From: Selenobaculum gibii
Lineage (GTDB): Bacteria; Bacillota; Negativicutes; ICN-92133
NCBI RefSeq assembly: GCF_030273445.1
Contig: NZ_CP120678.1
Coordinates: 256,401 to 320,400, forward strand
DNA: 64,000 nt
Reading direction: 5' to 3'
In this document: positions 1 to 64,000 of the stretch, in pieces
How positions within the stretch are numbered: position 1 is the first letter of the stretch
How the letters are laid out: each line of letters starts with the position of its first letter
Made by a program: the position numbers and the translations under genes
Notes under the pieces: model-generated
What the model was told of the DNA's origin: nothing
Seen by the model: the letters and a program-made list of their open reading frames with translations, nothing else
Database searches by the model: none

Positions 1-332
1 ACGATAGTTTATCAGCTGGACAATTTGATGCAATTATTTCAAATCCTCCTTATATTCCCGAGAAGGATATCGCTGGGTTAGAGCCAGAAGTAAAATGTGA
101 ACCATATGGTGCTTTAGCTGGTGGAAAGGATGGATTAGATTTTTATCGCCGCCTTATTCAAGAGGGGATAAAATTTTTGAAACCAAATGGGTTTATGGCC
201 TTTGAAGTCGGCATTTATCAGGCGGAGGATGTTGCTGATATAGGCAGAGAAACCGGTGCGTTTAATCATTTTGAAATAATAAAAGATTATGGCAATATTG
301 ACCGTGTTGTCATAATGAAAAAGCAGGAGTAA
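1..332 (+). CDS. prmC: Peptide chain release factor N5-glutamine methyltransferase, C-terminal part (5' end outside window)
   Basis: The frame is open from base 3 to the TAA at 330-332. It begins inside the catalytic domain and shows the NPPYIP motif (codons for Asn-Pro-Pro-Tyr near bases 54-65), which is the signature of PrmC/HemK enzymes methylating the GGQ glutamine of release factors RF1/RF2. The last 110 residues also contain the family's GGxDGLDFYRRL stretch and an FEVG motif close to the end. The start and the N-terminal helical domain lie upstream of the window. The following gene begins 7 bases after the stop, so the two are probably co-transcribed. Family assignment is firm because of the NPPY motif and because prmC precedes sua5/ywlC in many Firmicutes. 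Confidence 0.93.
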   Translation, partial: DSLSAGQFDAIISNPPYIPEKDIAGLEPEVKCEPYGALAGGKDGLDFYRRLIQEGIKFLKPNGFMAFEVGIYQAEDVADIGRETGAFNHFEIIKDYGNIDRVVIMKKQE

Positions 333-339
333 GTTTGTT

Positions 340-1347
340 ATGGAAACAAAATTGATTTCGTCAGGTGATGAGGAGGGGCTTAAGCTTGCAGCTAGTTTGT
401 TAAAAAGCGGGAACTTGGTAGCCTTTCCAACGGAAACTGTATATGGTTTAGGGGCAAATGGATTTGATTCTGAAGCTGTGGCACATGTTTATCGCGCAAA
501 GGGGCGGTCGTTGAGCAATCCACTATCGTTGCTTTTGGCAGATGTAAGTCAAATAGAAAAGGTAGTCACTGATGTGAGTGATAAGGCAAAAAAATTAATT
601 AAGGCTTTTTCTCCAGGGCCGATTACTTTTGTCTTGAAACGTAAGAACATTGTGCCTAATATTGTAACGAATGGCAAGGATACCGTTGGAGTTCGTATTC
701 CTGACCATGAAATTGCGCGGAAAATTATTCGCCTTGCGGATATCCCAATTGCTGCGCCAAGCGCAAATACATCGGGGCGACCGAGTCCGACTTCGGCTGT
801 GGCAGTTTTCGATGATTTACAGGGGAAAATTAGTGCAGTTGTCGATGGAGGGGATTGTGCAGTTGGAATTGATTCGACAATTATTGACTGCACACAAGAG
901 GTACTGACTGTTTTACGTCCTGGAGTGATTACGCTAGAAATGTTGCGTCAAGTAGTCGGTGCAGGATCGGTACAAATGAAAGAGGACATCATCGAGCAAA
1001 ATCATTATGCGCCAAGCGCACCGATGTTTATTCTAGAGGGCGCACCGAATAAGATTGAAGATGAGATGAAAAGCTACATTAGAAAAGCGGTTGACGAGAA
1101 AAAACGGCTTGGGATAATTGCTAGTGATGAGCTTATTGCAGGGATTTCTAATGATGTGCTAACTTATTCTTATGGAACCCGTGGGGATATGAAAGCGATT
1201 GCAGGAAATCTTTATCGGGCTTTGCGATTTTTTGATGACCATAAAGTTGATGTAATTTATGCTGAAGGAATAGATAAAATGGGGATTGGTTTAGCAATTA
1301 TGAATCGTATGTATAAAGCGAGTGGGTATAGAATTATTACGCTATAG
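340..1347 (+). CDS. sua5: L-threonylcarbamoyladenylate synthase, Sua5 type
   Basis: This enzyme makes threonylcarbamoyl-AMP from threonine, bicarbonate and ATP, the first step of the t6A modification at position 37 of ANN-decoding tRNAs. It has 335 residues. Residues 1-200 form the YrdC/TsaC-like domain with FPTETVYGLGAN and SANTSGRPSPT. The remainder is the extra Sua5 C-terminal domain, so this is the long (YwlC/Sua5) form rather than the short TsaC form. The ATG at 340 follows a CAGGAG ribosome site at 324-329. It lies directly behind prmC and heads the ywlC-ywlD-ywlE-ywlG-glyA-upp order known from Bacillus. Nothing unusual is seen. Confidence 0.95.
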   Translation: METKLISSGDEEGLKLAASLLKSGNLVAFPTETVYGLGANGFDSEAVAHVYRAKGRSLSNPLSLLLADVSQIEKVVTDVSDKAKKLIKAFSPGPITFVLKRKNIVPNIVTNGKDTVGVRIPDHEIARKIIRLADIPIAAPSANTSGRPSPTSAVAVFDDLQGKISAVVDGGDCAVGIDSTIIDCTQEVLTVLRPGVITLEMLRQVVGAGSVQMKEDIIEQNHYAPSAPMFILEGAPNKIEDEMKSYIRKAVDEKKRLGIIASDELIAGISNDVLTYSYGTRGDMKAIAGNLYRALRFFDDHKVDVIYAEGIDKMGIGLAIMNRMYKASGYRIITL

Positions 1348-1415
1348 TGTATAAGTTTCCATTCTGTTTCATATAAATAAGGAGATTATTCGTATGTAAA
1401 CGGAGGGAATAATGA

Positions 1416-2015
1416 TTGACTGATCTTGAATTGTTTATTATGAGTGTGGCTTTGGGGATGGATTTATTTTCTATAGCAATTCCAATAGGGATGAATAGAC
1501 TAAAAAAACGTGTCATAATAAAAGCAAGTATAGTCTTTGCAACCTTTCATATCACTATGTTGCTATCTGGCTGCTACATTGGGGGGTTTTTAGGAAAATT
1601 AATTGATAGATTTGGGGCAGAAAGTGGCTTATCCGTATTGATGTTAGGAGATTGGGCTGGTGCGATTACAGGTGTTGTTTTAGCCGGATTAGGTGTGAAA
1701 ATGATTCGGGAAAGTCTAGTCACTCAGAATATTGGGCATGTGCAATGTAATAATCCATTAACGGGAATGACCCTAATAGTCTTGGCCTTTAGTGTAAGTA
1801 TAGATGCTTTAGCTATAGGCTTTGGGATAGGAATGATAGATGTCAATTTAATTAAGTTAAATATAATTTTAGGTAGTGTAATTTTTATTATTTCTCTTAT
1901 TGGACTCAATATAGGGCGACAGGCAGGGCGATTTTTAGGTGAATATGCAGAACGAATCGGCGGATTTGCGCTTATTTTGTTGGGTGGACAGATTTTGTGG
2001 AATTTGTTAGGATAA
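1416..2015 (+). CDS. mntP: MntP/YtaF-family putative manganese efflux pump
   Basis: A 199-residue integral membrane protein with about six hydrophobic segments. Two internal half-repeats carry the acidic motifs typical of MntP: GMDLFSIAIPIG near residue 14 and SVSIDALAIGFGIG near residue 130. The family exports Mn2+ by exchange. The start is taken as TTG at 1416 because a GGAGGG site (1402-1407) is correctly spaced, and the ATG at 1412 is out of frame and reaches a stop after three codons. No manganese riboswitch (yybP-ykoY) is visible in the 68-base gap upstream. The position corresponds to ywlD of Bacillus. The substrate is inferred from the family. Confidence 0.85.
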   Translation: MTDLELFIMSVALGMDLFSIAIPIGMNRLKKRVIIKASIVFATFHITMLLSGCYIGGFLGKLIDRFGAESGLSVLMLGDWAGAITGVVLAGLGVKMIRESLVTQNIGHVQCNNPLTGMTLIVLAFSVSIDALAIGFGIGMIDVNLIKLNIILGSVIFIISLIGLNIGRQAGRFLGEYAERIGGFALILLGGQILWNLLG

Positions 2016-2089
2016 AATGTTTTTTTATCCGTGATGATATGCTAAAATAGTCAGAGATAAGTTTTAAGTGCAAAAGGAGTTTGCTTGGT

Positions 2090-2557
2090 ATGGTAAAAGT
2101 TTTATTTGTGTGTACGGGAAACACTTGCCGTAGCCCGATGGCGGAAACTTTGCTTAGAGAGAAAATAAGCAATCAGCATTTAGATGATAAAATCATTGTT
2201 AAATCAGCGGGATTAGCAGTTTCGGTAGGGTCTGTTGCTACAAGTGGGGCAAGAAAAGCGATGCTATCAAAAGGGTTATCTCTAGATCATCACGTAGCAA
2301 CACAATTGACGTTGCCCATATTAGAAGAAGCGGATTTAATTTTAACGATGACAAAGCAGCATAAGCTAGGGATTTTGCAGGCTGTACCATCGATTGAGGG
2401 AAAAGTTTATTCTTTAGCTGAATATGCAGATAGCCAGATAGATATTGCCGATCCCTTTGGTGCAGATGAGATGACTTACCAAGAATGTGCGCAGCAGATT
2501 TCACAGTTGATTGAGAGATTATGGGATAAGATTTGTACTTTTGCAGAAGAAAAATAG
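2090..2557 (+). CDS. ywlE: Low-molecular-weight protein arginine phosphatase, YwlE-like
   Basis: A 155-residue LMW-PTP fold enzyme. The P-loop near the N terminus reads VCTGNTCRSPMAE (C-x5-R). The threonine before the second cysteine is the residue that, in Bacillus YwlE, favours phospho-arginine; tyrosine phosphatases usually have Ile there. The general acid loop is in the IADPFG stretch near residue 125. The ATG at 2090 is chosen because AAGGAG at 2074-2079 is well spaced from it, whereas the TTG at 2081 is too close. By family it removes phosphate from protein arginines added by McsB. Substrate specificity is inferred from the P-loop threonine and gene order. Confidence 0.88.
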   Translation: MVKVLFVCTGNTCRSPMAETLLREKISNQHLDDKIIVKSAGLAVSVGSVATSGARKAMLSKGLSLDHHVATQLTLPILEEADLILTMTKQHKLGILQAVPSIEGKVYSLAEYADSQIDIADPFGADEMTYQECAQQISQLIERLWDKICTFAEEK

Positions 2558-2582
2558 CTTATGTGTAAAAGGAGTCTTAAAA

Positions 2583-3140
2583 ATGGATCTAGAAGAAATT
2601 AGGCTGCAAGCTAAATCTGCATTGGAAGAATTAATTTCAATTGCAGGCTTGAAACGTGGACAAATTCTTGTAATTGGATGCAGCACCAGTGAGGTTATTG
2701 GATCGATCATTGGTACGGCTGGGTCGAAAGAAGTTGCAGCAGTTTTGATGAAAAGCTTTAGAGAAATTTGTGATACTTATGGAATTTATTTAGCGATACA
2801 ATGTTGTGAACATTTGAACCGTGCACTCATTGTAGAAAGTGAAGTGGCTGAAAAATATCAGTTGGAAATCGTCAGTGTAGTTCCTGTTGCTCATGCGGGT
2901 GGATCATTGGGACAGAGGGCAATGGAGGAGTTTTGTGATCCTGTTGTTGTAGAGACGATCTCAGCTCACGCGGGACTCGACATTGGTGCGACTTTAATTG
3001 GGATGCATTTGAAGCACGTGGCAGTTCCGGTTCGCTTACAAATAAGACAAATTGGACAAGCTATACTTATCGCAGCACGAACGCGACCAAAATTTATCGG
3101 CGGCAGTCGTGCTGTATATAAAAAGTTTGATGATAGATGA
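2583..3140 (+). CDS. ywlG: TIGR01440/UPF0340 family protein, YwlG-like
   Basis: A 185-residue soluble protein of a conserved but functionally undefined family. Visible family blocks are ALEELISIAGLKRGQILVIGCSTSEVIG near the N terminus, CCEHLNRALIVE in the middle, and DIGATLIGMHLKHVAVPVR near the C terminus. The start is set at ATG 2583 because GGAG at 2571-2574 lies 8 bases upstream; an in-frame upstream ATG overlapping ywlE by 47 bases lacks such a site. It sits between ywlE and glyA exactly as in Bacillus. Function is unknown. Confidence 0.85.
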   Translation: MDLEEIRLQAKSALEELISIAGLKRGQILVIGCSTSEVIGSIIGTAGSKEVAAVLMKSFREICDTYGIYLAIQCCEHLNRALIVESEVAEKYQLEIVSVVPVAHAGGSLGQRAMEEFCDPVVVETISAHAGLDIGATLIGMHLKHVAVPVRLQIRQIGQAILIAARTRPKFIGGSRAVYKKFDDR

Positions 3141-3174
3141 TTATTAAAAATTTTATTTATGGGGGAATTTGAAA

Positions 3175-4419
3175 ATGTCTATTCTAGATACTCTTGCAAC
3201 GGTAGATCCAGAAATATCCCAAGCGATTGATAATGAATTAAATCGTCAACGCAATAAGTTGGAATTAATTGCTTCAGAAAATATTGTAAGTAAAGCAGTA
3301 ATGGAAGCTCAAGGCTCTGTATTGACGAATAAATATGCGGAAGGTTACCCAGGAAAACGTTATTATGGCGGTTGTGAATGTGTAGATGTTGTTGAAGAAC
3401 TTGCGATTGCCCGTGCAAAAGAATTATTTGGTGCAGGCTATGCAAACGTTCAACCTCATTCAGGTGCGCAAGCAAATATGGCGGTATTCTTTGCCTTGTT
3501 ACAACCCGGTGATACAGTAATGGGAATGAACCTTACTGATGGCGGGCATTTAACACATGGAAGCCCTGTAAATATGTCAGGTAAATATTTTAATATCGTT
3601 CCTTACGGTGTTGGCGAGGATACGCAAAAAATTGACTATGATGCTTTAGAAAAACAAGCTGAAGAATGCAAACCTAAACTAATCGTTGTCGGCGCAAGCG
3701 CCTATGCAAGAACAATTGATTTTGCAAGAACAAGTGAAATTGCAAAAAAAGTTGGTGCATATCTCATGGTAGATATGGCGCATATTGCAGGTTTAGTTGC
3801 AGCCGGACTTCATCCAAGTCCAGTACCTTATGCTGATGTAGTAACAACGACTACGCATAAAACTTTACGTGGCCCTCGTGGCGGTCTCATTTTAACAAGA
3901 GATGCTGAATTTGGGAAACAATTCAATAAAGCGATTTTTCCAGGAATTCAAGGTGGTCCATTAATGCATGTAATTGCAGCAAAAGCAGTTGCTTTTAAAG
4001 AAGCATTAAGCCCTGAATTTAAAGCTTATCAAGAACAAATTGTTAAGAATGCGAAAGTTTTAGCTCAAACCTTAATTGAAAAAGGTTTTGATATCGTATC
4101 TGGTGGTACAGATAATCATCTAATGCTTGTCGATTTGCGCAGCAAAAATTTAACAGGTAAAGTTGCTGAAAAATTATTAGATGATATTGGAATTACAGCA
4201 AATAAAAATACAATTCCATTTGAGCCATTGAGTCCATTTGTAACAAGTGGTATACGTCTTGGCTCGCCTGCACTTACGACTCGTGGTTTTAAAGAAGAAG
4301 ATATGAAACAAGTTGCAAGCATCATTGCAATGGTACTTGATCATCCGGAAGATGAAAAAGTACATGCGCAGGCGAGAGAGCTTGTAGCTAAACTTTGCAC
4401 AAAGTATCCATTATATTAG
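3175..4419 (+). CDS. glyA: Serine hydroxymethyltransferase
   Basis: PLP enzyme interconverting serine plus tetrahydrofolate with glycine plus 5,10-methylene-THF, the main source of one-carbon units. The protein has 414 residues, the normal length. Recognisable blocks are [30 protein letters not shown], the PLP-lysine motif [14 protein letters not shown] near residue 225, and a typical C-terminal domain. The ATG at 3175 follows a GGGGGAA site (3161-3167); a TTG two codons earlier is less well spaced. upp follows after 13 bases, so one-carbon and pyrimidine salvage genes are likely in one transcript. No anomalies. Confidence 0.97.
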
Positions 4420-4432
4420 GGGGAAATAGTTG

Positions 4433-5068
4433 ATGTCAGATTTAAAAGTAAATGTAATAGCGCATCCGTTAATTCAACACAAGTTAACGCTTATGCGTGA
4501 TGAAGAAACGGGAACAAAAGATTTTCGTCAATTATTAGAGGAAATTTCTATGCTTATGGCATATGAAATTACAAGGAATATGCCTTTAACTGAAGTGGAT
4601 GTAAAAACTCCAGTTACTGTGTGTAAAAGTAAAGTGTTAACTGGCAAGAAAATTGCAGTTGTACCAATTTTACGTGCTGGCCTTGGCATGTTAAATGGTG
4701 TTGTAAATTTAATTCCTGCTGCTCGCGTTGGTCATGTAGGGTTATATCGTGATCCAGAAACCTTGAAACCGGTAGAATATTATTGCAAATTACCTAGTGA
4801 CGTTGGCGAACGTACTTTAGTTGTTGTAGATCCAATGCTTGCAACGGGCGGTTCAGCAGCAGCAGCAATTGATTTATTAAAAGAAAAAGGTGCGAAATCT
4901 ATTATTTTAATGTGCCTAGTTGCAGCTCCAGAAGGTATTAAAGTAGTGAATGAAGCTCACCCAGATGTAGAGATTTATGTAGCTAGTGTAGATGAATGTC
5001 TAAATGATCATGGATACATAGTTCCGGGCTTAGGTGATGCCGGTGATAGAATTTTCGGTACTAAATAA
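4433..5068 (+). CDS. upp: Uracil phosphoribosyltransferase
   Basis: Converts uracil and PRPP to UMP in pyrimidine salvage. The 211-residue protein has the PRPP-binding loop [12 protein letters not shown] near residue 130 and the UPRT C-terminal GDRIFGTK. The start ATG at 4433 lies 7 bases after a GGGGGAA site. It closes the ywl-glyA-upp run and is followed by a hairpin. Position and sequence agree with the Bacillus arrangement, although here several unrelated genes separate upp from the ATP synthase operon. Confidence 0.97.
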
Positions 5069-5143
5069 TAATTTTTTTGGATACTAGGGCGAAGGCTAAC
5101 GGCTGGCAAGCTTTCTTATTGTTAGTTTCTATAGTTTTTTTAT

Positions 5144-5174
5144 AAAGAGAGTTTCATTTGCTGAAACTCTCTTT
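5144..5174 (+). terminator. Hairpin after upp
   Basis: A perfect 13-bp inverted repeat (5144-5156 with 5162-5174) around a 5-base loop. The following sequence is T/A rich but lacks a clean T run, so it is a weak intrinsic terminator or mRNA-stabilising hairpin at the end of the upp transcript. Confidence 0.55.
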
Positions 5175-5270
5175 AGTATATAGTTTATTTTGGTTTAATC
5201 GGCAAAATAGAAAAAGAAGTATAATTGTATTGGATTTATTCTTATAAGTATATAAATGGAGGAATAGGAT

Positions 5271-5723
5271 ATGCGTCCATCTTGGGATGAATATTTTTTA
5301 AATATTGCAAAGGCTGTAGGAACGAGGGCAACTTGTTTACGTCGATTGTATGGTGCAGTCATTGTAAAGGATAATATTATTATCAGCACCGGATACAATG
5401 GAGCACCGCGTGGTGCTGTAAACTGTGTTGATGCTAAGATGTGCCAAAGGAATCTGCATAACGTACCAAAAGGTGAAAGGTATGAACTTTGTGAAGCGGT
5501 ACATGCAGAACAAAATGCGATTATCAACGCGGATCCAGAGAAAATGAAGGGTGCAACAATTTATATTGCTGGTGTAAATGCGGATGGTAGTTTAGCATCA
5601 GGTAAGCCATGTTTGCTTTGTCGTCGTATGATTTGCAATGCAATGCTCAGCAAAGTTGTTTACTATGAAACGGACGGCAGTATCGTTGAGTGTGAGCCGA
5701 AAAATATTACAGATGAAAAATAA
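5271..5723 (+). CDS. comEB: Deoxycytidylate (dCMP) deaminase, ComEB-like
   Basis: Zinc-dependent deaminase of 150 residues converting dCMP to dUMP, a precursor of dTMP. The zinc/catalytic motif HAEQNAI lies near residue 82 and the second zinc motif PCLLCRRM near residue 113. Extra Cys/His residues (C48, C56, H60 region) are typical of the dCMP deaminase branch rather than of tRNA or cytidine deaminases. GGAGG at about 5258-5262 precedes the ATG. It stands as its own unit after the upp hairpin, followed by uppP. No sign of a ComE competence operon nearby, so the symbol reflects sequence family only. Confidence 0.9.
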   Translation: MRPSWDEYFLNIAKAVGTRATCLRRLYGAVIVKDNIIISTGYNGAPRGAVNCVDAKMCQRNLHNVPKGERYELCEAVHAEQNAIINADPEKMKGATIYIAGVNADGSLASGKPCLLCRRMICNAMLSKVVYYETDGSIVECEPKNITDEK

Positions 5724-5809
5724 TTTATTTCTGGATAAATATTGCAAATCAGAAGGATATAGAGTAAAATCTCTTTATGTGTCATTTGAATTTAGGGAGT
5801 GAATTTTTC

Positions 5810-6625
5810 GTGCTTGAGATGTTAAAAGTAATTTTCCTTGGGATAGTAGAAGGAATTACGGAATGGTTGCCAGTAAGTAGTACTGGTCATATGATTCTCG
5901 TTGATGAGTTTATTAAACTCAATATTACACCAGCATTTAAAGAAATGTTTTTGGTGGTTATTCAACTCGGTGCTATTTTGGCAGTTGTGATGCTCTATTG
6001 GAATAAACTTTGTCCAATTACGGTAAAGCGTGGACTGAAAATTGATCAAGATTCTATTTTATTATGGATGAAGGTAATCGTTGCAGTACTTCCCGCAGCA
6101 GTTATTGGGTTACCGTTTGATGATTTGCTTGACGCTTTGTTCTACAATTATCAGACTGTAGCTGTGACGTTGATTTTATACGGGATTTTATTTATTGTTC
6201 TGGAAAATCGAAATAAAAAAGTTCGTCCACAGGTGCAGACTTTAGAACAGTTGAGCTTTCTAAAAGCGATAGGGATTGGTTGTTTTCAAGTGTTAGCGCT
6301 TATTCCCGGGACATCGCGTTCCGGAGCGACGATTTTAGGTGCGATGCTCATTGGCTGTTCACGTGAAGTCGCAGCTGAGTTTTCTTTTTTCTTAGCAGTC
6401 CCTGTTATGTTTGGGGCGAGTTTGCTCAAGATGTATAAGTTTGGTTTAAACTATACAGCGGATGAAATTCAAATTTTAATCGTTGGATTAGTTACGGCAT
6501 TTGTCGTTTCTGTTTTAACGATTAAATTCTTAATTGCTTATATTAAGACAAGTGATTTTAAGGCTTTCGGCTATTATAGAATTGTACTTGGTATTATTGT
6601 ATTTGCCTATTTTTTATTTAGCTAA
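5810..6625 (+). CDS. uppP: Undecaprenyl-diphosphatase UppP (BacA)
   Basis: Polytopic membrane phosphatase recycling undecaprenyl-PP to the lipid carrier used for peptidoglycan and surface polysaccharide synthesis. Overexpression of the family gives bacitracin resistance. The two catalytic motifs are clear: GIVEGITEWLPVSSTGH near residue 10 and PGTSRSGATI near residue 170. The GTG at 5810 is preferred because GGGAG (5795-5799) is properly spaced. An ATG at 5777 would add 11 residues without a ribosome site and ahead of the conserved N terminus. The protein has 271 residues with about eight hydrophobic segments. Confidence 0.95.
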   Translation: MLEMLKVIFLGIVEGITEWLPVSSTGHMILVDEFIKLNITPAFKEMFLVVIQLGAILAVVMLYWNKLCPITVKRGLKIDQDSILLWMKVIVAVLPAAVIGLPFDDLLDALFYNYQTVAVTLILYGILFIVLENRNKKVRPQVQTLEQLSFLKAIGIGCFQVLALIPGTSRSGATILGAMLIGCSREVAAEFSFFLAVPVMFGASLLKMYKFGLNYTADEIQILIVGLVTAFVVSVLTIKFLIAYIKTSDFKAFGYYRIVLGIIVFAYFLFS

Positions 6626-6679
6626 AGTGATCAAAGTTATGTTTTGCAGAAGAATTTGTTACTAAATTTTAATAAAGAG

Positions 6680-6731
6680 AAAGTCGATAGGGTTTGTGTA
6701 GGGATAAACACAAATTCTATCGACTTTTTTT
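6680..6731 (+). terminator. Intrinsic terminator of uppP
   Basis: An 11-bp stem (6680-6690 with 6717-6727) continues inward into a TTTGTG/CACAAA stem and is followed by nine T residues. Strong rho-independent terminator. Confidence 0.9.
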
Positions 6732-6876
6732 TTCTAAAAACATAGTAAGAGTAGGCAAATATTAAAATATTTAATTATTTTTGATATTGCAGTATAATAA
6801 ATTATATTACACTTTATTTTAATAAATATATATTTATAACAAAATATGTTAAGTTGAGAAGAGAGAAGGGGATTCT

Positions 6877-9144
6877 ATGAATTGGAAAAATAGTTTGAAA
6901 TACAAAAAAATTATTGTCTTTCTATTTATAGCGATGTTCCTTCCATTATTTTTACTACTATCCTTTCGTGAAAAAGTTGCGACAATGCTTAATTATGAAG
7001 TGGAAATGGGTCTTGTCGAATTAACAAAACAAAACTCTATTTTATTAGAAGGTAAAATAAAGGCAACCTTCTCTTTTCTACATACGATGTCTAATCTGAT
7101 TACAAAAAGCGCTATAGGTGGAGAAGACATAGTAGAGAAAGATAACTTAATTAATTTTTTAAAAGAGGAATTTCAGAATAATAACTTTACTCGTTTTGGT
7201 ATTTTAGATACACAAGGGAGAGCCATTTATGGCTTTGATGTAGATTTTCGCAATATGAAATATTTAGAGGAATCCTTACAGGGGGAAAGTAAAGTGACAT
7301 ATGTTCCATGTACACCTTTTCTTGATCTTCACAGTATGGTTTTTTCAGTCCCAATTTATTCGAAGGATAATAAAATTATTGGTGTATTATATGCAATTTA
7401 TGGGATAGAAGATTTGAAAAAGTTTTTTTCATTTAGTTTTTTTGATGGAAAAGGAGATTGTTTTATTTTAAATCAATCCGGAAACTTATTGATTCCAGTA
7501 AAAGACAATGAAAAAAATGATCGTTTGCGTGACTACTTTCACCATTGGCAGGAAAAAACTGAAGTTGAAGATGATAATTTGCATAAATTCATTTTGATGT
7601 TAAGAGATGAACAACAAGCGGTAGGAAAAATTCAATTGAAAGGCTTGGGTGAACAATATATTGCCTGTGTCCCTTTAGGAAATATTAATGGAATTTATAC
7701 CGTTTCTAGTGTTCCGGCAGATTTTATAACAAAAAGGATAGCCAATATTCTTTTTCTAGTAACGATGGTTTTGCTAATTTCTTTGCTCATCTTATTTTGT
7801 ATATTGATTTATATTGAATTTATAGAAAATAAAAATCGTAAGAATGTTTATCGATTAGCATATATCGATCAGCTTACGAATTTAGGGAATTTTGAAAAGA
7901 TGAAATTGGATAAAGAAATAACGAAAAAAAATAATAAAGGAAAATATATTTTAGCAGTGGTTGATATTGATAAATTTAAATTGATTAATGAAATGATGAG
8001 TTATCAATATGGTTCCGAGCTTTTAACTTTTGTTGCATCAAAAATTGATACTGCTTTAATAGAAAATGAATATGTTTATCGGCTGGGCAACGATTTATTC
8101 GGGCTATTGTTAATTTCAAAAGAAAAGGAAGAAAATTTGACTAGACTGACTCAGCTGTTTGATGAAATAAGTGGATATTATAATCATAAACATGCATTAA
8201 CCTTTTCTTGTGGAATATATCAAATCGGGAAACACGATTTTGATTTGGCAAAATGCATTGATAATGCAAATATTGCGCGTCTGTCGGGAAAAAATTATAG
8301 TAATAACTCCTTTATATATTTCGATGATAAAATGTTAATCAAGATGCGGGAGATGAAAGAATTTGAGGATGGCCTGCAACAGGCTATTGAAGAAAAACAA
8401 TTTGAAATTTATTTACAGCCTAAATATAAAGTTCGCCCCCAAAAATATTTAGGCGGGGCGGAAGCGTTAGTCCGGTGGATTCATCCAACAAAAGGAATGA
8501 TCTCTCCTGCGAAATTTATTCCTGTATTTGAACAAAATGGGACTATTCAATATTTGGATATGTACGTTTTTGAAGCAGTTTGCCGGCAAATGAGAATTTG
8601 GCTTAATCAAGGAATTACACTTGTGCCGATATCAGTGAATATATCTAGACTTACCTTATTAGGGCAAAGCAATTTTATTGAACGGATTGAAGCAATTGCA
8701 CAAAAATATAATATTGCGCATAGCTTACTTGAACTAGAAATATTAGAGAGTGTATCTTTTAATAATAGCGAAGGTTTGACTGTATTTTTGAAAAAAATCA
8801 AAAATCGGGGATTTAAAATTTCTATTGATGATTTTGGAAGTGGATATTCCTCATTGGGTTTATTAAAAAATATGCCAATTGATACATTAAAAATAGATCG
8901 TAGCTTTTTTTCAGATTGGCAGCGAGAGCTTTATACAGTTGAAGAAACGAAGGAAAAGAGTATTGTGCGCTCAATAATTGAAATGGCGCAAGGCCTTAAT
9001 TTGAATACTGTGGCGGAAGGGATTGAAGAAGAATATCAAGTTGAGTTTTTAACAAATGTAGGTTGTGATTTGATTCAAGGATATTATTTTAGCAAGCCAT
9101 TACCTGTTGAAGCATTTGAAAAACTTTTAAAAAATAAAGAATAA
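6877..9144 (+). CDS. Membrane-anchored GGDEF-like/EAL cyclic-di-GMP phosphodiesterase
   Basis: A 755-residue signalling protein. Residues 11-30 form a first membrane helix, about 35-285 an extracytoplasmic Cache-like sensor region, and about 288-312 a second helix. Residues 330-490 form a GGDEF-type domain and 505-750 an EAL domain. The cyclase signature is degenerate (GNDLF instead of GGDEF), so diguanylate cyclase activity is unlikely; it may be a GTP-binding regulatory module. The EAL domain keeps EALVRW, IDDFGSGYSSL, KIDRSFF and EGIEE motifs, so c-di-GMP hydrolysis is expected. A TATAAT box lies at 6793-6798. It is monocistronic between two terminators. The ligand is unknown. Confidence 0.9.
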   Translation: MNWKNSLKYKKIIVFLFIAMFLPLFLLLSFREKVATMLNYEVEMGLVELTKQNSILLEGKIKATFSFLHTMSNLITKSAIGGEDIVEKDNLINFLKEEFQNNNFTRFGILDTQGRAIYGFDVDFRNMKYLEESLQGESKVTYVPCTPFLDLHSMVFSVPIYSKDNKIIGVLYAIYGIEDLKKFFSFSFFDGKGDCFILNQSGNLLIPVKDNEKNDRLRDYFHHWQEKTEVEDDNLHKFILMLRDEQQAVGKIQLKGLGEQYIACVPLGNINGIYTVSSVPADFITKRIANILFLVTMVLLISLLILFCILIYIEFIENKNRKNVYRLAYIDQLTNLGNFEKMKLDKEITKKNNKGKYILAVVDIDKFKLINEMMSYQYGSELLTFVASKIDTALIENEYVYRLGNDLFGLLLISKEKEENLTRLTQLFDEISGYYNHKHALTFSCGIYQIGKHDFDLAKCIDNANIARLSGKNYSNNSFIYFDDKMLIKMREMKEFEDGLQQAIEEKQFEIYLQPKYKVRPQKYLGGAEALVRWIHPTKGMISPAKFIPVFEQNGTIQYLDMYVFEAVCRQMRIWLNQGITLVPISVNISRLTLLGQSNFIERIEAIAQKYNIAHSLLELEILESVSFNNSEGLTVFLKKIKNRGFKISIDDFGSGYSSLGLLKNMPIDTLKIDRSFFSDWQRELYTVEETKEKSIVRSIIEMAQGLNLNTVAEGIEEEYQVEFLTNVGCDLIQGYYFSKPLPVEAFEKLLKNKE

Positions 9145-9156
9145 TGATCAGAAGTA

Positions 9157-9208
9157 AAATGTACCCTATAGAATTGACAGGAAAAGGTGTCAACTATAGG
9201 GTACATTT
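9157..9208 (+). terminator. Bidirectional terminator between convergent genes
   Basis: A perfect 15-bp inverted repeat (9157-9171 with 9194-9208) encloses an inner TTGACA/TGTCAA stem. A-rich and T-rich flanks on either side suit termination in both directions. Confidence 0.85.
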
Positions 9209-9218
9209 CTTTGCTATT

Positions 9219-10091
9219 TTATTCTTTTTCTAAAACTTTAATTAGAGCTTGTGTACCGTAATTTTCTCCACCCTTGTGTGCAAGTTCTTCATATAAAGTT
9301 TTTGCAAGTGTAAGCCCTGGTAAATGAAGATTCATTTCCGCAGCAGAATCTAATGCGATTTTCATATCCTTAATAAAATGCTTGACGAAAAATCCTGGGT
9401 TGTAGTCTCCTTTAATAATGCGCGGGGCAAGATTACTTAATGACCAACTGCCTGCTGCGCCAGTTGAAATGCTATCTAGCACTGAGTTTGGGTCAAGACC
9501 AACTTTTTTTGCATAAACAATCGCTTCGCATACACCCATCATATTGGAAGCGATGACAATTTGATTGCACATCTTCGTATATTGTCCTGCGCCTGCACTG
9601 CCTTGCAGTTTGATATTTGTTCCTAAAAGCTGTAAGATTGGCAAAGCTTTTTCAAATACTTCCCTCTCGCCGCCGACCATAATGGCAAGCTGTCCGTTTT
9701 TTGCACCAATGTCGCCGCCAGAAACAGGCGCATCTAGTGCAAATAAATTTTTGTTCTTAGCTGCATTGGCAATTTTTTTTGCAAGAGTAGGGCTGGAAGT
9801 TGTCATATCAATACAGTAAGTACCAGGACGGGCATGATCTAAAATACCATCATGAAAATATACTTCTTCGACATCTTTTGGATAGCCAACCATAGTGATG
9901 ATGAAATTACACTTCTCTGCAATTGCTTTTGATGAATCCGCCCAAACGGCGCCTTTCTCTAAAAGTTCAGCTGCTTTTGTTTTTGTACGTGTATAAACAT
10001 GTACTTTGTAATTATCGTTGAGTAAATGAGTTGCCATGCTTTTTCCCATAACTCCGATACCGATAAATCCAATTGTTAGATTTTCTTTCAT
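9219..10091 (-). CDS. NAD(P)-dependent beta-hydroxyacid dehydrogenase (3-hydroxyisobutyrate dehydrogenase / tartronate semialdehyde reductase family)
   Basis: A 290-residue enzyme with the N-terminal Rossmann motif GFIGIGVMGKSMATHLL. The substrate-binding signature is DAPVSGGDIGAKNGQLAIMVGG near residue 120, and the catalytic lysine region KMCNQIVIASNMM lies near residue 170. The family oxidises or reduces 3-hydroxyisobutyrate, tartronate semialdehyde, succinic semialdehyde and similar C3-C4 compounds. The substrate cannot be told from sequence, and the neighbours give no pathway clue. It is a single-gene unit on the minus strand with a GGAG-type site just upstream of ATG 10091. Confidence 0.85.
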   Translation of the reverse strand: MKENLTIGFIGIGVMGKSMATHLLNDNYKVHVYTRTKTKAAELLEKGAVWADSSKAIAEKCNFIITMVGYPKDVEEVYFHDGILDHARPGTYCIDMTTSSPTLAKKIANAAKNKNLFALDAPVSGGDIGAKNGQLAIMVGGEREVFEKALPILQLLGTNIKLQGSAGAGQYTKMCNQIVIASNMMGVCEAIVYAKKVGLDPNSVLDSISTGAAGSWSLSNLAPRIIKGDYNPGFFVKHFIKDMKIALDSAAEMNLHLPGLTLAKTLYEELAHKGGENYGTQALIKVLEKE

Positions 10092-10441
10092 GATAAGATC
10101 TCCTCTTTTTCCTTACAACTTAGGATATATAAAGTAAAACTAAATTAAAGGATTAATTCACTTTCAGGTGAAATTTATTTTAGTTAGAATTATACAATAA
10201 CTTAGAAAAAATGACTAGAAGAGTATGATAAATTTAAAGGATACATGTGGATTTATAAATAGGTTAAAAAGAGATTTATAAAAGAGTAGCAAAGAGTAAT
10301 CAATTATTTTAGTCATTGTATCAATTTTTTGCTTTTTAGAGAGTTAACAAAAGTTTAAATATTTTCTTTAATAGAAATAAAAGGATTTGACTATTGCTGG
10401 GAAGTGTGAGAAAATGTCTTAGTTTACTCTATTTTATTTAA
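10092..10441. other. AT-rich intergenic region between divergent genes
   Basis: About 350 bases between the dehydrogenase start and the wecA promoter. It is very AT rich with short A and T tracts. I see no ORF with a ribosome site, no strong hairpin and no recognisable RNA. Confidence 0.6.
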
Positions 10442-10470
10442 TTGACAGTCTAGAATTAGTGATGTACAAT
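10442..10470 (+). promoter_or_regulatory. Sigma-A promoter of wecA
   Basis: TTGACA (10442-10447), a 17-base spacer and TACAAT (10465-10470), a near-consensus housekeeping promoter 32 bases upstream of the wecA start. Confidence 0.85.
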
Positions 10471-10502
10471 GGGGTTGTTGTATAGAAAAGGGGTGCGAAA
10501 AT

Positions 10503-11540
10503 ATGATGCCGGATTATGTTTTGGCGTTTATTATTGCGATAGTAGTAGCCTATATTTTGACGCCTAGAGTAATTTCTTTAGCGAATAAAACAGGAGCAAT
10601 GGATGCGCCTGATGAGAGAAAAGTTCATAGTAAACCTATTCCTCGTATAGGTGGGCTTGCGATATATTTTGCTTTTATGGTAGCAGCTTTATTTACGGTG
10701 GATTTGACGAAAGAAGTCGTAGGGCTGTTAACTGGTGCTACAGTAATTCTAATTGTAGGGATTATTGACGATTTTAAGTCTTTGCCAGCAAAAGTTAAAC
10801 TGATGGGGCAGATTATTGCAGCGATTGTATTAGTGTTATTTGATGTTCGAATTGATTGCATTACGAATCCATTTGGTGATATGTTTTTCTTGAGTGAATA
10901 TTTAGCAATTCCAATTACGATATTTTGGATTGTTGGCTTGACGAATACTGTGAATTTAATTGATGGGTTGGATGGATTAGCAGCTGGTGTATCAACGATT
11001 GCTGCGATAACAATATTATTGGTTGCGTTGCAGCAGGGATTCTTACTTGTTGCGGTGCTTACAGCTGCCCTTGCAGGGGCTGCAATGGGATTCTTACAAT
11101 ATAACTTTAATCCAGCTAAGATTTTCATGGGTGATACAGGAAGTATGTTTTTGGGTTATATGTTAGCAGGAATTTCTGTATTAGGAGCGGTAAAAAGTGC
11201 AGCAACGATAGCTTTAATCGTGCCGATTTTGGCACTTGGACTTCCGATTCTTGATACGACTTTTGCGATTGTTCGCAGATATTTAAATGGAACACCGATA
11301 TTTAAGCCGGACAGAGGACATTTACATCATAGACTCTTGGATATGGGCTTTACGCAAAAACAAGCAGTATTGTTGATGTATGTAATTAGCGGTGGGCTTG
11401 GGTTAAGTGCGATTGCACTTACGGAAGTGAGCCGAGGTTTTGGCCTTTTAATTATTTTAGCTGTTACCTGCGCTGTTGTTTTTGGCGCGAAAAAGATTGG
11501 CATTTTAAAAACGAAGAAATCTATTGAAACGAATCAATAA
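10503..11540 (+). CDS. wecA: Undecaprenyl-phosphate GlcNAc-1-phosphate transferase, WecA/TagO family
   Basis: Polytopic membrane enzyme of 345 residues that transfers a UDP-linked GlcNAc-1-P to undecaprenyl phosphate, starting surface polysaccharide or O-antigen/teichoic-type polymers. Motifs of the MraY/WecA superfamily are present. DAPDERKVHSKPIPRIGG is near residue 30, GIIDDFKSLPAKVK near residue 88, NLIDGLDGLAAG near residue 150 and FMGDTGSMFLGY near residue 208. The cytoplasmic RGHLHHRLLDMG loop contains the conserved His residues. An AAGGGG site precedes the paired ATG codons at 10503/10506. wecB follows, giving the substrate-lipid and sugar-epimerase pair. Confidence 0.92.
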   Translation: MMPDYVLAFIIAIVVAYILTPRVISLANKTGAMDAPDERKVHSKPIPRIGGLAIYFAFMVAALFTVDLTKEVVGLLTGATVILIVGIIDDFKSLPAKVKLMGQIIAAIVLVLFDVRIDCITNPFGDMFFLSEYLAIPITIFWIVGLTNTVNLIDGLDGLAAGVSTIAAITILLVALQQGFLLVAVLTAALAGAAMGFLQYNFNPAKIFMGDTGSMFLGYMLAGISVLGAVKSAATIALIVPILALGLPILDTTFAIVRRYLNGTPIFKPDRGHLHHRLLDMGFTQKQAVLLMYVISGGLGLSAIALTEVSRGFGLLIILAVTCAVVFGAKKIGILKTKKSIETNQ

Positions 11541-11544
11541 TATT

Positions 11545-11564
11545 AGGCAGGTGTAGACCTGCCT
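11545..11564 (+). terminator. Intercistronic hairpin between wecA and wecB
   Basis: An 8-bp perfect stem (AGGCAGGT/ACCTGCCT) with a GTAG loop and only a weak T-rich tail. More likely an attenuator or processing hairpin than a full terminator, since wecB starts 30 bases later without a clear promoter. Confidence 0.5.
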
Positions 11565-11593
11565 ATTCTTTACAAACTGGAAGGAGTAATGAA

Positions 11594-12742
11594 ATGCTAA
11601 AAGTAATGACTGTATTTGGTACGCGTCCGGAAGCAATAAAAATGGCGCCGGTTGTATTGGAATTGACAAAATATCCTGATTTAATTCAGCCGATTGTAGC
11701 GGTTACGGCGCAACATCGTGAAATGCTTGATCAGGTGCTTCATTTATTTGATATAAAACCTGATTATGATTTGGATATTATGGCGCAGGGGCAAACTCTC
11801 TTTGATATCACTTGTAAAGCTATGCAAGGGTTAAATCGTGTACTCAGTGAGTCAAAACCGGATATTGTATTGGTACATGGCGATACAACGACGACATTTG
11901 CAGGAGCCTTGGCAGCGTTTTATCATCAAACTGAAATTGGGCATGTGGAAGCAGGCCTTAGAACGCATAATAAATATTCACCATATCCAGAGGAAATGAA
12001 TCGCAAGCTTACGGGTTCACTTACAGATATGCATTTTGCTCCTACAGCTACGGCGAGCAATAATTTACGTCAAGAAAATATTAAAGAAGAAGCGATTTTT
12101 GTTACAGGTAATACGGTAATTGATGCGCTTCTTGCAACGGTTAACGAAAAATTTGAGTTTTCGAATGAAGTTTTGCGGAAAATCGACTATAAAAATCGTA
12201 AAGTTGTTTTAGTTACAACGCATCGCAGGGAAAATCTTGGTGAACCAATGCGTCATGTTTATCAAGCATTGCGTGATTTGGTCAACGAGTTTGAAGACAT
12301 TGAAATCGTTTTCCCTGTACATAAAAATCCTAAAGTCCGTGAAGTAGTAGAAAGTGAATTAGGCGGACTCGCGCGGGTAAATTTAATTGATCCTCTTGAT
12401 TATGAACCCTTTGCGAATCTTTTGGCGCGCTCTTATTTAGTACTTACAGATTCAGGTGGAATTCAAGAAGAAGCACCAGCATTAGGTAAGCCTGTATTGG
12501 TCCTTCGTGATACAACGGAACGTCCTGAAGCGATTGACGCAGGTACGGTGAAACTCATCGGTACCGATAAAATGAAAATATATAATGAGGCAAAATTATT
12601 GCTGTCAAATAAAAAGGAATATGAAAGAATGGCGAATGCTTGTAACCCATATGGTGATGGACAAGCTGCAAGAAGAATCGTTGAGGCTATTTTGTGGAAA
12701 CATGGCTTACGATCTGAAAAACCTGGGTCGTTTGAGTTTTAA
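11594..12742 (+). CDS. wecB: UDP-N-acetylglucosamine 2-epimerase (non-hydrolysing)
   Basis: Cytoplasmic enzyme of 382 residues converting UDP-GlcNAc to UDP-ManNAc for surface polysaccharide synthesis. Recognisable blocks are VFGTRPEAIKMAPV at the N terminus, VHGDTTTTFAGALAAFY and HVEAGLRT near residues 95-120. PYPEEMNRKL, TTHRRENLG near residue 212, and the nucleotide-binding SGGIQEEAPALGKPVLVLRDTTERPE near residue 290 complete the set. The ATG at 11594 follows GGAAGGAG. It probably shares the wecA promoter. Confidence 0.96.
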   Translation: MLKVMTVFGTRPEAIKMAPVVLELTKYPDLIQPIVAVTAQHREMLDQVLHLFDIKPDYDLDIMAQGQTLFDITCKAMQGLNRVLSESKPDIVLVHGDTTTTFAGALAAFYHQTEIGHVEAGLRTHNKYSPYPEEMNRKLTGSLTDMHFAPTATASNNLRQENIKEEAIFVTGNTVIDALLATVNEKFEFSNEVLRKIDYKNRKVVLVTTHRRENLGEPMRHVYQALRDLVNEFEDIEIVFPVHKNPKVREVVESELGGLARVNLIDPLDYEPFANLLARSYLVLTDSGGIQEEAPALGKPVLVLRDTTERPEAIDAGTVKLIGTDKMKIYNEAKLLLSNKKEYERMANACNPYGDGQAARRIVEAILWKHGLRSEKPGSFEF

Positions 12743-12747
12743 ATTTT

Positions 12748-12778
12748 AGAGTTACTGCTTTTGTAGTAACTCTTTTTT
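12748..12778 (+). terminator. Intrinsic terminator after wecB
   Basis: A 9-bp stem (12748-12756 with 12764-12772) followed by six T residues separates the polysaccharide genes from the ATP synthase operon. Confidence 0.85.
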
Positions 12779-12812
12779 ATCTATCTTCGGATAAAAGGAA
12801 GGAGGAGATCAT

Positions 12813-13031
12813 ATGAAAAAACGTGAAGAATCTACTCTGGCAGCAGCGGGATTTGCATTAGGGATAGGGATTAGCTTTGCAGTGATTATTGGGGTGGGAA
12901 TTTTTATTGGCAGGTGGATAGATGAGGTATTTTTGTCATCTCCTTGGGGAACAATAATAGGAATTGTTTTAGGTTTTATTACTGGCATGTGGTCAGTGTA
13001 TAAACGGCTAGTCGGGAAAAGTAAGATTTAA
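12813..13031 (+). CDS. atpZ: AtpZ-like small membrane protein (AtpZ/AtpI family)
   Basis: A 72-residue protein with two membrane helices separated by a short charged loop (GRWIDEVFLSSPWG), matching the AtpZ/AtpI-like family found upstream of F1Fo operons. Family members are implicated in Mg2+/Ca2+ entry or in c-ring assembly; its exact role here is inferred from position. GGAAGGAGGAG just before ATG 12813 is a strong ribosome site. A 325-base gap separates it from atpI, so it may be a separate transcription unit. Confidence 0.82.
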   Translation: MKKREESTLAAAGFALGIGISFAVIIGVGIFIGRWIDEVFLSSPWGTIIGIVLGFITGMWSVYKRLVGKSKI

Positions 13032-13356
13032 AAATTTTTAGGATGTCGGAAAAAGTGGGCGAATATTTTTTTATTGTAAGAATAGTAAGTTTTTTCAGAA
13101 AAAATAAGTTTAATTTATAAAATCATATAGCACAACTATAATCAATCGTGTATAATACAAACATGACAAAAATTCTTGTTTAAAATGTAAAAGAAGAGAG
13201 CTTTTTAGCAGAAAAATTTGGTTATTTTATATTTTTGTAAAGGATTTGCTGAGTCTTTGTCGAAGATAAATGGTTGTTATTGTAGATGGTCGCTATATTA
13301 ATTAAATTTATGTTTTGATTTAATTAGATTATGAGATAGAATTTTGTGGGGGAGAT
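13032..13356. other. Intergenic region before atpI, probable promoter region
   Basis: 325 bases, AT rich. A perfect TATAAT occurs at 13151-13156 but the matching -35 position is poor, so the ATP operon promoter is not resolved. No ORF, RNA or strong hairpin is seen. Confidence 0.5.
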
Positions 13357-13746
13357 ATGGAAAAAGTCTGGTGGGTGCATATTAGCCGAATTATTAAGCA
13401 ATATTTTATCAGCTTGATTATCGCTTGGGGTATACTTTATGCATATGGAAAACCAAGTTTGACATTTGGTGTTTTTGTTGGCGAATTGATTGGGGCAGTA
13501 TGTATTTTCATTATGGGAAATCGTATGTTAAAAAGTATTGATTTTTCGCCGGATGCTGCAGTTTTCACGATGAAGATAGGCTGGATGATTCGCTTATTTT
13601 TAATTTTGGGATGCTTAGCTGCGGTGATTCAGATTTCCGTATCATTGTTTTGGGCTGTGGTTACAGGATTTTTTTTAGCCGAGGTTATTATGCTGGCAAA
13701 TGCCGTGTATTGGATCTTGAAAAAAAATTCTGATAAACAAAAATAA
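13357..13746 (+). CDS. atpI: ATP synthase protein I (AtpI)
   Basis: A 129-residue membrane protein with four predicted hydrophobic segments in the first position of the ATP synthase gene set, directly before atpB. AtpI proteins assist assembly of the c-ring and are poorly conserved in sequence; identification rests on size, topology and location. GGGGGAG precedes the ATG. The stop is 33 bases before the chosen atpB start. Confidence 0.75.
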   Translation: MEKVWWVHISRIIKQYFISLIIAWGILYAYGKPSLTFGVFVGELIGAVCIFIMGNRMLKSIDFSPDAAVFTMKIGWMIRLFLILGCLAAVIQISVSLFWAVVTGFFLAEVIMLANAVYWILKKNSDKQK

Positions 13747-13779
13747 ATTTATAGACTACATAGCATGGGAGTGATTTGT

Positions 13780-14819
<1,040 letters not shown>

Positions 14820-14838
14820 TGGGAGAGTTTTGTGGATA

Positions 14839-14861
14839 AGGCGGCTGGTTTTCAGTCGCCT
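14839..14861 (+). other. Intercistronic hairpin between atpE and atpF
   Basis: A 9-bp stem (14839-14847 with 14853-14861, one G-T pair) without a T run. Possibly an mRNA-processing or stabilising structure that helps raise c-subunit over other subunits; this role is inference. Confidence 0.45.
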
Positions 14862-14892
14862 GCTTACCGTCATATAAGGAGGTGCCTAAAAA

Positions 14893-15389
14893 TTGATTGA
14901 TATTAATATGACTTTGGTTGCCCAGATTTTGAACTTCTTGATCTTGGTAGCTATTTTATATAAAGTGGCTTATAAGCCCTTATTAAAGGTTCTGAATGAA
15001 CGTGAAGCTAAGATTGCCGGACATATCAACGAGGCAGAAGCACAGCAAAATGCTGCTGAAGAATTAAAGGCAGAATATCAAAAACAATTGGCAAATGCGA
15101 GAATTCAGGCACAAGAAATCGTGGATAAAGCGATGAAAGCTGCCGCTGAAGAAAGAGATGCAAGCATTGCTGAAACAAAAGCTGAGACTGCTCGCATGTT
15201 AAAAGTTGCCCGTGAAGAAATTGCGCGTGAACAAGCAAAAGCCATTGCTGAGGTACGCGGTCAAGTTGTTGCTTTATCTATGGCAGCGGCTACAAAAGTT
15301 ATCGGTAACAATATTGATGAAACTGTAGATGCTAAATTAGTAGAAGAGTTCATTGATAAAATTGATGCTGAGAAAATAGGTGGTTTACC

Positions 15390-15396
<7 letters not shown>
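14893..15396 (+). CDS. atpF: F1Fo ATP synthase subunit b
   Basis: Peripheral stalk subunit, 167 residues: one N-terminal membrane helix (about residues 5-25) followed by a long charged alanine-rich coiled coil. It starts with TTG at 14893, which lies 10 bases after a perfect AAGGAGG (14876-14882); the next in-frame ATG (14908) would be too far. The 3' end overlaps atpH by 7 bases, suggesting translational coupling. Confidence 0.94.
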
Positions 15397-17479
<2,083 letters not shown>

Positions 17480-17499
17480 GTGCAGCGAGGTGATGTGAA

Positions 17500-19775
<2,276 letters not shown>

Positions 19776-19778
19776 CAA

Positions 19779-20189
19779 TTGGCTAATAAAATTAAGCTTG
19801 AAGTTGTTTCTCCAACTGAGGTCGTTTATACTGCTGATGCCAATATGGTTATCGTTCGCAGTAGCGGCGGAGAACTTGGTATTATGCCAGGACATGCGCC
19901 GCTCATTGCTGGACTTATTCCAGCTCCGGTTCGTGTAAAGAATGAAGAAGGTGAAATGCTGCTTGCTGTAAGTGGTGGTTTTATCGAAGTTCAGCCTACG
20001 AAAATTACGATTTTGGCTACTTGCGCGGAACTTGGAGATAAAATTGATGTAGAACGTGCCGAGAAAGCACGTCAAAGAGCATTAGAAAGATTAAATAACA
20101 AACAAAGTACAATTGATCTTGATCGTGCAGGCTTTGCGCTTAAACGTGCGACTGCTAGATTAAAAGCTGCGGGTAGAATTATACAGTAG
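19779..20189 (+). CDS. atpC: F1Fo ATP synthase subunit epsilon
   Basis: F1 regulatory subunit of 136 residues: N-terminal beta sandwich with the ELGIMPGHAPLIAGL motif and C-terminal two-helix arm (ERAEKARQRALERL) that can inhibit ATP hydrolysis. TTG start at 19779 behind AAGGGGGA, 3 bases after atpD. Last gene of the operon, followed by a terminator. Confidence 0.95.
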   Translation: MANKIKLEVVSPTEVVYTADANMVIVRSSGGELGIMPGHAPLIAGLIPAPVRVKNEEGEMLLAVSGGFIEVQPTKITILATCAELGDKIDVERAEKARQRALERLNNKQSTIDLDRAGFALKRATARLKAAGRIIQ

Positions 20190-20213
20190 TTTTAGTGAAA
20201 TGAAATAGGAGAA

Positions 20214-20247
20214 AAAGGCGTTGCTAGATGCAGCGTCTTTTTCTTTT
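20214..20247 (+). terminator. Terminator of the ATP synthase operon
   Basis: An 11-bp stem (20214-20224 with 20230-20240, two G-T pairs), a 5-base loop and a T-rich tail. Confidence 0.88.
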
Positions 20248-20313
20248 TTCTGTCGTATAGCAATAGAATAAAATGGTAAAAATATACTTAAGAAGTTTTA
20301 AGGAGGCTATACG

Positions 20314-21072
20314 ATGAAAAAGTATTTAAAGGTTATTATTTTATTTATTACTATTTTGCTAATACATAATATATGGATGTCGAAAGTAGAGAGTGTTCCA
20401 GTGATGACGGAGGAGCCGCTTTACCGCGCGATACAGGCAACAGGTGCGGAAGTTGAATCATTAACCATACATAGCTATGCAGTAGTCACGATGAAAGAAA
20501 ATGAAGTTGAAAACCTAGACAATGCCATAAATTACTTAGCAGAGCATTTTGAATTAAAGAAAGAAGAAATAGTAAAGGAAATTATTCAAAATAGTAAAGA
20601 GCGTAGTATAAAAATATGTGGTAATGTGGATGGTCAAAACATAAGTATTACATTAAAGAAATTATTTGCAGAAAATATCGCTGATAAAATACATTTAAGT
20701 ATCAAAATAGAGGAAGATCATCCGGAAAGTTATAACTTAACTTATAGAAAAGAAAAATTACTTGAAATTTTTCGAAAATTTTTTGTTGAGCCACACATTA
20801 CCACTTGCTTGGAAGGGTATCTTGATGGTAAACTAAGGAAGGGTGCGGCTGATTGTTGTATACGGGATGCACTAGATTCTATTGGTGCAGATATGAATAG
20901 CCGCGTAGATGGCGGAAACTATATTAGTGTGACTGGATATACATCTCTGATTGATGATAAAATTATAGCAGGTAATATACCAGTGAATATAAATATGGCT
21001 ATACGATATCATACTTTGGATAATCGAACTTATATAACGATTGGTTCGCCGCTAATTTTAGTTGAGTATTAA
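20314..21072 (+). CDS. ywmB: YwmB-like secreted protein (TATA-box-binding-like fold family)
   Basis: A 252-residue protein with an N-terminal membrane segment (about residues 5-22) and an exported domain. Sequence similarity to characterised proteins is not obvious by eye. Size, topology and position between the ATP synthase operon and murA-spoIID match YwmB of Bacillus, whose function is not established. AAGGAGG precedes the ATG. murA starts 39 bases after the stop. Confidence 0.65.
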   Translation: MKKYLKVIILFITILLIHNIWMSKVESVPVMTEEPLYRAIQATGAEVESLTIHSYAVVTMKENEVENLDNAINYLAEHFELKKEEIVKEIIQNSKERSIKICGNVDGQNISITLKKLFAENIADKIHLSIKIEEDHPESYNLTYRKEKLLEIFRKFFVEPHITTCLEGYLDGKLRKGAADCCIRDALDSIGADMNSRVDGGNYISVTGYTSLIDDKIIAGNIPVNINMAIRYHTLDNRTYITIGSPLILVEY

Positions 21073-21111
21073 TGTTGAATACGGGCGCATATGTGTTTGG
21101 GAGGATATAAA

Positions 21112-22371
21112 TTGGAAAAGTTAGTTATACATGGTGGCAATAGATTAGAAGGTACTGTAAAAATCAGTGGTGCGAAAAATGCTGTATTACCGATTATTGC
21201 AGCATCGCTATTAGGGCAAAGTCCTAGTTTGTTAGAAGAAGTACCTGACTTAGAAGATGTAAGAACGATTTCTAAAGTTCTTTGCCAGCTAGGTGTGAAT
21301 GTAGTAAATAAAGGCAATGATGTGCTCTATATAGATAGTAGTAAAATAACGAGTTGTGAAGCACCCTATGAATTGGTGCGAAAAATGCGCGCGTCTTTTT
21401 TGATTATGGGACCACTTCTTGCTAGATGTGGGCATGCAAAAATTTCTTTACCTGGTGGTTGTGCAATTGGAACTCGTCCAATTGATTTGCATCTAAAAGG
21501 GTTTGAAGCTCTTGGTGCAGAGATTGAAATAGGACATGGTTATATTGAAGCAAAAGCGCCAAATGGGTTAATGGGAGCAAAAATATATCTTGATTTTCCG
21601 AGTGTTGGTGCAACCGAAAATATTATTATGGCTGCTTCTATGGCGAAAGGTCAAACGATCATTGAAAATCCAGCGCATGAACCAGAAATTATTGACTTGG
21701 CGAATTACCTTAACATGATGGGGGCTAATATTCGTGGCGCGGGAACAAATGTAATCAAAATTGAAGGTGTGGAGCGCTTAGAGGGTAAAAACTACACGAT
21801 TATTCCTGACCGTATTGAAGCTGGGACTTATATGGTTGCAGCGGCAATGACAAAAGGCGATGTATATATTGAAAATGCAATTAGTGAACATTTAAAACCG
21901 GTGATTGCCAAATTAAAGGAAGCAAATGTAGAAATTATTGAAGATATTAATGGAATTCGTGTGCGTGGCAATGGACAGATAAAAGCAGTGGACATTAAAA
22001 CGCTGCCATATCCAGGTTTTCCGACCGATATGCAGGCGCAATTTATGGCAATGAGTACAATTGCCGAAGGTACGAGTGTTGTAAGTGAAACGGTATTTGA
22101 AAATCGCTTTATGCATGTGGATGAGTTAAAGCGCATGGGGGCAAATATTAAAATTGAAGGACGTAGTGCAGTTGTTGAAGGCGTAGCCAAATTGACTGGC
22201 TGTGAAGTAAAGGCAACAGATTTGCGTGCTGGTGCAGCTATGGTATTAGCTGGACTTGTTGCTGAAGGAGAAACTAGAGTTGGTTGTATTCATCATATTG
22301 ATCGTGGTTATGATGGTTTGGTAAATAAATTATGTGGTTTAGGTGCAGATATTGCGCGTGTAGATGAATAA
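21112..22371 (+). CDS. murA: UDP-N-acetylglucosamine 1-carboxyvinyltransferase
   Basis: First committed step of peptidoglycan synthesis, adding enolpyruvate from PEP to UDP-GlcNAc; target of fosfomycin. It has 419 residues. The catalytic Cys is in [18 protein letters not shown] (about residue 118) and [10 protein letters not shown] near residue 20 carries the PEP-binding Lys. TTG 21112 is preferred over ATG 21091 because GGGAGGA (21099-21105) lies just before it and the conserved EKLVIHGG start follows. Cys at the active site predicts normal fosfomycin sensitivity for this copy. Confidence 0.96.
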
Positions 22372-22377
22372 AAATAA

Positions 22378-22418
22378 GAAAGCACCATAACTGATTTTGG
22401 TTATGGTGCTTTCTTTGT
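22378..22418 (+). terminator. Terminator of murA
   Basis: A perfect 14-bp stem (22378-22391 with 22400-22413) with an 8-base loop and T-rich 3' side. Confidence 0.9.
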
Positions 22419-22440
22419 TATATGTGAAAGGGGCTTTTCT

Positions 22441-23088
22441 ATGATTTTGCGTAAAGAACGTGAGCTTGTTGTAGAATATGGACAAAAGATGGTTACTTCG
22501 GGATTAACTACAGGCACAGGGGGAAATCTAAGTATTTTTAATGAAACAGAACAATTATTTGCGATTAGCCCGAGCGGACTTGATTATTTTAAAACGGAAC
22601 CCGAGGATGTTGTTATTCTTGATTTAGATGGAAATGTTGTAGATGGAAAAAGAAAACCATCAAGCGAATACGACATGCATCGTATTTTTTATGAACGTCG
22701 TCCTCAAACAGGTGCTGTTGTACATACGCACTCAAAATATTCTGCGATTCTGGCGTGTTTAAATTGGAGCATTGAACCTGTACATTATTTGATTGGGTTT
22801 GCAGGAAAAAATGTTCGTTGTACAGATTATGAACCGTTTGGCAGTAAAAAACTTGCGATAAGTGCCTTTGAAGGAATGAAAGACCGCTATGCGGTTTTGC
22901 TGGGGAATCATGGTCTATTAACGATTGGAAATGATATAGATTATGCATTTAATACTGCCGAAGAGATTGAATTTTGTGCTGAAATTTATTATAAAACGAA
23001 GTTAGCTGGCAATCCGGTTACTTTATCAAGCGAGCAGATGGATGTTGTTTTAGAAAAATTTAAGACCTACGGACAGAAAAAACGTTAA
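22441..23088 (+). CDS. Class II aldolase/adducin family protein (L-fuculose-phosphate aldolase-like)
   Basis: Zinc-dependent aldolase fold of 215 residues. Family marks are TGTGGNLSIFN near residue 22, the catalytic Glu in PSSEYDMH near residue 76, the zinc His pair in VVHTHSKYSA near residue 93, and LGNHGLLTIG near residue 155. Related enzymes cleave fuculose-1-P, rhamnulose-1-P or ribulose-type sugars, or act in methionine salvage (MtnB). No neighbouring sugar gene points to a substrate. The last codons and stop lie inside a 70-bp perfect palindrome. Confidence 0.85.
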   Translation: MILRKERELVVEYGQKMVTSGLTTGTGGNLSIFNETEQLFAISPSGLDYFKTEPEDVVILDLDGNVVDGKRKPSSEYDMHRIFYERRPQTGAVVHTHSKYSAILACLNWSIEPVHYLIGFAGKNVRCTDYEPFGSKKLAISAFEGMKDRYAVLLGNHGLLTIGNDIDYAFNTAEEIEFCAEIYYKTKLAGNPVTLSSEQMDVVLEKFKTYGQKKR

Positions 23089-23141
23089 GAAAAAGCAGTA
23101 TAAAAATTTTTATACTGCTTTTTCTTAACGTTTTTTCTGTC
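23072..23141. repeat. 70-bp loop-free perfect palindrome acting as terminator
   Basis: Each half is 35 bases (23072-23106 and 23107-23141) and the halves are exact reverse complements with no central spacer. The left half contains the last codons and the TAA of the aldolase gene. T tracts in the right half make it a likely terminator. Its length and perfection exceed the other terminators of the window. Confidence 0.9.
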
Positions 23142-23208
23142 ATATTTATACTCTTTGCTGCATAGAATTTCTAAGGGTAGATGCGATTGTGGCGAAGGGG
23201 GCGTTTTT

Positions 23209-24192
23209 ATGCGGCGATTATTGGCATATATGATTGGAATTTTGTCTTTTGCCGTTATCGTTGTACCTGTTTTGATTACAGGGGTAAATTTAGGTAAAGA
23301 AAGTGGTGGAAATATGACGAATTTATCAAGCTTAGAAAGCGTGATGATTAACGTATATCTCCATGATAAAAATAAAATTGTTAGTATGACGCTTGAAGAA
23401 TATGTACAAGGTGTGGTTGGAGCAGAAATGCCGGCGGAATTTTCTAAAGCGGCGTTAGAAGCGCAATCGGTAGCGGCGCGAACTTACGCGGTAAAACACA
23501 TGCATAAGTTCGGCGGTAGTGGCGTTAGTGATCATCCTGATGCAGATGTGAGCACCGATCATACAGTAAATCAGGCTTGGGTAAGCGATGACGTACTAAA
23601 GGAACGATGGGGAAAAAAGTATGATGAATATAAGCAAAAAATTAAATTGGCTGTTTTAAAAACCCAGGGAATGATTTTAACGTATAAAGATGAGCCGATT
23701 AATGCGTTATTTCACTCGACGAGTGGCGATAGAACTGCTAGTGCAAAAGAAGTTTGGGGCAATGATTATCCTTATCTACAGAGCGTTGAATGTAAATGGG
23801 ATACTGCTTCCCCTCGCTATAAAGACAATAAGACGATTAGCGTAGCGAACTTAGCAGAATCATTTGGGCAAGATGCTGTGACGGTTAGTGCCGGTAACGG
23901 AGATTTAATAAAAATATTAAGCTTAACGGATTCAGGTCGCGTTGCTCAGATAAAAATAGGGAACAAAAACTTTACAGGGAGTGAGGTTCGTAATACCTTA
24001 GGATTACGTTCCGAAAACTTTACGATAGAAAGTAAGGGAGATGAAATCATCTTTCATACGATTGGTTATGGGCATGGTGTAGGGTTATGTCAATATGGCG
24101 CTAACGGCATGGCAAAAGAAGGTTGGGCATATCAGGATATATTGAAATATTATTATAAAGGGGTCGAATTAAAAAATATTTATGGCTCTTAA
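23209..24192 (+). CDS. spoIID: Stage II sporulation protein D (SpoIID/LytB family)
   Basis: Membrane-anchored lytic transglycosylase that in sporulating Firmicutes trims septal peptidoglycan during engulfment. It has 327 residues with an N-terminal membrane helix (about residues 4-24). Family motifs are YVQGVVGAEMPAEFSKAALEAQSVAARTYA with the catalytic Glu near residue 76, FHSTSGDRTASAKEVWGNDYPYLQSV, and the C-terminal GYGHGVGLCQYGANGMA. ATG 23209 follows GAAGGGGGCG; an upstream in-frame ATG at 23155 lacks a site. The murA-spoIID order matches Bacillus apart from the intervening aldolase. Together with spoIIID it places the host in the spore-forming lineage. Confidence 0.93.
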   Translation: MRRLLAYMIGILSFAVIVVPVLITGVNLGKESGGNMTNLSSLESVMINVYLHDKNKIVSMTLEEYVQGVVGAEMPAEFSKAALEAQSVAARTYAVKHMHKFGGSGVSDHPDADVSTDHTVNQAWVSDDVLKERWGKKYDEYKQKIKLAVLKTQGMILTYKDEPINALFHSTSGDRTASAKEVWGNDYPYLQSVECKWDTASPRYKDNKTISVANLAESFGQDAVTVSAGNGDLIKILSLTDSGRVAQIKIGNKNFTGSEVRNTLGLRSENFTIESKGDEIIFHTIGYGHGVGLCQYGANGMAKEGWAYQDILKYYYKGVELKNIYGS

Positions 24193-24287
24193 TGGAGTAA
24201 ATTAGCCGCAAGATAAATGTAAGATTTTGCAAGGCAAAGGTTTAATAAATGCATAAAAAGGGAAGGATGATTATTGAGGTGATTTAA

Positions 24288-24677
24288 ATGCTCAATGATC
24301 GGAATCCAGTCGTTTTTATTCGAAAAGTCGTTGCTACAGTCCGAGGAATTCGGGCACTCGAAGTTAAATTTATTTATATAGGAATTATAGCGTTATTAGG
24401 TGTAATCGTATTATCGTTATTATTACAAGTGAGCTTGCTTTCTCATCAGTTTGTTATTGCTGAAAAGCCGGCTGGCATAGTAAACTTTTCTGATGAGAAA
24501 GTGAGGTTAGAGGATAATTTTCCTGAGATGAAGCAGATGAAAACCAAGGACGATGTTACGCATGAAGTGACCAAAGCTAAGGAGGAAACAGCAGCAACTG
24601 TTGCTGTTAGTGATAACGTAGTAGAAGAGTGGTACTTTGATGAAGTTTATCAAGAGTGGCGTTATCGTAAAATTTAA
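24288..24677 (+). CDS. Small single-pass membrane protein of unknown function at the spoIIQ position
   Basis: A 129-residue protein: a basic N-terminal 30 residues, one membrane helix (about residues 33-56) and an acidic Lys/Glu-rich tail ending in two aromatic stretches (EEWYFDEVYQEWRYRKI). In Bacillus the gene after spoIID is spoIIQ, a single-pass protein with a LytM/M23 domain, but no such domain exists here. It may be an unrelated protein or a reduced partner with the same topology; sequence alone does not decide. GAGGTGAT precedes the ATG. Confidence 0.7.
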   Translation: MLNDRNPVVFIRKVVATVRGIRALEVKFIYIGIIALLGVIVLSLLLQVSLLSHQFVIAEKPAGIVNFSDEKVRLEDNFPEMKQMKTKDDVTHEVTKAKEETAATVAVSDNVVEEWYFDEVYQEWRYRKI

Positions 24678-24687
24678 GCAAATAACG

Positions 24688-24734
24688 AAAATACGGGTGG
24701 ACAAATGATCATTTCGTTTGTCCACCCGTATTTT
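24688..24734 (+). terminator. Bidirectional terminator between convergent genes
   Basis: A perfect 18-bp stem (24688-24705 with 24717-24734) and 11-base loop with T tail on both strands. It ends at the last base of the following minus-strand gene. Confidence 0.9.
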
Positions 24735-25180
24735 TAAATAAAGTACATCAATGCTTCTTCGGATTTATTCTTTTCCATTTCAATGACGAGGTCTACTAGA
24801 GTAATATTACTTAATAGGTTTTGTACGGAGTTGTCCAATAAAGTGAAAATAGAATTTTGTAATGCTTTATCAATTTCCGGACAATGATTTGAAGTGGCAG
24901 CTTCTGTTTTCTCAAATAAAGATAATTCAATTGCTGATAAAACCTCTAATGCATTGATTTTTACTGGTGCTTTTGCCAATTGATATCCGCCTTGGGCACC
25001 TTTGATTGATATGACTAAATTAGCTCGTTTTAAAAGCGAAAAAACTTGTTCAAGATAAATTTTTGAAATGCCTAATTTTTCTGCGATGCTGATAATTGTA
25101 ATTGGAACTCCAGTTTCATATTGCGAGGCAATATGTGTCATTGCGGCTAATCCGTACCGTCCTTTAGCCGAAACTCTCAT
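24734..25180 (-). CDS. cymR: Rrf2-family transcriptional regulator, CymR-like
   Basis: A 148-residue regulator with the Rrf2 N-terminal winged helix (RVSAKGRYGLAAMTHIA, KIYLEQVFSLLKRANLV, GAQGGYQLAK). It has only one cysteine in the effector region (NHCPEID), so it cannot bind the Fe-S cluster of IscR-type members. It also ends in MYFI, like Bacillus CymR (MFYI). CymR represses cysteine/cystine genes in partnership with CysK. Here the gene diverges from cysK, supporting the same role. ATG 25180 is preferred over 25192 because it opens on the conserved MRVSAKGRYG and follows GGGTGAT. It likely represses itself and the sulfur promoters listed here. Confidence 0.82.
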   Translation of the reverse strand: MRVSAKGRYGLAAMTHIASQYETGVPITIISIAEKLGISKIYLEQVFSLLKRANLVISIKGAQGGYQLAKAPVKINALEVLSAIELSLFEKTEAATSNHCPEIDKALQNSIFTLLDNSVQNLLSNITLVDLVIEMEKNKSEEALMYFI

Positions 25181-25220
25181 GTTATCACCCATTCCATACT
25201 AAAAATATATGTTTTTTTTA

Positions 25221-25249
25221 ATCATAGACTTATCTAACAAAAATGTCAA
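25221..25249 (-). promoter_or_regulatory. Promoter of the cymR-like gene
   Basis: On the minus strand, TTGACA (25244-25249), a 17-base spacer and TATGAT (25221-25226). A half operator AAAACATAT (complement of 25207-25215) follows immediately, suggesting autoregulation. Confidence 0.7.
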
Positions 25250-25324
25250 TCTGCCTTTGTTGCTTCCAATAGTGTATCCTTATTTTTCGAAAACATAAAT
25301 ATAATTTCCATGAAGAAAATTATA

Positions 25325-25353
25325 TTGACTTTTAAAAAATAAAGGAATATAAT
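25325..25353 (+). promoter_or_regulatory. Promoter of cysK
   Basis: TTGACT (25325-25330), 17-base spacer, TATAAT (25348-25353), 68 bases before the cysK start. Confidence 0.82.
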
Positions 25354-25378
25354 AAAACATATTAATCATATATGTTTT
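25354..25378 (+). promoter_or_regulatory. Palindromic operator at cysK (sulfur box)
   Basis: AAAACATAT-N7-ATATGTTTT, a perfect 9-7-9 palindrome starting right after the -10 box, where repressor binding would block initiation. Similar boxes lie at 37715-37739 and 32527-32551. The CymR-like regulator next door is the obvious candidate protein (inference). Confidence 0.7.
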
Positions 25379-25420
25379 ATATTGGAATAAATTTTAAAAT
25401 TTGTTTTAGGAGGTTTTATT

Positions 25421-26350
25421 ATGGCAAAAATTTATCAAAGTATAACGGAACTTATTGGCAAGACTCCTTTGTTGGCATTAAATAATTATAAAAAACATTT
25501 TGATTTAGAAGCAAATATTTTAGCAAAGTTGGAGTACTTCAATCCAGCTGGTAGTGTAAAAGATAGAATTGGTTTAGCGATGATTGATGATGCAGAGCTT
25601 CGTGGAATTTTAAAACCGGGTGCGGTGATTATTGAACCGACAAGCGGTAATACAGGAATCGGGCTTGCAAGCGTAGCTGCAGCACGCGGTTATCGAGCGA
25701 TTCTTACAATGCCTGAAACAATGAGTGTAGAAAGAAGAAATTTATTAAAAGCTTATGGTGCGGAAGTTGTTTTAACCGATGGTTCCAAAGGAATGAAAGG
25801 TGCAATTGAAAAGGCTGAGGAACTTTCTAGAGAAATTCCAAATTCCTTTATTCCATCGCAGTTTACTAATCCCGCGAATCCAGGGGTGCATAAAAAGACA
25901 ACAGGTCCAGAAATATGGGAAGATACTGATGGGAAAGTAGATATTTTTGTTGCTGGCGTTGGCACTGGTGGTACAGTGAGTGGTATTGGCGAATATTTAA
26001 AATCAAAAAATCCTAAAGTGCAAATTGTTGCTGTAGAGCCAGCATCATCACCAGTCTTGACAAAAGGTGAAGCTGGTCCGCATAAAATTCAAGGGATTGG
26101 TGCGGGGTTTGTTCCAGAGACATTAAATACGAAGGTTTATGATGAAGTAATTGCCATTCAAAATGAAGATTCTTTTACTTATAGTAAAGCTGTAGCCCGT
26201 ACAGAAGGTTTTCTTGTTGGAATCTCAGCTGGTGCGGCACTTGCAGCAGCAGTAGAGTTAGCTAAGCGTCCAGAAAATCACGGTAAAAATATCGTTGTGT
26301 TATTGCCTGATACGGGAGACCGTTATCTATCTACTGAGTTATTTGCTTAA
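25421..26350 (+). CDS. cysK: Cysteine synthase A (O-acetylserine sulfhydrylase)
   Basis: PLP enzyme of 309 residues making cysteine from O-acetylserine and sulfide. The PLP lysine is in [11 protein letters not shown] near residue 45. The phosphate/substrate loop is [19 protein letters not shown] near residue 70, with [16 protein letters not shown] near residue 178 and [10 protein letters not shown] at the C terminus. It may also act as the sensing partner of the divergent CymR-like regulator. AGGAGG precedes the ATG. Confidence 0.97.
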
Positions 26351-26352
26351 TA

Positions 26353-26400
26353 AAAATGCTGCTATAGCAAATGTAATTTTGCTATAGCAGCATTTTTTCT
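26353..26400 (+). terminator. Terminator of cysK
   Basis: A 19-bp stem (AAAATGCTGCTATAGCAAA with its complement) around a short loop, ending in six T residues. Confidence 0.9.
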
Positions 26401-26427
26401 TGAATTTACCTTTTTTTAGAGTATAAT
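26400..26427 (+). promoter_or_regulatory. Promoter upstream of the 26.5-kb hypothetical gene
   Basis: TTGAAT (26400-26405), 16-base spacer, TATAAT (26422-26427), immediately after the cysK terminator. Confidence 0.6.
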
Positions 26428-26463
26428 AAATTTAAATAAATATCAACTTTAGGGGGGATTGGG

Positions 26464-26490
26464 ATGCAATACGGAATAATTTCTTGGTGA
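26464..26490 (+). CDS. Eight-codon ORF with strong ribosome site, candidate leader peptide
   Basis: ATG 26464 lies 5 bases after AGGGGGGA and encodes MQYGIISW before TGA at 26488-26490. That stop overlaps the ATG of the next gene (TGATG), so the next gene has no ribosome site of its own and may depend on termination-reinitiation. Whether the peptide is functional is unknown. Confidence 0.4.
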   Translation: MQYGIISW

Positions 26491-26936
26491 TGAATCAAAA
26501 CCAAGAGAAAACTAGTCTGGTTAAACCAGTGCAACAATCAAATACAAATCAGCATATAGCGCAACCTGCCAATTCCGCTGGTTCAGCAGCAGTTTATAAT
26601 CACCGTAGGGCAGATGACTATGATATGACTAAATTAAATGCTTTAGAAAATAAAATTACTAATCGACAAAAAGAAATTAATTATCAGGTTAACTATACAA
26701 GAGCTCCAGAAATACGATTGCAGGGACAAGCGTTAGAGTTAAAAGAGCAGGAAGTTTATCAAATGCAAGATCGTTTGCTGCTAAAAGAAAAAATGCAAGA
26801 AGATTTATTAAAAAAAGCGAATCCGGTGTCGGATTCTTCATCAAATCATGAGGAAAGCTTGCGAATTGCCAATCAAGAACTGGAGACTGATGAAAAGGAT
26901 GAGAAAGCACAAGATAATGTTGCTGACGAATTTTAA
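26490..26936 (+). CDS. Hypothetical hydrophilic coiled-coil protein
   Basis: A 148-residue soluble protein, not recognised. The first 50 residues are rich in Gln, Asn, Ser and Pro and look disordered. The middle (about residues 55-110) is a Leu/Glu/Gln/Lys-rich likely coiled coil (LENKITNRQKEINYQ ... LELKEQEVYQMQDRLLLKEKM), and the tail is acidic. No cysteine, no membrane segment. It starts at ATG 26490, overlapping the stop of an eight-codon ORF. Neighbours give no functional link. Confidence 0.7.
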   Translation: MNQNQEKTSLVKPVQQSNTNQHIAQPANSAGSAAVYNHRRADDYDMTKLNALENKITNRQKEINYQVNYTRAPEIRLQGQALELKEQEVYQMQDRLLLKEKMQEDLLKKANPVSDSSSNHEESLRIANQELETDEKDEKAQDNVADEF

Positions 26937-27040
26937 ATTGTTGAATTAGATAATAGAAAATGGCTGAATCATGTATTGCTTAGTGTTGTATTTGGCAGTA
27001 GAATTATAGTGATACATATAAGGTGCAAGGAGAGATGCGT

Positions 27041-27337
27041 GTGGTTAAACATATTATTTTATGGAAATTGAAAGAAGAAGCTAAGGGCGCAAATTTACAA
27101 AAAAACGTAGATTTGTTACAAGGTAAATTTAAGGCATTATTAGGTGTTGTCGATGGATTAACTGCAATTGAAGTAGGAATTAATTATAATGGTGGTCCAG
27201 CAGATATTGCTTTGTATTGCGAATTTGAAAGTAAGGAAGCAGAAGTGGGGTATCAGTCTCATCCAGATCATATTGCAATAAAAGCAATTGTAAAAGATTT
27301 GGTTTGTGAACGTAATTGCATTGATTATGAAATCTAG
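27041..27337 (+). CDS. Dabb-domain (stress-responsive alpha/beta barrel) protein
   Basis: A 98-residue protein covering one dimeric alpha/beta-barrel (Dabb) domain: VKHIILWKLK at the start, a central GLTAIEVGINYN, and the closing HPDHIAIKAIVKDLVCERNCIDYE. Family members are small homodimeric enzymes or stress proteins with diverse functions; no function is assigned. GTG 27041 is favoured because AAGGAG at 27027-27032 is 8 bases upstream, while ATG 27035 would be only 2 bases away. Confidence 0.8.
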   Translation: MVKHIILWKLKEEAKGANLQKNVDLLQGKFKALLGVVDGLTAIEVGINYNGGPADIALYCEFESKEAEVGYQSHPDHIAIKAIVKDLVCERNCIDYEI

Positions 27338-27443
27338 AAGTTTTCAATTTAAATATTTTAAAAAATTTTCAATTGGGTTTGCATTTATTCGATAGGTGAT
27401 GCTCTTTTTTGCATCACTTATTTTATTGGGAGATGATGAAATA

Positions 27444-28670
27444 ATGAACCGTATACGCCTAGAGCGTAACCTCAAAAAATTAGCTGAATTTGGTGCAAAG
27501 GAAAACGAAGGAATTACTCGGTTGGCATTTAGTGAAATTGATTGGCAGGCAATTGAATTTATCAAACAATTAATGCTACAGGCGGGAATGGCAGTCCGCA
27601 TGGATGATTTCGGTAACTTAATCGGAAGTTATCAAGGGAAAGATAGGACATTACCAGTTCTTTTGTTGGGGTCACATATTGACACAGTGCCTAACGGTGG
27701 CAAATATGATGGGACAATCGGCGTGATTTCTGCGATTGAAGTAGTACACACTTTATTTGAGCAAAAAAAAGAGCTTGAGCGGACGGTTGAGATTGTTGTA
27801 TTTCGCGCCGAAGAGTCAAGTCGATTTGGCAGATCCACGTTAGGGAGCAAAGCCTTTTGTGGAAAGCTAAAACAAGAAGATTTGGAAGAATATCATGATA
27901 AAGAGGGTTTTTGCTTAAGAGATGCTTTACGCAAGGTGGGATTTAATCGACAAGATATTTGCCTAAATCGTTATGAAAAGCCGATTTATGCATTTTTGGA
28001 ATTACATATTGAGCAGGGGATTGTATTAGAAAAAGCGCAGATGGAATTAGGTGTAGTAACATGCATTGCAGCACCATCACGGTTTCGATTAATTTTTCAC
28101 GGCAAGGCTGATCATTCTGGAGCAACACCGATGAAGCTTCGCCATGATGCGTTAGCTGGAATTGCAGAAGTGATTTTACTTGTAGAATCTTTAGCAAAAT
28201 CAACTGATGATGTTGTAGGGACAGTTGGGACAATCGAGCTTTTAAATGGTGCGATGAACGTTATTCCTGGAGAGGTTAGCATTGGGATAGATATTCGTAG
28301 TGGAAATCAAATGAGCAAAGAGCAAGTAGTTGCAAGGCTAAAAGAAAGGATTGATCAAATTGCTAAGTCTCGAGAGCTAACGTATACGCTTTCGTCTTTA
28401 TCTAATGAAGAACCTGTTTTATTAGATGAACCACTAGGAGATTTACTGTATGAAATAGGAAAAACTAAAAAAAGGCGCATCATGAAAATGATGAGTGGGG
28501 CGGGGCATGATGCGATGAATTTGGCGAAAATAGCACCGGCGGCGATGATTTTCGTTCCCTCAAAGGCAGGAATTAGCCACAATCCAGATGAATTTTCTTC
28601 TATAGATGAGATTTTTTGTGGAGCGGAACTTTTATATGAGACCGTTCTTCATTTAGAAAATAAACCCTAA
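27444..28670 (+). CDS. M20-family amidohydrolase (N-carbamoyl-L-amino acid hydrolase / allantoate amidohydrolase)
   Basis: A 408-residue metallo-hydrolase of the hydantoinase/carbamoylase branch. Metal ligands are seen in LLGSHIDTVPNGGKYDG near residue 85, the catalytic/bridging Glu in FRAEESSRFG near residue 127, HIEQG near residue 193, and the C-terminal SGAGHDAM. Members release ammonia and CO2 from N-carbamoyl amino acids or allantoate; the substrate is not fixed by sequence, and no hydantoinase or purine gene is adjacent. ATG 27444 follows GGGAG. The stop codon lies inside a 34-bp palindrome. Confidence 0.88.
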   Translation: MNRIRLERNLKKLAEFGAKENEGITRLAFSEIDWQAIEFIKQLMLQAGMAVRMDDFGNLIGSYQGKDRTLPVLLLGSHIDTVPNGGKYDGTIGVISAIEVVHTLFEQKKELERTVEIVVFRAEESSRFGRSTLGSKAFCGKLKQEDLEEYHDKEGFCLRDALRKVGFNRQDICLNRYEKPIYAFLELHIEQGIVLEKAQMELGVVTCIAAPSRFRLIFHGKADHSGATPMKLRHDALAGIAEVILLVESLAKSTDDVVGTVGTIELLNGAMNVIPGEVSIGIDIRSGNQMSKEQVVARLKERIDQIAKSRELTYTLSSLSNEEPVLLDEPLGDLLYEIGKTKKRRIMKMMSGAGHDAMNLAKIAPAAMIFVPSKAGISHNPDEFSSIDEIFCGAELLYETVLHLENKP

Positions 28671-28695
28671 ATTGTATTAATACAATTTAGGGTTT
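28662..28695. repeat. 34-bp loop-free perfect palindrome (terminator) containing a stop codon
   Basis: The two 17-base halves (28662-28678, 28679-28695) are exact reverse complements with no spacer. The left half includes the TAA of the amidohydrolase (28668-28670), and T residues follow. Likely terminator. Confidence 0.88.
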
Positions 28696-28699
28696 TTAA

Positions 28700-28728
28700 T
28701 TGACATGTTATTTATAGGTTTATATACT
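28700..28728 (+). promoter_or_regulatory. Promoter of the pyridoxamine kinase gene
   Basis: TTGACA (28700-28705), 17-base spacer, TATACT (28723-28728). An inverted repeat GTTTATA-N13-TATAAAC (28718-28744) overlaps the -10 box and is a candidate operator. Confidence 0.72.
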
Positions 28729-28779
28729 AACGTATAGTATAAACTATATCTACTTTGGAGTTTATTTGGAGGATGAAAG

Positions 28780-29631
28780 ATGTTGAGACAAAAACGTGTA
28801 GCAGCGATTCATGATATATCTGGTTTTGGGAAGTGTTCACTTACTGTAGCTTTGCCGATTATTTCAGCGACAGGCGTAGAATGTGCTGTTGTGCCTACCG
28901 CAGTATTATCCACGCATACAGGTGGGTTTGAAGGCTTTACCTATAGGGATTTAACGGAGGATATTGCGCCGATTGCTTATCATTGGCAATCGCTTAACTT
29001 GCATTTTGATGCGATTTATACAGGTTTTCTTGGCTCTTTTGAGCAAATTGAAATTGTATCGAAGGTATTTGATCAATTGCGTGCTAAGGATACGTTGATT
29101 ATTGCCGATCCTGCGATGGCAGACAATGGTGAGCTATATAAGATTTTTCCGAAAACTTTCCCGCAAGAAATGAAAAAGTTGTGTGCAAAGGCAGATGTTA
29201 TTGTGCCGAATATGACAGAGGCAGCTTTAATGCTTGGTGAAGAATATCAGGCCGGTCCGTATACAAAAGAATATATTGAGGGCTTATTAAAACGTTTATC
29301 TGATATGGGACCTAGCCAGATTGTTTTAACAGGAGTACATTTTGATGATGCACAACTGGGTGCAGCAACTTATGATAAAAATAGTGACAAAATCAACTAT
29401 CTTTTGGCAAATCGCATTGATGGATACTATCATGGTACGGGCGATGTGTTTGCGAGTGTATTGGTAGGTGCCTTGATGAATGACAAAGACCTTGATACAG
29501 CAACGCAAATTGCAGTTGATTTTACGGTGAAAAGCATTGCCTGGACAAAAGAAGCAAAAACAGATGTGCGTTTTGGTGTGAATTTTGAAGCAAGCATTCC
29601 AAGTTTAATCCAGGCGCTTGATTTGAAATAA
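28780..29631 (+). CDS. pdxY: Pyridoxamine/pyridoxal kinase
   Basis: Ribokinase-fold kinase of 283 residues phosphorylating pyridoxal, pyridoxine or pyridoxamine to the PLP salvage pool. The N terminus AAIHDISGFGKCSLTVALPI is typical, as are VPTAVLSTHTGGFEG, DPAMADNGELY near residue 110 and the anion-hole/catalytic GTGDVFASVLVGAL near residue 227. Supplying PLP suits the many PLP enzymes nearby (CysK, two PatB-type lyases, MetY), though no sulfur box is present at its promoter. Confidence 0.92.
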   Translation: MLRQKRVAAIHDISGFGKCSLTVALPIISATGVECAVVPTAVLSTHTGGFEGFTYRDLTEDIAPIAYHWQSLNLHFDAIYTGFLGSFEQIEIVSKVFDQLRAKDTLIIADPAMADNGELYKIFPKTFPQEMKKLCAKADVIVPNMTEAALMLGEEYQAGPYTKEYIEGLLKRLSDMGPSQIVLTGVHFDDAQLGAATYDKNSDKINYLLANRIDGYYHGTGDVFASVLVGALMNDKDLDTATQIAVDFTVKSIAWTKEAKTDVRFGVNFEASIPSLIQALDLK

Positions 29632-29641
29632 AATAGATAAT

Positions 29642-29696
29642 AAAAGAGAAGCATTGTGCATAGGTCATTGACCTTGCTAAAATGCTTCTCTTTTTT
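29642..29696 (+). terminator. Bidirectional terminator between pdxY and the minus-strand lyase gene
   Basis: A perfect 14-bp stem (29642-29655 with 29681-29694) and T run; the 25-base loop holds its own AGGTCA/TGACCT stem. Confidence 0.85.
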
Positions 29697-29700
29697 GCGT

Positions 29701-30876
29701 TTAAAGAGATTTGATTGCTTTTTTTAAATGAATTAACGCTGTTTTTAATGTCTGACGAGGACAGGAAATATTGATTCTTTCAAATTGTTTGCCTTCCTCC
29801 CCAAAAATTTCACCAGAAGCCAGCCAAAGCTTTGCTTTATTTACGATAAGGTCTTCTAACTCTTCATCGGATAAATTAAGGTCTGAAAAATCAAGCCAGA
29901 GTAAATAAGTGCCTTCAGGTTCAACTAATTTGATTTGTGGCAAATGCTTTGCCAGAAAATCACGTGTGAAGTCTAGATTTCCTTTTAAATATGTTTTTAA
30001 TTGATTGAGCCATACGCTACCGTACTTATATGCCGCTTGGCAGGCTATAATTCCGAGAGAATTAAGTTCGCTATAACCATTTCGCTCCATTACTTGTACA
30101 AATTTTTCTCGAATATTAGGGTTGGCAATAAAAATATTGGAGACTTGTAGCCCTGCGATATTAAAGGTTTTACTTGGGGAAGTACAAGTGAGTGTAATAT
30201 TATTAAATTCTGGCTTTAAACTCGCTAAAACAAAATGGCGATGATTAGGATAAGTAAAAGCGGAATGAATTTCATCAGAAATGATTTTTACTTGGTGTTT
30301 TACGCAAATATCGCCGATCGTTGTTAATTCTTTTTTTGTCCAAACTCTGCCGACAGGATTGTGAGGATTACATAAAATAAATAGTTTTATTTTGTTCGCT
30401 ATAATTTTTTCTTCAAAGTCAGCGTAATCAATAGAATATTTACCGTTTTTGTAAATGAGAGGATTATTAATAAGCTTTCGATTGTTTTTTTCGATAGAGC
30501 TAGAAAACGGATAATAAACAGGACGTTGTATTAAAACAGCATCACCCTCATTTGTTAAAGCTTGAATTGCCGTGCAGAGAGCAAAGACTACGCCTGGAGT
30601 TTTTACAAGCCACTCGTCTTTGATTTTCCAATCTAAATTATCATTAAACCATGTTTTTAATGTTTCAACATATTCACCTCGGGTATCAGAATAGCCAAAT
30701 ATTCCATGTGAATTTGATTTAGTTAGTGCATCAATTACTTGCTCAGGTACGCGAAAATCCATATCGGCGATCCATAATGGGAGAATATCTATGGGTTTTC
30801 CATGTTTCTGAGTAAAGTCGTATTTGATTGAATTTGTATTTTTTCGGTCAATGATTTGGTCGAAATTATAGCACAT
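29701..30876 (-). CDS. patB: PatB/MalY-type aminotransferase-fold C-S lyase (copy 1)
   Basis: A 391-residue fold-type I PLP enzyme. Family marks are LPLWIADMDFRVPEQVIDAL, the GVVFALCTAIQALT block, CNPHNPVGRVWTKKEL, ISDEIHSAF, and the PLP lysine in SPSKTFNIAGLQVSN. PatB/MalY enzymes cleave cystathionine, cysteine or cystine to a thiol/sulfide plus pyruvate and ammonia. ATG 30876 is chosen because AAGGGG is 9 bases upstream and it aligns with copy 2; the open frame extends 49 codons further without support. A tandem paralogue lies upstream. The exact substrate is not determined. Confidence 0.88.
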   Translation of the reverse strand: MCYNFDQIIDRKNTNSIKYDFTQKHGKPIDILPLWIADMDFRVPEQVIDALTKSNSHGIFGYSDTRGEYVETLKTWFNDNLDWKIKDEWLVKTPGVVFALCTAIQALTNEGDAVLIQRPVYYPFSSSIEKNNRKLINNPLIYKNGKYSIDYADFEEKIIANKIKLFILCNPHNPVGRVWTKKELTTIGDICVKHQVKIISDEIHSAFTYPNHRHFVLASLKPEFNNITLTCTSPSKTFNIAGLQVSNIFIANPNIREKFVQVMERNGYSELNSLGIIACQAAYKYGSVWLNQLKTYLKGNLDFTRDFLAKHLPQIKLVEPEGTYLLWLDFSDLNLSDEELEDLIVNKAKLWLASGEIFGEEGKQFERINISCPRQTLKTALIHLKKAIKSL

Positions 30877-31102
30877 AGGTTCCATCCCCTTATCATTGTA
30901 AAATAATTTTATTTTTTCCATATATCTATACATATTATTTCTTTTTTGTAAGTTAAAATCCTTTAGGCAAAGCATTGAATTATGATAAATTTTGTAGAAA
31001 TATACACAAAACAATCCTACCATTTGATAAATAGTAGGATTGTGATTTTTTATAATATATAGATAAAAACACTGATAAAAGATAGTTTTTAAATAGGTGT
31101 GA

Positions 31103-32314
31103 TTAGAATTTAGATGAAGTAAAAACTTTGTTTGACTTGAGGTTTTCTTGGTAAATCGCAGATTTTAATTGGAGAAGTGCTTTTTCTAATGTTTGTTGTG
31201 GACAGGCAATGTTTATTCGCTGAAATTGTTTTCCTTCGATACCAAACATAACTCCTGCATCAAGCCAAAGTTTTGCTTTATGGGTAATTAAATCTTCTAA
31301 AGCTTCATCGGATAATTGGAGTGCAGAGAAATCTAGCCAAAGAAGATAAGTTCCTTCGGGCTCCACTAATTTAATTTCAGGTAGATGTTCCTTTAAAAAT
31401 TCGCGGACAAAATTTAGATTATGAATTAAATATTGTTTAAGAGACTTTAGCCATTCCTCGCCATAGGTATAAGCTGCTTGGCAGGCTACAATTCCCAAGG
31501 TGTTTAAGTGTGAATAGCCATTGCGGTCGATGGTATCAATAAATTGTTTGCGTAAATTTTCATTTGCAATGAAAATGTTAGACACTTGTAATCCTGCAAG
31601 GTTGAAGGTTTTGCTTGGAGCGGTGCAGGTTATCGTAATAGCATTAATTTCTGGGCTAAGACTTGCAAAGACAATATGTTGGTGACCAGGATAAGTAAAA
31701 GCAGAATGAATTTCATCTGCGATAACGATTACCTGATACTTTAAGCAAATATCGCCGATTTTTGTCAACTCTTCTTTCGTCCAAACTCTGCCAACGGGAT
31801 TATGAGGACTGCATAAAATAAAGAGTTTGACATTGTTTTCGATAATTTTTTGTTCAAAATCAACGAAATCAATTTGGTATTTATCATTTTTATAAATGAG
31901 TGGGCTGTTTACTAATTTACGATGGTTTTTATGAATAAGGCGAGAAAATGGATAATACACAGGGCGCTGAATTAGAACTGCGTCCTCTTCTTTTGTAAAA
32001 GATTGAATAGCGATGCTTAACGCGAAAACAACGCCGGGTGTTTTTACTAACCATTCGTCTTTGATATGCCAATTTAAGGTTTTAAAAAACCATTGTTTTA
32101 GTGTATGGATATATTCTTGTTTTGTATCAGAATAACCCAAAATTCCATGTTTGCTAGAATTAATTAAGGCATCAATGACTTTATTTGGGACTCGAAAATC
32201 CATATCAGCTACCCAAAGTGGTAAAACATCGGCTGGTTTTCCATTTTCTAAAGCAAAATCATATTTTAAAGAATTAGTATTTCTACGATTAATCATTGTA
32301 TCAAAATTCATCAT
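31103..32314 (-). CDS. patB: PatB/MalY-type aminotransferase-fold C-S lyase (copy 2)
   Basis: A 403-residue paralogue of the preceding gene with the same motifs (LPLWVADMDFRVP, CSPHNPVGRVWTKEEL, IADEIHSAF, SKTFNLAGLQVSN with the PLP lysine). By eye over half of the residues agree between copies, so this is an old tandem duplication. ATG 32314 lies 6 bases after AAGGAG. The gene has its own promoter and sulfur-type operator upstream and diverges from the amino-acid ABC transporter. This suggests uptake and breakdown of cystine or a related sulfur compound. Confidence 0.88.
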   Translation of the reverse strand: MMNFDTMINRRNTNSLKYDFALENGKPADVLPLWVADMDFRVPNKVIDALINSSKHGILGYSDTKQEYIHTLKQWFFKTLNWHIKDEWLVKTPGVVFALSIAIQSFTKEEDAVLIQRPVYYPFSRLIHKNHRKLVNSPLIYKNDKYQIDFVDFEQKIIENNVKLFILCSPHNPVGRVWTKEELTKIGDICLKYQVIVIADEIHSAFTYPGHQHIVFASLSPEINAITITCTAPSKTFNLAGLQVSNIFIANENLRKQFIDTIDRNGYSHLNTLGIVACQAAYTYGEEWLKSLKQYLIHNLNFVREFLKEHLPEIKLVEPEGTYLLWLDFSALQLSDEALEDLITHKAKLWLDAGVMFGIEGKQFQRINIACPQQTLEKALLQLKSAIYQENLKSNKVFTSSKF

Positions 32315-32377
32315 ATACAACTCCTTAATAAAGTTTAATTAAAATAATATGTTACACATATTCAGAAACAAAGCATA

Positions 32378-32427
32378 CTAAAACTATATGTTTAGAAAAT
32401 AATAGCGGCAAATAGGCGGAAAGTCAA
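32378..32427 (-). promoter_or_regulatory. Promoter and operator of PatB-type lyase copy 2
   Basis: On the minus strand, TTGACT (complement of 32422-32427), 17-base spacer and TATTAT (32399-32404). Just downstream is an imperfect palindrome (plus strand CTAAAACTATATGTTTAG, 32378-32395) made of the same AAAAC/ATGTTT half-sites as the cysK operator. Confidence 0.68.
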
Positions 32428-32468
32428 TAGAATTTTTACGTGGAAAATTTTGAAAAATAAAACCTTCA

Positions 32469-32551
32469 AAACCTATATGAAAAGTATTGACAGTTAAAAA
32501 ATACGTGATATAATCATAAATAAAACAAAACCTATATGATTAATATGAATT
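32469..32551 (+). promoter_or_regulatory. Promoter and operators of the sulfur/amino-acid ABC transporter
   Basis: TTGACA (32488-32493), 16-base spacer, TATAAT (32510-32515). One AAAACCTAT half-site lies upstream at 32469-32477. A fuller box AAAACCTAT-N7-ATATGAATT lies at 32527-32551 between the -10 and the start codon. Confidence 0.7.
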
Positions 32552-32562
32552 GAGGGAGTGTA

Positions 32563-33222
32563 ATGGACTACGATTTTATGATAAAAAGTTTACCTCTGTA
32601 CGGAAAGGCAATTTTACTTACGTTGGAATTGGCAATTGGCGGAATATTGTTAGCTTTTTTAATTGGAGTTATTTGTAGTGCAATTCTATATTATCGAGTA
32701 CGCATATTAAAAACGATTGTTAGTTGCTATATAGAAATTGCGCGCAATACGCCATTGCTTATACAACTATTTTTCCTTTATTATGGCTTACCTAAGTTGG
32801 GAATAAAAATTGAGGCTTTTACGTGTGCGATTATGGGATTGGCATTTTTAGGGGGCGGCTATATGGCAGAAGCATTGCGTAGTGGATTTGAATCTGTAGA
32901 AAAGATTCAAATAGAATCAGGGGCTAGTATTGGGTTAAGTCAGTTCCAGGTGTTTCGTTATATTTTGTTTCCCCAAGCCTTGGCGGTAGCGATACCGGCA
33001 GTTGGGGCCAATATTATTTTTTTATTAAAAGAAACTTCAATTGTAAGTGCGATTGCCTTGGCTGATTTGATGTACGTGGCAAAAGATTTAATTGGGATGT
33101 ATTACAAGACGACAGAAGCATTTGTCTTATTGATTGGGGCGTATTTACTTATTTTATTGCCATTGTCTATATGCATTTCTAAACTGGAAAGGAGACTTCG
33201 CTATGCAGGATTTGGGGATTAG
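32563..33222 (+). CDS. Polar amino-acid ABC transporter permease 1
   Basis: A 219-residue HisM/GlnP-type inner-membrane permease with about five helices. The cytoplasmic EAA loop that contacts the ATPase is EALRSGFESVEKIQIESGASIGLSQFQVFRYILFPQALAVAIP. Gene order permease-permease-ATPase-binding protein is typical of cystine/glutamate/arginine uptake systems. A cyst(e)ine or related sulfur substrate is inferred from the sulfur-type operator and the divergent C-S lyase. GAGGGAG precedes ATG 32563. It overlaps the next gene by 20 bases. Confidence 0.88.
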   Translation: MDYDFMIKSLPLYGKAILLTLELAIGGILLAFLIGVICSAILYYRVRILKTIVSCYIEIARNTPLLIQLFFLYYGLPKLGIKIEAFTCAIMGLAFLGGGYMAEALRSGFESVEKIQIESGASIGLSQFQVFRYILFPQALAVAIPAVGANIIFLLKETSIVSAIALADLMYVAKDLIGMYYKTTEAFVLLIGAYLLILLPLSICISKLERRLRYAGFGD

Positions 33223-33883
33223 TGTAATCTTTGAAGGTTCAAATTTCATTCGGCTATTGGGAGGTCTTTGGATAACGCTTCGCATTGCAATCGTTGCAGT
33301 TAGTATTTCTATTATTTTTGGAATTGGACTAGGAATTCTGATGACGAGTAAAAATAAGATCGTTCGTTTACTGACAAAGTTTTATTTAGAAACAGTACGG
33401 ATTATCCCTATTTTAGTATGGCTCTTTGTATTTTTCTTTACGATTACGAAAGTATTTCAAATCCATTTGCCGGCAGAAGCCTCAGCAATTCTTGTGTTTT
33501 CACTCTGGGGAATTGCTGAAATTGGTGATATTGTACGGGGAACGGTTACGTCGTTGCCAAAGCATCAATGGGAAAGTGGGATGTCGTTAGGGCTTACAAC
33601 GCATCAGATTTATCGTTATATCGTTTTACCACAAATCATCCGGCGTTTTGTGCCAGCCGCGATGAATCTAGTAACAAGAATGATTAAGACGACTTCACTT
33701 GTTGTATTAATTGGTGTAGTCGAGGTATTGAAAGTAGGCCAGCAGATTATTGAAGTTTCCATTTTGAAAAATCCGATGGCATCTTTTTGGGTGTATGCAA
33801 CAATTTTTGCGCTATACTTTATCATTTGCTATCCAATTTCTTTGTGGTCTCGTCATTTAGAAATGAAATGGCAGGGACAGTGA
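33203..33883 (+). CDS. Polar amino-acid ABC transporter permease 2
   Basis: A 226-residue HisM-type permease with the EAA loop IVRGTVTSLPKHQWESGMSLGLTTHQIYRYIVLPQIIRRFVPA. It forms the heterodimeric membrane channel with permease 1. ATG 33203 follows AAAGGAG and overlaps the end of permease 1, showing coupled translation; the open frame extends upstream to 33134 without a ribosome site. Confidence 0.88.
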   Translation: MQDLGISVIFEGSNFIRLLGGLWITLRIAIVAVSISIIFGIGLGILMTSKNKIVRLLTKFYLETVRIIPILVWLFVFFFTITKVFQIHLPAEASAILVFSLWGIAEIGDIVRGTVTSLPKHQWESGMSLGLTTHQIYRYIVLPQIIRRFVPAAMNLVTRMIKTTSLVVLIGVVEVLKVGQQIIEVSILKNPMASFWVYATIFALYFIICYPISLWSRHLEMKWQGQ

Positions 33884-33903
33884 TTTTTTAGGAGGTGGTC
33901 AGA

Positions 33904-34674
33904 ATGAAAAAGAGTGAAGTAAAGGTTTTAGAAGCTGTGGGATTAACAAAGTATTATACAGAAGAAAAAGTTTTTGATTCGTTTAATTTTTCAGTGCATC
34001 AGGGGGAAGTTCTCGTTATCTTAGGGGCTTCTGGTTGTGGGAAAAGTACTTTGTTAAGGTGTTTAAATGGCTTAGAACCTATTCAAGCGGGTGAGATTAA
34101 GTTAGATGGAAAAGTGATTGATGGAAAACAAATTACTTGGCAGAAAGCGAGACAAAAAATTGGCATGGTATTTCAAAGCTATGAATTGTTTTCTCATTTA
34201 ACAATATTAGAAAATATTTTGCTAGGCCCGATGAAAGCACAAGGCAGGGAAAGAAGTGAAGTGATTAAACAAGCGGAATATTTGCTAAATCGCGTTGGCT
34301 TAATTCATAAGAAGGATGCTTATCCTAGACAATTATCAGGAGGGCAAAAACAACGTATTGCGATTGTACGGTCACTTTGTATGAATCCGGAAATTATGCT
34401 ATTTGATGAGGTGACGGCATCGCTTGATCCAGAAATGGTCAGAGAAGTTCTTGATTTAATGCTGGAATTAGCGCGGCAAGGGATGACAATGGTTATTGTT
34501 ACACATGAAATGGAATTTGCCAAAGCTGTTGCAGACCGAGTGTTATTTTTAGATGGTGGAAAAATTATCGAAGATGCAGTGGCAAAACAATTTTTCACGA
34601 GCCCAAAAACTCAGCGTGCCCAACGCTTTTTAAATAGGTTTGATTTTAAAATAGAAAGTGAGAGAGTAGGATGA
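33904..34674 (+). CDS. Polar amino-acid ABC transporter ATP-binding protein
   Basis: A 256-residue ABC ATPase: Walker A LGASGCGKST near residue 40, Q-loop in VFQSYELF, signature LSGGQKQRIAI near residue 142, Walker B IMLFDEVTASLD, and H-loop VTHEMEFA. It belongs to the GlnQ/HisP branch serving the two permeases upstream. ATG 33904 follows GGAGGTGG; a GTG at 33895 overlaps that site. Its last four bases (ATGA) overlap the start of the binding protein. Confidence 0.92.
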   Translation: MKKSEVKVLEAVGLTKYYTEEKVFDSFNFSVHQGEVLVILGASGCGKSTLLRCLNGLEPIQAGEIKLDGKVIDGKQITWQKARQKIGMVFQSYELFSHLTILENILLGPMKAQGRERSEVIKQAEYLLNRVGLIHKKDAYPRQLSGGQKQRIAIVRSLCMNPEIMLFDEVTASLDPEMVREVLDLMLELARQGMTMVIVTHEMEFAKAVADRVLFLDGGKIIEDAVAKQFFTSPKTQRAQRFLNRFDFKIESERVG

Positions 34675-35543
34675 AAAAGGGATTTAGAACAATTTTATTA
34701 GGGTTAACTTTAATTTTATCTTTAGGGATATTGGCGGGCTGCGGATCAGATGCTACGAAAAGCGGCGGTGATAATTCGGTAAAACAATCAACGATTGAAC
34801 AAATCAAAGAGCGTGGAAAAATTCGTATCGGCGTATTTAGCGATAAACCGCCCTTTGGTTATGTAGATGCAAATGGCAAAAATCAGGGGTATGATGTTTA
34901 CTTTGCCAAACGCATCGCCAAAGATTTATTGGGAGACGAAAATAAAGTTGAGTTTGTCTTAGTGGAAGCAGTAAGCCGTGTAGAGGTTTTGGAAGCAAAT
35001 AAAGTGGATATTATTTTGGCTAATTTTACAGTAACGCCAGAGCGTAAAGAAAAAGTAGACTTTGCAAATCCTTATATGAAGGTTGGACTTGGTGTAGTTT
35101 CGCCAGATGGTGCTTTGATTACTGATGTAAATCAATTAAAAGGAAAAAAATTAATTGTAAATAAAGGCACGACGGCAGAAACTTATTTTGTACAAAACCA
35201 TCCGGAAATTGAGCTATTGAAATACGAGCAGAATACAGAAGCTTTTCAAGCGTTAAAAGATGGACGCGGTGCGGCATTAGCACATGACAATACATTACTG
35301 TTTGCTTGGGCAAGAGAAAACCAGGGGTATACTACGGGCATAACAAAACTGGGAAGCCTTGATTATATTGCACCTGCTGTCAAAAAAGGAAATATAGAGC
35401 TGAAAGATTGGTTAAATGAAGAAATTGAAAAATTAGCGTCAGAACAATTTTTTCATAAAGATTTTGCTGAAACATTACTTCCTGCCTATGGCGAATCCAT
35501 TCAAGCTGATGATGTAGTAATAGATGGCGGCAAAGTAGAATAA
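34671..35543 (+). CDS. Amino-acid ABC transporter substrate-binding lipoprotein
   Basis: A 290-residue family-3 solute-binding protein. The signal peptide ends in the lipobox ILAGCGSD with acylated Cys at about residue 24, so it is membrane anchored outside the cytoplasmic membrane. The core begins EQIKERGKIRIGVFSDKPPFGYVD and includes NFTVTPERKEKVDFANPYMKVGLG. This core resembles cysteine/glutamate-type receptors such as those of the CjaA group; cyst(e)ine is favoured by the operon's sulfur-type promoter but is not proven. ATGA overlap with the ATPase gene. Confidence 0.88.
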   Translation: MKKGFRTILLGLTLILSLGILAGCGSDATKSGGDNSVKQSTIEQIKERGKIRIGVFSDKPPFGYVDANGKNQGYDVYFAKRIAKDLLGDENKVEFVLVEAVSRVEVLEANKVDIILANFTVTPERKEKVDFANPYMKVGLGVVSPDGALITDVNQLKGKKLIVNKGTTAETYFVQNHPEIELLKYEQNTEAFQALKDGRGAALAHDNTLLFAWARENQGYTTGITKLGSLDYIAPAVKKGNIELKDWLNEEIEKLASEQFFHKDFAETLLPAYGESIQADDVVIDGGKVE

Positions 35544-35568
35544 AATGATAGTAATCCTTTAAGGATAT

Positions 35569-35627
35569 AAAAAACACGCAAAATGCAGTTACTAAAATAT
35601 TTAGAACTGACATCGCGCGTGTTTTTT
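35569..35627 (+). terminator. Bidirectional terminator between convergent genes
   Basis: An 11-bp outer stem AAAAAACACGC/GCGTGTTTTTT (35569-35579 with 35617-35627), with weaker pairing inside the 37-base interval. It overlaps the last two bases of the MFS gene. Confidence 0.75.
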
Positions 35628-36873
35628 AATGACTATTTTTATTGTGAATCATCGTCCAGAAAAAGATACCGGCTGCAATTTCACTGCATAGGATTAACAA
35701 TGCCATCGGAAGGGCGCTGTAACTGCCGCAAATGCCGACAAGCGGCGCCATTGCGCCACCAGTGATATTAGAAAAGAATCCGAGAAGTGCCGCTGCACTG
35801 CCTGCCATTTTCCCTTGTGCTTGCATTGCAAGTGAGAAACTGCTGGAACCAACAATAGCCAAACTAGCAACAGTAAAAAATAGTGGGATAAGAATAAACA
35901 AAAGTGGAGCGTGATTGAGGAGACTGATTGCTAATAGAGTACTGCCTATAATCGCCTGCCAAACGCCATAATGGAGAATTTTTTCATCGCTGAATCGTCC
36001 GGATAAACGTCCGGTCAGTTGTCCTGCAATGACGAGTCCCAATCCGTTGACACCAAAGATTAATCCAAAGGTTTGCGGCGAAACTTTATAGATATTTTGC
36101 AAAACGAACGGTGAACCGGAGATGTAAGCAAACAAAGCGGTAAAGGCGCAAGATTGCATAAAACAATGTCCCATAAAATAAGGTTGTTTTAAAAGGGAGA
36201 GAAAAGCTTTGAGTGATGAGGTAATTCCGCTGTCTAAACGCCTATTTGCAGGAAGACTTTCCTTACACCAAAAGAATACCGCTAGGAATAAACTAATTCC
36301 AATGAGTCCAAGGACAATGAAGACGCCTCGCCAAGAGGATACAGCTAAGACTTGACCACCAAGAACTGGCGCGAATATTGGTGCAACGCCATTGACGAGC
36401 ATGAGCATGGCAAAAAATTTCGTTAATTCATAACCGGAATATAAATCTCTGGCGATTGCGCGGGCGATAACAATCCCCGCAGACCCTGCTAAACCTTGAA
36501 TTAAACGCAAAAGCAAAAATGCCCAGATGGAAGTTGCAAATACGCAGGCAAAGGAAGTTAAAGTGAAGATAGCCATGCCGATTAATAAAGGCTTGCGTCG
36601 ACCCTGCATATCACTGAGTGGACCGGCAAACATCTGTCCGATAGCAATTCCCAGCAAGCAGGCCGTTAAGCTGAGCTGAACGAGGGACGTCGTTGTTACA
36701 AATTCTCCAGCCAGTTGTGGCAGTGAAGGTAAGTACATATCGATGGATAAAGGGGCGAGTGCAGTAAGTGCACCTAAAATGACCGGAAGCCATTTAGTAA
36801 AAGTTTTTGCAAAACTGCTCTGCCAGATGAGAAACTCTCGCTCTTGGTCAGTTGGAGATGTATGTGATGTCAT
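35626..36873 (-). CDS. Bcr/CflA-family multidrug efflux MFS transporter
   Basis: A 415-residue drug:H+ antiporter with twelve expected helices. Family motifs are LSIDMYLPSLPQLAGEF in helix 1, FAGPLSDMQGRRKPLLIG between helices 2 and 3 (motif A), and the RLIQGLAGSAGIVIARAIARDLYSG motif after helix 3/4. Relatives export bicyclomycin, chloramphenicol or related compounds, and some export cysteine pathway metabolites; the substrate is unknown here. ATG 36873 opens at MTSHTSPTDQER behind AAGGAGGA at 12 bases; 34 further upstream codons are unsupported. Confidence 0.88.
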   Translation of the reverse strand: MTSHTSPTDQEREFLIWQSSFAKTFTKWLPVILGALTALAPLSIDMYLPSLPQLAGEFVTTTSLVQLSLTACLLGIAIGQMFAGPLSDMQGRRKPLLIGMAIFTLTSFACVFATSIWAFLLLRLIQGLAGSAGIVIARAIARDLYSGYELTKFFAMLMLVNGVAPIFAPVLGGQVLAVSSWRGVFIVLGLIGISLFLAVFFWCKESLPANRRLDSGITSSLKAFLSLLKQPYFMGHCFMQSCAFTALFAYISGSPFVLQNIYKVSPQTFGLIFGVNGLGLVIAGQLTGRLSGRFSDEKILHYGVWQAIIGSTLLAISLLNHAPLLFILIPLFFTVASLAIVGSSSFSLAMQAQGKMAGSAAALLGFFSNITGGAMAPLVGICGSYSALPMALLILCSEIAAGIFFWTMIHNKNSH

Positions 36874-37032
36874 AAAGGTAATAAATCCTCCTTGATATTT
36901 GTTATATTTGATGAAATAAATGTTACATTGATAATAAAGATGATTATAATTAGCTGAGCTTTTTATGTCAATCAAATAAAAGCTATAGATTTAGGATAAA
37001 GTTGAATTAAAAAAATGTAGGGTAGAGGAGAA

Positions 37033-37062
37033 TTGTAAAGCATAGAAAACCTATGGTATAAT
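37033..37062 (+). promoter_or_regulatory. Promoter with sulfur-type half-site before the IscR-like gene
   Basis: TTGTAA (37033-37038), 18-base spacer, TATAAT (37057-37062). The half-site AAAACCTAT at 37046-37054 lies between the two boxes, so binding would block polymerase. Confidence 0.58.
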
Positions 37063-37081
37063 AGGGAAAAGAGGTGGTTAG

Positions 37082-37519
37082 GTGAAAATTTCGACAAAGG
37101 GAAGATATGCTTTACGGTTATTGCTCGATTTGGCTGAGCATAAAGAGGATGGATATATTGCGTTAAAGGATATTGCAGAGCGTCAAGAGATATCAAAAAA
37201 ATATTTAGAACAGATTGTAGGGAGTCTAAATAGAGCGGAAATATTGAGAACGAATCGTGGATTTCAGGGTGGTTACATGTTGGCGAAGTCACCTGATCAA
37301 TATACGGTTGCAGATATCTTGCGTATCACTGAGGGAAGCCTTGCACCGATTGCTTGCTTAGAGCAAGAGAAAAATCCATGTGGACGCAGTAAGAGCTGTA
37401 TGACATTAGGGGTATGGAAAGGCTTAAATAAAGTAATGATTGATTATCTTGAGGGCATTACTTTACAAGATATTCTTGATAAACATCAAACAGCGGATGC
37501 TGTTGAATATTATATTTAA
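37082..37519 (+). CDS. Rrf2-family transcriptional regulator, IscR-like with three cysteines
   Basis: A 145-residue regulator beginning MKISTKGRYALRLLLDLA with the winged-helix helix KKYLEQIVGSLNRAEILR and the GFQGGYML wing. Unlike the regulator at 24.7 kb it keeps three cysteines (ACLEQ, NPCGR, KSCMT; spacing C-x7-C-x5-C), compatible with Fe-S cluster binding as in IscR. The spacing differs slightly from the C-x5-C-x5-C of E. coli. It starts with GTG 37082 after GAGGTGG. It lies upstream of metY and carries a sulfur-type half-site in its own promoter. Confidence 0.85.
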   Translation: MKISTKGRYALRLLLDLAEHKEDGYIALKDIAERQEISKKYLEQIVGSLNRAEILRTNRGFQGGYMLAKSPDQYTVADILRITEGSLAPIACLEQEKNPCGRSKSCMTLGVWKGLNKVMIDYLEGITLQDILDKHQTADAVEYYI

Positions 37520-37522
37520 AGT

Positions 37523-37562
37523 AAAAACGAGCAGAAATCTCTGGATTTCTGCTCGTTTTTCT
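37523..37562 (+). terminator. Terminator of the IscR-like gene
   Basis: A perfect 17-bp stem (37523-37539 with 37544-37560), 4-base loop and T tail. Confidence 0.92.
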
Positions 37563-37683
37563 ATAGAGAAAGCTACAGTTTTTTTGCTAAATTAGCAATC
37601 GGCTCTGCATGGTAAAAGTACAGATGGTTGTTAAATAAAACTTTAAAGTGTAAAGAGATTCAAAAAATACTTGAATTTTTGTA

Positions 37684-37712
37684 TTGACAAAGATTTTTGT
37701 AAAGCATATAAT
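37684..37712 (+). promoter_or_regulatory. Promoter of the leader ORF-metY unit
   Basis: TTGACA (37684-37689), 17-base spacer, TATAAT (37707-37712). Confidence 0.82.
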
Positions 37713-37714
37713 GT

Positions 37715-37739
37715 AAAACATATCAAGACTATAGGTTTT
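37715..37739 (+). promoter_or_regulatory. Palindromic operator at metY (sulfur box)
   Basis: AAAACATAT-N7-ATAGGTTTT, a 9-7-9 palindrome with one non-matching position, starting 2 bases after the -10. Same architecture as the cysK operator. Confidence 0.7.
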
Positions 37740-37768
37740 ATATACTTTTTAAAAAGGAGTAGTTGCGT

Positions 37769-37834
37769 ATGTACTTGATTTTTAAGATGTTGCGTCATAA
37801 TTATCGAAATGGACGAATGTGTCATTGTAAGTAA
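37769..37834 (+). CDS. 21-residue Cys-His-Cys peptide, candidate leader peptide of metY
   Basis: ATG 37769 lies 9 bases after AAAAAGGAG and encodes a basic 21-residue peptide that begins MYLIFKMLRHNYRNG and ends MCHCK before TAA 37832-37834. It lies between the metY promoter/operator and metY, whose start codon is 35 bases further on. The paired Cys codons near the stop, in front of a sulfur-assimilation gene, suggest ribosome-based sensing of cysteine. There is no terminator hairpin in the short gap, so any effect would be translational. Both expression and function are inferred. Confidence 0.55.
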   Translation: MYLIFKMLRHNYRNGRMCHCK

Positions 37835-37869
37835 CCTTAGAAATAAATAAATGAAAAGGAATGTTTACA

Positions 37870-39165
37870 ATGGCAAATAAAAATTATAAATTTGAAACTT
37901 TACAATTACATGTGGGGCAGGAAGAAGCTGATCCGGTGACGGATTCGCGGGCGGTTCCGATTTATCAGACAACATCCTATGTATTTAAAAATTCAGCGCA
38001 TGCGGCAGCTCGCTTTGGTCTTGCCGATGCTGGCAATATTTATGGGAGGCTCACCAATTCTACACAAGATGTTTTTGAAAAGAGGGTCGCTGCGCTTGAA
38101 GGTGGCGTTGCTGCACTTGGTGTAGCTTCTGGAGCCGCTGCGCTTACTTATACTTTTTTAAACTTAGCACAAGCTGGCGATAATATTGTATCGGCGCAGA
38201 CAATTTATGGTGGAACCTATAATTTACTTGCGCATACGTTACCGCAATATGGGATAACGACAACGTTTGTTGATGCGGATGGCGAAAGTTCTTTTCGTCA
38301 AGCGATAAACGAAAATACAAAAGCTATTTTTGTCGAAACAATTGGCAATCCGAATGCAACGCTGATTGATCTTGAAAAGGTTGCTGCGATTGCCCATGCG
38401 CATAAGGTTCCATTAGTTGTAGACAACACGTTTGCGACGCCTTATTTAGTCCGTCCGTTTGAGCATGGCGCTGATATCGTTGTACATTCAGCGACGAAAT
38501 TTATTGGGGGACATGGTACGGCAATTGGTGGTGTAATTGTCGATAGTGGCAATTTTGATTGGGAAGCAAGCGGAAAATTTGCTTCACTTGTTGCGCCTAA
38601 TCCGAGTTATCATGGTGTAAGCTTTACAAAAGTGGTAGGAAAAGCGGCGTTTGTGACGAAGATTCGGGCGATATTGCTTCGTGATACAGGAGCGACGATT
38701 GCGCCATTCCATGCATTTTTATTTTTACAAGGGCTTGAGACGTTGTCGCTTCGCGTGGAGCGCCATGTAGAAAATGCATTAAAAGTAGTCGACTACTTAG
38801 CGCATCATCCACAAGTAGAAAAGGTAAATCATCCATCGCTTAATAGTCATCCCCATCATGCGCTTTATCAAAAATATTTTCCTAACGGTGGCGTTTCTAT
38901 CTTTACCTTTGATATTAAAGGCGGCGTAAAGGAAGCACAGAAATTTATTGATCGTTTAGAGATCTTTTCACTATTAGCGAATGTTGCTGATGTAAAATCT
39001 CTTGTTATTCATCCTGCCTCTACCACGCATTCGCAGCTTTCTGAGGCTGAATTGTTAGAGCAGGGAATACACCCAAATACAATTCGTTTGTCAATTGGTA
39101 CAGAGCATATTGATGACATTATTGCTGATTTAAATCAGGCTTTTGGCAAAGATGCAGAATGTTAA
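37870..39165 (+). CDS. metY: O-acetyl-L-homoserine sulfhydrylase (aminocarboxypropyltransferase)
   Basis: PLP enzyme of the Cys/Met metabolism family, 431 residues, making homocysteine from O-acetylhomoserine and sulfide (or methionine with methanethiol). Typical features are [32 protein letters not shown] at the start, YGRLTNSTQ, the PLP-phosphate and lysine region [17 protein letters not shown] near residue 213, and the family C-terminal [18 protein letters not shown] 37870 is 9 bases after AAAAGGA; ATG 37861 would abut that site. Expression is probably controlled by the operator upstream. Confidence 0.94.
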
Positions 39166-39216
39166 GCAAAATATATAGTTTAATAAAATGTTAAAATTAA
39201 TGATAGCAGTAAACTG

Positions 39217-39263
39217 AAAATTGCCCTCAATACTTTGGATAAATGTATTGAGGGCAATTTTTG
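39217..39263 (+). terminator. Terminator of metY
   Basis: A perfect 17-bp stem (39217-39233 with 39245-39261), 11-base loop and T tail. Confidence 0.92.
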
Positions 39264-39392
39264 TTGATGTAAAACGGAAAAAATAATTTTTCGTGTAAAG
39301 CTGTAAATATTCCGCATTGATATTTAAAGATGACAATGCTAAACTATTAAAAATGGAAATAAAGTAAGACTGATTTTGAATGGAGTGCTGAG

Positions 39393-40475
39393 ATGAGTAC
39401 ATATAGTATAAATTTACCGAGTTATACCATTGGTGTAGCTGCATACGAAAAAATACAAACAGTTTGTCCGACTTATGGGAAAAAAGTAGTTGCTATTGGT
39501 GGGAAAACTGCGATAAGTAAGGCAAAAGATTTGATTTGTTCGGCGATAAAGGATTCTGAGCTCAGGGTTTTAGATTTTGTTTGGTATGGCGGTGAAGCTT
39601 CTTATGAAAATATGGAAGCTCTGAAAGTGCTGCAAAGCGTACAAGAGGCGGATATGATTTTTGCAATTGGCGGAGGCAAAGTAATGGATACTTGCAAACT
39701 ACTGGCACGAGCTTTACATAAACCCTTATTTACTTTTCCGACGATTGCAAGTAATTGTGCCTGCCTAACTGCGCTTAGTGTCGTTTATTATCCCGATGGA
39801 ACTTTTCGTGAATTAAATGTATCTGATATTCCTCCGGTACATGTATTTATTCATACACAAATAGCAGTAGAAGCACCCAAGCAGTTTTTATGGGCGGGAA
39901 TGGGCGATACGATTGCGAAATATTACGAATCGAATCTAGCTGCACAAAATGTAGAATTAGAGCATTTTAATGCAGTAGGTATACAGCTTAGCCGACTGTG
40001 TGCCGACCCAATTTTAGAATATGGAATGAAAGCATTAAAAGACAATGAAAATCATGTGCTAAGTAAAGAGTTTGAACAAGTTGTTTTAGCGATTGTGGTA
40101 AGCACAGGATTAGTATCTAACTTCGTTGAGTCGGATTATAACGGACATATTGCACATGCATTTTATTGCACGATTACGATGTTGCCGCAAATTGAAGAGA
40201 AGCATTTACATGGCGAAGTTGTTGCTTATGGCGTTTTATTGCTGTTGATGTGCGATGGTCAAGAAAAAGAATTAGCAAAGGTATTTAGCTTCTGTCGTGA
40301 TCTGGGCTTGCCAACTTGTTTGGCAGATCTTGATGTAACGTTAGCAGAGTTAGACGGTGTATTTGATGAAACGGTAAAAAGCGGTGAGTTAACACGCTCG
40401 CCGTATCTTGTAACAAAGGAAATGCTCTATACGGGTGTTTTAAAATTAGAAGAATATCATGAAAAAAATTGTTAA
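39393..40475 (+). CDS. Iron-containing alcohol dehydrogenase, glycerol dehydrogenase-like
   Basis: A 360-residue group III alcohol dehydrogenase. The dinucleotide motif is IGGGKVMDTCKLLA near residue 92. Metal ligands are the Asp of WAGMGDTIAKYYE near residue 172 and the two His in YNGHIAHAFY and EKHLHGEVVAYG near residues 250-270. Relatives include GldA and the hydroxycarboxylate dehydrogenase HcxA/YbdH; the short CxC and lack of a second domain favour this GldA-like group. Substrate unknown. The gene stands alone after the metY terminator. Confidence 0.85.
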   Translation: MSTYSINLPSYTIGVAAYEKIQTVCPTYGKKVVAIGGKTAISKAKDLICSAIKDSELRVLDFVWYGGEASYENMEALKVLQSVQEADMIFAIGGGKVMDTCKLLARALHKPLFTFPTIASNCACLTALSVVYYPDGTFRELNVSDIPPVHVFIHTQIAVEAPKQFLWAGMGDTIAKYYESNLAAQNVELEHFNAVGIQLSRLCADPILEYGMKALKDNENHVLSKEFEQVVLAIVVSTGLVSNFVESDYNGHIAHAFYCTITMLPQIEEKHLHGEVVAYGVLLLLMCDGQEKELAKVFSFCRDLGLPTCLADLDVTLAELDGVFDETVKSGELTRSPYLVTKEMLYTGVLKLEEYHEKNC

Positions 40476-40599
40476 TAAATCATGACAGCTGAAAACGCGT
40501 ACGGCTATTAGGAAAACAATAGTAGGGTGCGCGGTTTTCGCGTGGTTTTCTAATTTGCTACAATTTTTAGTAGCATTTCTAGACTTGTAAACAATTACA
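40476..40599. other. Intergenic region with imperfect hairpin after the dehydrogenase
   Basis: 124 bases containing nested imperfect inverted repeats built on GAAAAC/GTTTTC (about 40490-40552). They could terminate the dehydrogenase transcript. No ORF seen. Confidence 0.45.
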
Positions 40600-40628
40600 T
40601 TGTGATTTATCAATAGGAATGTTATAAT
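40600..40628 (+). promoter_or_regulatory. Promoter of the candidate RNA / hydrogenase leader
   Basis: TTGTGA (40600-40605), 17-base spacer, TATAAT (40623-40628). Confidence 0.65.
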
Positions 40629-40634
40629 TCGTAC

Positions 40635-40846
40635 AAGGTTTGATAGATTAAATTTATCCGATGGCTAACGGGGGCTAACTCCCGCCTCTTTAGGTGGAGA
40701 CCTCGTAAGCCCCTGGATTACGTGTCTGATTTTAGTGGGAGTTAAAACTCCTAATGAAACAGCATTGTTTATCCCTTAAAACTAGGAAGGGAATTGGTTT
40801 AGATGTTAAAAGGCGTTGCAAAATCATTTGCAGCGCCTTTTGTATT
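40635..40846 (+). ncRNA. Candidate structured RNA or long leader upstream of the hydrogenase genes
   Basis: About 210 bases lie between a good promoter and a 15-bp terminator-like hairpin, with no convincing ORF and a locally GC-richer composition than the flanks. Nested pairing is visible: GGGGCT pairs with AGCCCC and encloses CTCC-CCT/AGG-GGAG. After it come CGTAA/TTACG, GGAGT/ACTCC and TCCCTT/AAGGGA hairpins. GGCTAAC occurs twice in a row. It may be an independent small RNA or a riboswitch whose terminator controls hydCBA 45 bases downstream. It does not match any class I can identify with confidence. Confidence 0.5.
40808..40846 (+). terminator. Terminator-like hairpin of the candidate RNA
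   Basis: A 15-bp stem (40808-40822 with 40827-40841, one G-T pair), ATCA loop, then GTATT. The T tract sits mainly inside the stem end. Confidence 0.75.
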
Positions 40847-40890
40847 AGATAGTTCAAGATGTAACAAAGTGATAGAGAGGGCTTGAAATA

Positions 40891-41388
40891 ATGGATTTTA
40901 AAATGAAGGAGCAAATCCTTACAAAAGAATTAGCAGAACAGATTGATTTGATTTTATTTTCCCATAACAATGATGCTTCACAATTGGTGGGAATTTTGCT
41001 TGATATCCAAGTGATTATTCCGCGTCAGTATATTCCGGAGCAAGTGGCATATTATTTGGCGGAGAAACTCAATACAAAAATTACAAATGTTTATGATGTG
41101 ATTTCTTTTTATGCAGCGCTATCTGATAAACCGCGAGCAAAATACCCGATTCAGATTTGTGATAGTATCGTTTGTAAAATTAATGATAATACGACAATAT
41201 TTACAGTGCTAAAAGAAATTTTAGGTATAGAGATCAATGAAGTAACGTATGATGGTAGATTTACGATAGAAAAGGTTCCCTGCTTTGGTGCTTGTGATGT
41301 TGCTCCTGCGGTTAGAATCAATGGAAAAGTCTATGGGCACTTAACGAGTCGAGAAAAAATTATTGCACTGCTTGATGCATTAGGATAG
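40891..41388 (+). CDS. hydC: NuoE-like [2Fe-2S] subunit of NAD(P)-linked [FeFe] hydrogenase
   Basis: A 165-residue thioredoxin-like ferredoxin with helical N-terminal region and four cluster cysteines in two pairs: CDSIVC (C-x4-C) near residue 90 and CFGAC (C-x3-C) near residue 131. It matches HydC/HndA of trimeric electron-bifurcating hydrogenases. ATG 40891 follows AGAGAGGG. It is the first gene of the hydCBA cluster; 18 bases separate it from the next start. Confidence 0.9.
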   Translation: MDFKMKEQILTKELAEQIDLILFSHNNDASQLVGILLDIQVIIPRQYIPEQVAYYLAEKLNTKITNVYDVISFYAALSDKPRAKYPIQICDSIVCKINDNTTIFTVLKEILGIEINEVTYDGRFTIEKVPCFGACDVAPAVRINGKVYGHLTSREKIIALLDALG

Positions 41389-41406
41389 AAGATAGGAGTG
41401 ACAAAG

Positions 41407-42648
41407 ATGACGAAGACAGTAGCGTTTATGACAAGAAATTTTGGGAAATATGATCCAATGTCGATTGGTGCTTATATGAGGATTGGTGGCTTTCATGCAT
41501 TAAAGAAAGCGGTGAACATGGAAGGGGAAGCGATTGCGGCAATAATTGCGGCGGCTGAGGTAAAAGGGCGCGGTGGCGCAGGCTATGATATGGGGCGCAA
41601 GTGGTCGCAGGCAAAAGCGGTAATTGATGATAATAAAGTTGTCGTGTGCAATGCCGATGAAGGAGAGCCGTGTACGTTTAAGGATCGGACGCTAATTGAG
41701 CATGACCCATTTAATTTAATTGAGGGAATGATTATCGCTGGCTACACGGTAGATGCGGAAAATGGATACATTTATTTAAGGGAAGAATACAGCCATTTGC
41801 GTCCGTTGCTTTTAAATGCGATAAAACAGGCGCGTGTCTATGGCTTTTTAGGAAAGAATATTCTTGGCAAAGGATTTAATTTCGATATTCATTTATATTC
41901 CGGTGCAGGGGCATATGTCTGTGGCGAAGGTACGGCACTCGTGGAATCTATTGAAGGTAAAAGCGGTAGACCGAGAATGAAACCGCCATTTATTAAACAA
42001 TGCGGCTTATATAATTTACCCACGTGTGTAAATAATGTGGAGAGTCTATCTTTAGTTACCGGAATTCTACTTGATGATCAGAACGTTTATCAAAGTTATG
42101 GGACGGAAAAATCAAAAGGGACAAAACTGGTTAGTGTGGGTGGCAATGTAAACTGTCCTGGCGTTTTTGAAATTCCGTTCGGGGTTACGGTACGAGAGCT
42201 TATTTATGATTTGGCTGGGGGAATTCAGGGAAATCGTGCGATTCGGTTGATTCAATTTGGTGGTGCATCAGGGAAAATTGCTTCAACGGATATTTTAGAT
42301 ACACCTTATACGTATGAAGCTCTACAAAAAGCTGGTGTTGGTGTCGGTTCGGGGGCAATCTTGGTGGTAGATGAGCGAACGACCGTTATGGAATTTTTAG
42401 TGGCAACGCAGGAATTCTTTTCTCATGAGAGTTGTGGACAATGCACACCTTGCCGTGAGGGCAATCGTCATATGCGGATTTTACTTGATAAGGTAGCGCA
42501 AGGAACGCATACAGAAAGTGATGTAACCTCCATGAAAAAAATTGCGAAGTTGATGGCGATGTCTTCGATGTGTGGTTTAGGAGAAACGGCGCAAAGTGCA
42601 TTCGTTTCTGCGATTGAAGTATTCCCGGAATGTTTTATAGTAAAATGA
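41407..42648 (+). CDS. hydB: NuoF-like FMN/NAD(P)H-binding hydrogenase subunit
   Basis: A 413-residue flavoprotein subunit. The NAD(H)/FMN region shows GRGGAGYDMGRKW near residue 57, CNADEGEPCTFKDR, YLREEYSHLRPLL, and GAGAYVCGEGTALVESIEG near residue 170. The [4Fe-4S] motif is SCGQCTPCREGN with a further Cys in SSMCGLGE. Unlike longer HydB/HndC proteins it has neither the N-terminal thioredoxin-like domain nor the C-terminal ferredoxin domain, so electrons must reach HydA through fewer clusters. ATG 41407 is favoured over GTG 41398, which abuts the TAGGAG site. Confidence 0.9.
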   Translation: MTKTVAFMTRNFGKYDPMSIGAYMRIGGFHALKKAVNMEGEAIAAIIAAAEVKGRGGAGYDMGRKWSQAKAVIDDNKVVVCNADEGEPCTFKDRTLIEHDPFNLIEGMIIAGYTVDAENGYIYLREEYSHLRPLLLNAIKQARVYGFLGKNILGKGFNFDIHLYSGAGAYVCGEGTALVESIEGKSGRPRMKPPFIKQCGLYNLPTCVNNVESLSLVTGILLDDQNVYQSYGTEKSKGTKLVSVGGNVNCPGVFEIPFGVTVRELIYDLAGGIQGNRAIRLIQFGGASGKIASTDILDTPYTYEALQKAGVGVGSGAILVVDERTTVMEFLVATQEFFSHESCGQCTPCREGNRHMRILLDKVAQGTHTESDVTSMKKIAKLMAMSSMCGLGETAQSAFVSAIEVFPECFIVK

Positions 42649-42661
42649 ATGAGGTGACTTT

Positions 42662-44431
42662 ATGGACAATATGGTGCATATTAAAATAAATAATATTCCT
42701 GTTGAAGTGGAAAAAGGAACGAAAATTCTAGAAGCGGCAAAGAAGATTAATATCAATATTCCCCATCTTTGCTATCATCCGGATCAAACAATCAAAGCGC
42801 ATTGCAGAATTTGTACCGTTGAAGTTGTCGGCGGAAGAAGATTATTTGCGGCATGCTCTACGGACGTATGGGAAGGTATGGAGATTTTAACGGATACAAA
42901 ACTAGTTCGCGATACGCAAGTGGGAATTTTAGAATTGATTTTAGCAAATCATGAGCAAAATTGCTTATCCTGTGCGCGCAATGGTAAATGTGATTTACAA
43001 AAGCTATGCAGTCGATTTAATGTTTTAAAGCCAAATTTGCCAAATGTGGCAAAACATATTCCGATTAATGATAACAATCCGAGTTTGGTGCGTGATTTAT
43101 CAAAATGTGTGAAGTGTGGTCGATGCGTTAAAGCCTGTCAGGAAGTGCAAGGCGTAGCAGCGCTATCGCATGCGGGGCGGTCAGAAGATTATATGATTAC
43201 GACAGCTTATCATAAGCCATTAGAAGAAACGGATTGCATTTTATGTGGGCAATGCAGCGCTGTTTGTCCAGTTGGTGCAATTGTAGAAAGAGATGATACG
43301 CAAAAGGTATTAGATGTATTACAAGATCCCCAAAAGCATGTAATCGTGCAAGTAGCGCCATCGGTGCGTGTTGCTTTGGGAGATGAATTTGGATTGCCAA
43401 AGGGCGAAGTGGTAACGGGGAAAATGGTAACTGCTTTACGGATGCTTGGCTTTAACCGTGTATTTGATACGAATTTTGCAGCAGATGTAACAATTATGGA
43501 AGAAGGAAATGAGCTTTTACAAAGGTTAAAGCAAAATGAAAGCTTACCGATGCTTACTTCATGCAGCTCCGGATGGGTAAATTATATGGAGAAGCATCAT
43601 GGCGATTATCTCGAACATCTTTCCAGTGTAAAATCACCCCAGCAGATTTTTGGTGCGTTATCAAAATCGTATTATCCAGCAGCTACGGGAATAGATGTTA
43701 AAGATATTGTTACGGTATCAATCATGCCATGTACGGCGAAAAAATACGAAGCATCTAGACCGGAAATGCAGCAGAGTGGAGTCAGGGATGTTGATATCGT
43801 TTTAACGACACGTGAATTAACAAAATTAATTAACTATGTGGGGATTGATTTTAATCATTTAGCAGAGGGGGAATTTGATAGCCCTATGGGGATGGGAACT
43901 GGTGCTGGAGCGATTTTTGGTACGAGTGGCGGTGTAATGGAAGCTGCACTTCGTACGGTGTATGAAGTATATACAGGGAAAGAGCTCGTAAATTTGGATT
44001 TTGAAAATGTACGTGGATTTAAAGGGATTAAAGAAGCAATCATTGATTTGGGAGATCGAGAAATTAAAGTCGCAATCGCACATGGCTTAAGAAATGCTGA
44101 GAAGATTATGAAGCAGATTAAAGCGGGAACTTGTGAATATCATTTTGTTGAAGTAATGGCTTGTCCAGGAGGCTGTATTGGAGGTGGTGGACAGCCGATT
44201 AAAAGTACCAACGATGTGAAAATTATGCGCATGGATGCAATTTACTCGATTGATAAGTCAATGAAAATTCGTAAATCACATCAAAACCCAGAAGTGATTC
44301 GTTTATATAAAGAGTATTTAGCACATCCATTGAGCGAAAAAGCACACCGACTTCTTCATACGCGTTACAATAAAATAAAAAAAGAATATGAATTTGCTTA
44401 TTTAAATGATGATCCCGTGTATTCGTTATAA
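42662..44431 (+). CDS. hydA: [FeFe] hydrogenase catalytic subunit
   Basis: A 589-residue enzyme producing or consuming H2. Order of domains: [2Fe-2S] ferredoxin (CYH...CRIC...C, residues 37-65), His-Cys3 [4Fe-4S] (HEQNCLSCARNGKC, about 97-110), two [4Fe-4S] clusters (CVKCGRCVKAC and CILCGQCSAVCP, about 150-205). The H-cluster domain and a small-subunit-like C terminus (HQNPEVIRLYKEYLAHPLSEKAH) follow. H-cluster motifs are L1 TSCSSGW, L2 MPCTAKKYE and L3 MACPGGCIGGGGQP. L1 is unusual because Pro of the common TSC[C/S]PxW form is Ser. It forms a trimer with HydB and HydC, suggesting NAD(P)/ferredoxin-linked (possibly bifurcating) H2 evolution. Maturation genes are not in the window. Confidence 0.94.
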   Translation: MDNMVHIKINNIPVEVEKGTKILEAAKKININIPHLCYHPDQTIKAHCRICTVEVVGGRRLFAACSTDVWEGMEILTDTKLVRDTQVGILELILANHEQNCLSCARNGKCDLQKLCSRFNVLKPNLPNVAKHIPINDNNPSLVRDLSKCVKCGRCVKACQEVQGVAALSHAGRSEDYMITTAYHKPLEETDCILCGQCSAVCPVGAIVERDDTQKVLDVLQDPQKHVIVQVAPSVRVALGDEFGLPKGEVVTGKMVTALRMLGFNRVFDTNFAADVTIMEEGNELLQRLKQNESLPMLTSCSSGWVNYMEKHHGDYLEHLSSVKSPQQIFGALSKSYYPAATGIDVKDIVTVSIMPCTAKKYEASRPEMQQSGVRDVDIVLTTRELTKLINYVGIDFNHLAEGEFDSPMGMGTGAGAIFGTSGGVMEAALRTVYEVYTGKELVNLDFENVRGFKGIKEAIIDLGDREIKVAIAHGLRNAEKIMKQIKAGTCEYHFVEVMACPGGCIGGGGQPIKSTNDVKIMRMDAIYSIDKSMKIRKSHQNPEVIRLYKEYLAHPLSEKAHRLLHTRYNKIKKEYEFAYLNDDPVYSL

Positions 44432-44471
44432 AAAAATCGGTATTGCATATATGCAATACCGATTTTTTTAT
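44428..44471. repeat. 44-bp loop-free perfect palindrome (terminator) containing the hydA stop
   Basis: Two 22-base halves (44428-44449, 44450-44471) are exact reverse complements. The left half includes the TAA of hydA (44429-44431) and the right half ends in seven T residues, so it should terminate the hydCBA transcript. Confidence 0.9.
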
Positions 44472-44488
44472 TTAGAGAAATATTTCCT

Positions 44489-44515
44489 TAAAAAGAATGG
44501 AAAAATAACGATATT
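44489..44515 (+). promoter_or_regulatory. Possible sigma-D (flagellar) type promoter
   Basis: TAAA (44489-44492), 15 bases, ACGATATT (44508-44515), compared with the TAAA-N15-GCCGATAA consensus. It lies 49 bases before a small gene. The -10 match is only partial (CGATA core). Confidence 0.35.
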
Positions 44516-44563
44516 ATAAGTAGGATTTGTTGTAGAAGGATAGATTTGTGTGGAGGGAAAGAA

Positions 44564-45004
44564 ATGAATGAATTTGAGAAAGTTCAATATAAGGCGTATA
44601 GAGAACAATTAGCTAAAGCACAGATGAAAAGTATGCAGGAGACAAAAGAGTTTAAGTCGATGTTAACAAAGTTGAATAATAGTAAAAGGGATGTAACTGA
44701 TACAATTTTTCGTACGAGTCTTACTGTTGATCCCGATGGTACGGAGTTTCTTATTATTAGAGAGGTAACGACAGGGAGAAATGGGAAGTTGGTAGAGTCG
44801 AAAGTAATTAGTAAGCAGAAAGTTGCTGAACCTGTGATGATAAAAGAGGAGAAGGAAGAAATCGTGGTTGAAAAACTAAAAAAACTGCCTAGTAATGGTA
44901 CCAATGAAAGCCTAGTCAATATTATGGCGAAACAGGGATTTAGCTGCTATAAAGTTGCAAAGCGGCGTAGAAAAATTACCACGCTTTCTTTAGAACATTT
45001 CTAA
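44564..45004 (+). CDS. Hypothetical protein with ESKVISKQK motif (paralogue A)
   Basis: A 146-residue hydrophilic protein of unknown function. Residues 45-90 (TDTIFRTSLTVDPDGTEFLI ... GKLVESKVISKQK) match the central part of the protein encoded at 49081-49557, which shares the pattern T-x-T-I-x-R ... G-K-x-x-E-S-K-V-I-S-K-Q-K. The N terminus is helical and charged; the C terminus is basic (KVAKRRRKITTL). There is no signal or membrane segment. ATG 44564 is 6 bases after GGAGGG. A sigma-D-like promoter may precede it. Confidence 0.7.
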   Translation: MNEFEKVQYKAYREQLAKAQMKSMQETKEFKSMLTKLNNSKRDVTDTIFRTSLTVDPDGTEFLIIREVTTGRNGKLVESKVISKQKVAEPVMIKEEKEEIVVEKLKKLPSNGTNESLVNIMAKQGFSCYKVAKRRRKITTLSLEHF

Positions 45005-45017
45005 GCGAGAAGAATAA

Positions 45018-45044
45018 GACTCCCGCTTGGAAAAAGTGGGAGTC
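45018..45044 (+). terminator. Hairpin between convergent genes
   Basis: An 11-bp stem GACTCCCGCTT/AAGTGGGAGTC (one G-T pair) without a T run; weak terminator candidate. Confidence 0.5.
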
Positions 45045-45118
45045 TGTAAAGTCGGGAAACAGAGTAGCTGATTCCCTATAAACATTTATTTTGTTAGTGG
45101 TGTAGATGCATCGTTGCA

Positions 45119-46483
45119 TTACCCAATCATGATTTTACCTTCTGGATATTTAATTTTTGTTTTTTGACTTTTTAATGCTAAGGCTAGAGCAAATGTAACA
45201 GGTCCAATACGACCAATGAGCATCATGATGGTGAGAACATATTTACTAAATGAATCTAACGTTGGTGTAATGCCCATACTGAGACCGCAAGTAGAAAAGG
45301 CGGAAATCACTTCAAAGAAAAGAGGAATACTTTCTGTATTTGCATTATCCATGGTAAGTAGCATAATCGCAAGGCAATTTAAAGCGGCAGAAATAAAAGT
45401 AAAAGTATAGGCTTTTTGGATCATAGCATTGGGAATTTTGCGATAAAACAATACGGTATCTTCGTGTCCGCGAATTTGGCTCCAGATGGAAGCGATTACG
45501 ACTGCAAAGGTCGTTGTTTTAATACCGCCGCCAGTCGAGCTTGGCGATGCGCCGATAAACATAAGAATCATCATAGCAAATATTGAAGCATTCGTTAATT
45601 CACCGATTGGTAAAGTTGCAAATCCAGCTGTACGGAGTGTTACTGATTGAAAGTAACTAGCCAGCAATTTTCCTGTCAATGATAAGCCACCAAGTGTTTC
45701 TGAGTTGTAGTAGTCCATAAGTAAAATGTAAAACATGCCACCAAAAACGAGAAAGGCAGTAGTGGCAAGAACAATTTTTGTATGTAAAGCAAAAAAATTG
45801 AATTTCTTCGTTGCAGTAATGTCGGCAATTACGGCAAAGCCAAGACCGCCAAGAATAATGAGCGAGGTTAGAGTAATATTCACGATAAAATCATCTACAT
45901 ACGGAAATAAATTTCCATTTTTACTGCCGATAATATCAAAGCCTGCATTACAAAAGGCAGAAATTGCGTGCCAATATCCGTAATAAATACCGGTGGCCCC
46001 AAAATCAACATAAAAGCGTATTGCAAGGATTGTACCACCGATGAACTCGATGAGAAGCGTAGATTTTATAATATACTTTACGAGCTTTACGATACCCGCA
46101 AGTGTTAACTGATTTAATGCTTCCTGCATAATAAGACGATTACGTAAATGGACTTTTTTTCGCATGAGAAGTGCCATAAGTGTTGCCATCGTCATAAACC
46201 CTAAAGCACCACATTGGATAAGAAAAATAATGACTAGCTGCCCGAATAGCGAAAAATAATTCCCTGTGTCAACAACGACAAGACCAGTTACGCAAACAGC
46301 AGAGGTTGCTGTAAATAAAGCGTCAACAAATGACATGGATTCTCCACTTTGGCTGGAGAGGGGGAGCATGAGTAAAAAAGCCCCGCTTAATACGAGGGCA
46401 GCGATACCTAATGATAAAATTTGATATGGGGTTAAACGCCATTCGCTAATATTTAAAAAATTACGATTTGAATTTATATTCAC
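45119..46483 (-). CDS. ktrB: TrkH/KtrB-family potassium uptake channel subunit
   Basis: A 454-residue integral membrane protein with the four-fold M1-P-M2 repeat of K+ transporters. The four selectivity-filter regions are SAVCVTGLVVVDTG, SAFCNAGFD, TLRTAGFATL and SAFSTCGLSMG, each with the key glycine. The family imports K+ (with Na+ or H+) and normally pairs with the cytoplasmic regulator KtrA/TrkA, for which no gene lies next to it. It starts ATG 46483 on the minus strand. Confidence 0.92.
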   Translation of the reverse strand: MNINSNRNFLNISEWRLTPYQILSLGIAALVLSGAFLLMLPLSSQSGESMSFVDALFTATSAVCVTGLVVVDTGNYFSLFGQLVIIFLIQCGALGFMTMATLMALLMRKKVHLRNRLIMQEALNQLTLAGIVKLVKYIIKSTLLIEFIGGTILAIRFYVDFGATGIYYGYWHAISAFCNAGFDIIGSKNGNLFPYVDDFIVNITLTSLIILGGLGFAVIADITATKKFNFFALHTKIVLATTAFLVFGGMFYILLMDYYNSETLGGLSLTGKLLASYFQSVTLRTAGFATLPIGELTNASIFAMMILMFIGASPSSTGGGIKTTTFAVVIASIWSQIRGHEDTVLFYRKIPNAMIQKAYTFTFISAALNCLAIMLLTMDNANTESIPLFFEVISAFSTCGLSMGITPTLDSFSKYVLTIMMLIGRIGPVTFALALALKSQKTKIKYPEGKIMIG

Positions 46484-46666
46484 CTTTTATCCTCACTTCT
46501 GCCTTTTAAATATATTGAGTATATCATAAATTTTGGAATGTGAATAGGTGATTTGTAGAGTAAAATATAAGAGAAAAGCTTTAGTGAGATAATATATAAG
46601 ATGTCATAAAAGATTACATTTTACAAGATTTAAATCAGAAGTCTACTTTATAGGGACAAGTATAAG

Positions 46667-46703
46667 AAAACGGTATTGTTGTAGAGCCCAACAATACCGT
46701 TTT
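46667..46703 (-). terminator. Terminator of the chemoreceptor gene
   Basis: A perfect 15-bp stem (46667-46681 with 46689-46703), 7-base loop, and T residues on the minus strand after the stem. Confidence 0.88.
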
Positions 46704-46708
46704 TATTT

Positions 46709-48745
46709 TTAGAACTTAAAATTATGGGCTGTGTCTTGCAACTCTTGCGCGAGGTTTGCAAGACTTTGGCTTGAAGAGGCGATTTGTTCCATGGAAGCAG
46801 ATTGCTCTTCCGTCGCAGCCGAAACAGTTTGTGTTTGTTCGGCTACCTTTTGACTTTCAGTATCTATTGATTGAATAGAAGAAACAATAGCTGTCGTTCC
46901 ATTGGCGATGTCTCCGGCAGTTGCTGACAAATTGGTAATTTGGGTTGCAACCTGTTCTACCAGATTAACAATCTCTATGAAAATGCTTCCAGCATTGCTT
47001 ACAGCAGAAGTACCTATTTTTACTTCCTCTGTGCCAGCGTTCATAGAAACTACAGCATTATTGGTTTCTATTTGAATTTCGCCGATTAAAGCAGCTATCT
47101 GTTCGGCAGCTTTTTGGGATTGTTCAGCAAGTTTTCTTACTTCTTCAGCAACAACTGCAAAACCGCGTCCGTGGTCTCCGGCGCGAGCCGCCTCAATTGC
47201 TGCATTCAATGCAAGAAGATTGGTCTGTGCTGCAATGGCAGATATCGTTTCGATGATTTGGCCAATTTCTTTTGAACGATCGCCAAGTCTACTTACTACG
47301 GATGCCGAGGCTGTTACAGTATCTTGAATTTGTTGCATTTGAATAACCGCTTTATTTACGAATTCATTGCCGTTTTGTGCTTTTGTTACAGCATCTTGTG
47401 CATAATTTTCGGAATTATTTGCCATTATGGAAACAGCGTGAATTTCAGATGTAATATTTTCAATGACTTTGGTGGATTTGTTTATTGATGCTACTTGTGC
47501 ATTTGAAGATGTGGCGACATCCGCAATTGATTGAGCCACTTGGACTGTAACTTGGGCTGATTGATCAGCGCTGGCTGTAAGTTCTTCTGATGCAGCTGCA
47601 ACCTGTTCAACAGTTTTTTGGATTTGATGTAATAAAGTTTTTAGGTCTTCAATCATTTTGTTACATGCATGGGCTAAATCTCCTAATTCATTTTTGCTAT
47701 TAATGTTTAGTTTAGGTAAGCCTAAATTACCTGAGGCTAATTGATTTAATTGTTCTTTAATTTGAATAATTGGATTTGCTAATTTTTCGCTTAGATACAT
47801 TGCGATAATCATTGCAATAATTATACAAATAATTGTAATTAAAATAATATTGCGCGTTAAAGTATTAATTGGTTCATTTACTTCCGATTCAGGAGCAACA
47901 ATTGCTAAAGTCCATTTCTTCCCTCCGGGTAGATCAATTGTTGAAAAAGTTCCAAACTGTAAATCATTATTACCAAAATTAAAAACACCAGATACAAGTT
48001 CGGAGGTTTTAAGAGAATTTGTATAGAGCTGAGTTAATCGAGAATCAATTGGGATTTCATTTTTAATTTTTGCTGGATTGTTCTCTCCGTTTAAATTTAT
48101 TTTTTTTACTAGTTCAGGGTTTTTACTATGAACGATAATCGTTCCCGTTTCATCAAGTAGATAAGCGGAACCTGTTTTTGCAAAATTTATATCATTAACA
48201 AAACTCTGAAGATCGCTTAGCTCAAGGGAACCATAAACCATGCCAGTTATTTTACCATTATTCATTACAGGTACAATCAAAATAGTAGCTGGTTGATTTG
48301 TTGTTGAAGAAATGAGAACTTCTGATATGTATTTTTCTTTTGTTTGCATGATATGTTTAAAATATTCGCGATTTAAAACAGAGGAAATCTCACCGTTTTG
48401 ACGAATGGCGTTACCGTTTAAATCAACATAAGCAACGACTGAAAAATCTTTTGCTCGAATCATACAATCGTTTAGGGCTGATAATATAGTATCTTTATCT
48501 TTTGCATTTTTTAACCGCGCTGTGTCAGCAGCTGACTCTAAATAACCGATTAATTCATTTAAACGGGTATTGACTTTGATGTGAGAATTTTCAGACATTA
48601 ATTTAATTGAGTTATTTTCGCTTTCTTGGAGATATTTGTTTGCATAATAGTAACTGGAAACACCGAGAATTACCATTGCGATGAAAATTAGCAAGCCACC
48701 AATAAACATACATTGAGCGCGAAGACTTCGAAAATTGAATGACAT
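46709..48745 (-). CDS. Methyl-accepting chemotaxis protein
   Basis: A 678-residue transmembrane chemoreceptor. Layout: first helix about residues 12-34, extracellular dCache sensor about 36-290, second helix about 293-315, HAMP about 316-370 and the cytoplasmic signalling coiled coil to the end. The hairpin tip [50 protein letters not shown], near residues 500-550, binds CheA/CheW. The C terminus lacks a CheR-docking pentapeptide. The ligand is unknown. TGAGGGATT precedes ATG 48745. It fits with the flagellar genes 10 kb away. Confidence 0.93.
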
Positions 48746-48995
48746 AGGAATCCCTCACTTTTGCAAATATTTATTTAATTAATAGAATAATACTAGAAAA
48801 AAGAAATATTTTCCTTTGAAAATTCTACAAAAATTTACAAAAAGCTTTGTAATTTTCACAATATAGAGAAAATAAGATTTATAAATTAAGGGGATCTTTT
48901 TAGTTAAAATAACAAAATCTTAATTTTGGCTTGTATTAACAAAACTGAGGTTGTTTCCTATAAGTTATGCTAATAATAAAATTATGAAAAATACT
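48746..48995. other. AT-rich intergenic region between divergent genes
   Basis: About 250 very AT-rich bases upstream of the chemoreceptor and the small protein at 49081. No ORF, RNA or hairpin recognised; the chemoreceptor promoter was not resolved. Confidence 0.5.
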
Positions 48996-49021
48996 TAAAG
49001 TTTCTTCAGTTTTTTCGATAA
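48996..49021 (+). promoter_or_regulatory. Possible sigma-D (flagellar) type promoter
   Basis: TAAA (48996-48999), 14 bases, TTCGATAA (49014-49021); the -10 matches six of eight consensus positions (GCCGATAA). It lies 59 bases before the small gene, as with its paralogue at 44.5 kb. Confidence 0.42.
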
Positions 49022-49080
49022 ATTAAATGAGGGAACGAGAATTTGATCGAATGGATTCCTTATTTAGGAGAGATTAAAAA

Positions 49081-49557
49081 ATGAGCAGTATTCAAGGAGT
49101 AAATCACAATTTATGGAATACAGCTACTTCTGCTTCAACATCTTCTGTAAATAAAATGGATGATGTAGCTGAACAGTTCAAAAAAACATTAGCTGGAGAG
49201 ACTAATTCTTCAAAAAGTCAAGGGAAAGATGGCAGTGCTGAGGAGACGACAACGACTATTCAACGGAGTGTAATTACGGCTGATGATGGCTCGCAGATTG
49301 TAGTATTGACACAAATTACTGTTGATTCTTCAGGAAAGCAAATCGAATCCAAAGTAATCAGTAAACAAAAAATAAGTACAGGAAATGATAAACAGTCTCA
49401 ACACGGCAGTAATGCATTCAACATAGGGAAATCCCAAGATAAAGATGATGATAAGACTACCTTGAATGCAATGGCAGACAGAGCTAGAAAAGAATATGAA
49501 GATAATAGTGTGATAAATTCTTCGCAATTAGAAAATATTTTTAAGGCGAATATATAA
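49081..49557 (+). CDS. Hypothetical protein with ESKVISKQK motif (paralogue B)
   Basis: A 158-residue hydrophilic Ser/Thr/Gln-rich protein of unknown function. The central part (about residues 55-100, TTTTIQRSVITADDG ... GKQIESKVISKQK) is shared with the protein at 44564-45004; the ends differ. The N terminus is low complexity and looks disordered, and the C terminus is helical and charged. There is no signal peptide. TTAGGAGAG precedes the ATG. A sigma-D-like promoter upstream hints at co-expression with motility genes. Confidence 0.7.
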   Translation: MSSIQGVNHNLWNTATSASTSSVNKMDDVAEQFKKTLAGETNSSKSQGKDGSAEETTTTIQRSVITADDGSQIVVLTQITVDSSGKQIESKVISKQKISTGNDKQSQHGSNAFNIGKSQDKDDDKTTLNAMADRARKEYEDNSVINSSQLENIFKANI

Positions 49558-49708
49558 TTGCAGCAAATTTATTAATGGATAGTTAGATTATCACTTTAAT
49601 TTTATACACTGGTGAATTTGTAGGGAATAACCTCTACGGCTATCAGTTCTGTCAATGTAGATTTTTGCATATACATTTGATAGCAAAGTCATTGGGGGAA
49701 TGGACAGG

Positions 49709-49840
49709 ATGAAAGAATATATTCGCAAACGTGTATTAGAGATTTGTGCGCATATTTTAGAGACCAAACATACAGTAAGGCAGGCTGCCAACGTTTTTGG
49801 TGTTAGTAAATCTACTGTACATAAAGATAATATAAAATAG
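49709..49840 (+). pseudogene. spoIIID: 5' part of spoIIID (codons 1-36 native), interrupted by the inserted element
   Basis: ATG 49709, 8 bases after GGGGGAA, opens a 43-residue reading frame. Its first 40 residues read as the N-terminal half of SpoIIID, including the helix-turn-helix TVRQAANVFGVSKSTVHKD. It then runs into NIK and a stop at 49838-49840 inside the element. SpoIIID is the mother-cell regulator that switches the sigma-E to the sigma-K programme. The missing C-terminal half is found intact and in frame at 58140-58292. This is best viewed as one half of a split gene awaiting excision of the 8.3-kb element rather than a decayed gene. Confidence 0.9.
49817..49824. other. Left junction core of the spoIIID element (attL)
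   Basis: GTACATAA at 49817-49824, inside the shared 10-bp direct repeat CTGTACATAA. Host sequence lies to the left, element sequence (AGATAATATAAAAT) to the right. The inferred central dinucleotide is CA at 49820-49821. Confidence 0.8.
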
Positions 49841-49843
49841 AAC

Positions 49844-49888
49844 GATAAAAAAGAATTTTCAACTTATAGCTGGGAATTCTTTTTTATC
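49844..49888 (+). terminator. Terminator just inside the left end of the element
   Basis: A perfect 14-bp stem GATAAAAAAGAATT/AATTCTTTTTTATC (49844-49857 with 49875-49888) with a 17-base loop. It stops transcripts entering from the spoIIID promoter four bases after the truncated frame ends. Confidence 0.8.
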
Positions 49889-50000
49889 ATTGTAGGGTTA
49901 AAATATAAAGCAGAGTAGTCAGCGGATAAAAATAAATAGGGAATTTTTTATTGATGAAGATAATATTTATTAGTACAAGCATTAGAGGGAGATGAAAAAA

Positions 50001-50141
50001 GTGAAAATTCAATTTGAAAACTGCAATTCAAGTAGTGAGATAGAAAAATTTTTACCGTTAATTCTTGCAGAAGCATTGATGATGAAAATCAAGTGCGATT
50101 TAGAACAAAGTAAATCAAAACCAGAAGAAATGATGGGGTAA
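50001..50141 (+). CDS. Small 46-residue protein before the recombinase, candidate recombination directionality factor
   Basis: GTG 50001 is 9 bases after GAGGGAG; the ATG at 49992 would abut that site. The ORF encodes a small protein with a Met/Leu-rich helix (LPLILAEALMMKIKCDLE) and a charged tail. It ends 36 bases before the recombinase start, so the two are likely co-transcribed. Its size and place suit an accessory excision factor such as SprB of SP-beta, but there is no visible homology and the role is a guess. Confidence 0.5.
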   Translation: MKIQFENCNSSSEIEKFLPLILAEALMMKIKCDLEQSKSKPEEMMG

Positions 50142-50177
50142 ACTAGACACAGAATCTTTACTGTTTGGAGGAATCAT

Positions 50178-51713
50178 ATGCTGAATGATCAAGTGAAATC
50201 AAAGATTGCAGCCTATTGTAGGGTATCAACGGATAAAGATGAACAGATTATGAGTTTACAAGCCCAGAAAGAATTTTTTATGGAATATGCAAATCGTAAC
50301 CATTTAGAACTGGTTGAGGTATATGCGGATGAGGGAATTAGTGGAACAAAATTAAAAAATCGTCGTGAATTTAAGCGAATGATGAAAGATGCAGAACGTG
50401 GAAGATTTTCCTCGGTGCACGTAAAAGACGTTTCTAGGCTTGCTCGTAATGTAGTAGATTTTTTGCAAAGTATTCGTAAACTCAAATCTTTAAATGTTGA
50501 TTGTCGATTTGTTACGGCGAATATGTCCAGCAATGATGGTGAGCTTACATTGACCATTTTAGCTGCTGTTGCCCAAGAAGAAAGTGCTAATATTTCCAAA
50601 AGAGTTAAATTTGGCAAAAAGCGTAATGCAGAGAAAGGGCGTGTACCTAATTTAGTTTATGGATATGATAAAATTCATGGGGAATATTTCGATTTAAAAG
50701 TTAATCCATATGAAGCAAGGATCATTCGAAAAATGTTTGATTTGTATCTAAATCAAGGATTTGGTTTTTTTAAAATTGCAAATTTTTTAAACAAAGAAGG
50801 GATAAAGACAAAGCGAGATTGTAAATGGCATCCATATTCAGTAGGAAAAGTTCTAAGCAATCAACTTTATATGGGAAGAGTAATAAATGGAAAATCCTAT
50901 GTGAAAGACTTTCTAACTGGTGAACGGGGCGTGAATCGCGAAGCGGATTTTTTTATTGCAAACAAACCAGATTTAATGATTGTTGATGAATATACATTTA
51001 AAAAAGCGCAAAAAATTATGAAAAAACGAAATGAAGATTTTCGACATAAAAAGGAGCGGCAATCGAATAAGTATTGCTTTAGTACATTGATTCAATGTGA
51101 GAGCTGTGGATACAGTTTTCGTCGGATGTATAGAAAGTATACAAAAGAATATATACGATGGGTTTGTACAGGGCGTAACTCTCAAGGAAAAGACTTTTGT
51201 AATAATGGAACTACGATTGATGAAGCAGAACTGCTAACTGCTATTCAAGATTATTTTTCAGAAATGATAGATTCACAAAAAAATTTAATGGGGAAAGTTA
51301 TTCATTTACTAAAAAGAAAATGGAGTAAAGAGGATTTTACTTGTAATACAAATAAAATTCAAAAAGAAATTGTTCGACTAAAACGGATAAAGCGCAAGCA
51401 AACTGAAATGTATGAATTTGAGATTATTTCGATAGAGGAATTAAAAGAGCGTGTGGGCGAGATTAATAGGCAAATTGAGTCGTATGAAAAGGAGATGAAA
51501 AGTTTTAAACAAGAAGAAAATATTCACATGCAAATTGATATGCTAGTGCAAAGATATTGTGTAAATATAAAAGAAATTTTAAGCAGTGGTGAGTGTGGCA
51601 ATATGTTATTAAAAAACTTAATTGAAAAAATTTTAGTTAGTGAACAAGGCAATATAAAAGTTAAATTAAATTTATTTTCAGAAGTAGACATAATGAATAT
51701 ATGTAGTGGCTAA
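50178..51713 (+). CDS. Large serine recombinase of the spoIIID element (SpoIVCA-like)
   Basis: A 511-residue site-specific recombinase. Residues 1-150 are the resolvase-like catalytic domain with the nucleophile Ser in YCRVSTDKDEQ (about residue 18) and conserved Arg residues in KDVSRLARN. Residues 155-260 are a recombinase domain. A zinc ribbon follows, with Cys pairs in CESCGYSF and in VCTG/FCNNG (about residues 310-355), then a coiled-coil region rich in Lys/Glu (390-460). GGAGG precedes ATG 50178. It lies 0.35 kb from attL, as recombinases of skin-type elements do. It is predicted to excise the element and rejoin spoIIID. Confidence 0.94.
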   Translation: MLNDQVKSKIAAYCRVSTDKDEQIMSLQAQKEFFMEYANRNHLELVEVYADEGISGTKLKNRREFKRMMKDAERGRFSSVHVKDVSRLARNVVDFLQSIRKLKSLNVDCRFVTANMSSNDGELTLTILAAVAQEESANISKRVKFGKKRNAEKGRVPNLVYGYDKIHGEYFDLKVNPYEARIIRKMFDLYLNQGFGFFKIANFLNKEGIKTKRDCKWHPYSVGKVLSNQLYMGRVINGKSYVKDFLTGERGVNREADFFIANKPDLMIVDEYTFKKAQKIMKKRNEDFRHKKERQSNKYCFSTLIQCESCGYSFRRMYRKYTKEYIRWVCTGRNSQGKDFCNNGTTIDEAELLTAIQDYFSEMIDSQKNLMGKVIHLLKRKWSKEDFTCNTNKIQKEIVRLKRIKRKQTEMYEFEIISIEELKERVGEINRQIESYEKEMKSFKQEENIHMQIDMLVQRYCVNIKEILSSGECGNMLLKNLIEKILVSEQGNIKVKLNLFSEVDIMNICSG

Positions 51714-51714
51714 T

Positions 51715-51753
51715 AAAAATGGCAGAACTCAGTGGTTGAGTCCTGCCATTTTT
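51715..51753 (+). terminator. Bidirectional terminator between recombinase and tctC
   Basis: A 17-bp stem with one mismatch (51715-51731 with 51737-51753), 5-base loop and T tail on both strands. Confidence 0.88.
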
Positions 51754-51771
51754 ATTGTTGAATATGATAAA

Positions 51772-52776
51772 CTATTGTTTTTGTGCTTGGATTTGCTCAA
51801 TAATATCAGTTTCTTTTAATATGTTAGTCAACTTTTCAGTGTCGGATATCCATTTCTTTTTAGTTTCTTCAGAATTTAAATAACTGACTTCCATGCCTAA
51901 CTGGTCAAGATTTGTTTTAAAATCAGGGTCGCTAATCATATTTTTTAGTGATTCAGCAAGTTTATTCTTTGTTTTTGCGTCAATTTCTTTTGGTGCGGCT
52001 ATACCATACCAATTTTCTAAAACAATATCAAATCCTAATTCTTGAAAAGTAGGTATTTTGCTAAGTGCAGAATTGGATAAATGTTTTTCTCCAGATATGG
52101 CTAATGCTTTTAATTTACCGCTTTTAATTTGTTCAGTTAAAGCACCAGGGCTGGCAATGATAAATTGGACATGATCACCTAGTAATGCAGATATTGATTC
52201 ACTTGCTCCGCGAAAGGGCACTTGTTCGATTTCAATATTCGCTTTTTTGGCAAATATTTCACCAATAATGTGGCTAGAGTCACCAATTCCTGAATGCCCG
52301 AACTTGATTTCCCTAGGGTGTTGATTACAGTATGTAATTAAATCATCTAATGTCTCCCAAGAGTGATTGGCGTTTACAACTAAAATTGAAGGGGTTGTTG
52401 AGATTTGTACGATTGGCTCAAGTGCAGTTGGGTAATGATATTTTGTAGCTCCATATAATGGTTGCAAAATTAAATTTAAAGGACTTAATCCAATTGTATA
52501 TCCATCAGGAGATGCAGTAACTAATTCATTAAGACCAATTGTACAACTTCCACCAGGTTTATTAAGAATAATAAAATTTTGATTAAGATATTTTGGAGCT
52601 AATTTTTCCAATGCCCTTGCTTGTAAATCAGTTCCGCCGCCGGCACTAAATGGGACAATTACATTTATAGGCTTATTAGGGTAATCATTTTTTTCTTCAG
52701 TCATTGTACATCCAGCCATTGTAATTCCTGTAATGAATATACTCATCATAAGAAATACTAGTGATTTTTTTTGCAT
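51772..52776 (-). CDS. tctC: Tripartite tricarboxylate transporter substrate-binding lipoprotein, copy 1
   Basis: A 334-residue Bug-type solute receptor. The N-terminal signal ends in a lipobox (TMAGCTMTEE, Cys about residue 23). Family motifs are YPNKPINVIVPFSAGGGTDLQAR and PDGYTIG, then GHSGIGDSSHIIGE and VPFRGASESISALLGDHVQ, and the C-terminal KKKWISDTEKL. It delivers a carboxylate to TctAB. It closely resembles copy 2 next to it, including the upstream leader around the ribosome site, indicating recent tandem duplication. The substrate is unknown; Bug proteins bind citrate, tartrate, nicotinate, terephthalate and others. Confidence 0.9.
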   Translation of the reverse strand: MQKKSLVFLMMSIFITGITMAGCTMTEEKNDYPNKPINVIVPFSAGGGTDLQARALEKLAPKYLNQNFIILNKPGGSCTIGLNELVTASPDGYTIGLSPLNLILQPLYGATKYHYPTALEPIVQISTTPSILVVNANHSWETLDDLITYCNQHPREIKFGHSGIGDSSHIIGEIFAKKANIEIEQVPFRGASESISALLGDHVQFIIASPGALTEQIKSGKLKALAISGEKHLSNSALSKIPTFQELGFDIVLENWYGIAAPKEIDAKTKNKLAESLKNMISDPDFKTNLDQLGMEVSYLNSEETKKKWISDTEKLTNILKETDIIEQIQAQKQ

Positions 52777-52827
52777 GTCTTTACATCTCCTTTTTATTAT
52801 TCATTAAGTTTTTAATTACTTTAAAAA

Positions 52828-53832
52828 TTATTTTTTCTGTGCTTGAATTTGTTCAATAATATCAGTCTCTTTTAACATGTTAGATAGCTTTTCATTATCA
52901 GCAATCCATTTTTTTTTCGAGTCTTCGGAATTTAAATAACTTACTTCCATGCCAAGCTTTTCAATATTTACTTTAAATTCTGGGTCTGCAATCATTTTGG
53001 TTAATCCTGCTTCTAATTTCTTTTTTGTCTCAGAAGTAATTTCTTTTGGTGCAATAATGCCGAACCAATTTTCTAAAACTATATTATATCCTAGTTCTTT
53101 AAAAGTTGGTGTTTGCGCAAAAATAGGATTAGTAGAGCGATTTTCGCTTGATATAGCCAATGCTCGTAATTTTCCACTTGCGATTTGCTCCGTTAAAGCA
53201 CCTGGGCTCGCAACTACGATTTGAATATGTCCCCCTAACAAAGCAGCTGTAGACTCACTTGCACCTTTAAATGGAATTTGATTAATGCTGATATCAGCTT
53301 CTTTGGCAAATATTTCTCCGATTATATGGCTTATATCTCCGATTCCGGCATGCCCTAAATTTATTTTATTAGGATTCTGCTTACTAAATTTAATTAAATC
53401 ATCAAGTGTTTGCCATGGTTGGTCTGTATTTACTACAAATAATAAAGGAGTAGTAGAAAACTGAACTATTGGTTCAAGTGCAGTTGGATAATGGTATTTT
53501 GTTGATCCATATAAAGGTTGCAAAAGTAAAGCTGCGTAACTGATCCCGATGTTATATCCATCGGATGGTGAAGTTACTAGTTCATTCCAAGCAACACTTC
53601 CACCACCACCAGGTTTATTAAGAATAATAAAATTTTGGTCAAGATATTTAGGTGCTAATTTTTCTAGAGTTCTAGCTTGTAAGTCGGAACTTCCTCCAGC
53701 TGTAAATGGGACAATTACATTTATAGGCTTATTAGGGTAATCGTTTTTTTCTTCGGTCATTGTACATCCAGTCATTGTAATTCCTGTAATAAATAAACCC
53801 ATCATAAGAAATACTAGTGATTTTTTTTGCAT
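52828..53832 (-). CDS. tctC: Tripartite tricarboxylate transporter substrate-binding lipoprotein, copy 2
   Basis: A 334-residue paralogue of copy 1 with the same lipobox (TMTGCTMTEE) and motifs (INVIVPFTAGGSSDLQAR, GHAGIGDISHIIGE, PFKGASESTAALLGGH). ATG 53832 is 8 bases after AAGGAGAT and aligns with copy 1; the frame is open for 36 more codons upstream but overlaps tctA. It starts 4 bases after the tctA stop. Differences at the binding site (GGSSDLQAR here, GGGTDLQAR in copy 1) suggest a changed ligand preference. Confidence 0.9.
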   Translation of the reverse strand: MQKKSLVFLMMGLFITGITMTGCTMTEEKNDYPNKPINVIVPFTAGGSSDLQARTLEKLAPKYLDQNFIILNKPGGGGSVAWNELVTSPSDGYNIGISYAALLLQPLYGSTKYHYPTALEPIVQFSTTPLLFVVNTDQPWQTLDDLIKFSKQNPNKINLGHAGIGDISHIIGEIFAKEADISINQIPFKGASESTAALLGGHIQIVVASPGALTEQIASGKLRALAISSENRSTNPIFAQTPTFKELGYNIVLENWFGIIAPKEITSETKKKLEAGLTKMIADPEFKVNIEKLGMEVSYLNSEDSKKKWIADNEKLSNMLKETDIIEQIQAQKK

Positions 53833-53836
53833 GTCT

Positions 53837-55366
53837 TTACATCTCCTTTTTATTATTATCGTGACACTTTTTTGTGTACGATATTTGAAAATTTTTGAAC
53901 CATTTAAACAAATTATAGATAGCAAAAAGAAGCCCGACACATATAATTGTTGCGGAAATCGGTCGTGTTAGCATGTCTAGTAAACTGCCGTCACAGATAA
54001 TTAATCCTTGAATTAATCTTTGTTCAAGTTCAGGGCCAATGACTATTCCAATGATGAGTGGTGCTGGCTCAAAGCCTGTACGATTTAGGAAGAATCCTAG
54101 TACGCCAAATAATAAAATGCATATTAGATCAAATACACTATTGTTAACCGCATACGCTCCGGTTAATGTTAGTACAATAACTAATGGCATTAGTATATAT
54201 AACGGTGTTCGTAATAGTTGGACGAAAACACCAACCAAGGGCAAATTGATAATAAGCAGCATAACATTACCTACGTACATACTGGCGATAAGACCCCAAA
54301 ATAAGTCTGGATATTGTGTAATTAAGGAAGGTCCCGGAAGAATTCCGTGGACCATGAATCCGCTTAGTAAAATTGCGGTACCGCCACAAAACGGCAATCC
54401 TAAAGATAAAAGAGGAATCATGCTTGCGGAACTAGCTGAATTGTTTGCAGACTCAGGACCGGCGACACCTTCAATTGCACCATGACCAAATTCAGCAGGA
54501 TTTTTGCTGCAATATTTTTCTAATGCATAGGAGACAAACGTTGAGATTGTTGATGAAGGCCCTGGCATTAATCCGACTAAAAAGCCCGAAATACTGCCGC
54601 GGAAAATTGGGGCTATAGAGCGCCGGCATTCCTCGTGTGTTGGATATAAATCGCGAAATTTAAATTTTTGAATAGCTGATGGCGGGGCGGAGGAGGCCAT
54701 GACAGTTAGAATTTCACCGATGCCGAATATTCCCATAGCTAGAAGGGATAAATCAAATCCACGGTCTAGCTCATCAATACCAAAAGTAAATCGGCTAATT
54801 CCTGACAGGGAGTCTAATCCAGCCGTACCAAGCATAATTCCTAAAGTAACCATTAACGTGGATTTTAGCATAGAAGTCCCTGTTAGTTTTGTTAAAAAAA
54901 ATAAGGCGACAATTGATAAGGCAAAGTATTCTGGTGGTCCAAAGCTTAAGGCAAGGTTGGCTAAAGGTGGAGCAAACAAGGTGAGCCCGATGACGCCGAT
55001 AGTGCCAGCAATAAATGAACCTATTGCTGAGACTGTTAAAGCAGCACCTGCTCTTCCACGTTGTGCCATGGCATAGCCATCGATACAGGTTACAACAGAT
55101 GCTGTTTCTCCGGGGACATTCATCAAAATAGAGGTAGTCGATCCGCCATATTTAGAACCGTAATAAATTCCTGCAAACATAATTAAAGATGAGGTAGGAT
55201 CCATCGTATAACTAAATGGCAGTAATAAAGAAATTGCACCGATTGTTCCAATTCCAGGCAAAACTCCGACGAGTGTTCCTAATAAAACTCCTATGGCACA
55301 TGCTACTAGATTTGCTGGCATCATGCTGACGGTAAAACCGTGTAATAGCATATCGAAAGTTTCCAA
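53837..55366 (-). CDS. tctA: Tripartite tricarboxylate transporter large membrane subunit TctA
   Basis: A 509-residue permease with about eleven helices. Typical features are GVLPGIGTIGAISLLLPFSY, the highly conserved GIYYGSKYGGSTTSILMNVPGE near residue 70, and GLMPGPSSTISTFVSYALEK with GPESANNSASSASMIPLLSLGLPFCGGTA in the second half. It starts with TTG 55366 behind AAGGAGGT at 6 bases, since no nearer ATG precedes METFDML. Part of the five-gene minus-strand operon inside the element. Confidence 0.92.
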   Translation of the reverse strand: METFDMLLHGFTVSMMPANLVACAIGVLLGTLVGVLPGIGTIGAISLLLPFSYTMDPTSSLIMFAGIYYGSKYGGSTTSILMNVPGETASVVTCIDGYAMAQRGRAGAALTVSAIGSFIAGTIGVIGLTLFAPPLANLALSFGPPEYFALSIVALFFLTKLTGTSMLKSTLMVTLGIMLGTAGLDSLSGISRFTFGIDELDRGFDLSLLAMGIFGIGEILTVMASSAPPSAIQKFKFRDLYPTHEECRRSIAPIFRGSISGFLVGLMPGPSSTISTFVSYALEKYCSKNPAEFGHGAIEGVAGPESANNSASSASMIPLLSLGLPFCGGTAILLSGFMVHGILPGPSLITQYPDLFWGLIASMYVGNVMLLIINLPLVGVFVQLLRTPLYILMPLVIVLTLTGAYAVNNSVFDLICILLFGVLGFFLNRTGFEPAPLIIGIVIGPELEQRLIQGLIICDGSLLDMLTRPISATIICVGLLFAIYNLFKWFKNFQISYTKKCHDNNKKEM

Positions 55367-55391
55367 GGTAAAACCTCCTTAGCTGTTTTGA

Positions 55392-55814
55392 TTAAGGTAA
55401 TGTTACATCTAGGTAGTATTTAAAAAGTAAATAAAAAGAGGTTGAACTGATAAAAGAAATGATAAATGGATTCCACCGATCTGTTTTTTCTGATGCAATT
55501 TTAAGTAGATAGAATAGAAAAAATAAGGTTGAGAAGAAGTAGCCCAAAAATTTAAAAAACAAGATATAAAAAATCAATCCTAAAAGTATAAATGTAAATT
55601 TTGTCCAGTTTACTGATTCTGCAGACTCTGCTTTGGTTGAACGGAGTTGTTTGATAATTAATATGAAAGACAAAATTATAGCGATAATTCCAATGGTTAT
55701 TGGCAAAAAACCAGACTGAGGATTTTGAAGCGAGCCAAAGGATAATTGATGAGCAAAATAAAGATAGAGTAAACTTACTATTGCAAACATAGCGGTAAGT
55801 ATTTTCTCGGTCAT
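55392..55814 (-). CDS. tctB: Tripartite tricarboxylate transporter small membrane subunit TctB
   Basis: A 140-residue membrane protein with four hydrophobic segments and the loop FGSLQNPQSGFLPITIG after the first helix, typical of TctB. It works with TctA as the secondary-transport core. AAAAGGAG precedes the ATG. It lies between the kinase gene and tctA. Confidence 0.88.
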   Translation of the reverse strand: MTEKILTAMFAIVSLLYLYFAHQLSFGSLQNPQSGFLPITIGIIAIILSFILIIKQLRSTKAESAESVNWTKFTFILLGLIFYILFFKFLGYFFSTLFFLFYLLKIASEKTDRWNPFIISFISSTSFYLLFKYYLDVTLP

Positions 55815-55827
55815 AGCAATACTCCTT

Positions 55828-57276
55828 TTAGTTTTTATTATTTGAATCTATGGAGGGGAAGGTAACGATGAAGGTTGTACCTTCTCCTATTTGACTGTTG
55901 AATGTTAGAGTGGCTTTATGACGATGAATAATCCGAGAGCAAATCGCTAGGCCAAGTCCTGTTCCTTTATCCTTGGTTGTAAAAAATGGTGTAAATAAAT
56001 GATCTCGAATGTCTTTTGAAATCCCAATTCCAGAATCTTTAATTGTTAGAACTACATTATTGCTAGTTGATACTGTTGAGATATGGATTGATCCTCCATC
56101 AGGCATAGCATCAATGCTGTTTTGAATCATATTAAGAATAAATTGATGAATGCTATTTTTATCTAAAAGTAAATTTGGAATATCGCTTAAGTCTAAATAA
56201 ACTTTACAGTCATAATATAGTGCATTTGCGTGAAGTAAAGGATAGATATCTTGTAAAATGGTATTTAAATTCATTTTTTGAAAGTTCATTGCTTTATTTT
56301 TTGATAGGGATAAAAACTCAGTAATAATCGCATTGGCACGATTAATTTCGGTAATCATTAAATCAAAATTTTCTTTATGTTTATTGAATTCATTCTTTCG
56401 GCTCATGAATTGAAGCAGACCTTTTACGGTTGTAAGTGGATTGCGAATTTCATGCGCGATTCCAGCGGCCATTTCGCCCACGATATTTAATCGGTCTAAT
56501 TGTGTCATTTTTTCTGTTTGTTTGCTTATATAATTTAAAATTGGAGCAAATTCTGAAAAGGAAATATCTATATCGTGAGAGTTCCCCGAAGAGATGGATT
56601 TAGCAAATTTAATCAAATCTTCTTTCAATCTAAGGCATAGTTCATGAAAAGCAATAACACAAAATAAAAGCATAACAAATGTGATTAAAAAGGTGTCCAT
56701 TGTTCTTTGCCATAGGATTTTATATACTTTACTTTGATTAACGCTAGCGAAAGCCTGGGCAACGATAACTCCATTCTCTTTAATTGGAATACAGTAAGTA
56801 ATTGATTTTTCACCATGCCATAAAGAGGAAAACTCCTCTTCAATGAGTGACGTTGTAGTCACATCATGGATGGGATTTGCTTTATTTAGTGACATGTCGA
56901 TAAGTAAAGATTCATCAAATTTTGACCCAATAGCAACTACATTTTTACAGTTTTTCGAATAGTAGCCAAATTGAATTCGTTTATAAGGCATACAAACTTC
57001 ATCAATTATTGGTTGGAGCTTTTGGTTAAGAGAATAAATAGTCAATTGATTTGATTGATTTAGAGCTGTAGCTTGTATATAAGTTTCTGAAAAAAGATTA
57101 GGGGGGCTTTTCTCAGCTAAAAATTCTGTGATTGAAGTTAAATAACGTAAATTTTGTTTATTTTCAGCTTGTAACAAAAGCCAGTCGTTATAAATGGTAA
57201 TTACCAGTATAACGAGAAAAACAACACTGACTATTTTAATATTAAACTTCGTTGTTAAATTGATCACCTTCATCAT
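55828..57276 (-). CDS. Membrane sensor histidine kinase without adjacent response regulator
   Basis: A 482-residue kinase: helix about residues 10-30, extracytoplasmic sensor region about 31-160 (Cache-like), second helix about 165-188, then HisKA with the phospho-His in GEMAAGIAHEIRNPLTTVKG near residue 258. The ATPase motifs are NMIQNSIDAMPDGG, DSGIGIS, and FTTKDKGTGLGLAICSRII. It resembles NtrB/sporulation-kinase-type sensors around the H box. It is first in the operon with tctBAC, so it may sense the transported carboxylate, but TctD-type response regulators are absent here. ATG 57276 chosen over an unsupported upstream start. Confidence 0.9.
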   Translation of the reverse strand: MMKVINLTTKFNIKIVSVVFLVILVITIYNDWLLLQAENKQNLRYLTSITEFLAEKSPPNLFSETYIQATALNQSNQLTIYSLNQKLQPIIDEVCMPYKRIQFGYYSKNCKNVVAIGSKFDESLLIDMSLNKANPIHDVTTTSLIEEEFSSLWHGEKSITYCIPIKENGVIVAQAFASVNQSKVYKILWQRTMDTFLITFVMLLFCVIAFHELCLRLKEDLIKFAKSISSGNSHDIDISFSEFAPILNYISKQTEKMTQLDRLNIVGEMAAGIAHEIRNPLTTVKGLLQFMSRKNEFNKHKENFDLMITEINRANAIITEFLSLSKNKAMNFQKMNLNTILQDIYPLLHANALYYDCKVYLDLSDIPNLLLDKNSIHQFILNMIQNSIDAMPDGGSIHISTVSTSNNVVLTIKDSGIGISKDIRDHLFTPFFTTKDKGTGLGLAICSRIIHRHKATLTFNSQIGEGTTFIVTFPSIDSNNKN

Positions 57277-57523
57277 GTGAAACCTTTCTTGTCTACAAGT
57301 TATTTTCGACAACAAACGACAAAAATAAACAATAATGTAAAATAATTGTTGCAGTATTAAGGTTTCGCTATTGGGGATTAAACTCCTGCAAAAAATGTAA
57401 ATTGGTAATTCTTTTTATCTTTTTAGAGAAGGATTTTTGAAACAAAGGTTGAACATTGATAAACTTCATATAGGATTTCTAATTTAAAAATATGTTTCGA
57501 TATTTAGAAGGATGGTAAAGAAT

Positions 57524-58087
57524 ATGGTTTATGAAGTAGCTTTATTGGATACAAAAATTTTATTTCTGTTGCAAGAAGAGGTTAGAAATGAATATTTAAC
57601 ACCAGTTTTTAAATTGATTACGCACAGTGGTGATATGGGGATCATTTGGATTATAAGTGCTATCGTATTGTCGATTTATAAAAAAACAAGGACGATTGGC
57701 ATATTGGCATTTATGGCCATGTTGCTATATGCTTTAATAGGGAGTGGATTTTTAAAGAATATTGTTCAGAGAACGCGCCCGTTTGATGCGCTAGATGGAT
57801 TATCTTTATTGACGGGGCGTCCATCAGGATATTCTTTTCCGTCAGGACATACTGGAATTGCATTTGCAGCAGCAGGTATTTATCTGAGGTATCTTCCACT
57901 AAAATATGGAATAGGTGCAATGGTTTTAGCAGGTTTAATAGGATTTTCTCGCCTATATTTGGGGGCACATTATCCAAGTGATGTTATCACTGCTGCTTTT
58001 ATTGGAAGCGTATCGGCGCTTTTGATTATTAAATTGAGTCGATATATAAATGAAAAAACGAATTTTAAATATAATAAAGTGACCTGA
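57524..58087 (+). CDS. PAP2-family membrane phosphatase (undecaprenyl-diphosphatase-like)
   Basis: A 187-residue protein with about five helices and all three PAP2 motifs: KNIVQRTRP near residue 82, PSGHTG near residue 110, and SRLYLGAHYPSD near residue 145. Such enzymes dephosphorylate lipid pyrophosphates such as undecaprenyl-PP (BcrC-like) or phosphatidates. ATG 57524 is preferred; ATG 57512 abuts the GAAGGA site. It is the last gene inside the right end of the element, about 50 bases from attR, and probably cargo. Confidence 0.88.
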   Translation: MVYEVALLDTKILFLLQEEVRNEYLTPVFKLITHSGDMGIIWIISAIVLSIYKKTRTIGILAFMAMLLYALIGSGFLKNIVQRTRPFDALDGLSLLTGRPSGYSFPSGHTGIAFAAAGIYLRYLPLKYGIGAMVLAGLIGFSRLYLGAHYPSDVITAAFIGSVSALLIIKLSRYINEKTNFKYNKVT

Positions 58088-58100
58088 GATAGAGAGTGTG

Positions 58101-58133
58101 TGGAAATGTAAAAATTTTACGTTCCATTTTTTA
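58101..58133 (+). terminator. Terminator just inside the right end of the element
   Basis: TGGAA and GTAAAA pair with TTTTAC and TTCCA (small internal loop), followed by a run of six T residues that also forms part of the attP arm. It stops PAP2 transcripts from reaching the spoIIID 3' half. Confidence 0.65.
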
Positions 58134-58139
58134 TTATCT

Positions 58140-58147
58140 GTACATAA
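58140..58147. other. Right junction core of the spoIIID element (attR)
   Basis: GTACATAA at 58140-58147 within the same CTGTACATAA repeat. Element sequence (ATTTTTTATTATCT) lies to the left and spoIIID sequence (GGATATGATAG) to the right. Exactly 8,323 bases from attL. Confidence 0.8.
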
Positions 58148-58292
58148 GGATATGATAGAAAGATTGCCCATGTTGAATAAAGCTTTGTCGGACAGAGTGA
58201 GAATTGTCTTGGAAAAAAATAAGGCGGAACGCCATATTCGGGGTGGCGAAGCGACGCGAAAGAAATATAAATATTATAAAGAAAATCTTTAA
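58140..58292 (+). pseudogene. spoIIID: 3' part of spoIIID (last 50 codons)
   Basis: The frame from GTA 58140 reads VHKDMIERLPMLNKALSDRV ... HIRGGEATRKKYKYYKENL and stops at 58290-58292. This is the C-terminal half of SpoIIID, including the RGGEAT block and the basic tail. It has no ribosome site or start codon at the right place and cannot be expressed correctly until joined to 49709-49816. The frame matches the left half exactly. mbl follows 119 bases later, the same neighbour as in Bacillus. Confidence 0.9.
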
Positions 58293-58411
58293 TTATAAAG
58301 GATTTAATTGTAAAATGTAGAATAAAGCATGTTGAGTAAAATTTTCTGTAATTGATATTAGAATGCTTTACGATTTTGCTGACTGAATGTAGTTTTGGAA
58401 GGGGATTTTCA

Positions 58412-59440
58412 ATGTTGGGAATGTCAATGGATATTGGTGTGGATTTGGGAACGGCCAATGTTTTGGTTTATATAAAAGGCAAAGGGGTTGTTTTAAACGA
58501 GCCTTCTGTTGTAGCTATTGATAAAGATTCAGATAGGGTTCTTGCTATAGGTGAAGAGGCACGTCGTATGATTGGGCGTACGCCTGGAAATATTGTTGCG
58601 ATCCGTCCGCTTCGTGAAGGGGTTATTGCGGATTATGATACAACGGAAAGTATGCTTCGCCATTTTATTGAAAAAGTTGCGGGAAAAAGCTTTTTGTTTA
58701 AGCCTCGTATTATGGTATGTATTCCATCTGGAGTAACGACTGTTGAAAAACGTGCTGTATTAGAGGCAGCTGTACAAGCGGGCGCGCGTAAAACTTATTT
58801 AATTGAGGAACCGCTTGCAGCAGCTTTAGGAGCTGGGCTTGAAATTTCTGAGCCATATGGTGCGATGGTGGTGGATATCGGTGGTGGAACTACCGATGTT
58901 GCTGTGATTAGCTTGGGTGGAATTGTTATAAGCGATTCGTTAAGAATCGGTGGTGACAAATTTGATGAAGCGATTATTCGTTATGTGAAAAATGAGTATA
59001 ATATCATGATCGGGGAGCGTACGGCAGAGGATATTAAGGTTAATATTGGAGCGGCGATGCGCGATGCCCGTAGTGGTTCGCTCGAGGTACGTGGGCGTGA
59101 TTTATTAACGGGATTGCCAAAAACGATAAAGATGGAAGTAAATGAAACTTGTGAGGCTCTCAATGAACCTGTTAGCCGAATTATCCAATGTGTCAAGAAG
59201 GTGCTTGAAGACACACCACCTGAACTCGCGGCTGATATTATGGATCGTGGTATTGTCATGACGGGTGGGGGCTCAATGCTTTTTGCATTGGATCGCTTAA
59301 TTCAAAAAGAAACAGGAATTCCAACGTATTTAGCAGATGATGCATTGTCTTGTGTTGCGCTTGGAACAGGCAAGGCATTGGATTCCATAGATAAATTGGA
59401 AGATAGTTTAACTACACTGAAAAATACAAGTATAAGATAA
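58412..59440 (+). CDS. mbl: MreB-family rod-shape protein (Mbl)
   Basis: Bacterial actin homologue of 342 residues organising cell-wall elongation. It shows the phosphate-1 motif GVDLGTANVLVYIKGKG at the N terminus, phosphate-2 VVDIGGGTTDVAVISLGG near residue 158, and the adenosine motif MDRGIVMTGGGSML near residue 285. ATG 58412 is 8 bases after GGAAGGGGA; upstream in-frame starts are unsupported. Called Mbl rather than MreB because of the spoIIID-mbl-flhO-flhP order of Bacillus. Confidence 0.93.
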   Translation: MLGMSMDIGVDLGTANVLVYIKGKGVVLNEPSVVAIDKDSDRVLAIGEEARRMIGRTPGNIVAIRPLREGVIADYDTTESMLRHFIEKVAGKSFLFKPRIMVCIPSGVTTVEKRAVLEAAVQAGARKTYLIEEPLAAALGAGLEISEPYGAMVVDIGGGTTDVAVISLGGIVISDSLRIGGDKFDEAIIRYVKNEYNIMIGERTAEDIKVNIGAAMRDARSGSLEVRGRDLLTGLPKTIKMEVNETCEALNEPVSRIIQCVKKVLEDTPPELAADIMDRGIVMTGGGSMLFALDRLIQKETGIPTYLADDALSCVALGTGKALDSIDKLEDSLTTLKNTSIR

Positions 59441-59459
59441 TTCTAGGAGGTGTCTTAAT

Positions 59460-60206
59460 TTGATACGTGGGCTTTATACAGCGGCATCAGGAATGATTAC
59501 AGAGACTACGCGTACGGATGTTATTTCAAATAATTTAGCAAACGTAACCACTACTGGTTATAAAAAAGATGAAACGGTGAGTTCTGAATTTGAACGAGTT
59601 CTAATTCGACGTATCAATGATGGACAAGTAGCACCTCAAATTGGCGAGTTGGGTCGTGGTTCGAAAATTGATGAAATTTATACACAACATGAACAGGGGT
59701 CAACGCAGCAAACAGGGAACACTTTTGACCTTGCGATTGAAGGAAAAGGTTACTTTGTAGTTGATACTCCTCAAGGGACAAGGTATACCCGTAATGGGTC
59801 TTTTAATTTAGCTGAGAATGGACAACTTGTTACGAATGAAGGATTTCCTGTTTTAGCAGAAGGTCGTCCAGTGCAAATTAATGGAAACGGCAATGTAACT
59901 ATTGGCGCCGATGGGCGAATCGCATTGGATAATGAGCAAATTGCAACACTTGATTTTGTTGAGTTCGATGATGATAGAGTTTTGAAAAAAGAAGGTAACA
60001 GCATGTATGTTGCTCCGCAAGGAGAGCGTTCTAGACAAGCTACGGGGAAAATTAGTCAAGGCCAGCTGGAACTGTCAAATGTCAATGTTGTATCAGAGAT
60101 GGTTAAACTGATTAATGCATATCGAGCATATGAAACGAATGCAAAGGCATTGCAATCAGAAGATTCAATGTTAGAAAAAGCAGTGAATGAAGTTGGCAGA
60201 GGATAA
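59460..60206 (+). CDS. flgF: Flagellar basal-body rod protein FlgF (FlhO-like)
   Basis: A 248-residue rod protein. N-terminal rod motif MIRGLYTAASGMITETTRTDVISNNLANVTTTGYKKD, middle domain with FDLAIEGKGYFVVDTPQGTRYTRNGSF, and C-terminal rod motif VNVVSEMVKLINAYRAYETNAKALQSEDSMLEKAV. TTG 59460 follows AGGAGG at 9 bases. It is shorter than FlgG and sits upstream of it, so it is the proximal-rod FlgF. Confidence 0.92.
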   Translation: MIRGLYTAASGMITETTRTDVISNNLANVTTTGYKKDETVSSEFERVLIRRINDGQVAPQIGELGRGSKIDEIYTQHEQGSTQQTGNTFDLAIEGKGYFVVDTPQGTRYTRNGSFNLAENGQLVTNEGFPVLAEGRPVQINGNGNVTIGADGRIALDNEQIATLDFVEFDDDRVLKKEGNSMYVAPQGERSRQATGKISQGQLELSNVNVVSEMVKLINAYRAYETNAKALQSEDSMLEKAVNEVGRG

Positions 60207-60306
60207 TTGTACTTAACATTTTCGTTTATTATTACGATATAATATTGAAAAGTGTTTTAAATTGACTGAATTTGCAAGAAATATTTTTTGATGGGAGTTT
60301 TTTATT

Positions 60307-61095
60307 ATGATGCGTGCATTGTGGACTGCAGCTTCAGGGATGAATGCGCAACAGAGTAACATGGATGTTATTTCTAATAATTTAGCGAACGTAAATACAA
60401 CAGGACATAAAAAACATCGGGCTGAATTTCAGGATTTAATGTATCAAACGCTTCGTCAAGCGGGTGCTGATTCTGGCCCAGATACACAATTGCCTACTGG
60501 CTTACAAATGGGGCATGGCGTTCGTATGGTAGCTACGAATACAATACATACACAAGGAAGTTTTCAAAGCACGGGAAATCCATTGGATGTTGCAATTGAA
60601 GGTGAAGGCTATTTTCAGATTGAGCTGCCTGATGGGACAACAGCATATACGCGAGATGGTTCTTTCAAACGTGATAATACTGGTCGTATGACTACTTCAG
60701 AAGGATACTTATTAACGCCAGAAATTGTAATTCCGGATAATGCTACAGATATTACGATTTCAGGTGAAGGACGCGTTTTTGCGGCTATTCCTGGACAAAA
60801 TGAACCAGAAGAATGTGGACAAATTGAACTTGCTCGTTTTACGAATCCATCTGGGTTGTCGAGCATGGGGAAAAACTTGTATTTGGAAACAGCGGCTTCA
60901 GGAGTGCCCGTTACAGGTAATCCAGGCGAAGACGGTGCTGGTACACTTGTTCAATCGTATTTAGAAATGTCAAATGTGCAAATCGTTGAAGAAATGGTGA
61001 ATATGATTGTTGCGCAACGTGCTTATGAAACAAATTCAAAAGCGATTACAACGTCTGACTCTATGTTAGAAGTAGCAAATGGATTAAAACGGTAG
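60307..61095 (+). CDS. flgG: Flagellar distal rod protein FlgG (FlhP-like)
   Basis: A 262-residue rod protein with MMRALWTAASGMNAQQSNMDVISNNLANVNTTGHKK at the N terminus, the FlgG-specific stretch LPTGLQMGHGVRMVATNTIHTQGSFQSTGNPLDVAIEGEGYF, and C-terminal VQIVEEMVNMIVAQRAYETNSKAITTSDSMLE. The distal rod passes through the P and L rings encoded downstream. GGGAG precedes the ATG; flgA follows after 9 bases. Confidence 0.95.
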   Translation: MMRALWTAASGMNAQQSNMDVISNNLANVNTTGHKKHRAEFQDLMYQTLRQAGADSGPDTQLPTGLQMGHGVRMVATNTIHTQGSFQSTGNPLDVAIEGEGYFQIELPDGTTAYTRDGSFKRDNTGRMTTSEGYLLTPEIVIPDNATDITISGEGRVFAAIPGQNEPEECGQIELARFTNPSGLSSMGKNLYLETAASGVPVTGNPGEDGAGTLVQSYLEMSNVQIVEEMVNMIVAQRAYETNSKAITTSDSMLEVANGLKR

Positions 61096-61104
61096 AGTGA
61101 GATA

Positions 61105-62082
61105 ATGAGAAAAATTTTACTTAGTCTGCTGATTTTACTTGGAATATTACAAGGGTTAGCATGTGCTGAGGAATCTTCGATTACGATTAATGTATATGAT
61201 ACTTGCAATATTAGTGGACCAGATGTTTTATTGGGCGATATCGCAGATATTTTTGGCTACGATAATTCTAGGATAGAACAATTACGAAATTTAAAAGTTG
61301 CAAATGCAGCTGCACCCGGAGAAGATTTAGTCTTAACGAGTGAATTGCTGGGAATAAGGCTTAGTTCAGCTGGGGTGGATTTTTCAGGTATTGCTTGGAA
61401 TATCCCCCCCACTATTAAAATTAAGACAGAATCACAGTTAATATCTGGGGATTCATTGGTGCAAATTGCAAAGAATTTTGTTTATGGTCAAATAGATTTA
61501 TCTTCGTCAGAGCGTATATATACGGTTGAAGCCTCTAATCTTCCGAGAAATTGTTTTTTGCCGTTAGGTGATGTTCAATATAAAGTTGATCTGCCCTATG
61601 GAGTTCGTTATAGTGCACCTACAAATGTGGTCGTTAATATTTATATTAACGGTGCATTTTATACGAAAAGTATGCTTCGTTTACAAGTTACAATGCAGGA
61701 ACCTGTAGTTATGGCAACACGTAGTATTGCGAAAGGTGAAATGCTTACAGCAGGAGATTTGCATTTAGTCACTGTTGATACAAGTCGATTACCAGCAGGG
61801 TATTTAACGAATACGAATGATGCGGTTGGTTTAGTTGCCCGGCGAAATATTAATATAGGGGTTCCGATTACCAAAAGTTTGCTTGATAAAGAAATACTGA
61901 TTAAGCGTTCTGATATGATTAATCTTCTTTCAAAGGTAAATGGTGTAGAAATTGTTGTTCCTGGAATGGCAATGCAAAATGGTCGTGTAGGAGATAGAAT
62001 TCGTGTGAAGAATACGTTGTCTAACAAGATTGTAATGGGACGAGTAATTGATGAAAAAACGGTACAAGTTGGGACTCATTGA
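61105..62082 (+). CDS. flgA: Flagella basal body P-ring formation chaperone FlgA
   Basis: A 325-residue exported protein with a signal peptide (about residues 1-21, cleaving near LACA-EE) and a C-terminal SAF domain (about residues 200-270; TRSIAKGEMLTAGDLHL). FlgA assists periplasmic assembly of FlgI into the P ring. It occurs only in organisms that build rings in a periplasm/outer membrane. It lies directly between flgG and flgH. Confidence 0.9.
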   Translation: MRKILLSLLILLGILQGLACAEESSITINVYDTCNISGPDVLLGDIADIFGYDNSRIEQLRNLKVANAAAPGEDLVLTSELLGIRLSSAGVDFSGIAWNIPPTIKIKTESQLISGDSLVQIAKNFVYGQIDLSSSERIYTVEASNLPRNCFLPLGDVQYKVDLPYGVRYSAPTNVVVNIYINGAFYTKSMLRLQVTMQEPVVMATRSIAKGEMLTAGDLHLVTVDTSRLPAGYLTNTNDAVGLVARRNINIGVPITKSLLDKEILIKRSDMINLLSKVNGVEIVVPGMAMQNGRVGDRIRVKNTLSNKIVMGRVIDEKTVQVGTH

Positions 62083-62098
62083 AGGCAGGTGTAGATAA

Positions 62099-62695
62099 AT
62101 GAAAAAAATGAATAAATTATGTGCAATGCTGATTTTATGCACAGTTATCCTTATGAGTTTTCCACTACAGGTAAATGCGGAGTCCTTATGGGTAGATGAT
62201 TCAAGTGGGCTTAATCTGTTTGCCGATAGAAAAGCACGGTTAGTAGGAGATTCCTTAACGATTATTATTAAAGAAAGTTCTAATGCTTCACGCTCAGGAA
62301 GTAGTAATAATTCTAAATCGGGATCAAATACTTTAGCGGCAGGAACGGGAATTTTTGATTTTTTGGCTGCTGCAAGCGCAAGTGGTGAGGATAAATTTCA
62401 ATCTTCAGGGAAGATTACAAATACGAATACCGTTACAGGAAAAATTACTGTGCAGGTAACGGAAGTTAAGCCTAATGGAAATCTAGTGGTTTCGGGTACA
62501 CAGTCTATTAAACAAAATACCGATTTACATACGATTACGATTACAGGGATTGTGCGTCCTGATGATATTGCAGCAGATAATACTGTATTATCTTCTTATG
62601 TTGCAAATGCAGAAATGAAGTTTGATGGAAAAGGTCCAATTAATGCAAAACAACGTCAAGGTATATTGACGCAGATATTTAATATTTTATTTTAA
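62099..62695 (+). CDS. flgH: Flagellar L-ring protein FlgH
   Basis: A 198-residue secreted protein forming the outer-membrane ring. Family features are SLWVDDSSGLNLFADRKARLVGDSLTIIIKESSNASRSG after the signal peptide, DKFQSSGKITNTNTVTGKITVQVTEV, and the C-terminal SSYVANAEMKFDGKGPINAKQRQGILTQIFNILF. The signal appears to end at VNA-ES with no good lipobox, whereas proteobacterial FlgH is a lipoprotein. Its presence indicates an outer membrane. 16 bases after flgA. Confidence 0.93.
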   Translation: MKKMNKLCAMLILCTVILMSFPLQVNAESLWVDDSSGLNLFADRKARLVGDSLTIIIKESSNASRSGSSNNSKSGSNTLAAGTGIFDFLAAASASGEDKFQSSGKITNTNTVTGKITVQVTEVKPNGNLVVSGTQSIKQNTDLHTITITGIVRPDDIAADNTVLSSYVANAEMKFDGKGPINAKQRQGILTQIFNILF

Positions 62696-62709
62696 TTTTG
62701 GAGGCTATT

Positions 62710-63825
62710 ATGCAAAAAAAGATAGCGACAATCGCATTATTAGTTATCCTCTGTTTTATGACTACAACTGTTTTTGCTGCCTCGACTACAGTGAGTACGA
62801 GAATAAAAGATATTGCTAAAGTACAAGGCGTTCGTTCAAATCAGCTAATTGGTTATGGACTTGTTGTTGGTTTAGCTGGAACTGGAGATTCAAATAAGAC
62901 TTTAGAAACATTACAATCTGTGGGGAATATGTTAAAAGCATTTGGTGTTAGTATAGATTCTTCACAGTTGAAAACGAAAAATGTTGCTGCTGTTATGGTA
63001 ACCGCAAATTTACCGGCATTTGCTAGACCGGGAGATACGATTGATTTAACAATTTCATCTATGGGGGATGCGAAAAGTATCCAAGGTGGTACTTTGTTAC
63101 AGACTCCGCTAAAAGCAGCGAATGGGCAAGTTTATGCTGTAGGACAAGGTGCTGTTTCAACAGGGGGGTTTGCGACTTCTTCTGGAGGTGGTGGTACTAG
63201 CAAGAATTTTACGACAGTAGGACTTTCACCAAATGGTGGAATTGTTGAGCGCGATGTTGAGGCAAAATTAGGCTCCGATGGTACGATTTCCTTATCATTA
63301 GCAAAACCAGATTTTACAACAGCCGCAAGAATTACAAATGCGATTAATTCTAGATTTGGTAATATTGCTGGAGCGAATAATCCTGGTACGGTAAAGATTA
63401 CGGTCCCCTATATGTATCAAAATAATTTAATTGGTTTTGTTGCGGAGCTGGAGGATTTATATGTTACGCCTGATAGTATTGCAAAAGTTGTTGTAAATGA
63501 ACGAACTGGAACGATTGTTATGGGCGGTAATGTTGCAGTAGATGAAGTTGCCATTGCACAAGGTGGTTTAAATGTAAATATAGTGAAAACGACTTCTGTG
63601 AATCAGCCACAACCATTCTCATTGGGGGAAACGATTGTATCGAAGGATACTGACGTACAAGTTACTGAAGATAAGGCACATACGATTGTCCTTTCGGCAA
63701 CGGCAAATGTGAGTGATGTTGTAGGGGCGTTAAATGCAATTGGAGCAACACCACGTGATATCATTTCTATATTACAAGCGATGAAAGCTGCTGGAGCGCT
63801 TCATGCAGATTTAGAGATTATTTAA
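62710..63825 (+). CDS. flgI: Flagellar P-ring protein FlgI
   Basis: A 371-residue periplasmic ring protein. Signal peptide about residues 1-22 (FMTTTVFAAS). It shows RIKDIAKVQGVRSNQLIGYGLVVGLAGTGDS, FARPGDTIDLTISSMGDAKSIQGGTLLQTPLKAANGQVYAVGQG and GTIVMGGNVAVDEVAIAQGGL. ATG 62710 lies 5 bases after GGAGG (62700-62704); a TTG four codons upstream overlaps that site. It assembles around the rod in peptidoglycan with FlgA's help. Confidence 0.96.
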   Translation: MQKKIATIALLVILCFMTTTVFAASTTVSTRIKDIAKVQGVRSNQLIGYGLVVGLAGTGDSNKTLETLQSVGNMLKAFGVSIDSSQLKTKNVAAVMVTANLPAFARPGDTIDLTISSMGDAKSIQGGTLLQTPLKAANGQVYAVGQGAVSTGGFATSSGGGGTSKNFTTVGLSPNGGIVERDVEAKLGSDGTISLSLAKPDFTTAARITNAINSRFGNIAGANNPGTVKITVPYMYQNNLIGFVAELEDLYVTPDSIAKVVVNERTGTIVMGGNVAVDEVAIAQGGLNVNIVKTTSVNQPQPFSLGETIVSKDTDVQVTEDKAHTIVLSATANVSDVVGALNAIGATPRDIISILQAMKAAGALHADLEII

Positions 63826-63843
63826 AATTAGGGGTGAAGCATA

Positions 63844-64000
63844 GTGCAAATTGATGCGATTTCTTCATCGGTAGCGATGAGCGAATATAATAATGCAAAA
63901 TCAAAAAGCAGTACGGATTTTGCCCAACATTTAGAAGAAGCAACAAAAACGGCAAAAGAAAAACAAGATGATAAGAAACTAAAATCGGCTTGTAAGGATT
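63844..64000 (+). CDS. flgJ: Flagellar rod-binding protein FlgJ, N-terminal part (cut by window end)
   Basis: GTG 63844 follows GGGGTGA and the frame stays open to the window end (52 codons). The sequence is hydrophilic and ends in KKLKSACKD, which matches the beginning of the rod-binding domain of FlgJ (commonly LxxACxxFE). Its place after flgI is the usual one for flgJ. Whether a muramidase domain follows cannot be seen. Confidence 0.72.
   Translation, partial: MQIDAISSSVAMSEYNNAKSKSSTDFAQHLEEATKTAKEKQDDKKLKSACKD

What the first reader, a model, noticed from the sequence alone, without database searches (positions are those of the whole stretch)
49709..58292. spoIIID is split by an 8.3-kb serine-recombinase element that can restore the gene on precise excision
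Seen directly: the N-terminal half of SpoIIID (to VHKD) at 49709-49828 and the C-terminal half (from VHKD) at 58140-58292 share the direct repeat CTGTACATAA, and both halves are undamaged. Joining at the core gives one 86-codon frame with the complete HTH and the RGGEAT block. A large serine recombinase lies 0.35 kb inside the left end. Established knowledge: skin in Bacillus sigK and similar elements in other sporulation genes are excised in the mother cell by such recombinases. Inference: this is a developmental switch in a different master regulator. Because SpoIIID acts earlier than sigma-K, the excision would gate the whole late mother-cell programme. I do not recall spoIIID being described as a target.
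Basis: partly seen in the sequence, partly recalled or inferred. Interest (0 to 1): 0.95.

Follow-up and report, generated by a model that had tools for sequence, protein, structure and literature searches.

The report
Excisable element splitting spore regulator spoIIID
In this bacterium the gene for the spore regulator SpoIIID is cut in two by an 8.3-kb element carrying its own recombinase, related elements cut the gene at the same place in dozens of other bacterial genomes, and the recombinase would likely rebuild the gene by precise excision during spore formation, a step still to be tested.

Summary
spoIIID is present only as an N half and a C half, 8,323 bp apart. Joined, they give an 86-residue SpoIIID. 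It is not a one-off. spoIIID is split at the same place in 8 of 53 Negativicutes genomes that have it, and 7 of those 8, but no other of 380, hold a close relative of this recombinase. A contig search by recombinase, blind to spoIIID, returned 80 loci; 73 have the spoIIID C half downstream on the same strand. Of 50 of their genomes searched whole, 46 have both halves and no intact copy. Of 22 rejoined pairs, 21 are in frame. The predicted circle junction is a palindrome centred on the cut codon. A conserved small protein, a directionality-factor candidate, is in 71 of 84 elements, often behind a sigma-E/K-like -10 box, though not in the window. The host keeps sporulation genes, and its sigK is split too. 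Excision is inferred, not shown. No listing or passage seen names spoIIID as a target.

The parts
49709..49819 (+). spoIIID 5' half (in-frame starts at 49700 and 49709) up to the crossover in the His codon
   Evidence: Pfam SpoIIID profile 1-39, 63.7 bits; sequence
49815..49824 (+). attL core, direct repeat copy CTGTACATAA; predicted crossover dinucleotide CA at 49820-49821
   Evidence: sequence; palindrome centre
49820..49849 (+). element-side arm of attL, with the GAACG motif shared by relatives
49992..50141 (+). 49-aa small protein (start may be GTG 50001), candidate recombination directionality factor
   Evidence: HMM built from 36 non-Negativicutes sequences finds it at E=2.9e-07; all other hits in the window have E above 1; no Pfam or PHROG match
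50178..51713 (+). 511-aa large serine recombinase (Resolvase + Recombinase + zinc ribbon)
   Evidence: Pfam; PHROG integrase E=9.1e-110; 56-60% identical relatives in 6 other class genomes, all with split spoIIID
51772..52776 (-). cargo: TctC receptor
   Evidence: Pfam TctC
52828..53940 (-). cargo: second TctC receptor
   Evidence: Pfam TctC
53837..55366 (-). cargo: TctA transporter
   Evidence: Pfam TctA
55392..55814 (-). cargo: TctB transporter
   Evidence: Pfam TctB
55828..57315 (-). cargo: sensor histidine kinase
   Evidence: Pfam HisKA + HATPase_c
57512..58087 (+). cargo: PAP2 phosphatase
   Evidence: Pfam PAP2
58115..58142 (+). element-side arm of attR, with the ACGTTC motif
58138..58147 (+). 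attR core, direct repeat copy CTGTACATAA; predicted crossover CA at 58143-58144
58143..58292 (+). spoIIID 3' half, with HIRGGEAT block and stop
   Evidence: Pfam SpoIIID profile 35-80, 70.5 bits

Best explanation
spoIIID is interrupted by an 8.3-kb, non-phage gene-intervening element of the skin type, and its serine recombinase, likely helped by the small protein encoded just upstream, would excise the element precisely and rebuild spoIIID, probably in the mother cell after sigma-E becomes active. Shown by sequence: two intact halves, the shared core, palindromic att arms, a recombinase with complete domains, the conserved small protein, and the same arrangement in many genomes. Inferred: strand exchange at the CA of the His codon; the small protein as directionality factor; control by sigma-E/K. 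Because the mother cell lyses, excision there costs the lineage nothing and the spore chromosome keeps the element, as described for skin (PMC6957869, passages). Since sigK of this host is split as well, two excisions (spoIIID and sigK) would be needed to complete the mother-cell line.
For: Only two half matches to SpoIIID in the genome. Same split in 8 of 53 class genomes with SpoIIID over the cut-off, of 250 searched. Besides the window's own, recombinases of 57-61% identity occur in 6 of 380 class genomes, all 6 with split spoIIID. Recombinase-guided contig scan: 73 of 80 loci carry the spoIIID C half downstream, 0 a full gene; in 50 of those 80 genomes searched whole, 46 have both halves and no intact copy. 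21 of 22 rejoined pairs restore the frame. Palindrome centred on CA, 23 of 28 in the window. Small protein in 71 of 84 elements; upstream of it CATANNNT in 41 of 70 against a control mean of 6.3, maximum 10 of 20 draws. Host genes: Spo0A, SigE, SigG, SpoIIR, SpoVAC, SpoVAD, SpoIIM, SpoIVB, SpoIID, SASP, SpoIVA. Contigs L118 and L155 and two G068 contigs end within about 10 bases of the att core, as a mixture of integrated and excised DNA could give.
Against: No read, PCR or expression data show excision. The window has no convincing sigma-E/K-like site before its small protein (best rank 491 of 127,930); of 6 Negativicutes rows, G000, G058 and G090 have no CATA there. G122 (65% complete) has a C half without RGGEAT, a left arm that does not match (10 of 28, p=0.197) and no small protein found. 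In L135 and L166 the recombinase lies away from spoIIID, which is intact in those genomes. G400 has both halves and an intact copy. G068 has split halves but no such recombinase in its assembly. Spore formation by the unnamed host is inferred from genes only.
Confidence: 0.83

Rival explanations
1. An ordinary mobile island used spoIIID as its landing site and inactivated it; the host sporulates poorly or not at all and nothing developmental happens.
For: Excision unproven. Cargo varies between elements. No good promoter match in the window. G122's C half is broken. Recombinase found away from spoIIID in L135 and L166.
Against: Halves are intact and in frame in 21 of 22 pairs from Negativicutes and Clostridia; dead genes would be expected to decay. 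The host keeps early and late sporulation genes. Sigma-E/K-like boxes precede the small protein in many relatives.
Confidence: 0.09
2. Excision happens but is not cell-type controlled: it occurs in growing cells as ordinary island mobility, and restored spoIIID is incidental.
For: Recombinases of skinCd and SPbeta are expressed constitutively (PMC5595907, passages). Contig ends at the core in L118, L155 and G068 suggest mixed states, without sporulation data. Many class genomes have an intact gene and no close relative of this recombinase (45 of 53).
Against: Sigma-E/K-like boxes before the small protein in relatives. Among 50 carrier genomes only 3 also show an intact spoIIID, though these genomes were picked for carrying the recombinase.
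Confidence: 0.07
3. The halves act without joining: the N half, which holds the HTH, works alone, or the two pieces associate.
For: Both halves lie in open frames that could be translated (49700-49840 and GTG 58098-58292).
Against: In the gin case the truncated 5'-GerE had no activity before rearrangement (PMC5595907, passages). It would leave the conserved att arms and recombinase unexplained.
Confidence: 0.01

Closest known systems
gin element in gerE of Bacillus cereus ATCC 10987 (PMC5595907, passages)
   Same: Element without phage genes that splits a very small mother-cell regulator gene; serine recombinase plus directionality factor; short core inside an inverted repeat; sporulation-specific excision shown there
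   Different: Target gerE, not spoIIID; 28.6 kb with three recombinases against 8.3 kb with one; Bacillus, whereas this group was found in Negativicutes and Clostridia; excision untested here
skinCd in sigK of C. difficile (PMC5025042, passages)
   Same: Large serine recombinase plus a small partner protein encoded in the element; splits a mother-cell regulator gene; partner gene under sigma-E
   Different: There SpoIIID helps to switch on the partner gene; here spoIIID itself is the split gene; skinCd is prophage-like
skin in sigK of Bacillus subtilis; SPbeta in spsM; vfbin in spoVFB; yin in yabG
   Same: Interrupted sporulation gene, restored on excision
   Different: Prophage or prophage-like; other targets; spoIIID is not in the lists read (PMC10747680 and PMC6957869, passages)

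Membership tests
Large serine recombinase | Resolvase catalytic domain + Recombinase domain + zinc ribbon | tested here: met
   Pfam PF00239, PF07508, PF13408 all over cut-off; SPbeta YokA among PDB matches
Large serine recombinase | Catalytic serine conserved | tested here: met
   AYCRVST with S17 invariant in 7 relatives; that S17 is the nucleophile is recalled
Large serine recombinase | attP palindrome around a central dinucleotide; short core | tested here: met
   23 of 28 complementary around CA in the window; attB 10
Sporulation gene-intervening element | Interrupts a sporulation gene, halves intact and in register | tested here: met
Sporulation gene-intervening element | Element carries its own recombinase | tested here: met
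Sporulation gene-intervening element | Element carries a directionality factor | tested here: inconclusive
   conserved small protein is a candidate; activity untested
Sporulation gene-intervening element | Precise excision rebuilding the gene during sporulation | not testable with these tools
   no reads or cultures
Sporulation gene-intervening element | Recombinase or directionality factor under a mother-cell sigma factor | tested here: inconclusive
   sigma-E/K-like -10 boxes in many relatives, no good match in the window
Prophage or defective prophage (skin, SPbeta type) | Phage structural or replication genes in the element | tested here: not met
   The six cargo ORFs of 140 aa or more that were scanned are TctA, TctB, two TctC, a histidine kinase and PAP2; one viral-contig scan confirmed no relative of the recombinase

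The most novel reading that the evidence does not exclude
A widespread family of dedicated DNA switches cuts spoIIID at one codon in Clostridia and Negativicutes, and in hosts such as this one sporulation runs through two DNA excisions in series: sigma-E triggers repair of spoIIID, and rebuilt SpoIIID with sigma-E then triggers repair of sigK. Each excision would act as an irreversible checkpoint in the mother cell.
Probability: 0.5. Interest if true: 0.93.

Novelty: new variant of a known kind. Interest (0 to 1): 0.87.

Why it matters
The known gene-intervening elements in the passages read sit in a handful of sporulation genes. Here one group of recombinases is tied to one place in a conserved mother-cell regulator in two classes of bacteria, including many gut commensals. 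It would explain spoIIID genes that look missing or truncated, gives a direct PCR marker (rejoined gene, attP circle), and, because sigK excision depends on SpoIIID in C. difficile (PMC5025042, passages), suggests ordered DNA rearrangements as a developmental timer. The recombinases and their natural target could also serve as site-specific integrases.

Tried and rejected
Family and order searches for relatives held only the window's own genome, so the nearest comparison is class level. A viral-contig scan with the recombinase alignment gave 163 pattern matches and no confirmed relative. A terminator scan of 49500-50300 found none. A weight matrix trained on 31 loci of the contig scan (chosen for a CATA box) found no convincing promoter in the window. 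'Prophage' was rejected for lack of phage genes among the cargo, chance insertion because of recurrence. Split sigK does not track split spoIIID: 7 of 8 spoIIID-split Negativicutes have no intact sigK in the listed rows, but neither have 6 of 12 genomes with intact spoIIID that I chose as controls. In one search my MreB query was cut out of frame, so its blank result means nothing. In one search the script mis-sited L102 (in frame when re-sited) and could not site L146; G068 was left out because its contig ends at the core (it had stopped the script).

L088-L090 are contigs of three class genomes (equal lengths), so 77 of the 80 are new. The Clostridia draw (391 genomes, 280 with a SpoIIID match) printed only its best rows; in its summary table 16 genomes have a best E-value weaker than 1e-23: 9 with exactly two matches (G388, G380, G477, G489, G564, G718, G726, G736, G785), 2 with three and 5 with one. 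Their places were not listed, and G388 was the chosen centre.
Full report
WHAT IS THERE. The sequence details of the finding are correct. The N half of spoIIID ends inside the His codon of STVHKD at 49820, and the C half resumes in the same codon at 58143; the repeat CTGTACATAA flanks both. Pfam finds the halves as profile positions 1-39 and 35-80. The one-contig, 2.68-Mb genome has no other SpoIIID match. Rejoining gives an uninterrupted 86-residue protein. The 8,323 bp between hold a small ORF, a large serine recombinase, a tripartite tricarboxylate transporter set with two receptors, a histidine kinase and a PAP2 phosphatase. Of 30 class loci with intact spoIIID, 27 have flgF and 25 have SpoIID in the held flanks. 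In the window a flgF-like gene follows the C half with one gene between, while SpoIID is at 23155-24192, 25 kb from the N half.

HOST. It has Spo0A, SigE, SigG, SpoIIR, SpoVAC, SpoVAD, SpoIIM, SpoIVB and SpoIID over NCBIfam cut-offs and SpoIIGA below its cut-off, SpoIVA and a SASP; a SigF-like gene next to SpoVA genes was named by eye. It looks like a spore former; that it makes spores is not shown.

RECURRENCE IN THE CLASS. Of 250 class genomes, 53 have SpoIIID over the cut-off: 45 intact and 8 in two halves that meet at the same place (G000, G058, G029, G090, G012, G070, G068, G122). The recombinase search covered 380 class genomes; 85 have a match at 1e-40 or better. Besides the window's own, 6 genomes have one of 57-61% identity, and all 6 are split ones; in other genomes the listed best is 44% (G006) and the next 41% (a 50% fragment lies in G058). 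G068 has no such match, but its two half-gene contigs end and begin at the att core. In a FastTree of 91 recombinases the other six Negativicutes form one clade (support 1.0) without the window's, which falls with them and with Ruminiclostridium, Anaerobacterium, Marasmitruncus and L150 in an 11-member clade (0.964); its pairing with L150 has support 0.0, and the node joining all 84 against seven outgroups 0.2. A separate entry into this lineage is possible, not shown.

RECURRENCE BEYOND. A scan of named genome contigs with the recombinase alignment, blind to spoIIID, kept 80 loci at 46-60% identity, many of them Lachnospiraceae or Oscillospiraceae by title. Of these, 73 have the SpoIIID C half downstream on the same strand, 18 have an N half within the held DNA (17 on the same strand, L150 inverted), none a full gene; of the 7 without a C half, L118 and L155 end at the att core, L114, L165 and L166 end within 2.7 kb, and L093 and L135 do not. 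Whole-genome search of 50 of the 80 host genomes: 46 with both halves and no intact copy; G400 both halves plus an intact copy; G409 and G428 intact only; G427 N half only. In L135 (G409) and L166 (G428) the element's right arm runs into other DNA at or just after CA: moved or independently placed copies. In a draw of 391 genomes of the class of G388 (Clostridia, recalled), 280 have a SpoIIID match, and 9 show two weak matches and no full one, so the split is a minority state.

ATT SITES. The element-side arms, set head to head as in an excised circle, form palindromes centred on the CA of the His codon: 23 of 28 positions in the window (shuffled mean 12.5) and 14-25 in 19 of the other 21 pairs (shuffled means 6-10); the two low ones are G122 (10) and the mis-sited L102 (9). 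The same count on the spoIIID side is 6-11. ACCGTTC...GAACGGT-like ends are seen from Clostridia to Negativicutes; the window has ACGTTC...GAACG. Of 22 pairs with both halves in held DNA, 21 restore the frame; G122 loses RGGEAT.

PARTNER PROTEIN AND CONTROL. In 21 complete elements two coding families are shared by nearly all, the recombinase (21) and a small protein (20); other widely shared ORFs overlap the recombinase in other frames, as judged by eye. An HMM built from 36 non-Negativicutes sequences finds the window's 49-aa ORF at E=2.9e-07 and nothing else in the window below E=1. With an HMM iterated on the elements themselves, the protein is in 71 of 84 elements on the element's strand, and in 70 of the 80 scan loci on either strand. 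Upstream, CATANNNT occurs in 41 of 70 against a control mean of 6.3 (maximum 10 of 20 draws from the same loci), and CATAN2-4T in 64 of 70 against 12.55 (maximum 19). In the consensus of 31 loci a CTATTTT box stands 12 bases before it. This resembles the sigma-E -10 KCATANANTN printed in PMC3416734 (passages). The window lacks a good match, and G058 and G090 have no CATA there. The window's small ORF starts about 150 bp after the N half's stop on the same strand and no terminator was found between, so read-through from the spoIIID promoter is possible; that is conjecture.

MECHANISM. Most likely the gene is off in vegetative cells and in the spore chromosome because it is cut; in the mother cell a sigma-E-dependent small protein would turn the recombinase from integration to excision, and spoIIID is rebuilt. 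In C. difficile, and as reported for B. subtilis, skin excision needs SpoIIID besides sigma-E (PMC5025042, passages; PMC6957869, passages). The host's sigK is cut too: cores 38,100 bp apart, halves that rejoin in frame, and a serine recombinase at the right end. If the same dependency holds here, spoIIID repair must come first. That order is inference.

NOVELTY. Lists of interrupted sporulation genes in the passages read name sigK, spsM, spoVFB, spoIVFB, spoVR, gerE and yabG, not spoIIID (PMC10747680; PMC6957869). The one mention of spoIIID in PMC5595907 is in its reference list; PMC3416734 and PMC3533761 mention the gene, in the passages seen, as present or as missed by annotation. The searches listed no paper that presents spoIIID as a target, judged from titles, abstracts and the passages named; only open-licence PubMed Central papers are held. 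The kind is known (gene-intervening element); the target, the breadth and the recombinase group are new as far as searched.

Noticed in passing
G000:C1:819749 and 857849 (L052-L054): The same genome's sigK is split by a 38.1-kb element with its own serine recombinase and palindromic arms; the halves rejoin in frame. Some cargo looks like restriction or anti-phage genes (by eye, untested).
   Followed up: partly
class genomes: sigK is interrupted in many of the Negativicutes searched, at two different positions (profile about 115/109 and about 145/138).
   Followed up: partly
L144 / G418 contigs C52 and C92: Three SpoIIID N-half matches about 6 kb apart and one C half in one genome, as if the N half were repeated.
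   Followed up: no
L093 / G382 contig C3: In Marasmitruncus massiliensis the two halves lie 125 kb apart; whether the recombinase of L093 lies between them was not checked.
   Followed up: no
L147:9974-11713: The recombinase reading frame runs without a stop into the spoIIID C half, a would-be fusion.
   Followed up: no
L150:9301-11728: The N half lies on the opposite strand to the C half and the recombinase is about 6 kb off: an inversion or a misassembly.
   Followed up: no
L135, L166: Recombinase next to non-spoIIID DNA, with spoIIID intact elsewhere in the genome; the flank changes at or just after CA.
   Followed up: partly
L065 (G006): A 44% identical recombinase in a genome with intact spoIIID also has a short upstream ORF that resembles the small protein by eye.
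   Followed up: no
att flanks of Clostridia elements: TGTAACAAA or TGTAACAGA in att flanks resembles the C. difficile SpoIIID box KRTAACARK (PMC5025042, passage); could be chance, or feedback of SpoIIID on its own att site.
   Followed up: no
window 51772-53940: Two neighbouring, similar TctC receptor genes in the cargo suggest a tandem duplication.
   Followed up: no
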